Source: an uncultured Verrucomicrobiota bacterium (lineage in GTDB: Bacteria > Verrucomicrobiota > Verrucomicrobiia > Opitutales > Opitutaceae). From it: a stretch of DNA of 52,664 nt. Under the pieces are notes generated by a model, which had not been told where the DNA came from, made no database searches, and worked only from the letters and a program-made list of their open reading frames with translations. The stretch's first letter is position 1. Every line of letters begins with the position of its first letter. Made by a program: the position numbers and the translations under genes. Location: assembly GCA_903876795.1 (NCBI GenBank), contig CAIRBK010000089.1, forward strand, positions 1 to 52,664, in the 5' to 3' direction. Below, in pieces: positions 1 to 52,664 of this stretch.

Positions 1-78
1 GATGAAAATATCGTGCCCCGAAAACACCTCGGAAATCGAGTGCTTCGACACGCCTAAGTAGCCGAATTTCAGTGTCAT
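1..78 (-). CDS. partial gene start, unknown protein
   Basis: An open frame of 26 codons begins with ATG at 78 and runs off the left edge. The visible N-terminus starts MTLKFGYLGVSKHS. A GGCAGG stretch lies a few bases upstream of the ATG on the minus strand and could serve as a ribosome binding site. The piece is too short to assign a family, and chance is possible. It would be divergent from the broken nuclease gene to its right. Confidence 0.35.
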   Translation of the reverse strand, partial: MTLKFGYLGVSKHSISEVFSGHDIFI

Positions 79-302
79 GCCGACATACCTGCCAACTGCG
101 GCGCAGTTGAAAATCAATCCATCAATCGCGCCTTTTAGGTTAATGAAAGCCCTCATCCCCCCGCCCGCTGGGCCGCCATCCGCCTCTTCTCCAGGGACGT
201 CGATGGCATCCTCACCGCCACCACCATCCGCGCCACCGAACTTTAAATCCCCCACCTCGTCCAGGGCCGCATCGACAAAATCACCGCCCTCCAGTCGTCG
301 CG

Positions 303-899
303 GTGATGGGTGATTCTTTCGTCAGCGACTACGGCCGCCCGGATCGCCGGTTGCGGGTGGTCTACGATAACGGCACTGAATTCGATCTGCTCCTCCGCTC
401 GCTCCAGCGCGCTCTCAACAAGGACAAGTCAAGCCGCCGAATAACAGAACCGAACCTGGGCCCGCTCTACCCGGGTGCAGAAGAGACGGACGATCTCCAC
501 GCCGGCTATATCTATGTGCTGCGGAGCAAATCAGAAGAGGTCTTCGTAGCGCAGAACCGCTGCGTAATCCATAAGATCGGCGTCACTGGAGTGGACGTGA
601 AAAGCCGGATCGCCAATGCCAGACAAGACCCGACTTACCTCCTTTCGGAAGTGGAGATCGTGGGCAGGTTTAAACTCGCCAACATCAACCGTAAAAAACT
701 GTAGGCCCTGCTCCATAAGTTCTTCGTCAAGGCCCGACTGGACATGGATATCAAAGACCGCTTCGGCGCGCATGTGGAACCGCGAGAGTGGTTCCTCGTG
801 CCGCTTCCCGTGATCGAGGAAGCGATCCAGAAAATCACCGACGGCAGTATCGGAAGTTATGACTACGACCCAACCATCGCGAAAATCATGAGGATTTAA
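303..899 (+). pseudogene. GIY-YIG nuclease (T5orf172 type), broken by an in-frame TAG
   Basis: The frame reads NGTEFDLLLRSLQRALNKD, then a GIY-YIG-like core (GYIYVLRS, IHKIGVTG, RIANARQDPTYL). It stops at TAG (702-704) directly after NINRKKL. The same frame stays open to the TAA at 897-899 and encodes the expected family C-terminus (ALLHKFF, KDRFG, PREWFLVPL, EEAIQKITDGSI). Relatives read KLE at the stop position, so a single GAG to TAG change is the simplest explanation. The N-terminal half usual in this family is also absent: the preserved part begins about at DYGRPDRRLRV. I see a relic of an accessory-DNA nuclease, probably non-functional. A sequencing error at the TAG would not restore the missing N-terminus. 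Confidence 0.75.
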
Positions 900-924
900 T
901 TTTTAACCCAGGGTGTGTCGCGCC

Positions 925-3144
925 TCAACCGCCGCGACCAGCCTTCAGGTCACGGTACGCGCGCCTCGCCCGGACAAACGTCGCCTGCGGCGAGGGCCAG
1001 CCCGCTTTCGCACCGTAGCGCAACCGCCGCAGATCTTCGCGCACCCCCGCCCACTCACCCCAGGCTCCGGTCTTGGGCGGCTCCCCGATGCGGAGCAACC
1101 ACCGCCCCGCTTCGCGGCGCACCGGGTCGCCACCGCCCCGCGTCCATCGTCCCGGCCACCACGCCCAGGCCGTCCGCCCGAGCGCGCGCCAAGCGATCAT
1201 CCCGACAACGGCCGCCGCCGCCAACGCCCCCCAGGTCGCGACCCGGCCCGCGTCCCACGGACGCCGCAGCCATTCGCCGGCACTGGCAAGACCGGCCATA
1301 ATCCCCGCCTTCAACGTGCTCATGCGGGCCTCGATCGCGTTCTTCGCGGTGCGCGCCAACTCGACTTGCGAACTCCGGTCAAAATCCACGATGCGCCGAT
1401 ACCAAAAAATCCTCAGGCCCTCGAACCTGGCCGACCAGCCCGAGTCGCTGATGCGCGCCAGCGAGACCTCCGGGGTCAAGGTCGCGTCGGCCGCCGCAGG
1501 TGCCGGCGCGCCCGGCGTGGGATCGACGCGCAGCCATTGCCGGGCGCGGGCATCGTAAATTTCGCACCAAGCGTGCGCGTCGGAATTGCGCACCGTAAGG
1601 TTCCCGCTCACGGGGTTCCAGGTGCCGCCGCGAAAACCGGTGACCAGGCGGGAGGGATAACCGGCCGCGCGCGCCAACAGCGTGAAGGCTCCGGCGAAGA
1701 GTTCGCAGTGTCCCGTGGTGTCGCCTCCCATCCAACGCACCAGCGGGTCCCCCTCGCCCCTCGGTAATTCGGATTGCAGCGCATACCCGTGTTTGCGCCG
1801 CAGCCAATCTCCGGCGAGCCGGACAAAAGCCGGGGCGTCGTCCGGCGGCGCGGCCAGTTCGCGCACCCAGCCGGCCAGCCGGGCGGTGTCCGCGGCGGAC
1901 AAATTCAGCGCCAGAAACCCGGGGGCCGTTTCCCCGAGCAAGCCCGGCTCGGGATCGCGGCGCGGCAGAATCTCCGGCTCGCCCAGCGCAGGCTCGGACC
2001 GCATCCCCTCGACCCGGTAGGCGAACATCCTGACCGGTGTTTTCTCGATTCTCACGAGGCGCAGCTCGTCGTTGACGGTGTGGCTCTGGGGCCCGTCGTT
2101 GAACTGCAGACGATTAAAGCTCCCCAGGAGCGGCAGGTAGCGACTGATCCCGGCCTCCAGGTAAAACGTCCACACGGCGTCGCCTGCCCGCGCCCGCGCA
2201 CCGCCGTCGATGCCCGCCGCCGGTTGCTTTTGCGGCCGCATCCGCTCGGCCAGCTCAGGGGAGCGGCTGAACTCACCCTTTTGGTAAACATCGAGCACCA
2301 ACATGCGCCAATAACGCTCCGCCGGGATCGCCCGGATGTCCGAGACGTCCACGCTCAGGGCCACGTCGGTGTCTCGCTGGATGTCGGTCACGTCCCCGAA
2401 TCGCACGGTCTCGCTGAAGCCCGTCTTGGATTTTTTGGAGATCAGATTGTCCAGAAAAAGGGTGTTGGTGATCTCGAAACGCGGCAGGGCGAAGAAAAGC
2501 AGCGCCGACAGGCCGACCACGCCGGCGAACAGCCCTGAGGCCAGCGCGAAGACCCGCCAGTCGGTCGCCGCCCGCAGGCGCGAAGCGAGCCGCCGCCAGC
2601 CGATGCGCATCCACACCTGCGGCGCGTCGGGCGACCCCGCCTGCGCCGGCCGGCCGGTCTCGGCCGAGGCGATCAGGTTGATCACCAGCAGAAACAGCAG
2701 CGCGCATCCGGTGAACACCACGATCTGCACCGCAAACACCGGCGACACCGAAAGCACGCCGGCCACCACCACCAGGAAGATGCCGAGCACGATCAATTGC
2801 AGGTCGTCGCGCCGCCCCCTCGGCGTCACCGCCCGGTAAAGCACCAGCATCATCGCCAGCCGGATGAGCGCGGGCAGCACCTCCTTGTTGCGATAAAAAT
2901 CCGCCGCGAACACCGCCACGATCAACGGGAACGCCAGCCGGTGCGCCCAGCCGGGCACGCGCAGGGTGAGCGCCGGCCGTCGCAACGTCACCGGCACCGC
3001 CAGGGCGATCAGGATCAGCCAAAACGTCGCCTCGACCTCCATGTAGAGCACGGTGGCGGCCGAGAGCAGCGCGAGCACGCCGCCCAGCAGCCACTTGAGC
3101 GCGTGGAGCTCGTCCAGGTTAAGCTGAGGCCGCTTGTTCTCCAT
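925..3144 (-). CDS. transglutaminase-like membrane protein (DUF3488/TgpA type)
   Basis: A membrane protein of about 739 residues. The N-terminal 220 residues hold several hydrophobic segments. A periplasmic transglutaminase-like domain follows, with Cys near 480 (GHCE), His near 524 (DAHAW) and Asp near 541 (VDPTPG), the expected catalytic triad. A further membrane segment lies near 640, followed by a charged C-terminal tail. An upstream TTG at 3156 is possible, but ATG at 3144 fits better. Either start overlaps the end of the DUF58 gene, so the two are probably translationally coupled. The MoxR-DUF58-transglutaminase trio is a widespread module whose substrate is usually unknown; roles in envelope protein handling are inferred only. 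Confidence 0.9.
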   Translation of the reverse strand: MENKRPQLNLDELHALKWLLGGVLALLSAATVLYMEVEATFWLILIALAVPVTLRRPALTLRVPGWAHRLAFPLIVAVFAADFYRNKEVLPALIRLAMMLVLYRAVTPRGRRDDLQLIVLGIFLVVVAGVLSVSPVFAVQIVVFTGCALLFLLVINLIASAETGRPAQAGSPDAPQVWMRIGWRRLASRLRAATDWRVFALASGLFAGVVGLSALLFFALPRFEITNTLFLDNLISKKSKTGFSETVRFGDVTDIQRDTDVALSVDVSDIRAIPAERYWRMLVLDVYQKGEFSRSPELAERMRPQKQPAAGIDGGARARAGDAVWTFYLEAGISRYLPLLGSFNRLQFNDGPQSHTVNDELRLVRIEKTPVRMFAYRVEGMRSEPALGEPEILPRRDPEPGLLGETAPGFLALNLSAADTARLAGWVRELAAPPDDAPAFVRLAGDWLRRKHGYALQSELPRGEGDPLVRWMGGDTTGHCELFAGAFTLLARAAGYPSRLVTGFRGGTWNPVSGNLTVRNSDAHAWCEIYDARARQWLRVDPTPGAPAPAAADATLTPEVSLARISDSGWSARFEGLRIFWYRRIVDFDRSSQVELARTAKNAIEARMSTLKAGIMAGLASAGEWLRRPWDAGRVATWGALAAAAVVGMIAWRALGRTAWAWWPGRWTRGGGDPVRREAGRWLLRIGEPPKTGAWGEWAGVREDLRRLRYGAKAGWPSPQATFVRARRAYRDLKAGRGG

Positions 3145-4321
3145 CGAGGTGGGCAAGGACGCCCCGCGCGCCGTCGGGCGCGAGGGTCAGCACGTTGGCG
3201 CGCCGGGCCGTCGCCACGAGGGCGCCGGCGGCCGGCGCACCGGCCGAGGGTTGAATGAGGGCGAGCCGGTCGAGAAACCGTTCCAGGTCGGCCAGGCGGC
3301 GCACCGGCAGCGGCGCCTCGTCGTCGAAGGCCACGGTCATCAGCCGCCCCTCGCGGAAAAGATCCTCGGCCAGCGTCGCGGCCAGGCCGCACATCCGTTC
3401 AAATTGATCGGCGCGCGGCCAATCCGCGGCCGCCGTGCGCACCCACAGCGAATAACCGGTCTGGGTCTCCGCCGCGTGTTGCCGCACCATCAGCCGGCGC
3501 AGTCGCGCCGTGGCCTTCCAGTGCACCAGCCGGTGCGAGTCGCCGCGCACATAGGAACGCAGCGCCAGCAGGTCGCCGCCCGGACCCGCCCGGGACGAGC
3601 GTTCAACCTGGCCGGGCTGATGCCAGGACTTGGTCGGGAAACGCCGGTAATCCACGGGCGCGGGCCAGACCAACACGTCGCGCCTGAGCTCCCCGCCGAT
3701 GATTTTTTTGAGGAAGCCAAACGGGAACAGCGAGGTCGCCGAGCGCACTTCGATCCGGTGGCGACCGCGCGCCGCCGGCCGGAGCGTCCACTCCAGCGAG
3801 GCGACCTCGCCGGGGTCGAGCCGCTCGCGCAGCGGCAGGCGGATCGGGTGCTTGTCCCCGGTCGCCACAACCTCGAACCACACGCCGTAAACGGGCAGGA
3901 GCTTCTTGCGGTTGTGCAACTCGACGGTGGCCGGATGCTCCCGGCCCGCGCGCAAGGGCGTCCGCACCCGCAGCCTCCAGGCGAGGTTGCGCAGATTGAG
4001 CCACAGGAGCAGGCCGCTAAAGACCAGGCACGCCAGCAGCAGCGAAAGCGCGATGAAGAGGATGTTGTTGGAGGTGTTGTAGGCCGCCGCCGCGATGCCC
4101 AGCGCCACCGCGATCACCAACAGGCCCGGCAGGGTCAGCAGCAGCCGGCTGCCCTGCCGGGGATAAACCAGCGACCAGAGGAACACCCGCCAGCGCCGAC
4201 CGGGCGAGCTGGCGCGCCGGCCTCCGGCGGTCTGCCAGTCGGTCGCGCCCTCGGCGGCGGTCTCGGCCGCGACCGGCGCGATCGGGCGCGGGCGGACAAG
4301 ATTCGGGGCGGGCGACGGCAT
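3119..4321 (-). CDS. DUF58 domain protein
   Basis: A 400-residue protein with two adjacent hydrophobic segments near residues 50-105 and a soluble domain. The DUF58 signature is plain: RSYVRGDSHRLVHWKATAR followed by LMVRQ, preceded by a beta-rich part with FPFGFLKK. DUF58 proteins are partners of MoxR AAA+ ATPases and often have a von Willebrand-like fold. The start is ATG at 4321, 18 bases after the moxR stop, and the end overlaps the next gene. The gene therefore belongs to a tight moxR-DUF58-transglutaminase operon. Its biochemical role is not known. Confidence 0.92.
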   Translation of the reverse strand: MPSPAPNLVRPRPIAPVAAETAAEGATDWQTAGGRRASSPGRRWRVFLWSLVYPRQGSRLLLTLPGLLVIAVALGIAAAAYNTSNNILFIALSLLLACLVFSGLLLWLNLRNLAWRLRVRTPLRAGREHPATVELHNRKKLLPVYGVWFEVVATGDKHPIRLPLRERLDPGEVASLEWTLRPAARGRHRIEVRSATSLFPFGFLKKIIGGELRRDVLVWPAPVDYRRFPTKSWHQPGQVERSSRAGPGGDLLALRSYVRGDSHRLVHWKATARLRRLMVRQHAAETQTGYSLWVRTAAADWPRADQFERMCGLAATLAEDLFREGRLMTVAFDDEAPLPVRRLADLERFLDRLALIQPSAGAPAAGALVATARRANVLTLAPDGARGVLAHLDGEQAASA

Positions 4322-4339
4322 GGGGGCGGCGCGCGTTTT

Positions 4340-5311
<972 letters not shown>

Positions 5312-5351
5312 AAACCATGACCCTAAAGCGAGTCCGGCGGGCGTCAAACTA

Positions 5352-5446
5352 GGGAGTGTTTCTGAAGTCAAGAAGGTCGGCGTGAGAGCAAAATCCGGCT
5401 CGGCCAAGGCGGCCGAGACGAAGGCGGCCCGGCGGGTCGGGCCTGA
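5352..5446 (+). repeat. third, partial copy of the dispersed TIR element
   Basis: A TIR-like start, GGGAGTGTTTCTGAAGT (5352-5368), is followed by a core segment at 5396-5446. That core closely matches 9100-9147 (shared string CGGCCAAG, then CCCGGCGGGTCG). No second terminal repeat is visible. It lies in the gap between moxR and the exported-protein gene upstream of it. See the copies at 9054-9225 and 13223-13353. Confidence 0.6.
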
Positions 5447-5494
5447 GTCAAAAAACCCGCGATACGTCCGAACGGACCGCGCCCGCCACCGCCC

Positions 5495-6673
5495 TCAGTC
5501 CCGCGGTGCCGTGTCGAGAATGGCCCCGATGGTCTCCTCCAGCTCCCGTCCATCGGCCGCCTCGCGCTGCAGGTCCGCCAGGGCCGTGCGGACGGCGCTT
5601 TCGTCTCCCTTGAGGGCGGCCTCGTAGATCCGGCCCAGGGACAAGGCGGCGTTGGCGTAATACGGGTGGATCGTCCCCATCACGGCGCGCAACTGCCCGA
5701 GGCGCCGCGAAAGCTCGGCCCGTCCCCATGCGGTGCGTCTCAGGCCGGGCAACTCCTCCAAATCCAGCACCACTTCCTCGCCGCCGCGCTCCGCCAGCCA
5801 GCGGCTGCGGTCTTGCAGCCAAGCCCGGGAGTCGGCCGCAGTCATCAGCGGTAACAACCGCTGGCGGCTCTGGGCCTGAAACGCGGTCAGCCACCACAAT
5901 TCCATCGCCGACTCATCGGCCCACAACCCCGGATAGGCGCGGGGCAAGGCCGCCAGAGGATCGGCGCCTGCCGTGATGCCGCGCACCCAACCGGCCCAAC
6001 GCACGCCGGCGGCGGGCTCGACCTGCAATTGCAGCAGCAACCACAACGTGGCCGGTGCCCACACGCGCGCTTCGCCCGTGCCGCCTTCCCCTCGCAGGAG
6101 TTCGGACAACGACGGCACGGCCGCCGCCGCCACGGCGTCCTGTTGATAGGCATCCATCATGGCCGGCCGCTCGCGGACGATGCTCAAGCCGACGCAGGCC
6201 TGCTCCAGCCACCCCGCCGCCGTCAACTTTGCCGCGACCCCGTGCCAGGCCACCGCCTGCCTCAGGATGAGCCCGCGAACCATGGCGCGCCTCGCCACGC
6301 CCACCTCGCCGCCGCCGCCCCACCGCACCCGCACGCTGACCAAGCCGGGAGGCTCCACCCCCACCGTAAACGCATCAGGCCCGGTCCACCGCGCCACCGG
6401 CACCAGACGCACCGTGACGGGTGTGCTGAAGCCTTCCCCGGGCAGGCTCAACACCCCCGACAGTGCCGACCATACCGACTCGCCCAGCGCCAGCGCCCGG
6501 CGCGGATCGATTCCGTCCGGCACGACGATCTCAAAGCGACCCGGCCGGGTCTGGAAAAGACGCGGCGCCACCTCGGCGGGGACGTCGGCCGCCGCGTCCT
6601 GCCCCGGGCAAAACGGAGCACAACCCAGAGCCACCAGGACCAAAACCGCCCGCCATCCGCACCGCCCGCTCAT
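5495..6673 (-). CDS. exported protein of unknown function, possibly a dead peptidase-MA-like fold
   Basis: About 392 residues from ATG at 6673 (MSGRCGWRAVLVLVALG), with a clear signal peptide ending near GCAPFCPGQDA. The upstream start at 6733 would bury the signal peptide and is less likely. In the middle the protein reads LILRQAVAWHG and then WLEQACVGLSI, followed by VPSLSELLRG. This spacing recalls gluzincin (peptidase MA) proteins, where HExxH is followed by a WLxEG motif, but the metal-binding HExxH is not there. That resemblance is inference. Its ATG overlaps the stop of the preceding gene by one base (TGATG), so the two are coupled. Confidence 0.75.
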   Translation of the reverse strand: MSGRCGWRAVLVLVALGCAPFCPGQDAAADVPAEVAPRLFQTRPGRFEIVVPDGIDPRRALALGESVWSALSGVLSLPGEGFSTPVTVRLVPVARWTGPDAFTVGVEPPGLVSVRVRWGGGGEVGVARRAMVRGLILRQAVAWHGVAAKLTAAGWLEQACVGLSIVRERPAMMDAYQQDAVAAAAVPSLSELLRGEGGTGEARVWAPATLWLLLQLQVEPAAGVRWAGWVRGITAGADPLAALPRAYPGLWADESAMELWWLTAFQAQSRQRLLPLMTAADSRAWLQDRSRWLAERGGEEVVLDLEELPGLRRTAWGRAELSRRLGQLRAVMGTIHPYYANAALSLGRIYEAALKGDESAVRTALADLQREAADGRELEETIGAILDTAPRD

Positions 6674-7344
6674 CACGGCAACGTCAGGCGAAGCATGTTC
6701 TCCTCGACGGCGACCAGTTTCATCTGCTTCCAAGCCGTCTTCAGATCCTCGGATAAATCCTGGGCCGCGACCACGCGATGGATGATCTCGTGCGTCAACC
6801 CCGGGATGAGATGCACCGGCAGTGCTCCGATAAAGAACTCGTCGGCGGTGAACTCAAAACCGGCCGGCCCCGGCACGAATTTGCCCCGGGTCTGCACCAC
6901 CAGATCGCGGGTTAAACCGAGGGCGGACACCTTGCCGGTCACGCCCACCTGCAAAACCCCGGACTGGATGCGAAAATTGATCCTGTCCGGGGTGAACAGG
7001 CCCGGCGTCGCCCCGGCTGCGGCCTGAGCCTTGGGCGTGGCGCTTGCCATCCAGGCATTGAGTTCATCCTCCGTAAGCGTCACGTCGGCGCCGTTGCCCT
7101 CGGCCAGCATCTGGCGCTTGCGCACCCACTGGCGCGCCTTGCCGCTGTTGGCCGATCCTTCCAGGAAATACACCTCGCCGGGTGCCGCCCCCTCCGGCGG
7201 CTTGGTCACGACCGGGACGGGTTTGAACATCAGGTGCAGCCAGGCCAGCGCGATCCCGAGGGTGATGCTGAAAACCACCCCGAGGATGATTTCAAAGGGG
7301 CCTGGACCGTGCAGGGCACGCTCGATCTTTTTATTGGAAACCAT
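6673..7344 (-). CDS. single-pass membrane-anchored protein, unknown
   Basis: A 223-residue protein with one hydrophobic segment near residues 19-40 (FEIILGVVFSITLGIALAW) and a soluble remainder, presumably periplasmic. The start is ATG (MVSNKKIERAL). It overlaps the next exported-protein gene by one base. I do not recognise the family. It contains a beta-rich stretch (INFRIQSGVLQVGVTGKV) reminiscent of lipid- or polymer-binding folds, but no catalytic motif. Position suggests a shared transcript with the DUF4013 gene upstream and the exported protein downstream. Confidence 0.75.
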   Translation of the reverse strand: MVSNKKIERALHGPGPFEIILGVVFSITLGIALAWLHLMFKPVPVVTKPPEGAAPGEVYFLEGSANSGKARQWVRKRQMLAEGNGADVTLTEDELNAWMASATPKAQAAAGATPGLFTPDRINFRIQSGVLQVGVTGKVSALGLTRDLVVQTRGKFVPGPAGFEFTADEFFIGALPVHLIPGLTHEIIHRVVAAQDLSEDLKTAWKQMKLVAVEENMLRLTLP

Positions 7345-7406
7345 GGTGGGCGGTAAGGATGAACGCGGAACGAAAAGGGGGCAGACCCGCAGATTGCCGG
7401 TCAGGT

Positions 7407-8012
7407 TCAGGTTCGCACCCGGCCTTTGCGAGAATCTTCCACGAAACGGTAGGACACCGAATAATAGGTCCAGCTCGCCGCCAACCCCACAAAAACGGTG
7501 AAGGTCATCAGCGGGTAACCCGCCACCAGGAAGCCGATCAACGCAAACGTGGGCACCCAGAAATAGGACTTGGTCGAGCGCAGCATCGCGCCCAGCACGA
7601 CCAGGCGGAAGGCGTCGGCGAACTCTTCGTTTTTCTGATATTGGTAGATGCCGGCGACCGTCAACGGCCCCGCCAGCATCACGGCCGGCACGAGTGGCAG
7701 GTAGATAAACGCACCGTAGTTAAGAAAATGCAGCGGCCACACCAGCAACCAGGCGAACAGCATCGGCAACACGCCGAGCACGAGGAAAATCACAAACGCC
7801 GCCAGGCCGTTCTTAAACAAGCGCCCCCAATCACCCCACTCCGGGAGGTCCGGCTCCTCCCCCCGCCTGCCCTGCTCCACCATCGCATACAGATAACCGA
7901 ATGCCAGGAAATGCGCCACGGGAATAACCATCAACAAGGCGCCGATCACGGCTTTGATGAACCACGACTGGTCCGAAAAGAGGCGTTTGCAAACTTGTTC
8001 GAGGGAAGGCAT
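7407..8012 (-). CDS. DUF4013-type integral membrane protein
   Basis: About 201 residues from ATG at 8012 (MPSLEQVCKRLFSDQSW). It has several long hydrophobic segments, including AVIGALLMVIPVAHFLAFGYL and FVIFLVLGVLPMLFAWLLVW, and the aromatic-rich pattern LPEWGDWGRLFKNGL typical of DUF4013. The longer frame to 8168 runs across the divergent ispA start and is rejected. It is divergent from ispA with only about 40 bases between starts, so the two promoters must overlap. Function unknown. Confidence 0.8.
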   Translation of the reverse strand: MPSLEQVCKRLFSDQSWFIKAVIGALLMVIPVAHFLAFGYLYAMVEQGRRGEEPDLPEWGDWGRLFKNGLAAFVIFLVLGVLPMLFAWLLVWPLHFLNYGAFIYLPLVPAVMLAGPLTVAGIYQYQKNEEFADAFRLVVLGAMLRSTKSYFWVPTFALIGFLVAGYPLMTFTVFVGLAASWTYYSVSYRFVEDSRKGRVRT

Positions 8013-8052
8013 TGCGGCGGACGAAATTTGCGTCGAACGTAGGCGTGCGCCG

Positions 8053-8943
8053 ATGGACATCACAACCAAATTAAACCGACTCATCTCCGAGGTCGAAGCC
8101 GCCATCGACCTCCTCGTGCCCGCGCACCCCGGCCCCGAAACCGGCCCGGCCCGCATCCACGCCGCCATGCGCTACAGCCTCCAGGCCGGCGGCAAACTCC
8201 TGCGCCCCGTGCTGGCCCTCTCGGCCGCCGAGTTGTTTGCCCCGCGTCTCTCCGCCCTGCCGGCCGCCGTGGCGATCGAATGCGTCCATACCTACTCGCT
8301 CGTCCACGACGACCTGCCCTGCATGGACAACGACGACCTGCGCCGGGGCCGGCCCACCGCGCACAAACAGTTCGACGAGGCCACCGCGCTCCTCGCCGGC
8401 GACGCCCTGCTCGCCCACGCTTTCCTCATCCTCTCGACCCACTACGCGGCCGATCCGCGCCTGGCCGCCGCGCTCGTCCATGAACTGGCCGACGCCGCCG
8501 GCGGCGCCCGACTGGTCGGCGGCCAGATGCAGGACCTCCTCAGCGAGAAAAAAGCCGACGCCACCGCCGCCGAGCTGGAGTTTATCCACCTCAACAAAAC
8601 CGCCGCCATGCTCGAGGCCTCCCTTGTCATGGGCGGGCTGGTGGGCGGCGCGGAGCCGTCTGCGCTCGACGGGCTGCGGACGGCCGGCCGGCACCTCGGC
8701 CTCGCCTTCCAGATCATCGACGACGTGCTGGACGCGACCGCCGACAGCGCCACGCTCGGCAAGACCGCCGGGAAAGACGCGCAGTCCGGCAAGACCACCT
8801 ATGTGAGCGTCCACGGCATCGACGCCGCACGCCGCATGGCGCAGGAGCAGACCGAAGCCGCGCTCACCGCGCTGCGGCTCCTCCCCGGCGACACCGCTTT
8901 TCTGGTCGGCTTGTCCCGGTCGATGCTGGCACGGGCCAAATAA
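8053..8943 (+). CDS. ispA: farnesyl diphosphate synthase (polyprenyl synthetase)
   Basis: A 296-residue protein that condenses isopentenyl diphosphate with allylic diphosphates. Family motifs are complete: GGKLLRPVL, the first Asp-rich motif in HDDLPCMDNDDLRRG, KTAAMLEAS, and the second Asp-rich motif QIIDDVLD followed by GKTAGKD. The four residues between the aspartate pairs of the first motif fit the bacterial FPP synthase class. I start at ATG 8053 (MDITTKLNRL); the frame upstream to 7954 overlaps the divergent DUF4013 gene. Downstream lies a repeat-filled gap. Confidence 0.93.
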   Translation: MDITTKLNRLISEVEAAIDLLVPAHPGPETGPARIHAAMRYSLQAGGKLLRPVLALSAAELFAPRLSALPAAVAIECVHTYSLVHDDLPCMDNDDLRRGRPTAHKQFDEATALLAGDALLAHAFLILSTHYAADPRLAAALVHELADAAGGARLVGGQMQDLLSEKKADATAAELEFIHLNKTAAMLEASLVMGGLVGGAEPSALDGLRTAGRHLGLAFQIIDDVLDATADSATLGKTAGKDAQSGKTTYVSVHGIDAARRMAQEQTEAALTALRLLPGDTAFLVGLSRSMLARAK

Positions 8944-8955
8944 GAACAATGCTTG

Positions 8956-9250
8956 CGTGAATGAAGACTATCCGGGCGAAACGGCTCCGCCGTTCCGCTA
9001 CGGATTCCCACCGTGGCGGAATCGCGAAGCGATTTCGGTTTGGAGATCGTCCAGGGTGGGTTCCTGAAATATGTCGAGCCGGCTTGAGAGGCGAAGCGGG
9101 CCCGGCCAAGACGACCGAGACTGAGGCGACCCGGCGGGTCGCGCCTTTCCGGGCAAAGCCGGCCCAGCCTGCTTATCCTCTCATTCGCAGAGTTCGACGA
9201 CCTGAGATATTTCAGAAACACACCCCGGTCGAAAAGCATCCAGCCATTGG
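8956..9250. repeat. compound intergenic repeat, copy 1
   Basis: Three parts in order: a hairpin-rich arm A (8956-9053), the TIR element (9054-9225), and an arm B with CCAGCCATTGG ending near 9247. Arm A contains AACGGCTCCGCCGTT and ATCGCGAAGCGAT, both able to fold. The second copy at 13020-13449 is inverted as a whole: A is the reverse complement of 13337-13449 at roughly nine bases in ten, and B matches 13020-13045 reversed. Confidence 0.85.
9054..9225 (+). mobile_element. 172-bp MITE-like element with 19-bp terminal inverted repeats
   Basis: The left end GGGTGGGTTCCTGAAATAT (9054-9072) and the reverse complement of the right end GGGTGTGTTTCTGAAATAT (9207-9225) agree at 17 of 19 positions. 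The core has no coding capacity. I could not define a target duplication. Similar cores occur at 13223-13353 and 5352-5446. Confidence 0.7.
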
Positions 9251-9313
9251 TATAACCTCACCCAGGCGGCAACCCGACGATCGCCGGGTCAACACCCACG
9301 CCGGGGGAGCACC

Positions 9314-10747
9314 TTACTTGTGATCCCAAGGCAGCGCGATCTTCAGCCGGGGATGCTCCCAGACCTTGAAGAGGGTGAACATTTTCCCCGGGTTCAGGAT
9401 GCCGTTGGGGTCGAGCGCGTGTTTCACCGCCAGCATCGCCTTGATCTGCGCGGGCGAGTGCTGGAAGCGCATAAACGGCGTCTTCGCCAGCCCGATGCCA
9501 TGCTCGCCGGAGATCGCGCCGCCCAGCTTGACCACACCCTCCATGAGCCGGCACACGGCTTTTTCGGCGCGCAGATACTCGGCCCGATTGTCGCGGTGAT
9601 ACATGATGTTCACATGCAGGTTTCCGTCGGCCAGATGGCCGAACGTCGGGATCGGCAGGCGCGACGACCGGCGAAGCTTGTCCAGGAAGAGCGCAAACTT
9701 CTCGTAGCTGCTCATCGGCACCACGATGTCCTCGTTGAGCTTCGAATCCCCCAGGGCAAACATCGCGCCGGAGCATTTGCGGCGGACCTCCCACAACTCC
9801 TCCGCCTCGACGCGGTCGCGCGCCTCGCGGCACGCCGCCGTGTTCGCCCGGGCCCAGGCCAGCACGGTTTCTCGGGTCTCGGCGACCTCGCTGGCCGTGC
9901 CCGCCAGCTCCAGCAAAATCACCGGACGCCCCGCCTGGCCGGCGAACACTGTCTTCCCGGTCTTCGCCTCGGCGCATTGCACGGCGTAACGGTCCAGAAA
10001 CTCGCAGATCGCCGGCTGCACGCGCAGGGCGAACAACGCGCGTATCGCCCGGAACGCCGCCGCCTCGTCGGCAAACGACGTGAGCAGCGTCCAGCGCGCG
10101 GCCGGCAGCGGGATGAGCTTCAACGTGGCTTCGGTCACCACACCCAGCATGCCCTCGGCCCCGATCCACAGATCGCGCAGGTTGAAACCCGCGGAAAACT
10201 TCTTCGTCGCCGCGCCCCACTCCACATATTCGCCGGTCGGCAGAAAGCCCTTGAGCGCGATCACAAAATCGCGGGTCACGCCATATTTGCCGCCGTGCAT
10301 CCCGCCGGCGTTGCAGGCGATGTTCCCGCCGATCGTGCAGTATTGCTTTGAAGCCGGATCGGGCGGGTAAAACCAGCCGCACGCCTCGACCGCCCTGTGG
10401 ATGTCGGCTACAACCGCCCCGGCCTGCACCCGGGCCAGACCGGCCTCGGCATCCACCGTGATTTTATTCCACCCCGAGAGGTCGAGCACCCAGCCGCCCT
10501 TGACCGGTGAACCCGAGCCGGTGAGCGAGGAACCCGCGCCCCGCGTGGTCACCGGGACTTTGCGTTTATTGGCGATTTCCAGGGTCGCCGCGATGTCGGC
10601 CTTCGTCTTCGGCTTCACGACGGCTTCGGGTAAAAACGACAGCTTGCTGCCGTCAAACGACGACGCGAAACAGGCGTCGTGGTCGGTCGTCACGCGGGCG
10701 CCGAGTTTACCTTGGAGTTGCCGGGTCGCTGGTCCGAAAGAAGGCAT
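9314..10747 (-). CDS. glcD: FAD-linked 2-hydroxyacid oxidase (GlcD / D-lactate dehydrogenase type)
   Basis: A 477-residue flavoprotein oxidising D-2-hydroxyacids such as glycolate or D-lactate. The N-terminal PCMH FAD domain shows VPVTTRGAGSSLTGSGSPV, YPPDPASKQYCTIGGNIACN and GGKYGVTRDFV. The C-terminal domain has FGHLADGNLHVNI and the conserved SGEHGIG. I start at ATG 10747 (MPSFGPATRQL); the longer start at 10825 overlaps the divergent dehydrogenase. glcE and glcF partners are absent here. It is divergent from a D-2-hydroxyacid dehydrogenase with about 70 bases between starts, suggesting joint regulation. The exact substrate cannot be read from sequence. Confidence 0.88.
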   Translation of the reverse strand: MPSFGPATRQLQGKLGARVTTDHDACFASSFDGSKLSFLPEAVVKPKTKADIAATLEIANKRKVPVTTRGAGSSLTGSGSPVKGGWVLDLSGWNKITVDAEAGLARVQAGAVVADIHRAVEACGWFYPPDPASKQYCTIGGNIACNAGGMHGGKYGVTRDFVIALKGFLPTGEYVEWGAATKKFSAGFNLRDLWIGAEGMLGVVTEATLKLIPLPAARWTLLTSFADEAAAFRAIRALFALRVQPAICEFLDRYAVQCAEAKTGKTVFAGQAGRPVILLELAGTASEVAETRETVLAWARANTAACREARDRVEAEELWEVRRKCSGAMFALGDSKLNEDIVVPMSSYEKFALFLDKLRRSSRLPIPTFGHLADGNLHVNIMYHRDNRAEYLRAEKAVCRLMEGVVKLGGAISGEHGIGLAKTPFMRFQHSPAQIKAMLAVKHALDPNGILNPGKMFTLFKVWEHPRLKIALPWDHK

Positions 10748-10818
10748 GGAAGTGTTTTCACATTCCAGCGGTAGTCGCCCCGCTTCAACCCGATAAAACC
10801 GGTTTTCTTCACCCACCG

Positions 10819-11769
10819 ATGACACGCGTTCTGCTCACGACCACCTCGTTTCAAGACACCCCCGGCATCCATCACGACATGCTGGACAAGGCCGGCTTTG
10901 AGATCGTCCGCGAACGCGGACCTCTCCCCGAGTCCCGCATGTTGGAGCTCGCCGGCCAGTTCGACGCCTACCTGTGCGGCGACGACGCCATGACCCGCGC
11001 CGTCATGGAAAAATCCCTGCCCCGCCTCAAGGTCATCTCCAAATACGGCATCGGCCTCGACAAGATCGACCTCAAGGCCGCCAAGGACCTCGGCCTCCCC
11101 GTCCTCTTCACTCCCGGCGTCAACCACACCACCGTCGCCGAGCACACCTTCGCCCTCCTCCTGGCCACCGTGCGCAACCTCGTCGTCGAGGCCAACCACG
11201 TCGCCGCCGGCCGCTGGACCCGCATCACCGGCAACGAGGTCTGCGGCAAGACCCTCGTCCTCGTCGGCCTCGGCCGCATCGCCAAGGAGGTCGCCCTCCG
11301 CGCCCGTGCCTTCGGCCTGCGCGTCATCGTGTTCGCCCACTTCTGGGACGAGGACTTCGCCCGCTGGCACGGATTGGAACGCGCCGGATCCCTCGACGAG
11401 GCCCTCAAGCAGGCCGACTTCGTCTCACTCCACACCAAGCTGACCGCCGAGACCAGGGGCCTCCTGGATGCCCGCCGTCTCGCCCTGCTCCCCAGGGGTG
11501 CCGTCATCGTCAACACCGGCCGCGGCGAACTTATCGACCTGGCCGCCCTCGTCGCCGCGCTTAAGTCGGGCCACCTGCGCTACGCCGCCGACGTGCTCGA
11601 TCAAGAGCCCCCGCCTCCCGACCACCCGCTGCTCGGCCTGCCAGGAGTCATCCTCACCCCCCACATCGGCAGCCGCACCCACGAGAGCGTGCAACGCCAG
11701 GCCAGCTGCGCCGTGGACAACCTCACGCTCTTCCTCGCCGGAAAACCGCCCATCGCCCGCGCCGTCTGA
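10819..11769 (+). CDS. D-2-hydroxyacid dehydrogenase (NAD-dependent)
   Basis: A 316-residue protein of the phosphoglycerate dehydrogenase/formate dehydrogenase-like family. The Rossmann motif is VGLGRIAKEVA. The catalytic Arg lies in NTGRGELIDL, the Glu in DVLDQEPPP, and the His in LTPHIGSRTHESV. It lacks the C-terminal ACT domain of classical SerA, so a role in serine synthesis is unlikely. The start is ATG MTRVLLTTTSFQDTPG. It is divergent from glcD and followed by an Ldh_2-family gene, which points to hydroxyacid or ketoacid interconversion in catabolism. Confidence 0.9.
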   Translation: MTRVLLTTTSFQDTPGIHHDMLDKAGFEIVRERGPLPESRMLELAGQFDAYLCGDDAMTRAVMEKSLPRLKVISKYGIGLDKIDLKAAKDLGLPVLFTPGVNHTTVAEHTFALLLATVRNLVVEANHVAAGRWTRITGNEVCGKTLVLVGLGRIAKEVALRARAFGLRVIVFAHFWDEDFARWHGLERAGSLDEALKQADFVSLHTKLTAETRGLLDARRLALLPRGAVIVNTGRGELIDLAALVAALKSGHLRYAADVLDQEPPPPDHPLLGLPGVILTPHIGSRTHESVQRQASCAVDNLTLFLAGKPPIARAV

Positions 11770-11817
11770 TTCTCCGCCCCATCCGCTGCTCACGATCCGC
11801 CGCTTATCTTACCTCCC

Positions 11818-12918
11818 ATGCCCGAAACCTACCACGTCGTCCCCGAAGCCCAGCACAACACCCTCGTCGCCGCCGCCTACCGGCACCGCGGCTTCCACGC
11901 CGACGAGGCCGCCGAGGGCGCCCGTTTCTGCGCCGAGGCCTCCCGCCACGGCATCCGCACCCACAACGGCATCAAGGCACTCCACCTCGACCACCTCTTC
12001 GGCTCCGGCTCCAAGGGCTGCGTGCCCGGCGCCCAGATCGAAGATATTCCCTCCCGTTTCCCCGCCGTCAAAATCTGGAACGCCAACAAAAAACTCGGCC
12101 AGTCCACCGCCTACCGCGCCATCGACGAGGCCATCCGCCTGGCCGACCACTACGGCGTCGGCACCGTCTCCGTGGACAACGCCTTCCACTACCTCTGGGG
12201 CGGCGGTTACGTCATGGATGCCGCCCGCCGCGGCTACATCGCCTACACCAACTGCACCGCCGCGCTCGCCGAGGTCGTGCCCTTCGGCGGCAAATACCCC
12301 ACCCTCGGCACCAACCCCCACTCCTGGGGTTTCCCCACGACCGATGCCGTCGGCTACCCCATCGTGATCGACTGGGCCACCTCCGTCGTCGCCATGGGCC
12401 GCGTCCAGCAACTCAAACGCGAGGGCAAGCCCCTCCCGCCCCTCGCCGCCGTGGACAAGGAAGGCAACCCCACCACCGACCCCGACCAGGCGGTCTCCCT
12501 GCTGCCCTTCGGCGCCCACAAGGGCTACGGCCTCTCGCTCATCAACGAGATCGTCGGCGGCTTCATCGGCGGCTCGCTGCCCACCATCCGCAACCGCTGG
12601 GCCCAGGTCCCCTCGGGCGAGAAGGGCACCTGTGCGTTTTTCTTCCAAGTCATCCACCCCGACGCCCTCAACGCCGGCGCCTTCGCCAAGGGCCGCGACC
12701 AGAAGGCCAACGTGAAGGCCGTCATCGACGACCTCCTCGGCCACGGCAACGAGAAGTCCATGCTGCCCGGCCAGCTCGAGGCCTCGTTCGCCAGGCACAC
12801 CGCCAGTGCCGGCGGACTCCTCTTCACGGCCGCCGAGATCGCCGCCTTCAACGAGCTCGCCGCCGAAGCCGCCCAGCCTCTCTGGAACCCGGCCGCCTTC
12901 AAAACCGTCACGATCTGA
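11818..12918 (+). CDS. malate/L-lactate dehydrogenase family protein (Ldh_2)
   Basis: A 366-residue NAD(P)-dependent oxidoreductase of the Ldh_2 family, which includes malate, ureidoglycolate and sulfolactate dehydrogenases. Family signs: the catalytic His region EASRHGIRTHNGIKAL, GTVSVDNAFHYLWGGGYV, PTLGTNPHSWGFP, DWATSVVAMGRV and FGAHKGYGLSLINEI. It follows the D-2-hydroxyacid dehydrogenase by about 48 bases in the same direction, so co-transcription is likely. With glcD across the divergent promoter it makes a three-gene 2-hydroxyacid module. The substrate remains open. Confidence 0.9.
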   Translation: MPETYHVVPEAQHNTLVAAAYRHRGFHADEAAEGARFCAEASRHGIRTHNGIKALHLDHLFGSGSKGCVPGAQIEDIPSRFPAVKIWNANKKLGQSTAYRAIDEAIRLADHYGVGTVSVDNAFHYLWGGGYVMDAARRGYIAYTNCTAALAEVVPFGGKYPTLGTNPHSWGFPTTDAVGYPIVIDWATSVVAMGRVQQLKREGKPLPPLAAVDKEGNPTTDPDQAVSLLPFGAHKGYGLSLINEIVGGFIGGSLPTIRNRWAQVPSGEKGTCAFFFQVIHPDALNAGAFAKGRDQKANVKAVIDDLLGHGNEKSMLPGQLEASFARHTASAGGLLFTAAEIAAFNELAAEAAQPLWNPAAFKTVTI

Positions 12919-12941
12919 CCCGGAAGAATGACTGAGCGGTG

Positions 12942-13018
12942 ACACGGGGCCGCACAGAGTCCGTGGAGCACAATCCTCCGCGTCCGTGACCTCTGTTTTT
13001 CGGCTCGGCCCCCTGTGT
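12942..13018. repeat. long imperfect hairpin downstream of Ldh_2 gene
   Basis: The arm ACACGGGGCCG (12942-12952) pairs with CGGCCCCCTGTGT (13006-13018), and inner parts CACAGAG and CTCTG also pair. It begins about 23 bases after the stop of the Ldh_2 gene. It could end transcription, though there is no terminal T-run. The inner wording, CCGTGGAGCACA and CCGTGACCTCTG, resembles dispersed intergenic repeats seen in related genomes. Confidence 0.55.
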
Positions 13019-13167
13019 AATTCCAATGGCTGGGTGTTTTTAGACTACGGTGTGTTTCTGAAATAACCCCCGTGTAGCGGCGTCCGTGCCCGGACGCTCC
13101 CCTCCTCAACCCAAACGCCCGGGGACGGGCATGGCCACAAACACGGCGATCATCGCCGCATCTCCAG

Positions 13168-13188
13168 GTAGAAGCTTGCTTGCAGGCG
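13168..13188 (+). repeat. REP sequence
   Basis: GTAGAAGCTTGCTTGCAGGC is a variant of the short palindromic repeat found at 24431, 26644, 26698 and 28455. It lies inside the extra segment of the second compound repeat copy. Confidence 0.6.
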
Positions 13189-13222
13189 CTGGTTTGGCAC
13201 CGCCTTGCGGACCATCGCCCGA

Positions 13223-13353
13223 GGGTGTGTTCCCGAAAAATCGGTTCGGAGTGAGGGGAGAAACGGGCCCGGCCAAGGCGACCTTGACGGCCCAGCTTGC
13301 TTCTACCCTCACTCGCAGAGTTCGACGACCTGAGTGATTTCAGAAAAACACCC
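13223..13353 (+). mobile_element. 131-bp MITE-like element, second copy
   Basis: The left end GGGTGTGTTCCCGAAAAAT (13223-13241) pairs with the right end ATTTCAGAAAAACACCC (13337-13353). The core shares GGGCCCGGCCAAG and CGCAGAGTTCGACGACCTGAG with the first copy, in the same orientation, and is about 40 bases shorter. Confidence 0.65.
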
Positions 13354-13641
13354 TGAACGATCTCCAAACCGAAATCACTCCGCGATTCCGCCACGTTGGG
13401 AATCCGTAGCGGAACGGCGGAGCCGTTTCGTCCGCATAGTCTTAATTCACCCAACCTTGGGTATTTTATAGATACTGGATGGGTTTGGCTGGGTGAAAAT
13501 CCCCCTCGGCTGCTTGGGTCGCTCCGTGCTTTGGAGGACAACCCAGCCGGGGACGTCGGTGTCGGCGGGACCGGGCCACGCGAGTGGAGTTTGGCCCAAC
13601 AGAGTGCGCGTGAAGAACCCGATCCGCCGCGGTTTCCAGAC

Positions 13642-15060
13642 TCAGCTCAGCGACCTCCACACCAGCGCGATCAGGCCGCAGAGCACGAAGCCGATGGCCG
13701 TCGGCATCAGCGCCGAGACCGCCGTCCATTTCAGAGACCGGGTCTCCTTGTAGATCGTGTAGAGCGTGGTGCTGCAGGGGTTGTGGCACAGGCTGAAAAT
13801 CATCAGGCACACCCCGGTCAGCGTCGTCCATCCCGCGCCCGTCAACAACTGGTGCACGCCCTCGTCGCCGGTCTCAAACATGACGCCCGCCGCGTGTTCG
13901 CCGCCCGTCTGGCCGGTCAGCAGGACCGTCAGCATGAGGATCGAGGGGATCACAATCTCGTTGGCCGGTATCGCGATGAGGTAGGCCAGGAAAATGATTC
14001 CGTTGAGGCCGATCAACACCGCCACGGGATCCATGCCGGTCGCCGCCCAGTAGGCCAGGCTGTGGTCCCCGGCCTGAACGTTGGATACCAGCCAGATCAC
14101 CGCGCCGGCCGGCAGGGCGAAGACCACCGCGCGCCAGAGCACGAACAGCGTGCGGTCGATCAGCGAGGTGTAGAGCGTGCGCAGGATATTGGGCGGACGA
14201 TACGGGGGCAGTTCGAGGCTGAAGGTCGAGGCCTCGCCGCGCAGCAGCGTGCGGCTGAGCGCCCACGAGCACAGCAGGCTCAACCCGAAGCCGAGCAGCG
14301 CCACGCCGAAGACCGCGCCGGCCGCCACCACGCCGGACAATGCGGCCGGCACGAGCGCGCCGAGGAAGATCGTGGCGATCAGGATCTGCGTCGGCCATCG
14401 GCCGTTGCACAGGGCGAAGTTGTTCGTGACGATCGCGATCAACCGCTCGCGGGGGGAATCGATGACGCGCGCCGCGATGACGCCCGCCGCGTTGCACCCA
14501 TAGCCCATCGCCATCGTGAGCGCCTGCTTGCCGTGCGCGCCGACGCGGTGGAACAACCGGTCCAGATTAAACGCCACGCGCGGCAGGTACCCGAGGTCCT
14601 CCAGCAGCGTGAAGGCGGGGAAAAAAATCATCATCGGCGGCAGCATCACGCTGACCACCCAGGCGGTGGCCAGATACATGCCGTCCACCAGGAGCCCGGC
14701 CAGCCAGGCCGGCAGCGCGGCCATCGCCAGTCCGCGCAGCCACGGGTAGATCTCGCCCAGCAGCAAGTCGGCCAGCAGTCCGCTGGGCACGTTGGCTCCC
14801 GCGATGGTCAGCCACAGCACGAAGGCGAACAGCAGCCCCATCACGGGGAAACCCGTCCACGGGTTGGTGAGCACGCGGTCGATCCGGCGGTGCAACGCCA
14901 GACGGCGAGAGGAGCCCCGCCGCGATACGGTGCGCTCGGCGATGCGGGCCGATTCGGCGTAGATCGCCTCGGTGAGCCGGTCGTTGAAATCGCGCGGCAA
15001 CTGCCAGCGCAGTTCGCGCGCCTCCCGCAGGAGCGGATCGTTTTCGACGGGGGTGCTCAT
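13642..15060 (-). CDS. feoB: FeoB membrane (permease) part, separately encoded
   Basis: About 472 residues from ATG at 15060 (MSTPVENDPLLREARELRW), with many membrane segments and the duplicated Gate-type core of FeoB. Marker motifs are GYGCNAAGVIAARVIDSPRER, NNFALCNGRWPTQI and the C-terminal HNPCSTTLYTIYKETRS. The CNGR form of the pore motif fits the FeoB subgroup common in anaerobes rather than the E. coli type. The GTPase domain is not fused: it is the preceding gene, overlapping by four bases (ATGA). Together they should import ferrous iron across the inner membrane. Confidence 0.9.
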   Translation of the reverse strand: MSTPVENDPLLREARELRWQLPRDFNDRLTEAIYAESARIAERTVSRRGSSRRLALHRRIDRVLTNPWTGFPVMGLLFAFVLWLTIAGANVPSGLLADLLLGEIYPWLRGLAMAALPAWLAGLLVDGMYLATAWVVSVMLPPMMIFFPAFTLLEDLGYLPRVAFNLDRLFHRVGAHGKQALTMAMGYGCNAAGVIAARVIDSPRERLIAIVTNNFALCNGRWPTQILIATIFLGALVPAALSGVVAAGAVFGVALLGFGLSLLCSWALSRTLLRGEASTFSLELPPYRPPNILRTLYTSLIDRTLFVLWRAVVFALPAGAVIWLVSNVQAGDHSLAYWAATGMDPVAVLIGLNGIIFLAYLIAIPANEIVIPSILMLTVLLTGQTGGEHAAGVMFETGDEGVHQLLTGAGWTTLTGVCLMIFSLCHNPCSTTLYTIYKETRSLKWTAVSALMPTAIGFVLCGLIALVWRSLS

Positions 15061-15881
15061 GCCACGCGGCCCTCCCCGCCGGCGGCGCGCGCGAGCGCGG
15101 CGTGATCCTCGGTCAACCGGCCGAGTGTGCCGGCAGTGACCAGCCCGCCCACGGCGGCATCGCCTTCGAGCAGGCGCAACGCGATCCACTCCTCGTTGGC
15201 CAGCCCGGGGAATCGCGCGCGCAAAGCGGTCGTCACGCGTGCCAGCGCCTCGCGCAGGCCGGGCACGGCGAGCTTCAGTTTATAGGGGCTCGGCTGGAAC
15301 GCGCCCGATGCCACCGCCTGCACCTCGGCCAGGAGCTGCGGGATGCCCTCGCCGGAACGCGCCGAACAGGGCACGACGGGGATGCCGAGTTCGCGGGCGA
15401 GACGGCGGGCGTCGATCTCCAGACCGTTGGCGCGGGCCTCGTCCATGAGGTTCAGGCAGAGCACGGCGCGGTCGGTGATCTGGAGGATTTGCAGGACCAG
15501 GTTGAGATTGCGCTCCAGGCAGTTGGCGTCGGCGACGATGACGGTCACATCGGGGCGCCCGAAGAGGATGAACTCGCGCGCCACCGTCTCGTCGGGACTG
15601 GCCGAGCGCAGGGAGTAGGTGCCGGGCAGGTCCACGAGCTTGTAGCGTTTGCCCGCATAGGCGAAGCCGCCCTCGGCGCGCGCGATGGTCTTGCCCGGCC
15701 AGTTGCCCGTGTGCTGGCGCAGGCCGGTGAGGCGGTTGAACACGGTGCTCTTGCCGGTGTTGGGGTTGCCGGCCAGCGCGACCACATGGTCGCTCTTGCT
15801 CACATCAAGGCCGAGGCGTTGCGCCGGACCGCGGGGAGCCGCGCACGATTCGCAGGCGGAGGGGGGACAGGAGGAGGACAT
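15057..15881 (-). CDS. feoB: FeoB GTPase domain protein, separately encoded
   Basis: A 274-residue protein carrying the cytoplasmic GTPase part of FeoB. G1 is GNPNTGKST (38-46), G3 DLPGTYS (84-90), G4 NLMDE (144-148) and G5 SARSGEG (173-179), followed by the helical GDI-like domain. The N-terminus is Cys-rich (CPPSACESC, residues 5-13), unusual for FeoB and a possible metal-binding tag. It ends in a four-base overlap with the membrane gene and starts 15 bases after the DtxR-FeoA gene, so the three form one operon. Confidence 0.93.
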   Translation of the reverse strand: MSSSCPPSACESCAAPRGPAQRLGLDVSKSDHVVALAGNPNTGKSTVFNRLTGLRQHTGNWPGKTIARAEGGFAYAGKRYKLVDLPGTYSLRSASPDETVAREFILFGRPDVTVIVADANCLERNLNLVLQILQITDRAVLCLNLMDEARANGLEIDARRLARELGIPVVPCSARSGEGIPQLLAEVQAVASGAFQPSPYKLKLAVPGLREALARVTTALRARFPGLANEEWIALRLLEGDAAVGGLVTAGTLGRLTEDHAALARAAGGEGRVA

Positions 15882-15896
15882 GATTTGGAAAATGGG

Positions 15897-16871
15897 TTAA
15901 CCAACCTGGGAAACCTCCGGCTGGACGAGCACCTGGTCGGACTGCGTCCGGCGCAGCGCGATCAACGTCCCCCGCACCCGGAACGCGGCCGGGCCGTGCA
16001 GGGGGCTGTCGAGTTCATGTTCGATGCGGCTGCCGGGCACGAACCCGAGATCAAGCAACCGCGACCGCTCGGCTCCGATGCAGCCGGGCAACAACGCCAG
16101 CACTTGGGCCGCCGCTCCGCGCGTCAGCTCGCTCAGGCGGCAGGCGCCGGCCGGCACCTCGCCCTCGTCCGCCAACGGCAGCCGCACGCGCACCAGCGCC
16201 GCCAACTCCGCGGGCAACATCTCCGCCCGGCCCTCCAGGAAAAGCGTGCATGCCTCGACGGCGGACGGCGTGCGGGCAAAACGCATACCCGCAAAAATCC
16301 CCCGCCCGGCCAGCTTCGCAAACAGCGCCGGCGGCTCGTCTTCGATGTGTGAGATCACCCCGGGCCGCCCCGCGGGCCACGACAGGAGCGCCTGGCCCTC
16401 GGGTTCGGGAAAACTGCCGTCCCGAGTCGGGATCGGGTCCCCATGAGGATCGAAACGCGGATGCCCCAGCGTGTTTTCCAATCGCTCCACCTCGGCCGCA
16501 GTGAGCGCATGTTCAAGTTGGTCGGCCCGCCCATGCCAGTCCGCCGCCGGAAGACTGTTGGTTCTCGCGATCTGCGTCTCGGTCAAACGATGCGCCCGCA
16601 TGACCCGCACCGCCACCTCGCGGCCGGCATCCGTGAGGCCCCAAGCCTGCGCGTTTTCCACCGCCAAACCCGCCTGCTTGGCATTGGCCAAGGCCCGTAA
16701 TCCGGCCTCCCGCCCCAGCCCGCCCAACGCCCCCAACTGCGCCTCCCCCGCCGGTTGCCGCCGATATTCACACTCCAGCAAAGCCCGCAAGACATCCTCC
16801 ACCGCCTCGCGCTCCCCCCCCTTCAAATTACCTCCCTGCGGAACTTCACCGACAGCTTTTGCCTTGTTCAT
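15897..16871 (-). CDS. DtxR-family metalloregulator fused to a FeoA domain
   Basis: 324 residues. Residues about 20-100 form a winged helix with the DtxR pattern (GLTDAGREVAVRVMRAHRL). The dimerisation part follows (WHGRADQLEHALTAAEVERL, then HPRFDPHGDPIP), including candidate metal ligands His and Glu. The last 80 residues match FeoA (LPGCIGAERSRLLDLGFVPGSRIEHE, then FRVRGTLIALRR), an SH3-like fold that helps FeoB. No separate feoA is present, so this protein may both sense iron and assist transport. It starts at ATG 16871 and leads the feo operon. The extra segment between DtxR and FeoA parts is long and not recognised. Confidence 0.85.
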   Translation of the reverse strand: MNKAKAVGEVPQGGNLKGGEREAVEDVLRALLECEYRRQPAGEAQLGALGGLGREAGLRALANAKQAGLAVENAQAWGLTDAGREVAVRVMRAHRLTETQIARTNSLPAADWHGRADQLEHALTAAEVERLENTLGHPRFDPHGDPIPTRDGSFPEPEGQALLSWPAGRPGVISHIEDEPPALFAKLAGRGIFAGMRFARTPSAVEACTLFLEGRAEMLPAELAALVRVRLPLADEGEVPAGACRLSELTRGAAAQVLALLPGCIGAERSRLLDLGFVPGSRIEHELDSPLHGPAAFRVRGTLIALRRTQSDQVLVQPEVSQVG

Positions 16872-16901
16872 AATTTGAAAGGTATAAAAAGATTAGCCTA
16901 G

Positions 16902-16916
16902 TCAAATATTATTTGA
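16902..16916. promoter_or_regulatory. candidate operator of the feo operon (15-bp palindrome)
   Basis: TCAAATATTATTTGA is a perfect inverted repeat with 7-base arms about 30 bases upstream of the DtxR-FeoA start. On the minus strand a TTGACT (-35-like) overlaps its edge. A metal-responsive operator bound by the fused regulator is a reasonable guess, not shown. Confidence 0.45.
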
Positions 16917-16945
16917 ATCCTCTCGTCCGACGCCTCGGGACGCGG

Positions 16946-16954
16946 GTTAGGTTA
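16946..16954. promoter_or_regulatory. DtxR/IdeR-like half-site
   Basis: TTAGGTTAG equals one half of the known IdeR box. It lies between the divergent feo operon and aldehyde dehydrogenase gene. The other half is not conserved (TTGACC follows), and a nine-base match may be chance. Confidence 0.25.
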
Positions 16955-17080
16955 GTTGACCGCAGGATTTGGCCAAATGGGGTCTCGCCGAACGGATCGC
17001 AGGGAGGCTGGGTGGCGGTGAGCGGGGGGCACCGATTCCGGGCTTCCGTCCCCGCCGTGTATCTCTGATGTTGGGTGCTC

Positions 17081-18448
17081 ATGCCGCTCGTTTCGCTCAA
17101 TCCCGCCACCGGACGCATCCTCAAGCGTCACCGCGACCACACCCCGGCCCAAATCGACTCCGCCCTGGCGCAGGTCCACGCCGGTCACCTCGGCTGGCGC
17201 GAGCTCGCCCTCTCCGACCGCGCCCGCCACTTGCTCGCCCTCGCCCGCACCCTCCGCGAGCAACGGGAGTCTCTGGCCGCCCTCATCACCGCCGAAGTCG
17301 GCAAGACCTTGGTGATGTCGCGTCTCGAGGTCGAAAAATGCGCCGACTGCTGCGATTTCTATGCGAAGCACGCCGCCCGCTTCCTGAAACCCGAGCGTCC
17401 GTTCGGAGCGCCTCGCGACGCCCGCGTCGTCTTTGAACCGGTTGGCGTGATCCTCGCCATCATGCCTTGGAACTACCCGCTCTGGCAGTTCTTCCGCGCC
17501 GCCGCTCCCGCCCTCATGGCGGGCAACACCCTCCTGCTCAAACACGCCTCCAACGTCTCCGGCTGCGCCCTTGCCATCGGGAAACTCTTCGGCGACGCCG
17601 GCCTGCCCTCGGGTCTGGTGCGCGCCATCCTCGCCGCGCCCGAGGCCCTGCCTCCGCTCATCGCCGACGACCGCGTGCGCGCCATCACCCTGACCGGCAG
17701 CACCGAGGCCGGCCGCCGCGTCGCCGCCCTCGCCGGCGCCGCGCTCAAACCCTGCGTCCTCGAACTCGGCGGCAGCGACCCCTACATCGTGCTCGCCGAC
17801 GCCGATCTCGACCACGCGGCCGAGATTTGCGCCAAGGCCCGTCTCGTCAACGGCGGTCAGAGCTGCATCGGCGCCAAACGCTTCGTCGTCGTCGAGTCCG
17901 TCCTGCCCGCCTTCACCGGGAAATTCCTGGCCCGCCTCTCCGCCCGCCGCATGGGCCCCCCCGCGGACGCCACCTCCGATTTCGGCCCGCTGGCCCGCGC
18001 CGACCTGCGCGCCGAGCTCCACGTCCAGGTTCAGAAATCCATCCGGCTCGGCGCCCGCCTGCTGCTCGGCGGACGACTGCCCAAGGGCCGCGGCTTTTAT
18101 TACCCGGCCACCGTGCTCGCCGACGTGCGTCCCGGCATGCCCGCCTACGACGAAGAGTTGTTCGGTCCCGTCGCCGCGATCATCTCCGCCACCGGCGAGG
18201 ACGACGCCCTGCGCATCGCCAACGACACGCCCTACGGGCTGGGCGCGGCCGTCTTCACCCGCGACCGCCGGCGCGGCGAAGCCCTCGCCCGCGAGCGACT
18301 GGATGCCGGCATGGTCTTTGTAAACGACTTCGTGCGCTCCGACCTCACGCTCCCCTTCGGCGGCGTCAAACGCTCGGGCTTCGGCCGGGAACTCGGCGTC
18401 TTCGGCCTGCGCGCCTTCGTCAACGTCAAGACCATCCGGGTCTCCTGA
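17081..18448 (+). CDS. NAD(P)-dependent aldehyde dehydrogenase, succinate-semialdehyde type
   Basis: A 455-residue aldehyde dehydrogenase. Motifs: the NAD-binding start IMPWNYPLWQFFRAAAPAL, TLTGSTEAGRRVA, the general base Glu in LELGGSDP, the catalytic Cys in NGGQSCIGAKRF, and the C-terminal LPFGGVKRSGFGRELG. The length and the ECADCCDFYAKHAARFL-like segment resemble the short Sad/GabD1 group, so succinate semialdehyde is a likely substrate. I prefer ATG 17081; a GTG two codons upstream (17075) is possible. It is divergent from the feo operon and convergent with dprA. Confidence 0.88.
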   Translation: MPLVSLNPATGRILKRHRDHTPAQIDSALAQVHAGHLGWRELALSDRARHLLALARTLREQRESLAALITAEVGKTLVMSRLEVEKCADCCDFYAKHAARFLKPERPFGAPRDARVVFEPVGVILAIMPWNYPLWQFFRAAAPALMAGNTLLLKHASNVSGCALAIGKLFGDAGLPSGLVRAILAAPEALPPLIADDRVRAITLTGSTEAGRRVAALAGAALKPCVLELGGSDPYIVLADADLDHAAEICAKARLVNGGQSCIGAKRFVVVESVLPAFTGKFLARLSARRMGPPADATSDFGPLARADLRAELHVQVQKSIRLGARLLLGGRLPKGRGFYYPATVLADVRPGMPAYDEELFGPVAAIISATGEDDALRIANDTPYGLGAAVFTRDRRRGEALARERLDAGMVFVNDFVRSDLTLPFGGVKRSGFGRELGVFGLRAFVNVKTIRVS

Positions 18449-18455
18449 GCCTCCC

Positions 18456-18471
18456 GCGAGGGGGCCCTCGC
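18456..18471. terminator. small hairpin between convergent genes
   Basis: GCGAGGGGGCCCTCGC folds into a six-base stem between the ends of the aldehyde dehydrogenase and dprA genes. It has no T-run, so terminator function is tentative. Confidence 0.35.
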
Positions 18472-18475
18472 ACGG

Positions 18476-19603
18476 TCAGCGCGCCTCGAACGTGCCGTCG
18501 GCGCGCTTCACGATGAGTCGCTTCAACTCCAGCATCATGAGCGTCGCCGAGAGCTGCGCCGCCCCCAGCCCCGTGTGCGCGGCCGCCGCATCGGGCGACA
18601 CCATCGCCCCGCCCGAGAAACACCCGTACACGCGCCGCTCGTCCTCGGTGAGATCGGCCGCCGCCAAGACCGTGCCACCCCCGGCCTTCTCCGGTATCGG
18701 CGCCGGCCGCAGGCCGTCGAGGTAGCTCAACTCGCTCAGAATATCGTCCACCCCCGTGAGCAGCGTCGCACCATCGCGGATCAATTGGTGGCACCCCGCG
18801 CTGGTCGCCTGGTCGATGCGCCCGGGCACCGCGAAGATCAACCGCCCCTGCTCGCCGGCAAACCGCGCGGTGATCATCGAGCCTCCGCTCACGTCGCTCT
18901 CCACCACCACGACCGCCTCGCAGATGCCCGCCACGATGCGGTTGCGCATTGCGAACGACTGCTTGTCCGCCCTCCGGGCAAACGGAAACTCCGACAAGAT
19001 CGCGCCGGTCTCCTCGATGCGCCGGTACAGCCCGAGATTCTCCGCCGGATAGATGATGTCGATGCCGTTGCCCAGCACCGCGGCCGTCCTGCCTCCGACC
19101 GACAGCGCGCCCTCGTGCGCCGCCGTGTCGATGCCCCTCGCCAGCCCGCTCACCACGCAAAACCCCGCCCGGGCCAGCTCGGCCCCCAGTTTTTTCGCCA
19201 CGCCCTGCCCGTAGAGCGTCGTGCGGCGGCTGCCGACGATGGCCACGCCCGGCAGCGCGAAATCGTAACCGCCCTTCCGATACAAACCGATGGGCGCGCT
19301 GTCGATTTCACGCAGAAGCCGCGGATACGCCGCATCGCGGCGGGTGACAAAATCCGTCGCCGCCAGCGCCATGCGCTCCTCCTCCCGCGCCAGGTCGAAA
19401 TGCTCCCGCCAACCCGCCAGCGTGGCGCTGATGACCGGTCCCACGCCCTTCACCCGCTCGAGCCGCTCCGCGCCGGCCTCAAAAATCGCCCGGGGATCGT
19501 CACCCAGCTCGGCCAGCAGGCGGTTCAGCGTGATCGGCCCGATGTTGGGCAGGGCGTTCAACGCCAGAAACGCCTGCCGCTCGGTGAGTTCCCCGGTGCT
19601 CAT
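18476..19603 (-). CDS. dprA: DNA-processing protein DprA
   Basis: 375 residues. DprA binds incoming single-stranded DNA and loads RecA during natural transformation. Residues 10-70 form a helix-hairpin-helix region (LPNIGPITLNRLL, VKGVGPVIS). The Rossmann core has GVAIVGSRRTT, VVSGLARGIDTAAHEGAL, AVLGNGIDIIYPAEN, FAMRNRIVAGIC and SDVSGGSMITARFA. A C-terminal winged-helix domain follows (DERRVYGCFSGGAM). It starts 21 bases after the SbtA-like gene ends, on the same strand. No other competence genes are in the window. Confidence 0.95.
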   Translation of the reverse strand: MSTGELTERQAFLALNALPNIGPITLNRLLAELGDDPRAIFEAGAERLERVKGVGPVISATLAGWREHFDLAREEERMALAATDFVTRRDAAYPRLLREIDSAPIGLYRKGGYDFALPGVAIVGSRRTTLYGQGVAKKLGAELARAGFCVVSGLARGIDTAAHEGALSVGGRTAAVLGNGIDIIYPAENLGLYRRIEETGAILSEFPFARRADKQSFAMRNRIVAGICEAVVVVESDVSGGSMITARFAGEQGRLIFAVPGRIDQATSAGCHQLIRDGATLLTGVDDILSELSYLDGLRPAPIPEKAGGGTVLAAADLTEDERRVYGCFSGGAMVSPDAAAAHTGLGAAQLSATLMMLELKRLIVKRADGTFEAR

Positions 19604-19624
19604 GATGGACGCTCGACGGTGCGA

Positions 19625-20575
19625 CTAGGAACGGGTGAGCCAGGACACCCACCACACATAGGCCGGAATGCCCAACGCGAGATTGAACGGAAACGTCACG
19701 CCCAGCGCGGCCGCCACGGACATGCCCGTGTTGGCCTGCGGGATCGCCACGCGGATCGCCGCCGGAGCCGCGATATACGACGCACTCGCGGCCAGCGTGG
19801 CCAGGATCACCGAGCCGCCCTCCGACAACCCCGAGAGCAATCCCAGCCAACCGCCCAACAAGCCGAAGACCAGCGGCGCCACAAGACCAAACCCAAGCAA
19901 GAAGCCACCCGCCTTGCGTATCTCCGGCAGGCGCTGCGCCGCCACCAGCCCCATCTCCAAAATGAAGAACGACAGCACCGGTTTGAACGCATCGACAAAC
20001 AGCAGCTTGTAAGGCGCGAACCGCTCCGGCCCCGCCATGAAGCCCACCCCCATGCCCGCCACCAGCAGAAAGACCGAACGGTTGAGCAGGATCTCGTGCA
20101 ACAACGCCCCGTAGCCGGGCCGCTTCTCCGCCTTCAATCCGTAGAGAAAAATCGCCACCAATATCGCGGGCACTTCCAGTATCACCAGCAGCACCGGCAA
20201 AAACCCCTCGTGAGCCGTCTGACTGCGCCGCAGCATCTCCATGGCCGCCGCAAACGTCACCGCGCTGGCCGACCCGTAGTGCGCCGCCAGCGACGCCGCA
20301 TCGGCACGGCCAAGCCGGCCCATCGCCAGCGCCGTGAAAAACACGATCACCGGCACCAGAATGCCAAGCGCCAAAGTGGCCGCCGCCGGCAGAGCGATCG
20401 TGCCGAGCGAGACCTGGGCCAGTTGCACACCACCCTTCAACCCGATGGCGAGCAACAGGTAGGTGCTCAGCAACTGATAGACCGCATCGGGCAGCTTTAA
20501 ATCGGCCTTAAGAATGCCACCGATAAAGCCCACGGAAAAAAACAAAAACAACGGATCCAACAGATTCTCGTTCAT
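19625..20575 (-). CDS. SbtA-type sodium-dependent bicarbonate transporter
   Basis: About 316 residues from ATG at 20575 (MNENLLDPLFLFFSVG). The longer frame to 20848 adds non-hydrophobic, coding-poor sequence. It is almost wholly hydrophobic with about ten membrane segments. Signature stretches: GLKGGVQLA, AHYGSASAVTFAAA, EGFLPVLLVILEVPAI, and EGGSVILATLAASASYIAAPAAIR in the second half. These identify the former DUF897 family that includes cyanobacterial SbtA. In a heterotroph it may supply bicarbonate for carboxylases. No PII-like SbtB partner gene is adjacent. Confidence 0.88.
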   Translation of the reverse strand: MNENLLDPLFLFFSVGFIGGILKADLKLPDAVYQLLSTYLLLAIGLKGGVQLAQVSLGTIALPAAATLALGILVPVIVFFTALAMGRLGRADAASLAAHYGSASAVTFAAAMEMLRRSQTAHEGFLPVLLVILEVPAILVAIFLYGLKAEKRPGYGALLHEILLNRSVFLLVAGMGVGFMAGPERFAPYKLLFVDAFKPVLSFFILEMGLVAAQRLPEIRKAGGFLLGFGLVAPLVFGLLGGWLGLLSGLSEGGSVILATLAASASYIAAPAAIRVAIPQANTGMSVAAALGVTFPFNLALGIPAYVWWVSWLTRS

Positions 20576-20922
20576 CGAATGCGCAGTGCAACCGCCCCAC
20601 CCGCCCACGGCAAGCCCAGCCTCTCCTCCACCAAGAAGTGCCCGCCCCGTGGCCTTGAGCGCGATCAAGTGACGGACGGCATCTCCGTTTCCGACCTGAA
20701 ACCCGCATCTCCGAGTGAAATGATCGCGCAAGATGTCCATGCGAATGATGATCGTGGAATCCCGACATGCACCCGGCGGGTTCACGGACGGAGCGTGGCA
20801 GCGAGAACGGCGCATCGCCAGCAAGCGATGGGCCGCAGGACCGATCACCGCCGGGCCAGTGAAACGTCCTTACCCCGGGACGGGATATGGAACGTCATCG
20901 GGAAACGACCCGACCTTCGGGC
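20576..20922. other. gene-free gap upstream of the SbtA-like gene
   Basis: This 347-base stretch separates nnr from the SbtA-like gene. I see only a small stem-loop, CATCGC (20813-20818) with GCGATG (20825-20830), and no convincing promoter, gene or repeat. The promoter of the SbtA-like and dprA pair presumably lies here. Confidence 0.4.
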
Positions 20923-22392
20923 TCAACCCGTGCGCAGCGCGGTCGGGAGGTACTCCAACAACTGGGTCGTCGTGCCCGCCACCTGCCCCTGTGAACGCGC
21001 CCAGGCGTCGGCTGCCATCCCGTGCCAGACCACGCCGCGCGCCGCCGCTCCGGCCAAATCGCGGGGCGTCTGCGCGACCAGACCGGCGATCAACCCGGCC
21101 AGCACATCCCCGCTGCCTCCCCGCGCCAGCGCCGGTCCGCCAAACACGCTATGGAAAGCCCTCCCGCCCGCGCACACGGCGGTGACCGGTCCCTTCCTCA
21201 CCGTCACGGCTTCCGCAGGAATAGCCTTTTCTATGCGCCCATATTCACCGGCGTGGGGCGTGAGGATGCGCGGCGCGCGGCCGGCAGCGACAATCCCGGC
21301 CTGCAACGCGTCGGCATCGATCACGACCGGCACGTCGACGTGGACAACGATGTCCTTGGCCAGGGCCAGGGTCTCGGGCTCACGGCCGAGACCCGGGCCG
21401 ATGAGCAGGGCCCCGGCACGGGCGACTTGCTCACGCAACAGGTGCGAGCCTTCCAGCGCGAGGCCGCCCTCGGGCGTCTCGGGCCAACCCACCCACATCG
21501 CCTCCGGCGCGCGCGCCGCAAACGCGGGCGCCAGTGATTCGGGCACAAACGCGGTGACCAGCCCGACGCCGCTGCGCAGCGCGGCCAACACGCTCATCAA
21601 GACCGCCCCGGGATACCGCCGCGACCCGCCGACGATGAACAGGTGACCATAGGTGCGTTTGTCGGTGTGCGCGGGCCGCAGGGCGCGCAGGGGCGCCAAC
21701 ACCGCAGGGGTCAACACCTGGTCGGTCGCCCCGCCCGGTGTCTCCCGGTCCTCGCCGCGGAGCGAGTCAAAAAAACCAAGGTCCAGGTAGCGCAGGCGTC
21801 CGGCGTTGGGCAGCGTGAGCAGAGGAGTTTTGAGGATGCCGGTCGCGTAGGTGAAGTCGGCCCGGAACGCGGAAGGATCGTCGAGCCCGCTCGGCAGGTC
21901 CACGGCGGCACGCAGGCGGACCGGCCAGGTGTTGATGGCCGCCAGTTCCGCGGCCGGGGAGTTCTGCAGCGGCGGATGAAATTGATAACCAAACACACCG
22001 TCGATCACGACGTCGCGGGCGGCGGACCCAGTCCCCTCGCCCACGCTCGTGGCCACGGGAGCAAGGGCACTCCAGGCGCGTTGCGCGAGGGGCCGCAACG
22101 CGCGCTCGCCGAAGACGAATCGCACCTCGACACGGACCTGCGGATGGCGTTCGGCGATGCGCCGGGCGGCGATCAGGGCATCGCCGGCGTTGTGGCCCTT
22201 GCCCGCCAAGACCAAAACACGGGCGTCGGCCGGAAAGGCGCCGATCTCCTCAAAATCTCGCAGCAGGGCGTCGGCGACCGCGCGTCCGGCCCGCTGCATC
22301 GCGGCCCACTCGCGCTCCTCATCGCCTCCGAAGAAGACAGCCTCAAGGGTTTTCGCCTCGTCGCAGGAGAGGATGGGGTGCGCGGCGATCAT
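20923..22392 (-). CDS. nnr: bifunctional NAD(P)H-hydrate repair enzyme Nnr
   Basis: 489 residues joining two activities that repair hydrated NAD(P)H. The N-terminal YjeF_N epimerase half shows MQRAGRAVADALL, VLVLAGKGHNAGDALIAAR and VVIDGVFG. The C-terminal dehydratase half shows GHLFIVGGSRRYPGA, LLIGPGLGRE, VPVVIDADAL, ILTPHAGEYGRI and LARGGSGDVLAGLIAGL. Two domains in one chain is the usual bacterial form. It starts nine bases after acpS ends, in a pdxJ-acpS-nnr operon. Confidence 0.95.
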   Translation of the reverse strand: MIAAHPILSCDEAKTLEAVFFGGDEEREWAAMQRAGRAVADALLRDFEEIGAFPADARVLVLAGKGHNAGDALIAARRIAERHPQVRVEVRFVFGERALRPLAQRAWSALAPVATSVGEGTGSAARDVVIDGVFGYQFHPPLQNSPAAELAAINTWPVRLRAAVDLPSGLDDPSAFRADFTYATGILKTPLLTLPNAGRLRYLDLGFFDSLRGEDRETPGGATDQVLTPAVLAPLRALRPAHTDKRTYGHLFIVGGSRRYPGAVLMSVLAALRSGVGLVTAFVPESLAPAFAARAPEAMWVGWPETPEGGLALEGSHLLREQVARAGALLIGPGLGREPETLALAKDIVVHVDVPVVIDADALQAGIVAAGRAPRILTPHAGEYGRIEKAIPAEAVTVRKGPVTAVCAGGRAFHSVFGGPALARGGSGDVLAGLIAGLVAQTPRDLAGAAARGVVWHGMAADAWARSQGQVAGTTTQLLEYLPTALRTG

Positions 22393-22401
22393 GCCCTGAA
22401 A

Positions 22402-22824
22402 CTAGACCGCCCTCACCACGGCGGCAACCGCCATGGCCGCGGTGTCCGTGTGCGATAGCGTGAGCAGCACATGCGTGCCGCCGACCTGGCGCAGCAGCGC
22501 CGCGCCCTTTTCGTCGAGCCGCACAAGCGGTTCATGCCGGCTGCCGTGGTAAACCGAGATGGATTTCCAGCCGAGCTCCGCGCCTATGCCGGTGGTGAAC
22601 GCCTTGGCCACGGCCTCCTTGGCGGCGAAACGCGCGGCGAGGTGCTTGTGGGGAAACTTCATCCCGAGGCAGTAGGCCCGCTCCTCGTCGGTGAACACCC
22701 GGGCGAGGAAACGGTCGCCCTGACGATCAACGACGCCTTTGACGCGGTCCACGTCGATCAAATCGGAGCCGAGGCCCAGGAGAATGCCGCCCGGGGGCAG
22801 GGTAATGATCCGGGGATCGCTCAT
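22402..22824 (-). CDS. acpS: holo-[acyl-carrier-protein] synthase
   Basis: 140 residues. AcpS transfers phosphopantetheine from CoA to acyl carrier protein. Motifs are GLGSDLIDVDRVK (Mg-binding Asp), VFTDEERAYC, and HLAARFAAKEAVAKAF, ending with LLTLSHTDTAAMAVAAV. It is slightly longer at the N-terminus than typical AcpS (about 125). Its ATG overlaps the pdxJ stop by four bases (ATGA), so translation is coupled. The pdxJ-acpS neighbourhood is common in bacteria. Confidence 0.94.
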   Translation of the reverse strand: MSDPRIITLPPGGILLGLGSDLIDVDRVKGVVDRQGDRFLARVFTDEERAYCLGMKFPHKHLAARFAAKEAVAKAFTTGIGAELGWKSISVYHGSRHEPLVRLDEKGAALLRQVGGTHVLLTLSHTDTAAMAVAAVVRAV

Positions 22825-23564
22825 GCGTTCATGCGCTTCTTCATCTCGCGCACGGCTTCCTCGATGCCGGTCGCGAGGGCGCGGCTGACGATGGTGTGGC
22901 CGATGTTGAGCTCGTGCACATGGGGAAGCGTGCGGATGTCGGCCACGTTGTCGTAGTTTATGCCGTGACCGGCGTTGACGATTAACCCGGCGGCATGGGC
23001 GCGGAAAGCGCCGTCACGCAGGCGGGCAAACTCGACGGCGCGGCGCGGCGTGTGCCAGGCGTTGGCCCAGGCTCCGGTGTGCAGCTCGATCCACGGCGCG
23101 CCGAGCTCGGCGCTCAGGTCGATCTGCGCCGGCTCGGCGTCGATGAACAGGCTGGTGACGATGCCGGCGTCGTTCATGGCATCGACGCAGGCCTTTACCT
23201 GGGAGCGACGCGCGACCACGTCGAGTCCGCCCTCGGTGGAGATTTCCTCGCGGCTCTCGGGCACCACGCACACGGAGTGGGGCTTCACCCGGAGCGCGAA
23301 GTCGATCATCGCGGGCGTGCAGGCCATTTCCAGGTTGATGCGGGTCGTGGCAACGTCCTTGAGCCGCCAGACATCGTGTTCCTGGATGTGCCGGCGATCC
23401 TCGCGCAGATGGATGGTGATGCCATCGGCGCCGGCGCGTTCGGCCAGGACGGCCAGAGCCACGGGATCGGGCTCGACCGGCCCGGGGGCGGTCTGGTCAT
23501 AGCTGCGGTAGCGCGCCTGACGAACGGTGGCACAGTGGTCGATATTGACGCCGAGCAGGATCAT
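22821..23564 (-). CDS. pdxJ: pyridoxine 5'-phosphate synthase
   Basis: 247 residues of a TIM-barrel enzyme that closes the pyridoxine ring from deoxyxylulose phosphate and aminoacetone phosphate. Motifs: LLGVNIDHCATVRQARY, GADGITIHLREDRRHI, NLEMACTPAM, LFIDAE and GHGINYDNV. The start is ATG MILLGVNIDH at 23564. It is first in the pdxJ-acpS-nnr operon, and the promoter should lie next to or within the inverted repeat at 23587-23666. Confidence 0.95.
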   Translation of the reverse strand: MILLGVNIDHCATVRQARYRSYDQTAPGPVEPDPVALAVLAERAGADGITIHLREDRRHIQEHDVWRLKDVATTRINLEMACTPAMIDFALRVKPHSVCVVPESREEISTEGGLDVVARRSQVKACVDAMNDAGIVTSLFIDAEPAQIDLSAELGAPWIELHTGAWANAWHTPRRAVEFARLRDGAFRAHAAGLIVNAGHGINYDNVADIRTLPHVHELNIGHTIVSRALATGIEEAVREMKKRMNA

Positions 23565-23586
23565 GGGATGGGAAGCAGAGAGTTAA

Positions 23587-23666
23587 CCGCGAAACGCACG
23601 AAATACACGAAAAACCAATCCCGCCAGTTCGCGCCTTTCTTTTCGTGTGTTTGGCAGGTTTCGTGG
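23587..23666. repeat. inverted repeat in the pdxJ divergent promoter region
   Basis: The arm at 23587-23613 (CGAAACGCACGAAATACACG inside) and the arm at 23640-23666 (TTTTCGTGTGTTTGGCAGG inside) pair at about 20 of 27 positions across a 26-base loop. The repeated CACGAAA wording resembles a common dispersed intergenic repeat. It occupies nearly the whole gap between two divergent genes. Confidence 0.6.
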
Positions 23667-23685
23667 TTTCTTGGGTCTTACACCC

Positions 23686-24402
23686 ATGCCTTCCGCTCCC
23701 GTCAAAAAAGAAAACCTGCTGCTCAACCTGGTGTTCAACGTCGGCCTGCCGACACTTGTGCTGTCGAAACTGAGCAAGGACGAGCTGCTCGGGCCGGTGC
23801 TCGGGTTGGTCGTGGCGCTGGCGTTTCCCCTCGGCTACGGCGTCTGGGATTATCTGGAACGCCGAAAAACCAACTTCATTTCCATCCTGGGTTTCGCGAG
23901 CGTGCTGCTGACCGGCGGACTCGGGCTCCTCCATGTGGGAGGCATGGGCTTCGCGATCAAGGAAGCCGCCGTGCCCTCGGTGATCGGTCTGGCGGTGCTG
24001 ATCTCCCTGCGCACGAAGACCCCGTTGGTGAGGAGCCTGCTTTACAACGAACAAGTGATCGACGTCGAACGCGTGGACGCGGCGCTGGCCGAGAAGGGCA
24101 ACCGCAACGACTTTGACCGCCTGCTGGTCAACTCCAGTTACCTGCTGGCGACCTCTTTCATCGTGAGCGCGGCGCTCAATTTTACCCTCGCGCGGTATCT
24201 GCTCAAGAGCCCGCCGGGCACCGCCGAGTTCAACGCCGAGCTGGGCAAGATGCACCTGTTGAGCTGGCCGGTGATCGTGATGCCAAGCATGGCGATGATG
24301 ATCTTCGCCCTGTGGCGGTTGCTCCACGGCATCAAGCTGATCACCGGTCTGGATTTGGAACAAATCTTCCGGGCGCCTCCGGAGAAGCCGACCAAGGCTT
24401 GA
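23686..24402 (+). CDS. VC0807-like integral membrane protein
   Basis: About 238 residues from ATG 23686 (MPSAPVKKENLLLNLVFNVG). The upstream in-frame start at 23647 lies in the inverted repeat and is rejected. It has roughly five or six hydrophobic segments (VFNVGLPTLVLSKL, LGPVLGLVVALAFPLGYGVWD, FISILGFASVLLTGGLGLL, and two near the C-terminus). The pattern, including YGVWDYLERRKTNFISILGF, resembles the VC0807-like family, whose function is unknown. It is convergent with gltA and ends just before a strong bidirectional terminator. Confidence 0.75.
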   Translation: MPSAPVKKENLLLNLVFNVGLPTLVLSKLSKDELLGPVLGLVVALAFPLGYGVWDYLERRKTNFISILGFASVLLTGGLGLLHVGGMGFAIKEAAVPSVIGLAVLISLRTKTPLVRSLLYNEQVIDVERVDAALAEKGNRNDFDRLLVNSSYLLATSFIVSAALNFTLARYLLKSPPGTAEFNAELGKMHLLSWPVIVMPSMAMMIFALWRLLHGIKLITGLDLEQIFRAPPEKPTKA

Positions 24403-24430
24403 ACGAAATCGGCCTGCACCGGCCCGGGGA

Positions 24431-24453
24431 ATCGCCTGCAAGCAGGCTCCTAC
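24431..24453 (-). repeat. REP sequence
   Basis: ATCGCCTGCAAGCAGGCTCC followed by TAC is the reverse orientation of the REP core GTAGGAGCCTGCTTGCAGGC. It lies just upstream of the terminator between two convergent genes. Confidence 0.75.
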
Positions 24454-24457
24454 CGTT

Positions 24458-24497
24458 AAAAGCAACGCCCGGCCTTGAGGCCGGGCGTTGCTTTTTT
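24458..24497. terminator. strong bidirectional intrinsic terminator
   Basis: A perfect 17-base stem (24458-24474 with 24479-24495, core GCAACGCCCGGCC) has a four-base loop TTGA. It carries A-runs on the left and T-runs on the right, so it can act on both strands. It lies between the convergent membrane-protein gene and gltA. Confidence 0.92.
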
Positions 24498-24517
24498 CCG
24501 TCGGACGCTACGGGCGT

Positions 24518-25813
<1,296 letters not shown>

Positions 25814-25909
25814 AGGCTGCGAACAGAGCAAAAACCGGACCGGATGCAAAACAAAGTGGCGGGCGAACATGCGACTTTGGCGTGACATAAGCACCGACCA
25901 AGCGAACCG

Positions 25910-25931
25910 TTAGCAAAAGTGTTATTGCTAA
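25910..25931. promoter_or_regulatory. inverted repeat upstream of gltA
   Basis: TTAGCAA (25910-25916) and TTGCTAA (25925-25931) form perfect seven-base arms with an eight-base spacer, about 100 bases before gltA. It could be an operator. The nearby arms CCCGGTG (25946-25952) and CACCGGG (25963-25969) form a separate hairpin just after the hisH stop, a weak terminator candidate. Confidence 0.4.
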
Positions 25932-25988
25932 TAAGCTCGCCGCAACCCGGTGAGTATGAGGGCACCGGGCAGGCAGCAGCAGCCAACT

Positions 25989-26627
25989 CTAGCCGGCGGA
26001 CCGTGCGGCAAGCGCCGCGAAATTCCGATAAAGTTGAAGGCCCTTGGCTTGGCTCTTTTCGGGATGGAACTGGGTGGCGAAACAACGCCCGCGAGCGATG
26101 GCCGCCGTGAACGGGCCGCCGTAGTCGCACTCGGCCAGCACGAGCGACTTGTCGGCGGGCTCGCAATAGAAGCTGTGCACGAAATATAAGGACTCACCCT
26201 CGGTGCGCAGGTCGACTTGCAGGGCGGTGCCCGGTTGCACGAAACGCACGGTGTTCCAGCCCATGTGCGGGATTTTGAACTCGGGCGGCCGCACAAAGCG
26301 TTTTACGCGGCCGGGAAAAATCCCCAGCCCTGTGATGCCACCCTCCTCGGAATAATCAAACAACGCCTGCAGCCCTAGACAAACGCCCAGAAACGGTCGG
26401 TCTGCGCCGATCCACCCGCGGACCGCCTCGGCGAGACCACTGTCCTTGAGCGACGCCACGCAATCGCGCAACGCGCCGACTCCGGGCAGAACCAAGCCGT
26501 CGGCGCTGGCGGCAACCAACTCGGCGGGCGTGCGCACGACCTTGGGCGAGGCCCCCACGACCGCAAAGGCCTTGAGGACGCTGCCGAGATTGCAGAGTCC
26601 GTTGTCGATTACGGCGATGGTAGGCAT
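25989..26627 (-). CDS. hisH: imidazole glycerol phosphate synthase, glutaminase subunit HisH
   Basis: 212 residues from ATG 26627 (MPTIAVIDNGLCNLGSV). The class I glutamine amidotransferase triad is present: Cys in FLGVCLGLQALF, and His and Glu in ATQFHPEKSQ. GALRDCVASL is also typical. It supplies ammonia to HisF, which is not in this window. The longer frame to 26708 passes through the REPIN and is unlikely. It is last in the hisD-hisC-hisB-hisH run. Confidence 0.94.
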   Translation of the reverse strand: MPTIAVIDNGLCNLGSVLKAFAVVGASPKVVRTPAELVAASADGLVLPGVGALRDCVASLKDSGLAEAVRGWIGADRPFLGVCLGLQALFDYSEEGGITGLGIFPGRVKRFVRPPEFKIPHMGWNTVRFVQPGTALQVDLRTEGESLYFVHSFYCEPADKSLVLAECDYGGPFTAAIARGRCFATQFHPEKSQAKGLQLYRNFAALAARSAG

Positions 26628-26643
26628 GGCACGGTTTGGAAAA

Positions 26644-26720
26644 TGTGGGAGCCTGCTTGCAGGCGATTCGGGAGATAAACGACAGGCGTTAGGCAACATC
26701 GCCCGCAAGCAGGCTCCTAC
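26644..26720. repeat. REPIN (inverted REP pair) between hisB and hisH
   Basis: A forward REP (26644-26667, GGGAGCCTGCTTGCAGGCGA) and a reverse REP (26698-26720, CGCCCGCAAGCAGGCTCC) are separated by 30 bases. Together they fill nearly all of the 102-base gap between hisB and hisH. The paired REPs can fold into one long hairpin in the mRNA. Confidence 0.85.
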
Positions 26721-26729
26721 GCTTCGGAC

Positions 26730-27320
26730 TTATATCTTGCCCTTGGTAGAGGGCAGCTGGCCGGCGGTACGAGGGTCGATCTGCGTGGCGGCATCCATGG
26801 CGCGGGCGAGGCCCTTGAAAATCGCCTCGGCGACGTGGTGCGGCTCCTCGCCGTATTCGAGCGTGATGTGCACGTTGGCGCCGAGCGAGTTGCTGAAAGC
26901 GCGCGCAAACTCTTTCACAAGGATAATGTTGAAATCGCGCACGAACTGCGTGGGCGCCTCGACTTGGTAAACGAGATGCGGGCGACCGCCGATGTCCACG
27001 GCGACGCGGGCCAAGGACTCGTCCATGGGCAACAGGAAGAAACCGTAGCGCTTGATGCCGAGCTTGTCGCCCAGCGCCTGTTTAAACGCGTCACCCAGCA
27101 CGAGGCCGACGTCTTCGACCGTGTGGTGATAATCGACCGCGACATCGCCGACGCATTTCACGTCGAGATCGAATAATCCGTGCTTCGCGAAAAGCGTGAG
27201 CATGTGATCGAAGAACGGCACGCCGGTGTCGATCTTGGACACGCCGGCACCGTCGACTGCGAGCGTGAGCTGGATGTCGGTTTCGGCGGTTTTGCGGGAG
27301 AGAGTTACTTGGCGAGCCAT
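26730..27320 (-). CDS. hisB: imidazoleglycerol-phosphate dehydratase
   Basis: 196 residues, the monofunctional dehydratase form of HisB without the phosphatase domain of E. coli. Metal-binding motifs are clear: [32 protein letters not shown] and [19 protein letters not shown]. The start is ATG at 27320 ([15 protein letters not shown]), overlapping the end of hisC by 16 bases. It catalyses the sixth step of histidine synthesis. Confidence 0.95.
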
Positions 27321-28402
27321 GCTTCGATTGCTTTGTTGACGGCGAACATCTCGTCGTCGGTGCCGACGCTGATGCGCAGGAAAGAGGCGGTCAAGGCGTG
27401 GCTGGGGAAGGCGCGCACGAGGATCTTCCGCGTGAGCAGGAAATCGTAGAGCGACTTGGCCACCGCCGGGCCGGTCTCGTTCTGCGCGTTTCTAGGCTCG
27501 GCAAAGATGAAATTGGTCTGGGTCGGATAGATGAACCATCCCAGGCGCTCCGACCAATCGCCCACCCAATAATCGCGGGTATAAATGATTTTCCCGATGA
27601 TGGCGTCGTAGTAGCCGGTGTCGCCGAGCGCGGCCAGCGCCCCCGCCTGTGAGAGGCGGTTAACATTGTAGCTGTCGCGCACGCGGTCGAGCAGCTCGAT
27701 CACGGCGGTGCTCGCCAGCGCGTAGCCGACGCGCAGGCCGGCGAGGGCGTGGGCCTTGGAGAGCGTGCGCGTGATGACAAGGTTCGGGTAGCGCGCGAGC
27801 AGCGGCACGGCGTTTTCCTTGGCAAACGGCGCGTAGGCCTCGTCCACCACGAGCACGCCGGGAAACCTGTCGAGCACGGCGGCAAGCTCGGCATTCGTGA
27901 AGGCGACACCCGTCGGTGCGTTGGGCGAGGTGAGGAAAAACGCCTTCGCGCCGGACGCGGCGATTTTCCCGACGGGCAGCTTCATCGAGCGGTCAAACTC
28001 GATCGCGGAGATCGCGCCGTCGTTGATCGCGACGAGCACGGGATAGAGCGAGTAGCTCGGCAGCGTGAAGCCGGTGGCGGCGGCGGGTCCGCCGAAGACC
28101 CGCACGAGGAGATTGAGGACGTCGTCGGAGCCGTTGCCGACAAGGACGTTGTCCTCGCGCAGGCCGTGGAGTCCGGCGACGAAGCGGCGGAGCGGCGTGC
28201 TCTTGGGATTCGGGTAGAGGCGGAGCAGGTCGCCCTCGTCGGCGAGTTCGCGCCGGATGGCGACTGCCGCACGCGGGCTGGGGCCGTAGGGGCACTCATT
28301 GGTGTTGAGCTTCACCCAGCCCGGTTCCGTCGGCTGGAGGCCGGGCGTGTAGGCGTGGAGCTTCTCAATGTGTGGGAGAGCGAGAGAAATGGGATCAGAC
28401 AT
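27305..28402 (-). CDS. hisC: histidinol-phosphate aminotransferase
   Basis: 365 residues from ATG 28402 ([15 protein letters not shown]). It is a PLP-dependent fold type I aminotransferase; the PLP lysine lies in [20 protein letters not shown], and [11 protein letters not shown] is the family's N-terminal signature. A REP sequence abuts the start codon, so a normal Shine-Dalgarno is missing. An alternative ATG (28480) directly after the hisD stop would read through the REPIN and add 26 residues. Homologue lengths favour 28402. It overlaps hisB by 16 bases. Confidence 0.93.
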
Positions 28403-28479
28403 GTAGGAGCGAGCTTGCTCGCGATGTGAGATTAACGAGATACGGAAACCAGAGGATCGCCTGCAAGCAGGCTTCCGCA
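28402..28479. repeat. REPIN between hisD and hisC
   Basis: A forward REP (28402-28426, GTAGGAGCGAGCTTGCTCGC) and a reverse REP (28455-28479, GCCTGCAAGCAGGCTTCC) fill the entire gap between the hisD stop and the hisC start. The two REPs differ in the stem bases (GCGAGC against GCCTGC), so each folds on itself. Confidence 0.88.
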
Positions 28480-28480
28480 T

Positions 28481-29776
28481 TCAGAGCGCGCGGATCTTCA
28501 CGCTGCGGCCGTGGGCGTCGAGTTTCTCCATCGTCGCGAAGGCGGAGACGACCGGCTCGCCTTTTTTGACGGTGTTCTTGTCATAGCGGATGACACTCGT
28601 GCGGCGCATGAAGTCGGCGACGCGCAGGCCGCTGAAGAACCGGCCGGCGCGGGCGGTCGGCAGCACATGGCTCGGGCCGGCGGTAAAATCGCCCAAGGCG
28701 GTCGGAGTGTAGTTGCCGAGCATGATCGCGCCGGCGGTCGTGATGTCGCGCAGAAGCGCTTTGTGGGCGCTGTCCTTGACGAGAAGCTCCAGGTGTTCGG
28801 GCGCGACGTAGTTGGCGATTTTGACGGCCTCGGCGAGGGTGTTGACCTCGATGGCCAAAAAGCCCTGCGAGAGCACACGTTGGGTTTTCTCGGAGCGGGA
28901 GATGAGCTTCAACTGGGCCTGCACCTCGTCGGCGATGTCCTTGATGATCTCGGCCGAAGTGGCGACCAGGTAGATTTTCTCCCGGCCGGAACCATGCTCG
29001 GCCTGCGCGAGCAAGTCGGCGGCGGCGAAATCGGCGCGGGCGGATTCGTCGGCGACGATCATGACCTCGCTCGGTCCGGGCAACGAATCGACACCGACAG
29101 TGCCAAACACCTGGCGCTTGGCCTCGCACACGTAGGCGTTGCCCGGGCCAAAGACCTTGTCCACGGCGGGCACGGTCAGCGTGCCGAAGGCTGCGGCACC
29201 GATGGCCTGCACACCCCCGATGCGGTAAACCTCATCGACGCCCACCAGGTCGAGAGCGGCGAGGAGTCCGTCGGCGATCTTGCCCTGCGAGTTGGACGGC
29301 GTGAAAACGGCGATCTCGGGGCAGCCGGCGATTTTGGCCAGCGTGGCGGTCATCAACACGGTAGAGACGAGCGGCACCTCGCCGCCGGGGACGTAGATAC
29401 CGACGCGACGGATCGGGTGGTTGATCTCGCCCACTGCGGCACCGTGTTTGTTTTTACCGAGCCAATCCTTGGGAAGACTCTGTTTGTTGAACGAGACGAC
29501 GTTCTCGTGGGCGGCGACGAGGGCCTTGCGTTCGGCTGCGGGCAGTCTTTTGGCGGCGGCGGCGATCTCGGAGGGTTTTACGCGGAAATCGCGGGCGCGG
29601 AGTTTGGCGCCGTCGAACTTGGCGGCGTAGTAGGAGACGGCTTCGTCACCGCGCTGGCGGATGTCGGCCAGGATCGAGGACACGGCGTCCTGGATTTCCA
29701 TGGGCACGGCGGCTCCACGACAAAAGCCGGCCAGTTCGGAGTCGAAGGTTTTGGAGGCAAACTGAAGGACGCGCAC
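28481..29776 (-). CDS. hisD: histidinol dehydrogenase
   Basis: 431 residues, starting with GTG at 29776 (MRVLQFASKTFDSEL). It oxidises histidinol to histidine in two NAD steps. Motifs: RRVGIYVPGGEVPLVSTVLM, IYRIGGVQAIGA-like VYRIGGVQAIGAAAFGT, VFGPGNAYVCEAKRQV, LPGPSEVMIVADE, AEHGSGRE and APEHLELLV. It leads the visible his cluster (hisD, C, B, H); hisG, hisA and hisF are not in this window. Confidence 0.96.
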   Translation of the reverse strand: MRVLQFASKTFDSELAGFCRGAAVPMEIQDAVSSILADIRQRGDEAVSYYAAKFDGAKLRARDFRVKPSEIAAAAKRLPAAERKALVAAHENVVSFNKQSLPKDWLGKNKHGAAVGEINHPIRRVGIYVPGGEVPLVSTVLMTATLAKIAGCPEIAVFTPSNSQGKIADGLLAALDLVGVDEVYRIGGVQAIGAAAFGTLTVPAVDKVFGPGNAYVCEAKRQVFGTVGVDSLPGPSEVMIVADESARADFAAADLLAQAEHGSGREKIYLVATSAEIIKDIADEVQAQLKLISRSEKTQRVLSQGFLAIEVNTLAEAVKIANYVAPEHLELLVKDSAHKALLRDITTAGAIMLGNYTPTALGDFTAGPSHVLPTARAGRFFSGLRVADFMRRTSVIRYDKNTVKKGEPVVSAFATMEKLDAHGRSVKIRAL

Positions 29777-29857
29777 GGGAATGAAATGAGTCGGAGAGAA
29801 CTACCCCCCCGGGCTTTCCCGCGCGAGTCGGAAAACGACTTTTACGCAACCGGCCCC

Positions 29858-30625
29858 TCAACGGGTAATCGCCGGGACTGCGAACAGGCTGTCGGCAAAC
29901 GTTTCGTTCACCGTGATTGAATCGAATTCTATGACCACCGTACGCTCCCCGCCATCAGATAATTTGCTCGTGCTGATGATCTTGCGAGGGAAACGGATGC
30001 CATCGACGAGGGTCTCGCTTTCCTCGCGGATGGTGATGCCGTTCTCAGTTTCGGTCAGCACAAGACGGCCGGTCGCCTCGTCGAAGGAACGGGTGAAAAC
30101 AATGCCGTCGCCGTGATCAAAGGCGAGTTTACGGCAGTTCTTGCCATCGACGATAGCCTTGCCGAGGTCGGTGACTTTGCCCCGACGTTGCTCGATTCCG
30201 CGAAAAAACGAGAGATTCTCCCATGTGTTGGCGCGGAGGCGCTTGATCTGGTCGTTGGTTAGCAAGGTCATGCGCCAGCGGCTGGAGTCCGCCGGGTCCT
30301 GCTCGCGCTGCCAGCCCTCATAGTCGTCGAGCGCAGTGATCTCGATTTTGCTCTCAGAGGTGGCGACGATGCGCTGTCGGTAGGGACGCTGGAAAATGAT
30401 TTCTATGCCGACTTTCACCGGCGTGACCACACCCTTGTCGTCGGTCGTCGTGGTCGTGAGGGAACCGATGTAATGCACCGACTGGAGCGAGGCCAGCGCG
30501 GCTTCGCTTCCGACGGTGGACCGGGCTCTCGCGATCACTTGGTCCGCATCTGGGGCGGCCTGAACCGTTAACGCGGAGAACCCGCAGGCAAGGATGACAA
30601 CGAAGAGGCGGAACTGATTTTTCAT
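29858..30625 (-). CDS. exported LolA-like protein, unknown role
   Basis: About 255 residues from ATG 30625 (MKNQFRLFVVILACGFSAL) with a signal peptide cut near VQAAPDA. The rest is beta-rich with repeated strands (SKIEITALDDYEGWQREQDP, KLAFDHGDGIVFTRSFDEATG, GIRFPRKIISTSKLSDG), the pattern of outer-membrane lipoprotein-sorting (LolA/LolB-like) folds. The assignment is by pattern only. It lies between guaA and hisD on the same strand, 32 bases after guaA. A link to either pathway is unlikely. Confidence 0.75.
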   Translation of the reverse strand: MKNQFRLFVVILACGFSALTVQAAPDADQVIARARSTVGSEAALASLQSVHYIGSLTTTTTDDKGVVTPVKVGIEIIFQRPYRQRIVATSESKIEITALDDYEGWQREQDPADSSRWRMTLLTNDQIKRLRANTWENLSFFRGIEQRRGKVTDLGKAIVDGKNCRKLAFDHGDGIVFTRSFDEATGRLVLTETENGITIREESETLVDGIRFPRKIISTSKLSDGGERTVVIEFDSITVNETFADSLFAVPAITR

Positions 30626-30657
30626 GGGGGGTAAAACGGAGCGCCGGCGAAGAAGGA

Positions 30658-32196
30658 TTATTCCCACTCGATCGTGGCGGGAGGCTTGGAGCTGATGTCC
30701 AGAAGCACGCGGGAGACGCCGCGGACCTCGTTGGTGATTCGGGAGGAAATTTTGGCGAGCAGGTCGTAGGGCAGACGGGCCCAGTCGGCGGTCATGGCGT
30801 CACGGCTCTCGACAATGCGCAGGGAGATGACGTCGGCATAGTTGCGCTCGTCGCCGATCACCCCCACGGATTTCACGGGTAGATAGACGGCAAAAGACTG
30901 CCAGACCTTCCAGTAGTAGCCGGACTTGATCATCTCTTCCTGGAGAATGGCGTCGGCGGCCTTCAGAACATCGAGCTTCTCCCGAGTGATGTCGCCGGCA
31001 ACTCGCACGCCAAGACCCGGGCCCGGGAAGGGCTGGCGCCACACGACCTCGCGCGGCAGACCGAGGGACTCACCAACGGCGCGCACCTCGTCCTTGAACA
31101 ACTCGCGCAAAGGCTCCAGCAGTTTGAGTTTCATACGCTCGGGCAGGCCGCCCACGTTGTGGTGAGACTTGATGAGCGCGGCGGGGTTCCCCGCGATGGC
31201 GACCGATTCGATGACATCGGGATAGAGCGTGCCCTGCGCGAGCCACTTGGCGCCGCCGATGGAGCGGAGGGATTTCTCAAACACCTCGACGAAGGTGTTG
31301 CCGATGATCTTGCGCTTGGCCTCGGGCTCGCTGACGCCCTGCAGGCGCTTGAGAAAAAGTTTCGAAGCATCCACCACACGGAGATCGATATGGAAGTGGT
31401 CGGCGTAGAGTTTTTCCACCTGCTGGCGCTCCCCGGCGCGCAGGAGACCGTTGTCCACGAACACGCAGGTGAGCTGTTTGCCGATTGCCTTGTGAATGAG
31501 TGCGGCCGCCACGGAGCTGTCCACTCCGCCGGAAAGTCCGAGGAGCACGCGCTCCTTGCCCACCTGGTCGCGAATAGTCTGCACCGCGTGTTCGATGTAG
31601 TCCTTGGTGGTCCAGTCCTGCTTGGCGCCGCAGATGCCGAGAAGAAAGTTGCGGATCACATCGATGCCGCGTTCAGAGTGGAAAACCTCGGGGTGGAACT
31701 GGATGCCGTAGAAGTTGCGCTTCTTGTCCTCGATAACGGCGTATTCGGAGTTCTCGGTGGTGCCGATGGCGGTGTAGCCGGGCGGCAGGGCGATGAGGCG
31801 GTCGCCGTGGGAGTTCCAGACCTTGAGCTTTTTCGGCAGTCCCTTGAAGAGGCGCCCGGGCTTTTGGAGAGTGAGGACACCGTTGCCGTATTCGCGATGG
31901 GTGCTCTTGGAGACCTTGCCGCCAAGGAGATGCCCCTGGAGCTGGATGCCGTAGCAGATGCCGAGAATGGGCACGCCAAGTTCGAAGATGGCCTTGTCGG
32001 GCATGGGTGCGTCCTTGGCGAAGACGCTGCTCGGGCCGCCGGAGAGGATGATGCCGATTACGCCGTCGGCCTTGAGCTGGGCGGCGGGCGTCGCGAAATG
32101 GTATATCTTGGAGAGCACTTGGCACTCGCGGATGCGACGCGCGATCACCTGGGTGTATTGGGAACCGAAATCGAGAACGGCGATAATCTGTGACAT
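30658..32196 (-). CDS. guaA: GMP synthase (glutamine-hydrolysing)
   Basis: 512 residues from ATG 32196 ([20 protein letters not shown]). The N-terminal amidotransferase has Cys in [13 protein letters not shown] and His/Glu in [12 protein letters not shown]. The ATP pyrophosphatase domain has the PP-loop [16 protein letters not shown]. The C-terminal dimerisation domain ends [10 protein letters not shown], the family's conserved end. It converts XMP to GMP. The upstream start at 32220 is less likely. Confidence 0.97.
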
Positions 32197-32299
32197 ATGG
32201 TAAAATGACGCCCGGGGCATCGGGCTGACTTGGACTAAAGCAGGAAAAGTGCTCGACCCGCCCTCAGCGTGTCAATGCGTGGACAAGTACCAGCGAACG

Positions 32300-32524
32300 T
32301 TAAAATTTGAGCCGGCTGTTTTGCTGTCCGCACCTGGGACAGGCCTCCTCCTGCACTTCGCTGCGGACGACATACAGGTGGTTGCAGCGGACGCAGCGAA
32401 ACGTGGTGCGACGACGCTCTCCCTCAAAGCGCGCATGGTCGCGACGGTCATAATAAAGCCAGAGGCCGAGAAAAATCGCGGCAACAAGCAGACAATAAAC
32501 CAGTGAGGCGATTTGCAGACCCAT
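32300..32524 (-). CDS. small membrane protein with a zinc ribbon
   Basis: About 74 residues from ATG 32524 (MGLQIASLVYCLLVAAIFLG). One hydrophobic segment covers residues 3-25. A cytoplasmic zinc-ribbon-like tail follows, with two Cys pairs, FRCVRCNHLYVV and EACPRCGQQN. A TTG five codons upstream is an alternative start. It follows the rplQ terminator and precedes guaA. Function unknown. Confidence 0.65.
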   Translation of the reverse strand: MGLQIASLVYCLLVAAIFLGLWLYYDRRDHARFEGERRRTTFRCVRCNHLYVVRSEVQEEACPRCGQQNSRLKF

Positions 32525-32581
32525 GAGGAGGAAACTCAAGAAGACAAAGCGAACGTCCGGGTGCCAGAGTGGAAAACAAAA

Positions 32582-32609
32582 ACGCGCCGAAGATTGCTCT
32601 TCGGCGCGT
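32582..32609 (-). terminator. terminator of the ribosomal gene cluster
   Basis: A perfect 12-base stem ACGCGCCGAAGA / TCTTCGGCGCGT has a four-base loop. On the minus strand it is followed by TTTTTGTTTT. It lies about 45 bases after the rplQ stop and should end the long ribosomal transcript. Confidence 0.93.
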
Positions 32610-32653
32610 CGTTTAACGATGGCGAAACGGAATCGTTTCTAAACTTCGTCCGA

Positions 32654-33148
32654 TCAGACTTGGGCGGCCGTGGCGGCTTCGACGGCGGCTGCGGGAGCGG
32701 CGGGTGCGGTTTCAGCTTTCTTGGCCTTGGAGCCCTTCTTGGACTTCTTGTAGCCTTGATCATCGGCCTTTACGAACTCGATGATGGCCATCTCGGCGGC
32801 ATCGCTCACTCGGGGGAGAGCGAGCTTGTAGATGCGGGTGTAGCCGCCGTTGCGGTTGGCGAACTCCTTGTACTTTTCGTTGAAGAGGAGGGTGACGGCA
32901 TCCTCGTTGCGCACATCCTTGAGGGCGAGGCGACGGAGGTGGATGGCATCCTTCTTTTCAGTCTTCGCGGCGGCTTGCTTGGCCTTCGTGATGATCTTTT
33001 CGACAAAGGGACGGAGGGCCTTGGCCTTGGCGAGCGTGGTCTCGATACGGTCGTGCTCGATGAGCGAGGCGGCCATATTGGAGAGCGTCGCTGCGCGATG
33101 GGAGGCGCTGCGGCCGGCGAGGGAGTGGGTGTGTTTCTTGTGGCGCAT
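32654..33148 (-). CDS. rplQ: 50S ribosomal protein L17
   Basis: 164 residues beginning MRHKKHTHSLAGRSASHRAA, the L17 signature. It sits near the tunnel exit of the large subunit. The core (LIEHDRIETTLAKAKALRPFVEK, then YTRIYKLALPRVSDAAEMAIIE) is normal. A C-terminal tail of about 35 residues rich in Lys, Ala and Pro extends beyond the usual length of about 120. It is last in the alpha operon, after rpoA. Confidence 0.96.
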   Translation of the reverse strand: MRHKKHTHSLAGRSASHRAATLSNMAASLIEHDRIETTLAKAKALRPFVEKIITKAKQAAAKTEKKDAIHLRRLALKDVRNEDAVTLLFNEKYKEFANRNGGYTRIYKLALPRVSDAAEMAIIEFVKADDQGYKKSKKGSKAKKAETAPAAPAAAVEAATAAQV

Positions 33149-33252
33149 TGTGGTTTTGTTTTAGGAGCGACGCCCGATCGGCAATCCCCTCCGCAGCGTT
33201 GGGCGGAGGGGACGGCGCGAGTGTCGCAAGAGTGTTAATCAGCGGGTAAGGC

Positions 33253-34260
33253 TCAGGCTTCCTTCTTCGAAGCGTCGAGGAGGCGCTCGTCGAACTTCAT
33301 ACCAAGCGAGAGACCGAGGGCCTCTAGCTTGTCCTTGATTTCGTTGAGCGACTTCTTGCCGAAGTTGCGATATTTGAGCATCTCCTGCTCGGTCTTCATG
33401 GCGAGTTCGCCGACCGTGGTGATGTTGGCGTTGTTCAAGCAGTTCGCGGCGCGAACGGATAGCTCGATTTCGTTGACCGACATGTTGAGGAGCTTGCGGA
33501 GCTTGTTCTGCTCCTCGCTGACCTCGGACTGCTGGTTTTCGAACTCAAAAGCCTCGTCGCTCACGCGATCAAACACGTCGAGGTGATGCTTTAGTATCGA
33601 GCCGGACTGCTTGAGGGCGTCGTCCGGGGTGATGCGACCGTCCGTCCAGATCTCGAGGATGAGCTTGTCGTAATCGGTGATCTGGCCGACGCGGGTATTC
33701 TCGACGGCATACTTGACGAGACGAACGGGAGAAAAGAGCGAGTCGATCGGGATCACGCCGATGGCCTGTTCTTCCTTCTTGTTTTGCTCGCCGGGATAGT
33801 AGCCGCGGCCGGTCTTGATCTCGACCTCGGCCTCGAAGGAGGCGCCCTTTTCCAGTGTCGCGATAACCTGGTCGGGGTTGACGATCGTGATGCTGGCGTC
33901 GGCCTGGATGTCGGCCGCAGTGACGGCACCCGCGCGGTTCTTCACCTTGATGGACAGGGTGAGAGGCTCGCGTTTCTGGGATACGATGAGGATTTTTTTC
34001 AGGTTGAGGACGATGTCGGTGACATCCTCGACAACACCGTCGATGCTCTGGAACTCGTGTTGGACGCCCTCGATCTTGATCGAGGAGATGGCGGAGCCTT
34101 CAATCGAGCTCAGGAGCACGCGACGCAGGGAGTTGCCAATGGTGTGACCATAGCCGGCTTCGAAGGGCTCGGCGATGAACTTGGCGTAGGTCGGCGTGGA
34201 GCCTTCCTCGACCTTGGTGAGTTTATTGGGCAGTTCGAACTTTCCGAGGCGTTTGGGCAT
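33253..34260 (-). CDS. rpoA: RNA polymerase alpha subunit
   Basis: 335 residues. The N-terminal dimerisation domain includes [23 protein letters not shown]. The C-terminal domain includes [33 protein letters not shown], used for activator and UP-element contact. Both domains are complete and of normal length. It lies between rpsD and rplQ as in most bacteria. Confidence 0.97.
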
Positions 34261-34299
34261 GGAGGCGAGTGATTGCTGCGTTTAAGGGGAAACTCCAGC

Positions 34300-34911
34300 T
34301 TAGAAGCGGGAGTAGAACTCAACGATGAGTTGTTCGTTGATGTCAGAGGCGATCTCGTCGCGGTTGGGCAGACGGGTGACGACGGCTTTGAACTGTTCGG
34401 CGTTGAGCGTGAGCCAGCCCGGGACGGGGCGGGCGCGGTTTTCTTCCAGATTGCGCTGGGCAAGCTGGCGGGAGGAGGCGACGTTCTTGATCTCGATCTC
34501 GTCGCCGGCCTTGACGATGGCGGAGGCGATGTCGACCTTGTGGCCGTTGACACGCACATGGCCATGGCCGACCAGCTGGCGGGCGGCGGAGCGGCTCTTG
34601 GCGAAGCCGAGGAGGTAGACGACACTGTCGAGGCGGGTCTCGAGGAGCTGCAGGAAGCGCTCGCCGGTGACGCCGCGTTCGCGCTTGGCGATCTCGAAGG
34701 TGCGGCGGAACTGGCGCTCAAGCAGGCCGTAGGTATAACGGAGCTTCTGCTTTTCGTTCAAGCCGACGGCATACTCGGAGAGCTTGCGGCGGAGCTTGGG
34801 GCCGTGCTGGCCAGGGGGGAAGTTGCGCTTTTCAAACGCCTTGGTGGCGCCGAATATCGGCTGACCGAAACGGCGGCTGATGCGGGTGGTGGGACCGGTG
34901 TAACGAGCCAT
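34300..34911 (-). CDS. rpsD: 30S ribosomal protein S4
   Basis: 203 residues beginning MARYTGPTTRISRRFGQPIF. The S4 RNA-binding domain is present (RLDSVVYLLGFAKSRSAARQLVGHGHVRVNG). There is no N-terminal Cys cluster, so it is the zinc-free form. S4 is a primary 16S rRNA binder and in many bacteria represses the alpha operon. No leader pseudoknot could be confirmed here. Confidence 0.97.
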   Translation of the reverse strand: MARYTGPTTRISRRFGQPIFGATKAFEKRNFPPGQHGPKLRRKLSEYAVGLNEKQKLRYTYGLLERQFRRTFEIAKRERGVTGERFLQLLETRLDSVVYLLGFAKSRSAARQLVGHGHVRVNGHKVDIASAIVKAGDEIEIKNVASSRQLAQRNLEENRARPVPGWLTLNAEQFKAVVTRLPNRDEIASDINEQLIVEFYSRF

Positions 34912-34961
34912 GGTGGGTTACTTTGTTTAAAGGTGAATCCGAGTAATAGATACGCGGCGGA

Positions 34962-35582
34962 TTAGACGCGGCGGCGTTTGCGCGGGCGGCAGCCGTTGTG
35001 CGGCACCGGCGTGACGTCAATGATGGTGGATATCTCAAGGCCGATGGCCTGGAGTGCGCGGATGGCGCTGTCGCGGCCGAGGCCGGGACCGGAGACCTTG
35101 ATCACGACATCCTTGAGGCCATGCGACATGGCGTTGCGGGCGGCGTCCTGGGCGACGACCTGGGCGGCGTAGGCGGTGGACTTGCGCGAACCGCGGAAGT
35201 TGCATTTGCCGGCGCTGGACCAGGCGATGACCTGACCCTTCTGGTCGGTGATCGAGACGATCGTGTTGTTGAAGGATGCCAGGATGTTGGCGACGCCGGA
35301 GGTGACGTTTTTGGAGCCCTTGGCCTTGCGAATCTTGATGTTGCCAAGCTCTTCCTTGAGAAGATCCTCGGCGGTCGGCTGTTTGGCGACACCACCGATG
35401 AGCTCGACGGGCTTCTGCTCGGCCGCAGTGGCGGCGGGAGCGGCAGCGCCTTCGGCACCTTCGGTCTTGGGGGCCTTTGGAGCCTTGGCAGGCTTTTCGG
35501 CAGCGGGAGTTTTGGCCTCGGCGCCGGCAGCGGCGGCCTTGGCGGGCTTTTCTTTCTTGGGAGCGGACTTTTCTTCAGCCAT
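34962..35582 (-). CDS. rpsK: 30S ribosomal protein S11 with long N-terminal extension
   Basis: 206 residues, while S11 is normally about 130. The S11 core starts near residue 80 ([20 protein letters not shown], then GHRDSA-type [16 protein letters not shown] and the end [11 protein letters not shown]). The first 80 residues are Ala, Lys and Pro rich ([11 protein letters not shown]) and end with a charged helix-like piece ([12 protein letters not shown]). No internal ATG near the core start would give a normal S11, so the extension is probably translated. Confidence 0.95.
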
Positions 35583-35596
35583 GACGTTTTAAAAAA

Positions 35597-35977
35597 TTAT
35601 GCTTCCTTAGCTTTGGTGACGCCAACGGTGCGACGGGGGCCCTTGCGGGTGCGGGCGTTGGTGCTGGTGCGCTGACCGCGAACGGGGAGGCTCTTGCGGT
35701 GACGAACGCCGCGGTAGCAATTAATCGCCTGGAGGCGCTTCAGGTTGCCGGTGAGCTCGCGGCGGAGATCACCCTCAACCACCCACTTGTTTTCAGTGAT
35801 GATGTTGAGGATTTTGTTGAGCTGCTCTTCGGTGAGCGCTTCAGCACGGGAATCCGGATCGATACCGGCTTCTTTAACGATATGGTCGGCGCGAACCGGA
35901 CCAATTCCGTAGATGTAACGGAGGGAATACGCGACTTTCTTCTTCGCGGGAATATCTACACCGAGGAGACGTGGCAT
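35597..35977 (-). CDS. rpsM: 30S ribosomal protein S13
   Basis: 126 residues beginning [19 protein letters not shown]. It carries the helix-two-turn-helix region ([20 protein letters not shown]) and the basic tail ([20 protein letters not shown]) that contact 16S rRNA and tRNA. It heads the alpha group after map. The usual rpmJ and infA genes between map and rpsM are absent. A small hairpin GCCGGT/ACCGGC (36026-36041) lies in the gap. Confidence 0.97.
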
Positions 35978-36066
35978 GGATTTGAGTTGGGTTTATTTAA
36001 CGTGGAAATCGGATGGGAAAGGACCGCCGGTGTGAACCGGCCGCCCGGAAAGTGAGTGGAAAGAAA

Positions 36067-36837
36067 TTAGGTGGCCTTCGGGATCGTGAGGATCTCGGGC
36101 CCGTTTTCAGTGGTGAGCACGGTGTGTTCGAAGTGCGCGGAAGGCGCGTTGTCGGCGGCGACAATCGTCCAGCCGTCGCTGAGGGTCTTGGTGCGGTAGG
36201 TGCCAAGATTAACCATCGGTTCGATCGCCAAGGTCATACCGGCCTTGATCTTATCTCCGGAGTTGCGACGCCCGAAGTTGGGTATCTGAGGTTCCTCGTG
36301 CATCGAAACACCGACCCCATGCCCTACCAAGTCGCGAACGACGCCAAAGCCGTGGGATTCGACATAGGTTTGGATAGCGTGCGAAATGTCTCCGATTCGA
36401 TTCCCGACAACGGCTTGTTTGATGCCAAGGTAGAGCGCTTCTTCGGAAACCTTCAACAATTCGGCAACCCGAGGAGACACCGAGCCAAGCGGCACCGTGG
36501 TGGCGTTGTCGCCGATGTAGCCTTTATACTCGATGACGACATCAAGAGAAACGACGTCGCCCTCTCGAAGAATGCGCTTCAGAGAACCGATCCCGTGAAC
36601 CACCTCTTCGTTGACCGAAAGGCAGGTATAGGCCGGGAACCGACGATTACCGATTTGGTATCCGTAACAAGCGCTCCGGGCTCCGTGCTGGGCGATAAAA
36701 TCGCGTGCAGCCTGATCCAAGTCATACGTCGTTAAACCCGGGCGAACGAGCTCTTTGAGCTGCTGCAGCACGAGGGCGGCGATCGCACAAGACTCACGCA
36801 TCCGCGTGACCCCTTCTTTGTTTTTGATCGGGATCAT
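36067..36837 (-). CDS. map: methionine aminopeptidase type I
   Basis: 256 residues. It removes the initiator Met. The five metal ligands can be placed in SLDVVIEYKGYIGDNATT (Asp pair), GHGVGVSMHEEPQIPNF (His, Glu) and MTLAIEPMVNLG (Glu). Its ATG overlaps the stop of the Adk-like gene by four bases (ATGA), so the two are coupled. The position after secY and adk is typical. Confidence 0.97.
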   Translation of the reverse strand: MIPIKNKEGVTRMRESCAIAALVLQQLKELVRPGLTTYDLDQAARDFIAQHGARSACYGYQIGNRRFPAYTCLSVNEEVVHGIGSLKRILREGDVVSLDVVIEYKGYIGDNATTVPLGSVSPRVAELLKVSEEALYLGIKQAVVGNRIGDISHAIQTYVESHGFGVVRDLVGHGVGVSMHEEPQIPNFGRRNSGDKIKAGMTLAIEPMVNLGTYRTKTLSDGWTIVAADNAPSAHFEHTVLTTENGPEILTIPKAT

Positions 36838-37298
36838 ACGACGGAGAGTTCAACGTCCTCTATCAGAAGACCGTAAGTGCGATAGTGGTCGACGACCGAC
36901 TCGTTGGAACCGGGGGCAGCGAAGACGCCGTGGAGATTTTCATCACGGGCCTCAATCCATTCGTCGAATACCTTGGCTTGGAGCAACGTAGCCGGGAAGC
37001 CACTCAGGGCGAATCCCGCATCAGGTTTGCGTGCCCAAAACCAGCGTCGCACAAGGGCGAGCAAGGTTTCATCCGCCAAGAGTGATTCTTGGCGGATCGC
37101 CCCTTCAACCGTTTGGCCGAGGGGCAAGCCACGCGAAATCTCCAACCGCATCAGTTCAGTCGGAGAGACGTGCTCAATATTCAAAGAACGAAGCCGATTC
37201 ATCACGTTTTGCGAGGAAAACGGAGGCAAACCGAGCAGTAAGAACTTCTGTTTGGCGGGAGCGCCGAAAGAAGAAAAGAGGTCGAACAGTGCAGACAC
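36834..37298 (-). CDS. adenylate-kinase-like protein lacking the P-loop
   Basis: 154 residues in the place of adk, between secY and map. The order of Adk segments is kept: an initial strand KFLLLGLPPFSSQ (18-30) where Adk has a GxxGxGK P-loop; IEHVSPTELMRLEISRGLPLG (41-61) resembling the AMP-binding region; LADETLLALVRRWF; and SGFPATLLQAKVFDE (99-113) where Adk has DGFPRT. The P-loop Lys is lost and the Arg of FPRT is Ala. The LID and C-terminal parts are missing (Adk has about 215 residues). It is coupled to map by ATGA. I infer a catalytically dead homologue, perhaps regulatory; a true adk should lie elsewhere. Confidence 0.8.
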   Translation of the reverse strand: MSALFDLFSSFGAPAKQKFLLLGLPPFSSQNVMNRLRSLNIEHVSPTELMRLEISRGLPLGQTVEGAIRQESLLADETLLALVRRWFWARKPDAGFALSGFPATLLQAKVFDEWIEARDENLHGVFAAPGSNESVVDHYRTYGLLIEDVELSVV

Positions 37299-37316
37299 TA
37301 CAGCCGAAGTAAAGCC

Positions 37317-38819
37317 TTATTTAATCAAAATACGATATCCCCAGATACCCACGCCGATCAGGAGCAGGCCCAACATGGGGAGAGCGATCTTCATAACCGC
37401 CTCGGTGCTGAGAGCATCGCCGGCCGCACTTGGCGCATTTCCACTGCGGGCGCGGACGCGGCCCTTCTTCAGGAAACCGTCGTAGTGACGCTGCAAGAGG
37501 AAGGTCTCAATCTGTTTCATCGTGTCCAGAATGACACCGACTGTGATCAACATGCCTGTGCCGCCAAAGAACACGGCAATGCGCTGGGGGACGTTGAGCT
37601 CGAAGAGGAACACGTCGGGCATGACGGCGATGATCGTAAGAAAAATCGCGCCGGCCAGCGTCATACGGGTCATGATGAAATCGAGGAACTTGGCGGTGGG
37701 TTCACCGGGGCGGACACCCGGAATGTAACCGCCGTATTTCTTGAGGTCGTCGGCGATCTGAATCGGCTTAAACATCACGGACACCCAAAAGTAACTGAAG
37801 AAAAGGATGAGCGTCGCCATGGAGGCGTAATAAACCCAGTGACCGCGCAGGAGATTTTCTGCAAACTCGGTGAGGAACTTTAGGTCGAACGCGGCGCCGA
37901 CCTGCGAGAAAATCTGCTGCGGGAAGAGGAGGATCGCGCTGGCAAAGATCACCGGCATCACACCAGAATAGTTAACCTTAAGTGGCAGGAATGAACTCTG
38001 TCCGCCCATGACCTTGTTGCCCACGACGCGTTTGGCGTATTGGACGGGAATTTTACGCTGCCCCTGCACCACAAGAATGATGCTCATCGTAACGAGGACG
38101 AAGAGTAGAATCATCACCACGGCTTGCGGCAGTCCGAGTCCCTTGACGCCAATGGCGGGGAAGAAAAGTTGGTATGCCGTGGCGGCGGCTCCAGGAATGT
38201 CAGCTAGAATGCCGATGGATATCAGGAGCGAGACACCGTTGCCGATGCCGCGCTGGGTGATCTGCTCGCCCAGCCACATGAGAAGCAGCGTTCCGGCGGT
38301 CATGAAGATAACCGAGGTTATCAGGAACCATGCCTTCGGCGCTATCACGATCGAACCGTAGAGATTTACGTCAAAGCTAGGACCAAAGAGACGCGCCGGA
38401 TTTTCAAGTGCGAGGATGAGAAGCGTACCCTGGATCAAGCAGATGACCAACGTGGCGTAACGAGTGTATTGGGTAAGCTTTTGGCGTCCGACATCGCCTT
38501 CTTGCTGCAAGCGGCTAAGGGCGGGCACCACGGCGGTCATCAACTGAAAGATGATAGACGCGCTAATGTAGGGCATGATGCCCAGTGCGAACACGGCGCC
38601 CTTAACGAGGGCGCCTCCGGTGAACATGTTGTAGAGGCCCACGAGGGCGCCGCCCGTGCTGCCGGCCTGTTCTTTGAAAAAGGCGGCCAATGGCTCGGGA
38701 TTAAGGCCCGGAAGCGGAATGTGCGCACCAACGCGCGCGACAAAGAGAAGGGCCAAGGTGTAGAAGATGCGGGAGCGCAGCTCGGGAATCTTCAGGGAAT
38801 TCGTGAATGCGGAAAGCAC
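37317..38819 (-). CDS. secY: protein translocase subunit SecY with an extra C-terminal helix
   Basis: 500 residues against about 440 for E. coli. The channel core is standard: RIFYTLALLFVARVGAHIPLPG, the plug region, LGEQITQRGIGNGVSLLI, and the cytoplasmic loops with YAKRVVGNK and KKYGGYIPGVRPG. After the normal end (GFLKKGRVRARSG) come about 20 hydrophilic residues and a further hydrophobic helix (ALPMLGLLLIGVGIWGYRI). A terminator-like hairpin precedes the gene, so it may be under separate control. Confidence 0.96.
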   Translation of the reverse strand: MLSAFTNSLKIPELRSRIFYTLALLFVARVGAHIPLPGLNPEPLAAFFKEQAGSTGGALVGLYNMFTGGALVKGAVFALGIMPYISASIIFQLMTAVVPALSRLQQEGDVGRQKLTQYTRYATLVICLIQGTLLILALENPARLFGPSFDVNLYGSIVIAPKAWFLITSVIFMTAGTLLLMWLGEQITQRGIGNGVSLLISIGILADIPGAAATAYQLFFPAIGVKGLGLPQAVVMILLFVLVTMSIILVVQGQRKIPVQYAKRVVGNKVMGGQSSFLPLKVNYSGVMPVIFASAILLFPQQIFSQVGAAFDLKFLTEFAENLLRGHWVYYASMATLILFFSYFWVSVMFKPIQIADDLKKYGGYIPGVRPGEPTAKFLDFIMTRMTLAGAIFLTIIAVMPDVFLFELNVPQRIAVFFGGTGMLITVGVILDTMKQIETFLLQRHYDGFLKKGRVRARSGNAPSAAGDALSTEAVMKIALPMLGLLLIGVGIWGYRILIK

Positions 38820-38859
38820 AGCGAGGGAAACAGAGGACGTTGATCGAAAAGCAAAAAAA

Positions 38860-38886
38860 GGCCGCGCGATTTAATGTCGCGCGGCC
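38860..38886 (-). terminator. intrinsic-terminator hairpin between rplO and secY
   Basis: A perfect 10-base stem GGCCGCGCGA / TCGCGCGGCC has a seven-base loop. On the minus strand it is followed directly by TTTTTTT. It lies 11 bases after the rplO stop and 40 bases before secY. This form should attenuate or end transcription inside the spc gene set. Confidence 0.9.
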
Positions 38887-38896
38887 CGAGCCTGCA

Positions 38897-39343
38897 TTAG
38901 GCGACGATGGCTTGGCCGCCGGCCTTCTCGAGTTTGGCCTTGGCCGACTCGGAGAACTTGCCTGCGGTGACCTTCAGAGCGCGGCTGATTTCGCCGTCGC
39001 CGAGGATCTTGAGACCGGCCTGGTCGGCACGGATGATGCCGGCCTTGGCGAGCACCTCGGCGTTCACCTCGGTGATGCCCGCGTCGAGCTTGGCGAAGTC
39101 GCCGACGTTGACGACGGCGATCTCGGTACGGAACTCGTAGTTGTTGAAGCCGCGGTGCGGGAGCTTGCGGTAGAGAGGCATCTGACCGCCTTCGAAACCG
39201 GGGCGGATGGAGCCGCCGGAGCGGGCAGTCTGGCCTTTGCCACCACGACCAGAGGTCTTGCCGTGGCCGCTGCCTTCTCCGCAGCCCACGCGCTTCTTGC
39301 GGTGGACGGCGCCTTTGACGTTCTTAAGTTCGTGAAGTTTCAT
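38897..39343 (-). CDS. rplO: 50S ribosomal protein L15
   Basis: 148 residues with the L15 Gly-rich N-terminus (GSGHGKTSGRGGKGQTARSG) and GFEGGQMPLYRKLPHRGFNN. The C-terminal part carries the usual L15 beta domain (KILGDGEISRALKV). It follows rpsE directly; rpmD (L30), normally between them, is missing. A GC-rich hairpin (39362-39390) sits in that gap. Confidence 0.96.
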   Translation of the reverse strand: MKLHELKNVKGAVHRKKRVGCGEGSGHGKTSGRGGKGQTARSGGSIRPGFEGGQMPLYRKLPHRGFNNYEFRTEIAVVNVGDFAKLDAGITEVNAEVLAKAGIIRADQAGLKILGDGEISRALKVTAGKFSESAKAKLEKAGGQAIVA

Positions 39344-39413
39344 GGATGTTCCTGGGAGGGTCGCCCCACCCTGCCGAATGGCGAGGCGGGACTCGGATTA
39401 TGAGATGATGGAA

Positions 39414-39974
39414 TCAGGTGGCCGCACGGGCGGACTTGATTTCCTCGGCCAGACGGAGCTTTTGAAGACCGTTGAGGGTCGCATGCACCACGGCGATGTG
39501 GTTGCTGGATCCGCTGGACTTGGTGAGGATGTTTTTGATGCCTGCCGCCTCGAGCACCGCGCGCACGCCACCACCGGCGATGAGGCCGGTGCCGGTCGAG
39601 GCGGGCTTGAGGAGAACCTTGCCGCCGTCGGCCACGCCCATGACGTCATGGGGAATGGTGTCGCCCTTGAGCTTCACGGTGACGAAGTTCTTCTTGGCGT
39701 TCTCGGTGCTCTTTTTGATGGCGTCGGGTACCTCGTTGGCCTTGCCGTAGCCGATGCCAATCTTGCCCTTGCGGTCACCAACGACGGAGAGCGCGGCGAA
39801 GCTGAAGCGGCGACCACCCTTCACGACCTTGGCGCAGCGGTTGATGAATACGATCTTCTCAACGAGCTCGTTGCCGTGTTCGTCGAGGGACTTCGGAACT
39901 TCGCGAGGAGCGCGGTTTTCGCGACGCGGGGGACGATCGTTCGAGGGAGCGGGAGTGTTGTTACCAGAGCTCAT
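39414..39974 (-). CDS. rpsE: 30S ribosomal protein S5
   Basis: 186 residues. The dsRBD-like domain ([21 protein letters not shown], then [17 protein letters not shown]) and the C-terminal domain ([20 protein letters not shown]) are complete. The N-terminal 30 residues are Pro, Arg and Asn rich and longer than in E. coli. S5 lies at the mRNA entry and works in accuracy with S4 and S12. Confidence 0.96.
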
Positions 39975-39977
39975 AGT

Positions 39978-40340
39978 TTAGAATTCGAGACCACCTTCGC
40001 GGGCGGCGTCGGCGAAGACCTTGACTTTACCGTGGTAACGAGCGCCGGAGCGGTCGAACACAACGGAGATAATGCCGGCGGCTTTGGCCTTGGCGGCGAA
40101 AGCGACGCCAAGGGACTTGGCACCGGCGAGGTTGGCGGCGAGCTTCTGCTTGCGCAGATCGGCATCCAGGCTCGACAAGAAGGCGAGGGTAGTGCCGGCC
40201 TCGTCGTTGATGGCTTGGGCGTAAATGTGCTTGCTGGTGAAGCGGACGGCAAGACGCGGGCGTTCGGCGGTGCCGAAGACCTTCTTGCGGATGCGCCAAC
40301 GACGCTTCTGTAGCAGGTCGGCTTTGCGAATGGTATTCAT
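39978..40340 (-). CDS. rplR: 50S ribosomal protein L18
   Basis: 120 residues, beginning MNTIRKADLLQKRRWRIRKK, with PRLAVRFTSKHIYAQAINDE and the end VKVFADAAREGGLEF, as in L18, which binds 5S rRNA. Four bases separate its stop from the rpsE start. The order rplF-rplR-rpsE is standard. Confidence 0.96.
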   Translation of the reverse strand: MNTIRKADLLQKRRWRIRKKVFGTAERPRLAVRFTSKHIYAQAINDEAGTTLAFLSSLDADLRKQKLAANLAGAKSLGVAFAAKAKAAGIISVVFDRSGARYHGKVKVFADAAREGGLEF

Positions 40341-40384
40341 GGGTTATGCGGCCCTTGAGAGCGTATAAATGATTTGGATAAACG

Positions 40385-40921
40385 TTAAGCGACCGTCTTG
40401 CCTTCCTTGCGGCGGACGCGTTCGCCAACGATGCGGACACCTTTGCCCTTGTAGGGCTCGGGCGGATAGTAACCGCGAATTTCTGCTGTGACCTTGCCGA
40501 CGAGCTGCTTGTCAGCGCCTTCGATCTTCAGCTTGGTCTGATCGGTGACGGTGATTTTGATGCCCTCGGGGATGTCGAAAAGAATCGGGTGGGAGTAGCC
40601 GAGCGCGAGGTCGAGCTGCTTGCCCTTGAGGTTGGCCTTGAAACCGACGCCTTGGATTTCGAGCTCCTTGACGAAGCCTTCGGAGGCGCCCTTGACCATG
40701 CCGGCGATCACCGAACGAGCGGTGCCGAACATGGCCCGGGAGAAGCGGCTTTCGTCTTTGGGCGCGACGGTGACCTTTTTATCGGCCTGCGCGAGCGTGA
40801 CGACGTCGGCGAAGGTCTTGGAGACCTTGCCCTTGGGGCCTTCGACAGAAACGGTCTGGCCTTTGATGTCGACCTTGACCTTGTCGGGGATGGGAACGGG
40901 AACTTTGCCGATGCGGGACAT
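40385..40921 (-). CDS. rplF: 50S ribosomal protein L6
   Basis: 178 residues beginning MSRIGKVPVPIPDKVKVDIK. It has the duplicated L6 fold, ending with the conserved IRGYYPPEPYKGKGVRIVGE. L6 lies near the factor-binding site of the large subunit. The length is normal. Confidence 0.97.
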   Translation of the reverse strand: MSRIGKVPVPIPDKVKVDIKGQTVSVEGPKGKVSKTFADVVTLAQADKKVTVAPKDESRFSRAMFGTARSVIAGMVKGASEGFVKELEIQGVGFKANLKGKQLDLALGYSHPILFDIPEGIKITVTDQTKLKIEGADKQLVGKVTAEIRGYYPPEPYKGKGVRIVGERVRRKEGKTVA

Positions 40922-40938
40922 GTGGGTGGTTCTCCGGG

Positions 40939-41331
40939 TTACCAGACGTTGCAGAGCAATTCGCCGCCGACTTTCTGGCGACGGGCGTCCTGGTCCTTAA
41001 GCAGGCCCTTCGAGGTCGAAAGGATGCTGATGCCAAGGCCGTTGAGCACACGAGGAATCTCGGTGTAGCTGTAATAGAGACGGCGGCCGGGCGTGGAGAC
41101 GCGGGTGAGATTCGTGATGGCCGGAGCGTTGTCCACATACTTGAGCTTCACGACGAGGGTCTTGTGACCCTTGTCATCGGCCGAGATGGAAACGTCAGAG
41201 ACGAAGCCTTCGGATTTAAGGATAGCGGCGAGGCTTTCCTTGAGTTTGGAGTGCGGTGAGACGCACTCGGCGAGACCGGCCTTGGACGCGTTGCGCAAGC
41301 GGGTCAGGAAGTCGCTGACGGGATCTGTCAT
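40939..41331 (-). CDS. rpsH: 30S ribosomal protein S8
   Basis: 130 residues beginning MTDPVSDFLTRLRNASKAGL. The C-terminal motif RRLYYSYTEIPRVLNGLGISILSTSKG matches S8, a central-domain 16S rRNA binder which in E. coli also represses the spc operon. The end shows the slightly unusual GGELLCNVW, equivalent to the common GGEVLCYVW. Confidence 0.97.
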   Translation of the reverse strand: MTDPVSDFLTRLRNASKAGLAECVSPHSKLKESLAAILKSEGFVSDVSISADDKGHKTLVVKLKYVDNAPAITNLTRVSTPGRRLYYSYTEIPRVLNGLGISILSTSKGLLKDQDARRQKVGGELLCNVW

Positions 41332-41390
41332 GGTGGATGTTGGTTGATTGGGGCGCGCGGGTCATATCCGACCCCCGTGGCCCGAATGGT

Positions 41391-41696
41391 TTACCAGGAG
41401 GACTTGGTCACTCCAGGGATCTTGCCGGCGAGGGCAAGTTCACGAAAAGTGATACGAGAAACGCCGAACTTGCGGATGAACGCGCGCGGACGGCCGCTCA
41501 TGGAGCAACGGTTGCGGATGCGGATCTTCGAGGAGTTGCGCGGAAGCTTTTGAAGCTTCTTCTGGGCGGCGAAGAACTCTTCGTCATTGGTGGTGGGATT
41601 GGCGAGGATGGCCTTGAGCTCGGCGCGTTGGGCGGCGAACTTGGCGGTAAGCGTCTTGCGCTTTTCGTTACGATAGATGGCGGAGGTCTTCGGCAT
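41391..41696 (-). CDS. rpsN: 30S ribosomal protein S14 (zinc-free form)
   Basis: 101 residues, the long type without the four zinc-binding Cys residues. It contains [21 protein letters not shown] and [17 protein letters not shown]14 joins the 30S head. It follows rplE by 12 bases, as in the normal spc order. Confidence 0.96.
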
Positions 41697-41708
41697 GGCG
41701 AAAGAGGA

Positions 41709-42290
41709 TTAGGCGGCGTTATTCTTGGCGGCAGCATGCTGCTCGACGCGGCGGAAGGGCACACCGATGAGCTTGAGGAGTTCTCGCCCTTCGTCGTCGC
41801 TCGCGGCGGTGGTGACAATGGTGATGTCGAGGCCCATGGCCTTCTTCACGTTTTCCACGGTGATTTCCGGGAAGATGGTGAAATCGGCGATACCGAGGTT
41901 GTAGTTACCTTGGCCGTCGAGCTTGGAGCCGACGCCGCGGAAGTCGCGGATCGTGGGGAGGGCAACGGCCAGAAGGCGATAGAGGAAGTCCCACATGCGG
42001 TCACCGCGAAGGGTGACGTGGGCGCCGACGATCTGGCCTTGGCGCAGTTTGAAATTGGAAATGGCCTTCTTGGATTTCGAGAGGACGGGCTTCTGACCGG
42101 CGATGGCGGCGAGATCGCGCTGAATGTCGGCGATCTGATTTTTGTCGGCTTCGGCATCAATGCCGGTGTTGATGGAGATCTTGGTGATCTTCGGCACCTC
42201 GTGGATGTTCTTGTAGCCGCGACTCTTCACCAAGGCAGGGACGACCTGCTCGGTGTATTGCTGTTTAAGAAAGGGAGTTTTTTTGCTCAT
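41709..42290 (-). CDS. rplE: 50S ribosomal protein L5
   Basis: 193 residues from ATG 42290 (MSKKTPFLKQQYTEQVVPAL). The extension to 42389 reads through the non-coding leader and is rejected. L5 marks: HEVPKITKISINTGI, KSKKAISNFKLRQGQIVGAHVTLRG, and YNLGIADFTIFPEI. It binds 5S rRNA and contacts S13. The preceding gap of about 120 bases to rplX is long for this cluster. Confidence 0.96.
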   Translation of the reverse strand: MSKKTPFLKQQYTEQVVPALVKSRGYKNIHEVPKITKISINTGIDAEADKNQIADIQRDLAAIAGQKPVLSKSKKAISNFKLRQGQIVGAHVTLRGDRMWDFLYRLLAVALPTIRDFRGVGSKLDGQGNYNLGIADFTIFPEITVENVKKAMGLDITIVTTAASDDEGRELLKLIGVPFRRVEQHAAAKNNAA

Positions 42291-42411
42291 TATGGTAAGA
42301 GCCACCGGATTACCGACCCGGGTGGCAATTTGAGTGTTTTTTTGGCGGAAAAGGGTCGAAGTTACACGGGCTGACTTCCACCCTTGCAAGCGCTATTTTG
42401 AATTTTATCAA

Positions 42412-42681
42412 TCAGACCTTGGCCGCCCGCTTCTTGGATGCGTCGAAAACGGATTTGAGCTGGAGGTTGGAGACGTGGATGGAACCCTCTCGTTCGACAA
42501 TGGCGCCGTTCGGGTTTTCCTGAGATTTCTTGACGTGGCGTTTGATCATGCCGACGCCCTCGACGCGAGCGCGCTCCTTTGGAGCGAGGATCTCGAGAAC
42601 CTTGCCCGACTTACCCTTCTGGGAGCCGGCGATGACGACGACTTCGTCGCCGCGTTTTACGTGGAATTTGCTGGTAGCCAT
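42412..42681 (-). CDS. rplX: 50S ribosomal protein L24
   Basis: 89 residues with a KOW motif (GDEVVVIAGSQKGKSGKVLEI) and RVEGVGMIKRHVKKSQENPNG, as in L24, an assembly initiator of the 50S subunit. It is short for L24 (about 100-105), ending at KSVFDASKKRAAKV. It starts one base after the rplN stop. Confidence 0.96.
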   Translation of the reverse strand: MATSKFHVKRGDEVVVIAGSQKGKSGKVLEILAPKERARVEGVGMIKRHVKKSQENPNGAIVEREGSIHVSNLQLKSVFDASKKRAAKV

Positions 42682-42682
42682 T

Positions 42683-43048
42683 TTAGAGAACCTCCGGAGC
42701 GAGCGAGATGATCTTCATGAAGTTTTTCGCACGCAGTTCGCGAGCGACAGGGCCGAAGATGCGGGTGCCCTTAGGATTACCGTCCGGCGTCAGGATGACG
42801 ACGGCGTTGCTGTCGAAGCGCAAGTAGCTGCCATCGGCACGGCGTACAGGAGCCTTGGTCCGGATGATGACGGCCTTGGCGACCTCGCCCTTCTTCACCG
42901 TGGCGTCGGTGGAGCTTTCCTTGATGTGGATGGTGACAACATCACCCACGCCGGCGGTGGTGGTATTCTGGCCTTTTTTGCTGATGAACATGGCGCGGCG
43001 GGCGCCCGTGTTGTCAGCGACTTCTACCCATGAACGGAGTTGGAGCAT
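42683..43048 (-). CDS. rplN: 50S ribosomal protein L14
   Basis: 121 residues. L14 motifs are [38 protein letters not shown] and [20 protein letters not shown], ending ISLAPEVL. The length matches the family. It follows rpsQ. Confidence 0.97.
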
Positions 43049-43080
43049 GACGAATCTCTTTGTTTAAAATATTGAGGGAA

Positions 43081-43413
43081 TCAGGCCTTGACCGTCTTGG
43101 TGGGGACGAGTTCGGCGACGTCCTTTTCGCTGATGGCGGCCCCCTCGGGAAGGACGGCGGCCTCGATCACGCGAACGACGCGCCAGCGCTTGAGTCGGCT
43201 GAGCGGGCGGGTTTCCATGATCTCGACCTTGTCGCCGACCTTGGTCTCGTTCTTTTCGTCGTGAACGTGCACGACGGTTTTACGATTGATGGTCTTCTGA
43301 TAGCGGGGATGCGGGATCTTGTAGGGAACGGTGACCTTGATGGACTTGTCGCCAGAGCGGCTGGTGACGAAACCGGTGAGGTCCTTGCGAGAATTACGAG
43401 TCGTTGTGGACAT
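43081..43413 (-). CDS. rpsQ: 30S ribosomal protein S17
   Basis: 110 residues; the OB-fold core is KDLTGFVTSRSGDKSIKVTV and TVVHVHDEKNETKVGDKVEIMETRPLSRLKRWRVV. A C-terminal tail of about 20 residues goes beyond the usual end. S17 is a primary 16S rRNA binder. Confidence 0.96.
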   Translation of the reverse strand: MSTTTRNSRKDLTGFVTSRSGDKSIKVTVPYKIPHPRYQKTINRKTVVHVHDEKNETKVGDKVEIMETRPLSRLKRWRVVRVIEAAVLPEGAAISEKDVAELVPTKTVKA

Positions 43414-43425
43414 GATGATGGGCGG

Positions 43426-43632
43426 TTAGGCGGCGGCCTTCTTGGACTTGGCGTTGCGCGCGGTTTCGAGACGGGCGATGTCCTTGCGGAGGGAGCGCAG
43501 CTCGTGGGTCTTCTCAACCTGCCCGGTCTGCTTGCGCAGGCGTAGCTGGAGCAGCTTCTCGCGGTTCTCGGTCAGTTTGGCGGTGAGCTCGGCGGGGGCC
43601 AGCTCGTTGATAGGATTGGTCTTCTTGCTCAT
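43426..43632 (-). CDS. rpmC: 50S ribosomal protein L29
   Basis: 68 residues forming a helical hairpin: [20 protein letters not shown], then [32 protein letters not shown]29 lies by the tunnel exit, near the trigger factor and SRP docking site. It lies between rplP and rpsQ as usual. Confidence 0.96.
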
Positions 43633-43663
43633 GACGTGTTTTACGGGCGGTGGCCGTTATGGT

Positions 43664-44086
43664 TTAGGCGGCGGCGCCTTCGCGCACGATGAACCGGCAG
43701 CGGAAAGGCAGTTTGGCGTCGGCGAGGCGGAAGGCTTCCTTGGCGACGGTCACAGGAACACCCGCGAGCTCAAAAAGCACGGCGCCGGGTTTGATCTGGG
43801 CAACGTAGAACTCGACGGGACCCTTACCGGAACCCATGCGCACTTCGGCGGGCTTTTTTGTGACAGGCTTGTGCGGGAAAACGCGGATCCAGAGTTTGCC
43901 CTTGCGCTTGAGGTGGCGCGAGATGGTGACGCGGGCGGCTTCGATCTGCTGGCCGGTCATGGGACCACGGCTGAGGGATTGGAGGCCGAATTCACCGAAG
44001 GAGAGCGTGTTACCACGCTTGGCGTTGCCCTTTCGGGAACCCTTCTGGGATTTGCGGTATTTGGTGCGGGCGGGAGCGAGAGCCAT
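43664..44086 (-). CDS. rplP: 50S ribosomal protein L16
   Basis: 140 residues. L16 motifs: the N-terminal [62 protein letters not shown] and [17 protein letters not shown]. It lies at the A-site finger and binds tRNA. Length and order are normal. Confidence 0.97.
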
Positions 44087-44126
44087 GATGGTTTCTCTTT
44101 TGTTAAGTGGTTATGCGACGACGGAA

Positions 44127-44762
44127 TCAGACCGTGGTGTCGGCTTCCTTTTTGCAGATCCAGCACTTGACGCCGATCTTGCCGTAAACGGTCTTAGCCT
44201 CTGCGAAACCATAGTCGATGTTTTCGCGGAGGGTGTGGAGAGGCACGCGACCCTTGCGCTGCCACTCGCGGCGGGCGATATCGGCACCACCAAGTCGGCC
44301 GGAGGACTGGATACGAATGCCTTCGGCACCGAGGGCCATGGCCATTTCAACGGCCTTCTTCATGGCACGGCGGAAAGCGATGCGGCGTTCGAGTTGGAGG
44401 CAGACGTTCTCGGCTACGAGCTGGGCCTCGATCTCGGGCTTCTTGACCTCTTGGATGTCTAGTAGGATGTCCTTGCCGGTGAGTTTAGCGAGCTCGGCCT
44501 TGATGTTCTCGATTTCGGCACCCTTGCGACCGATTACGATGCCGGGACGGGCGGTGTATATCTTGACACGCACACGGTTGGAGGCGCGCTCGATGAAGAT
44601 GCGGGGAACGGAAGCCTGTTTCAGCTTCTCCATGAGTTTCTCACGGATGATCTGGTCCTCGTGGAGGAGTTTGGCGAAGTCCTTCTTGGTGGCATACCAG
44701 CGGGACTGCCAGTTGCGGCGGACGGCAAGGCGGAAGCCGGTGGGATTGGTCTTTTGGCCCAT
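44127..44762 (-). CDS. rpsC: 30S ribosomal protein S3
   Basis: 211 residues beginning [23 protein letters not shown] domain contains [20 protein letters not shown]. The C-terminal domain includes [34 protein letters not shown]3 forms part of the mRNA entry helicase site. It ends with an odd Cys-containing tail ([14 protein letters not shown]). Confidence 0.97.
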
Positions 44763-44771
44763 ATTGGTAAA

Positions 44772-45113
44772 TTAGTTGGAGTTGCCGTCTGAAAGGACGA
44801 TGCGGATGTGGGACATCTTCTTGCGGCGGGGCATCGCGGTGCCGCGGGCACCGGCCTTAAAGCGCTTGAGAACGGGGCCGTTTTCAACCAACGCGCTCTT
44901 CACGACGAGGGAATCGGCGGAGAGGTTGTTGTTGTTCTCGGCGTTGGCGATGGCGCTCTTCAGCGTCTTGACGATCAGGCGCGCGGACTTGCGCGGGATG
45001 AGCGTGAGGAGATCGACGGCATCGTTGGCCTTGCGACCTTGGATGGTGCGAACGACTTCGCGCACCTTTTTAGGGGACATGCGCGCGTAGCGAGTGAGGG
45101 CTTGGACTTCCAT
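44772..45113 (-). CDS. rplV: 50S ribosomal protein L22
   Basis: 113 residues. L22 lines the peptide exit tunnel. Motifs: YARMSPKKVREVVRTIQGRKANDAVDLL, KSARLIVKTLKSAIANAENN and the beta-hairpin end PRRKKMSHIRIVLSDGN. It is separated from rpsS by the small exported-protein gene, a break of the usual rpsS-rplV adjacency. Confidence 0.97.
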   Translation of the reverse strand: MEVQALTRYARMSPKKVREVVRTIQGRKANDAVDLLTLIPRKSARLIVKTLKSAIANAENNNNLSADSLVVKSALVENGPVLKRFKAGARGTAMPRRKKMSHIRIVLSDGNSN

Positions 45114-45179
45114 TTTGATTAAGATTCCCTTTGGGGGCGACAGCAGGACCAGGGTCCCCTGCCCTTTTGAGTTTATTGA

Positions 45180-45518
45180 TTATACTTTGAGAGTTTTCAC
45201 GGTGGCCGTATCGCCGGACTGGATCGATTGACCCGGGACAAGCTGGAGGATCAGAGCCGCGCCGGCTCGGGGACGGACGTCGACGAGGACAACCTCGGCG
45301 ACCGGGGCTCCGGAGCGCGTTACGCTGAACACCATGCCTCGGCGAAACCCGCCTTCGAAACCGGCACCGAGCAGAACGACATCCGCGACGCGGGTCGCCC
45401 GCACAGTCACCACCGAGGATGCCTCGACCGAACGGCTCGCCACCAAGCCGGCCGCCTGCACCACCGTCGTGGAAACGACGGGGAGCAAAACGAAGGCGAT
45501 GACGAGACGGCGGAACAT
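45180..45518 (-). CDS. small exported protein inserted in the S10 operon
   Basis: 112 residues with a signal peptide (FRRLVIAFVLLPVVSTTVVQ, cut near QAAGL). The mature part is a small beta-rich domain: ADVVLLGAGFEGGFRRGMVFSV, VAEVVLVDVRPRAGAALIL, then PGQSIQSGDTATVKTL. The pattern resembles the C-terminal barrel of FlgT-like proteins, but that is a loose likeness. It starts 17 bases after the rpsS stop and ends 66 bases before rplV, on the same strand and therefore on the same transcript. I know of no ribosomal or export role. A hairpin-forming stretch (GCAGGGGACC / GGTCCTGC) lies between it and rplV. Confidence 0.8.
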   Translation of the reverse strand: MFRRLVIAFVLLPVVSTTVVQAAGLVASRSVEASSVVTVRATRVADVVLLGAGFEGGFRRGMVFSVTRSGAPVAEVVLVDVRPRAGAALILQLVPGQSIQSGDTATVKTLKV

Positions 45519-45535
45519 GGCGGCGAATATGTTTA

Positions 45536-45814
45536 TCAGACTTCCTTGCGGGTCATGCCGCCGTGAGCCTTGAACACGCGGGTAAGCGCGAATTCGCCGA
45601 GCTTGTGGCCGACCATGTTCTCGGTGACGTAAACGGAGACGAAAGCCTTGCCGTTATGCACGTTGAACGTGTGCCCGATGAAATCGGGAGTGATGGTCGA
45701 GCGACGGGACCAGGTTTGAATGGGTTTCTTGGTGCTGCCAGTCTTGGCGGCCTTCTCGATCTTCTCGAGCAGGTGATAGTCCACGAAGAAACCTTTTTTG
45801 ATGGAACGAGCCAT
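45536..45814 (-). CDS. rpsS: 30S ribosomal protein S19
   Basis: 92 residues beginning [20 protein letters not shown]. It has S19 motifs [23 protein letters not shown] and [18 protein letters not shown]. It lies in the 30S head next to S13. It follows rplB directly. Confidence 0.97.
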
Positions 45815-45832
45815 GTGTGTAAGGTGTTGAGA

Positions 45833-46699
45833 TTACTTCTGACCGCGGGGTTTGCGCCCGTTGTGTCGGACGAGGATCTGGCTGTTCGAGGGCTTCGAAC
45901 GGCGACGGGTCGGGAAACCCTTGGCGAGCTGGCCCCAAGGCGACACGAGGTGCTGGCGACCGCCACCACCCTTGGACTTGCCTTGACCACCGCCGTTGGG
46001 GTGATCCACGGGGTTCATGGCGATACCACGCACGCGGGGGCGTTTGCCGAGCCAACGGCTGCGGCCGGCCTTGCCGAGCGAGGCGTTGATCTGGTCACCG
46101 TTGCCAACCTCGCCGATGGTGGCACGACAGTTAGGGTTAACCAGACGGATTTCTCCGGAAGGAAGCTTGATCTGGGCGGAACCGTTCTCGACGTTCACCA
46201 GCTCGATCGAGGTGCCGGCGGTGCGGCCCAACTGGGCGCCGCGACCGGGGACGAGCTCGACGTTGTGCAGCTTCGTGGAGGGCGGGATGATCGCCAGCGG
46301 GAAGTTGTTGCCGACGTTGAAGTCGTTGAGCGAAGCCTTGTCAGAGGTGAACACGCTATCGCCGGCCTTCAGGCCCTTCGGGGCGAGGATATAACGTTTC
46401 TCGCCAGTGGCGTAGGCCAGGAGGGCGATGTGGGCGGTGCGGTTAGGATCATACTCGATGGCCTGCACCTTGGCGGGCACGTTGAGGATGTCGCGCTTGA
46501 AGTCGATGATGCGATAGAGCTGCTTGTGGCCACCCCCGCGACGACGCGAGGTGATGCGGCCATAAACATTGCGACCGCCGCTCTTGGACTTCGACTCGGT
46601 GAGGGCGCGTTCAGGGCGCTTTTTGGAAATGCCCTCGGGCTTGTTCAGCTGCGTGAAGCGCTGGGCAGGCGTAAGGGGGCGGAAAGGTTTGAGAGCCAT
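45833..46699 (-). CDS. rplB: 50S ribosomal protein L2
   Basis: 288 residues beginning MALKPFRPLTPAQRFTQLNK. It contains SRRRGGGHKQLYRIIDFKRD and GVAMNPVDHPNGGG-type GIAMNPVDHPNGGGQGKSKGG, including the conserved His of the peptidyl transferase-related loop. It is slightly longer than E. coli L2 (273), with normal ends. Confidence 0.97.
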   Translation of the reverse strand: MALKPFRPLTPAQRFTQLNKPEGISKKRPERALTESKSKSGGRNVYGRITSRRRGGGHKQLYRIIDFKRDILNVPAKVQAIEYDPNRTAHIALLAYATGEKRYILAPKGLKAGDSVFTSDKASLNDFNVGNNFPLAIIPPSTKLHNVELVPGRGAQLGRTAGTSIELVNVENGSAQIKLPSGEIRLVNPNCRATIGEVGNGDQINASLGKAGRSRWLGKRPRVRGIAMNPVDHPNGGGQGKSKGGGGRQHLVSPWGQLAKGFPTRRRSKPSNSQILVRHNGRKPRGQK

Positions 46700-46716
46700 T
46701 GTGGTTGTTCTCCAGG

Positions 46717-46995
46717 TTAAACGAGCTCGATCTTGTCGCCGGCCTTGAGGGTGACGACGGCCTTCTTGTAGTCGGAAGTCGTGCTCGGGCGGCCTTGGCG
46801 GCTCTTTTTGTTTTTGCCGCGGATGACGGCAGTGTTGACGCGGGTCACGGAGACCTTGAAAGCCTTTTCAACGGCTTCCGCGATCTGGTGTTTGTTGGAG
46901 TCAATCGCGACCTGGAAGGTGTATTGGCCAAGCTCGGATGAGAGCTTGTTGGACTTCTCGGTCAGACGGACGAGTTTAAGGACGTTGGAGCTCAT
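46717..46995 (-). CDS. rplW: 50S ribosomal protein L23
   Basis: 92 residues: VRLTEKSNKLSSELGQYTFQV, KHQIAEAVEKAFKVSVTRVNT and the end YKKAVVTLKAGDKIELV. L23 is the docking point of trigger factor and SRP at the tunnel exit. Its start overlaps the end of rplD by one base. Confidence 0.96.
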   Translation of the reverse strand: MSSNVLKLVRLTEKSNKLSSELGQYTFQVAIDSNKHQIAEAVEKAFKVSVTRVNTAVIRGKNKKSRQGRPSTTSDYKKAVVTLKAGDKIELV

Positions 46996-47630
46996 TAGTT
47001 CTTACCTCCGTTGACGCGGGCGATGATCGCCTCGAGGGCTTTGGAGCTGACGATGATCTTCTTGTATTGGGCAAGATCGAGGGTGTTGAGCGTGCTGGCT
47101 TCCTGAAGCGCGACGCGCTCAAGGTTACAGGCGGCACGGGCGGTGTCGGCAGTGAACTCGGCATCGACGATGAGGATCTTGCCCTCGGGAGCGATGCGAC
47201 CGATGACCTGGTTAAGAACCTTGGTCTTCACCGGAGCGACTTCCCACTTCTCAATGACGTCCACCTCGCCGGCGGAAACGCGATCAAAGAGGGCTCGGCT
47301 GAATGCGAGGGCCTTAACCTTTGAATTGATCTTCTTGGAGTAATCGCGGGGCTTGGGGCCGAACACGACACCACCACCGACCCAGATCGGTGAACGGGTG
47401 GAACCGGCGCGGGCGCGACCGGTGCCCTTTTGACGCCAAGGCTTCTTGCCACCGCCGGAGACTTCGCCACGAGTCTTCGTGGAGTGGGTGCCGAGACGGT
47501 TGTTGGCGTTGATCGCGACGATCACTTCCTTGACGGCTTGGAGTCCCTTGTCGCCTTCAAAGGTAGGAAGGCCGACGAAATCTTGTTCGCGAGAGGTCTT
47601 GCCGTCGGAGCTGAAAACTTTGAGTTTCAT
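46995..47630 (-). CDS. rplD: 50S ribosomal protein L4
   Basis: 211 residues. The tunnel loop is THSTKTRGEVSGGGKKPWRQ, then GTGRARAGSTRSPIWVGGGVV. The globular part ends EAIIARVNGGKN. L4 also represses the S10 operon in E. coli; a matching leader was not identified here. Confidence 0.97.
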   Translation of the reverse strand: MKLKVFSSDGKTSREQDFVGLPTFEGDKGLQAVKEVIVAINANNRLGTHSTKTRGEVSGGGKKPWRQKGTGRARAGSTRSPIWVGGGVVFGPKPRDYSKKINSKVKALAFSRALFDRVSAGEVDVIEKWEVAPVKTKVLNQVIGRIAPEGKILIVDAEFTADTARAACNLERVALQEASTLNTLDLAQYKKIIVSSKALEAIIARVNGGKN

Positions 47631-47654
47631 GTCTGTATTTCCCTTGGGTTAGTC

Positions 47655-48302
47655 TTATTTCTTGGGCTGACCCTTTATGGCGGTGCGGACGATAACATCG
47701 TCACCGTTGGCGCCGGGGATGGCACCCTTGACCAGGAGGAGGTTCTTCTCGGGAATAATCTTCACCAAGGTGAGGTTCTGAGTGGTGACACGAACCTGGC
47801 CCATGTGACCCGGCATGGCCTGGTTCTTCCAGGTGCGTCCAGGGGTCTGGCGCATACCGATCGAACCTATGCGGCGGTGGAACATGGACCCGTGGGAGGC
47901 GGGACCGCCACCGACACGGAAACGTTTCACCACGCCTTGGAAGCCTTTGCCCTTGGTTACGCCGATGACGTCAACAAGCTGGCCTTCTTTGAATTCCGCG
48001 ACGGTGACAACGTCACCGACTTTGACGGAAGCGACATCGTCGAGACGCACTTCACTAAGTACTCGCGGAGCCTCTTCGAGACCGGCCTTGGCGGCATGGC
48101 TCTTTTCGGCCTTGGATGCATTCTTCGACTTCTGCTTGGAGAAACCGAGCTGGACGGCGTTGTAACCGTCAGTCTGCGTTGTCTTGATCTGGACGACCGG
48201 GCAAGGGCCCGCTTCGACCACGGTGACGGGGACTAGGACGTTTTGAGCGTCATAGACCTGCGTCATCCCGATTTTTTTACCGATGAGGGTGCTGATGGAC
48301 AT
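47655..48302 (-). CDS. rplC: 50S ribosomal protein L3
   Basis: 215 residues beginning MSISTLIGKKIGMTQVYDAQ. It includes VIGVTKGKGFQGVVKRF, PASHGSMFHRRIGSIGMRQTPGRTWKNQAMPGHMG, the region with the usual N5-methylated Gln. It follows rpsJ after a 122-base gap containing GTGCAC repeats (48362-48376), which may hold control sites. Confidence 0.97.
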   Translation of the reverse strand: MSISTLIGKKIGMTQVYDAQNVLVPVTVVEAGPCPVVQIKTTQTDGYNAVQLGFSKQKSKNASKAEKSHAAKAGLEEAPRVLSEVRLDDVASVKVGDVVTVAEFKEGQLVDVIGVTKGKGFQGVVKRFRVGGGPASHGSMFHRRIGSIGMRQTPGRTWKNQAMPGHMGQVRVTTQNLTLVKIIPEKNLLLVKGAIPGANGDDVIVRTAIKGQPKK

Positions 48303-48424
48303 GGCTAAGTGGTAGGTGGAAAGATTTCCGTTTAACGACCTACATTAGAGAGACCCAGCGGTGCACGTGGTGCACATGGGCAGCTGCTAAAGTAAAGTAT
48401 TTAAGAACAGAGTCGGTCTTTAAT

Positions 48425-48733
48425 TCAGACGTTGATCGTGATGTCAACGCCGGACGGCAGATTTAATTTCTTCAACTCGTCAACCGTCTGGGCGGTCGGC
48501 TCGATGATATCAATGAGTCGCTTGTGCGTGCGTGTCTCGAACTGCTCCATCGACTTTTTGTCTACGTGCGGGGAGCGATTGACAGTCAGCTTCTCGATAC
48601 GGGTCGGAAGCGGAATAGGACCCGAAACTCGGGCGCCTGAGCGCTTGGCTGTCTCGACGATTTCCGAGGCGGACTGATCGATCACGCGATAGTCGAAGCC
48701 TTGGAGTTTGATACGGATGCGTTGGCCTTTCAT
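48425..48733 (-). CDS. rpsJ: 30S ribosomal protein S10
   Basis: 102 residues beginning [20 protein letters not shown]. It contains [33 protein letters not shown], the S10/NusE signature. It also works in antitermination as NusE. It lies 21 bases after fusA; tuf, commonly between them, is absent. Confidence 0.97.
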
Positions 48734-48754
48734 GGCGATAAAAAGAACGAAGGA

Positions 48755-50938
48755 TTAGGTGCGAGCGGGAGCCTTGGAGGAAGACTCAACGATCTTGGTG
48801 AGGAGCGAGTTCGGAACCTGCTCGAAATGGGAAGGCGTGATGGACGCAGAAGCGCGGCCCTTGGAGAGTGAGCGGATGTCGGTGACATAACCGAAGAGCA
48901 TCTCAAGTGGAACGTGCGAGTTGATGATGCACGCGCCATTCTTGGACTCCATGCCGTTGATACGGCCGCGACGACGGTTGATGTCGCCAATCAGGTCGCC
49001 CTGATACTCCTCGGGAGTGGTCACTTCGACACCCATGATGGGCTCAAGGAGAATCGGCTGGGCGGCCCTCATGGCCTCCTTGAAGGCGAAGATACCTGCC
49101 ATCTTGAATGCCATTTCGGACGAGTCCACGTCGTGGAACGATCCGTCAACGATGCGAACGATGACATCGACAACGGGATAACCCGCGACCACGCCGTTAT
49201 TGGCGGCTTCGAGGATACCGTCGGTCGAAGGCTTGATGAACTCCTTGGGAATGGAACCACCAACGGTCTCGTTGAATACTTCGACGCCCTTGCCCTTTTC
49301 ATTGGGCTCCATCTTGACGATGACGTGACCGTATTGGCCTTTACCACCGGACTGACGGATGAATTTGCCCTCACCGTCGGCATTGGCGGTGATGGTCTCA
49401 CGATAGGCAATCTGGGGCTTGCCTGCGGTGGCCTCGACCTTGAATTCGCGTTTCATTCGGTCGACGATGATTTCAAGGTGAAGCTCGCCCATGCCGGCGA
49501 GAATCGTCTGGCCGGTGTCTGTATCGGTCTTGACACGCAATGTCGGATCTTCCGCAACGAGACGCTGAAGAGCATTACCCAACTTCTCCTGGTCAGCTTT
49601 GGAATTGGGTTCGATCGACATCGCGATCACAGGCTCGGGGAAAGACGGCGGCTCTAGCCGAACGTCGTAGTCCTCATGGCAGAGCGTGTCACCGGTGATG
49701 ACGTCCTTCACGCCGACCAGCGCGCAAATGTCGCCCGAATAGGCGATGTCGATTTCTTCGCGGTCCATCGCGCGCATGAGTACAAGACGGCTGACGCGCT
49801 CGCTACGACGCGTGCGAGGATTGTAAAGAGAAGCGCCTTTGGTAACAGTGCCGGTGTAAACACGGTAGAAAACCAACTTGCCGACGAACGGGTCGGTCCA
49901 GAGCTTAAATGCGAGACCTGCCAGCTTCGCTTTGTCGTCAACGACGACGGAGACTGAGTTGCCGTCGCTGTCCCCGCCCTTCATCGGGGGGACGTCAATC
50001 GGGCTGGGAAGATAGTTGACCACACAGTCAAGCAAGCGTTGAACACCCTTCTTTTTGAAGGCTGAGCCCGGAACGACGCCGGTAAACTTCATGGAAATCG
50101 TGGCCTTGCGAACCGCAACCAAGAGGTCGGCCGGGGTGATCTCCTCGCCTCCGAGATATTTCTCGGCTAGCGAGTCATCAAAGTCGGAGGCGGCCTCGAT
50201 GAGTTTCTCGCGGTAATCCCTGGCTTGTGCGGCGAGTTCGGCGGGGATCGGATGGCGCTTTGGATCAAGGTCCATGTTCATGGGATCCTCGAACAGGTAA
50301 GCACAGTTTTGCACCAGATCCACAAGACCGCTGAAGGTCTCCTCCTTGCCGATCGGAATAAAGAGAGGGTGCGCGTTGGCACCCAACTTCTCGCGCATCT
50401 CGGAGACGGCGCGGAAGAAATCTGCACCCGTGCGATCCATCTTGTTGATGAAGGCAATGCGGGGAACACCGTATTTGTTGGCCTGGCGCCAGACGGTCTC
50501 GGACTGGGGCTGAACACCGGCTACGGCGCAGAAAACAGCGACGGCACCGTCGAGGACTCGCATGGAACGCTCCACCTCGGCGGTGAAGTCCACGTGTCCT
50601 GGAGTATCGATGATATTGATACGCTGTTTGATGCCCTTCCACGGACCACAGGAGGCGTTCCATGCGCAGGAAATGGCGGCGGCGGTGATGGTGATGCCTC
50701 GCTCACGCTCCTGCTCCATCCAGTCGGTCACGGCAGTTCCCTCGTGCACCTCACCCATCTTATGGACTGCGCCGGAGTAGAAGAGAATCCGCTCGGTGGT
50801 GGTCGTCTTGCCGGCGTCGATGTGCGCGGCAATGCCTATGTTACGAGTCCACTCGAGGGGAAACGGACGGTCCTTCGCGTTGGCGGCGGAGATCTTGGAT
50901 TTCTCGGTGACGATGGAAATGACGGGAGCTTCGGACAT
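48755..50938 (-). CDS. fusA: translation elongation factor G
   Basis: 727 residues. The GTPase domain shows [19 protein letters not shown], the switch [34 protein letters not shown] and [10 protein letters not shown]. Domains II-V are complete, with the domain IV region [14 protein letters not shown]. The N-terminus carries about 27 extra residues before [15 protein letters not shown]. It follows rpsG and precedes rpsJ on one strand, so str and S10 genes are probably transcribed together. Confidence 0.97.
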
Positions 50939-50959
50939 GGTCGGCGAATAACTAACGGT

Positions 50960-51433
50960 TTACCAGCGGAGGTGGGCGAAGGCTCGGTTAGCCTGGGCCA
51001 TCTTGTGGGTGTCTTCCTTTTTCTTTACGACCGTGCCAGTGTTGTTGTATGCATCCACTATCTCAGCGGCGAGAGCCTCACGCATCGGCTGGCCCTTTCG
51101 GGCGGCTGCGGCAGAAACGATCCAGCGAAGGGCCAGACTCTCCTGGCGCTCATAGGAAATTTCCACTGGAACCTGGTAAGTCGCACCACCGACGCGGCGG
51201 CTCTTTACCTCAAGACGTGGACGGGCGTTCTCCAATGCACCAATCATGAGATCGACAGGATCACCCTTTTCAAGCTTCTCGGAGACTTTCTCGAAGGCAC
51301 CGTAAACGATACGCTCGGCGGTGTTCTTCTTGCCGTCTTCCATGACGACGTTGACGAGATGGGCTACAAGCGTGCTGTTGTAGCGGATATCCGGGGTGGT
51401 CTGGCGCTTATCGGCTTTGTGGCGGCGTGACAT
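50960..51433 (-). CDS. rpsG: 30S ribosomal protein S7
   Basis: 157 residues beginning [20 protein letters not shown]. It has [20 protein letters not shown] and [30 protein letters not shown]7 starts assembly of the 30S head and in E. coli represses the str operon. It follows rpsL by 19 bases. Confidence 0.97.
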
Positions 51434-51452
51434 AACTAGGATTTCTTATAGG

Positions 51453-51836
51453 TTACTTCTTGGCGGCCTTCGGACGCTTTACACCGTATTTAGAGCGGCT
51501 GCGACGGCGCTTTTCCACGCCCGTGGCGTCGAGGGTGCCGCGAACGATATGGTAACGCACGCCCGGCAAGTCCTTCACGCGACCGCCACGAACCAACACG
51601 ATGGAGTGCTCTTGGAGATTGTGGCCCTCGTCGGGAATGTAGGAGATGACCTCGTTGCCGTTGGTCAGGCGAACCTTGGCGACCTTGCGGATAGCGGAGT
51701 TGGGCTTCTTGGGTGTGCGGGTCATGACCTGCACGCACACGCCGCGGCGGAAAGGATTACCGGAAAGCGCGGGCGACTTGGATTTCGCGCGAATCTGGCG
51801 ACGTCCTTTGCGCACGAGTTGGTTGATGGTGGGCAT
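51453..51836 (-). CDS. rpsL: 30S ribosomal protein S12
   Basis: 127 residues. It has [20 protein letters not shown] and [23 protein letters not shown]. The lysines linked to streptomycin response (in PKKPNS and GGRVKDLPG) are wild type. It is the first gene of the translation cluster in this direction. Confidence 0.97.
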
Positions 51837-51931
51837 ATCGATGAGTGGCTATGAAATGAGGAAAAGAGGTGGAAGCTACCAAGGCAGGGAGCCTCGGCAA
51901 GAAGATTCTTGGAAAAAAAATTGACGCCCGG

Positions 51932-51954
51932 AAAAACCGACCCTTCGGCTCGGT
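51932..51954 (-). terminator. terminator-like hairpin in the rpsL leader, proximal
   Basis: On the minus strand ACCGAGCC pairs with GGGTCGGT (one mismatch, loop GAA), followed by TTTTT. It lies about 100 bases upstream of rpsL and may be an attenuator or a remnant terminator of a lost gene. Confidence 0.55.
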
Positions 51955-51965
51955 GTTTCTGGATT

Positions 51966-51998
51966 AAAAAGCGTTCGTCATTCCAAACAAACAACGCT
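51966..51998 (-). terminator. terminator-like hairpin in the rpsL leader, distal
   Basis: On the minus strand AGCGTT (51998-51993) pairs with AACGCT (51975-51970), leading into TTTTTAAT. The six-base stem with a 17-base loop is weak on its own. Confidence 0.35.
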
Positions 51999-52375
51999 CG
52001 TTGAGAGGTAGTAATCTCCCATCAAACATAGGCAATCCAACCGCCACAAGGGCAAAGTGCGCATGCGCCGCTTCCGCCATTCCCGTCTGCAACTCCAGGA
52101 TTCCATATCCCGACACCAGGCCCTGCTAAGGCCGCGCCTTCGGCAACAAGCGCTGCCAACCGCTCGGAGACATCCGCACGTGAAAAATGCCTCCCACGGC
52201 AGCCCACCCCACCACCACCCCGGTTACAACAAATCAGGCCAAAAAATGTATTCAAACTATGATTACGTACCTTTTTTTTGGGCACTAAATAATGGCCGTA
52301 TTCGCACTTACAACGACTTCACTAACCGTAAACAGCATTGGTTGTATCCTGAGCCTGCCCCGAATCGACGGACAC

Positions 52376-52664
52376 GAGGCCTTACAGACCGAAATCGAGC
52401 GGCTGTGACAGGATCTGGCGAGGATCACCGAACAGAGGAACATCCTAAAAAAACCGCAGGTAACCTTTCTGATCCATCGCACAGCGATATGCCCGGATCG
52501 AAGCGATGAGCCCCGAGCATCCTATTAACCTAAAATGCGCAGTTAAAGGGCTGCGGATATTGGCGAGGCATCTGCTGCACAGGGGTTTGTATGCAAACCG
52601 AGACTGTCAGCGAGTTTCACCCGGCGGGTGAAGGCGATTTTGTGTTTACGACGGCGGGCGGCAA
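52376..52664 (+). pseudogene. relic of an IS3-family transposase (OrfA end, possible OrfB start)
   Basis: The frame from 52376 reads EALQTEIERL, a TGA (52406-52408), then QDLARITEQRNILKK: the leucine-zipper end of IS3-family OrfA with one stop inside. After an A-run (52446-52452) the expected tail continues in another frame (KKTAGNLSDP, then MPGSKR and TGA at 52507-52509), so there is also a frameshift. A piece starting near 52506 (MSPEHPINLKCAVKGL) may be the decayed start of OrfB and runs towards the right edge. It is non-functional. Confidence 0.6.

Follow-up and report, generated by a model that had tools for sequence, protein, structure and literature searches.

A decayed adenylate kinase gene at the secY-map junction of Opitutaceae and a candidate structured RNA within its coding sequence

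In Opitutaceae, the gene between secY and map (here called X) is almost certainly a decayed adenylate kinase gene (adk), and we are nearly as confident that part of its coding sequence is under selection at the nucleotide level. The explanation we favour, and to which we give even chances, is that the mRNA of this decayed adk has gained a structured, cis-acting RNA element at the junction of the spc and alpha operons. The window analyzed is a stretch of 52,664 nucleotides from an uncultured Verrucomicrobiota bacterium.

Results and Discussion

X is a conserved neighbour of secY and map

X and its neighbours are encoded on one strand in the order secY-X-map-rpsM-rpsK-rpsD-rpoA (Table 1). The gap between the secY stop and the X start is 18 bp, and the end of X is coupled to the start of map by an ATGA overlap, as the original prediction had noted. 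From their translations we take the genes following map to be rpsM, rpsK, rpsD, rpoA and rplQ. A CTTTAC box directly after the secY stop (37309-37314, minus strand) is more than 95% conserved over 100 aligned loci and is also present in L078, L079 and L284; no obvious Shine-Dalgarno sequence was seen near it among the examples inspected. With the start codon in each relative chosen by us as the one nearest to the start in the window, X begins with GTG at 36 of 47 loci.

Table 1. Positions of X, its neighbours and the elements of the predicted RNA fold in the window.
Feature	Position	Strand	Remarks
secY	37317..38819	-	upstream neighbour of X
Pseudo-adk ORF X	36834..37298	-	154 aa, GTG start, secY-map slot
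map	36067..36837	-	downstream neighbour, ATGA overlap with X
rpsM	35597..35977	-	followed by rpsK, rpsD, rpoA, rplQ (alpha-operon genes)
Conserved RNA domain	36954..37193 (240 nt)	-	covariance model R1, 228 positions; 217.7 bits, E 1e-67, the window being one of the 64 crown sequences from which R1 was built
P0 5' strand	37182..37189	-	GUUC-U-UUG; pairs with 36959-36966
P0 3' strand	36959..36966	-	CGACGAAU; one base bulged
P1 5' strand	37168..37175	-	GAGCACGU; EHV codons
P1 3' strand	36981..36989	-	ACGUUGCUC; TLL codons; one base bulged
P2 hairpin	37139..37166	-	UCUCC...GGAGA
P3	37026..37138	-	UUUCGCG with CACGCAAA, consensus CGCGCAAA; encloses variable domain
Linker	37020..37025	-	CCYGAU, conserved; joins P3 to P4
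P4 hairpin	36991..37019	-	GCGGG...CCCGGC; inner stem P4b varies in step

A search of relatives for the same short protein at this place had been advised, and we found it at 49 related loci (Opitutaceae, Opitutia, Verrucomicrobia; genera such as Lacunisphaera). It is preceded by secY and followed by map in 48 of 49 loci each, both gaps being contig ends. Among 100 further family loci X was flanked by secY and map in 99, and the remaining locus was cut by a contig end. An X profile matched 147 of 171 family genomes at E 1e-3, some of these matches being other Adk genes. Re-examination for map of 27 genomes with weak or no X showed that 10 lacked map too, and in these the operon is probably missing from the assembly. 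In 14 others (genera g9, g12, g19 and g39) map was present, with neither a secY within 1.5 kb nor an adjoining X, and the remaining three carried a decayed X (G052 and G066) or a divergent one (G012). In these four genera secY is directly followed by rpsM in 12 of 12 loci (L134-L145), and map is found elsewhere.

X is homologous to adenylate kinase and has lost its motifs

The homology of X to adenylate kinase exceeds chance. X matched the Pfam ADK family (PF00406) with E 1.9e-11 and 44.8 bits, above the curated cut-off of 26.8, and the adenylate kinases of the PDB with E 9.1e-9. Since the Pfam alignment begins at profile position 18, the P-loop lies outside the match. An AF2 model made from 48 sequences (pLDDT 78.6, pTM 0.70) predicts an Adk-like core fold, and Foldseek with this model returned adenylate kinases as top matches (E 3.5e-9, query TM 0.61). 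The profile, PDB and structure searches agree on an Adk homologue between secY and map, as had been proposed.

At the P-loop position X reads GLPPFSSQ and at the DGFPRT position SGFPAT, replacements that the original prediction had described correctly. The P-loop GxxxxGK[ST] occurs in none of the 131 unique X sequences of the family (exact duplicates dropped, the window's X included). As for DGFPR, which provides AMP and phosphate contacts in Adk, the site equivalent to D84 is without Asp in all 131 sequences and that of R88 holds Ala in 125 and Arg in 4. Aligned to Adk, the T31 equivalent is Pro in 107 of 131 and Thr in 3, and the R36 equivalent is Arg in the window's X and in 59 of 131. We take D84, R88, T31 and R36 to be AMP-site residues, their positions being assigned by alignment. 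An AMP-sensing role had been suggested for X; the conserved core of the AMP site is gone and a part remains in some members, and we have abandoned the AMP sensor as the leading idea.

The LID domain is absent from X, which is internally deleted relative to the sister-family Adk and to the gene of G025 (L072). The latter retains the LID cysteines, followed by VASHYHDRGMLVSMD, and the sister-family gene L062 has LADHYANLGLLSV at the post-LID stretch. VVDHYRTYGLLIED of X matches this stretch, and it therefore looks as if X had lost the LID by an internal deletion and, in addition, its last part. Thus the proposed loss of the LID holds, whereas a simple loss of the C-terminus does not.

Origin of X and a second Adk gene

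Comparison of slots shows that X descends from a motif-complete adk that still occupies this place in the sister family f20. An adk was found in the slot at three of three f20 loci, and each of the five f20 genes examined encodes an Adk of full length that has GxPGAGKGT, DGFPRT and a LID with cysteines; the four family loci compared carry X. In the other families of the order, secY is directly followed by map with no adk between (23 of 23 loci), and in the phylum an Adk-like P-loop ORF comes after secY in 15 of 23 loci. In a SecY tree built from 90 sequences, f20 stands next to the family (support 76). The empty-slot genera are the first to branch off inside the family; they are followed by G034, by G012 together with G025, by genus g11 and lastly by the crown clade (support 100). 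The gene of G025 is an intermediate, being of full length with the LID cysteines kept and the P-loop and DGFPRT lost.

The original prediction also anticipated a separate full-length adk. A second PF00406 gene (E 1.9e-9) is indeed present in the genome (G000:C36:117651-118871; L002:721-1944, minus strand) and encodes a divergent Adk of 407 aa, here called AdkL, with intact GAPGSGKGT and DGFPRT motifs, in which the C-terminal 140 aa or so contain no Pfam domain; we infer its AMP kinase activity from these motifs and its distribution. Strong AdkL matches (E below 1e-30) occurred in 118 of 135 order genomes. All 17 genomes without one belong to f13 or f20, and the five f20 and four f13 genes that we read are canonical Adk. 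The absence of AdkL where a canonical Adk is present suggests, short of proof, that AdkL does the work of adenylate kinase in genomes whose spc copy has died. At three loci (L074, L076 and L077) two ADK domains are fused in tandem in a single ORF of about 400-460 aa, and the loop of the second domain reads GYPGSGRGS.

The X protein is under selection

Protein-level selection on X is real. The protein alignment comprised 47 of the 49 loci and the window (partial loci L007 and L050 were dropped), and the 39-genome codon set leaves out 9 of these 47, in which secY and map were not both complete and usable. With one value per gene on a fixed tree of these 39 genomes, omega was 0.057 for map, 0.040 for secY and 0.366 for X, the last being inflated because dS of X is low. 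An omega of 1.0 was rejected for X (2dlnL 393). By segment, omega was 0.59 in the N-terminal part, 0.33 in the middle, 0.106 in the core and 0.23 in the C-terminal part (31 codons, 2dlnL 199). The C-terminal segment lies outside the RNA described below, and its low omega therefore shows selection on the protein itself.

Together with the presence of X at 49 loci, an omega below 1 leads us to reject random decay, in accordance with the earlier view. X is present in relatives, its dN/dS is not near 1, and the genome holds a second adk, provided that AdkL is active. What stands of the original reading is thus a selected Adk homologue without catalytic motifs beside an intact Adk-type gene; the AMP sensor does not.

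These data could also be explained if X were nothing but a protein, a pseudo-Adk that serves as a structural component or binds a partner (SecY, Map or the ribosome), in which case the frozen codons described below would arise incidentally from codon usage or translation speed. Beside the omega of the C-terminal segment and the Adk-like core of the AF2 model, this is favoured by the lack of internal stops in 131 of 131 unique sequences, by conserved DE, R, Y and GL residues that use synonymous codons freely (D127, E128, R133, Y190 and G194 in alignment columns, 131 unique sequences), and by the WFW.R motif of X, which is present already in motif-complete sister-family adk genes. The nucleotide data of the next sections speak against it, and we regard it as unlikely.

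Codons in the core of X are frozen

When codons were counted in columns with at most 10% gaps in the 39 genomes, 15 of 49 conserved positions of X were codon-invariant, as compared to a single one each in map (of 143) and in secY (of 323), a difference that codon usage does not account for. Across the 131 unique sequences the codons TCT, TTG, GAG CAC GTC TCT and GAG ATT are nearly frozen, as are CGC AAA CCY GAT GCG GG and TTC CCG GCT ACG YTG CTC. Under the same column restriction and over 741 pairs, four-fold sites diverged least in the RNA core (0.288), more in the rest of X (0.400 and 0.453) and most in map (0.472) and secY (0.501). Many closely related pairs show a far lower dS in X than in its neighbours, for example 0.22 between L003 and L004 as compared to 0.81 in map and 1.16 in secY. 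This is not universal (L014 and L025: X 0.19, map 0.17, secY 0.39). The low dS has a local cause, the RNA core. Much of what looks like protein conservation in X (EHV, EI, KPDA, FPATLL) consists of frozen codons that pair with one another, a layer that the original prediction had missed.

Constrained synonymous sites could also be held by an overlapping gene in another frame or by a DNA-level element, and antisense frames stay open through the core in as many as 59 of 94 sequences. However, none of the alternative frames spans the core uninterrupted in every one of the 94 sequences examined, on which ground we rejected the overlapping gene, and the blocks are complementary in nested order, as they might conceivably be in a DNA element as well. 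We consider this kind of explanation highly improbable.

The frozen blocks form a predicted RNA fold

RNAalifold analysis of 94 non-redundant crown sequences showed that the frozen blocks pair with one another in one closed fold, P0-P4, and we hold this fold to be probable in outline. Seven loci (L280, L284, L288, L293 and L295-L297) were left out of the crown alignment and near-identical sequences were removed. The consensus helices are P0 GUUC.UUG/CGA.GAAU, P1 GAGCACGU/ACGYUGCUC, P2 UCUCC/GGAGA, P3 UUUCGCG/CGCGCAAA and P4 GCGGG/CCCGGC. Over 98 distinct sequences, 98.3% of the scored cells hold standard pairs, as compared to 35-48% in slid controls, and in P1 every scored cell does. In the window one of the seven P3 pairs is mismatched, and the variable domain contains an 11-bp hairpin. 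Frozen codons that are mutually complementary over five nested helices are not expected if only the protein matters.

This was further supported by folding energies. The RNA of the window folds with a z of -6.2 (0 of 200 shuffles as low), and under synonymous permutation X has a mean z of -2.16 in 64 genomes, 45% lying below -2, as compared to controls of -0.05 for map (38 windows, 19 genomes) and -0.38 for secY (76 windows, 19 genomes). Permutation of X codon columns with the same amino acid reached the observed energy in 0 of 100 cases. The covariation score of the fold was above that of 500 of 500 shuffles, and the P4b stem scored 10.14 against 8.67 (sd 0.17), which none of 2000 swaps reached in a test that ignores kinship.

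The exact fold is less well supported than the nucleotide-level selection, as compensatory changes are few. Both sides have changed in 1 of 32 pairs, which 213 of 500 shuffles reach, and slid structures give up to 3; this evidence is thin because the main helices hardly vary. Variable-region hairpins reached p<0.05 in 18% of 92 sequences, the region being misplaced in some by the search pattern, and this weak signal was therefore not counted as proof of covariation. The RNAalifold z is unspecific, as the first 264-nt windows gave -4.1 for map and -4.5 for secY (15 shuffles); single-sequence synonymous permutation did not reproduce those two signals. In the core alignment the antisense strand folds slightly better (-86.3 vs -84.9) whereas a wider alignment favours sense, and the strand assignment therefore rests on the direction of the operon.

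Pairs of P0 and P4b occur also in basal or sister genes, and P0 may predate the rest of the fold. Sister-family genes have 8-17 of the 25 P1-P4 pairs, and the 11 basal or sister genes overall 5-17. In basal and sister genes the synonymous-permutation z was between -0.98 and 0.9, except in G025 (-4.38), which lacks the crown pairs; this gene (L295) is a full-length dead Adk without the crown helices.

Distribution of the predicted RNA

R1 matched 141 of 171 family genomes. Six matches are low-scoring basal genes (G010, G012, G025, G034, G047 and G065), and we therefore count 135 of 171 genomes as having the RNA, G052 and G066 included. Each matching family genome has one match, the sole second match being weak (G119, 22 bits). 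In 183 order genomes searched with strict filters, R1 found outside the family five f20 genes, through adk homology, and a marginal match in G231 (E 0.0084). The Rfam families, alpha-operon leaders included, matched the RNA domain at scores far below gathering, so a known RNA family was rejected as the source of the fold. No tRNA or tmRNA was found in the window, and no promoter or terminator was predicted on the gene strand between 36000 and 37500. With mimicry of ribosomal RNA in mind, a 16S search of three genomes, two of them single-contig, gave no match, with 9 of 14 controls detected. Our literature search found no paper on X or the RNA fold, and a passage search of PMC2864571 gave no hit for Opitut, Verrucomicrobi, adenylate kinase or secY.

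Possibly, the RNA is cut from the operon transcript and acts in trans or as a housekeeping RNA, the coding layer being a residue. P0 joins both ends, as in self-contained RNAs, no known family is matched, and the pairs survive loss of the protein in two genomes (below). Such an RNA is nevertheless hard to reconcile with a single match per genome, with the near-absence of matches elsewhere in the order, with secY and map as flanks in 99 of 100 loci, and with the lack of predicted promoters or terminators around it. A stand-alone RNA therefore seems to us rather unlikely, if slightly less so than a purely protein role.

Two genomes retain the RNA pairs and not the protein

In G052 (L078) the X frame is broken between the blocks, and in G066 (L079) WFW, FDEWLEAR and HYR are lost although a frame remains open. 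The frozen blocks outlast the protein: GAGCACGTCTCT is exact in both and most other blocks persist; this, too, counts against a purely protein role. R1 scores were 110.7 bits for L078 and 68 bits for L079. The latter is about that of a genus-g11 gene without the fold (65.9 bits), which matches by gene homology, and only pair counts separate the two. L078 keeps 31 of 32 pairs (24 of 25 in P1-P4) and L079 25 of 25 in P1-P4, P0 being outside the match. Neither is better folded than its own shuffles (z -1.46 and -0.86). Their minimum-energy folds contain P1 and P2 and lack P3 as drawn, and P4 is absent in L078. In both, lineage-specific pairs extend P2, and L079 has a new long stem within its P3 domain.

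Since G052 and G066 are nested apart in the SecY tree and G052 has genomes with intact X as its closer relatives, the simplest reading is that the X protein was lost twice. A bolder view, which we hold only tentatively, is that, once catalysis had passed to AdkL, an enzyme gene began to turn into an RNA gene, with a new essential folded RNA and a protein now dispensable and already lost twice.

A proposed cis-acting element at the spc/alpha junction

Taken together, our results can be accommodated in the following scheme, in which redundancy through AdkL, a single transcription unit, the ligand and the direction of regulation are parts that we infer. The spc-operon adk of Opitutaceae would have been freed from catalysis because AdkL serves the cell. 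The P-loop, the catalytic and most AMP-binding residues would have been lost first and the LID afterwards, and in the crown of the family the coding sequence would have gained a folded RNA domain of about 240 nt, in which P0 closes a junction of P1, P2, P3 and P4 and the CCYGAU linker is conserved. In most crown genomes both products would be selected, the small pseudo-Adk protein and, more stringently, the RNA. The RNA would act in cis within the secY-X-map-rpsM-rpsK-rpsD-rpoA transcript. A ligand, at a guess one of the ribosomal proteins of the operon, may stabilise the fold and stall ribosomes on X, and this would lower expression of map and the downstream genes via the X/map overlap. The chances that the element is a cis-regulator are, in our estimate, evenly balanced.

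The location between secY and map-rpsM-rpsK-rpsD-rpoA and the strong fold in the window would also suit an mRNA processing or stability element between the spc and alpha halves, an RNase cleavage or protection site without a ligand. But the near-invariant unpaired CCYGAU and the frozen helix sequences suggest recognition of specific bases, beyond the needs of a barrier, and we find this less plausible than either the stand-alone RNA or the purely protein role. The cis-regulator remains the reading we prefer.

Structured mRNA elements are known as ribosomal-protein leaders, e.g. the S4 site of the E. coli alpha operon, which precedes rpsM-rpsK-rpsD-rpoA. The X RNA likewise stands ahead of these genes; unlike the S4 site it is contained in an ORF, at a distance of about 1 kb from rpsM, and has a closed multi-helix fold without an Rfam match. 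With Adenylate kinase (PF00406) X shares sequence and fold homology and the secY-adk-map slot, and it differs in lacking the P-loop, DGFPR and LID and in carrying an RNA fold in its coding sequence. Descent of an RNA from a protein gene is reported for Xist and Lnx3 (PMC2430539). There, as here, a protein gene contributes to a functional RNA; X differs in being bacterial, in a ribosomal-protein operon, and in encoding a protein still selected in most crown species.

Our results suggest that an enzyme can become first a pseudo-enzyme and then a structured RNA, step by step, within one of the most conserved bacterial operons, with G025, genus g11, G052 and G066 as living intermediates. They also call for caution, since residues that are invariant in a protein alignment can be so because of RNA. 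In the Opitutaceae, the RNA may represent a new class of regulator acting on the expression of ribosomal proteins and rpoA.
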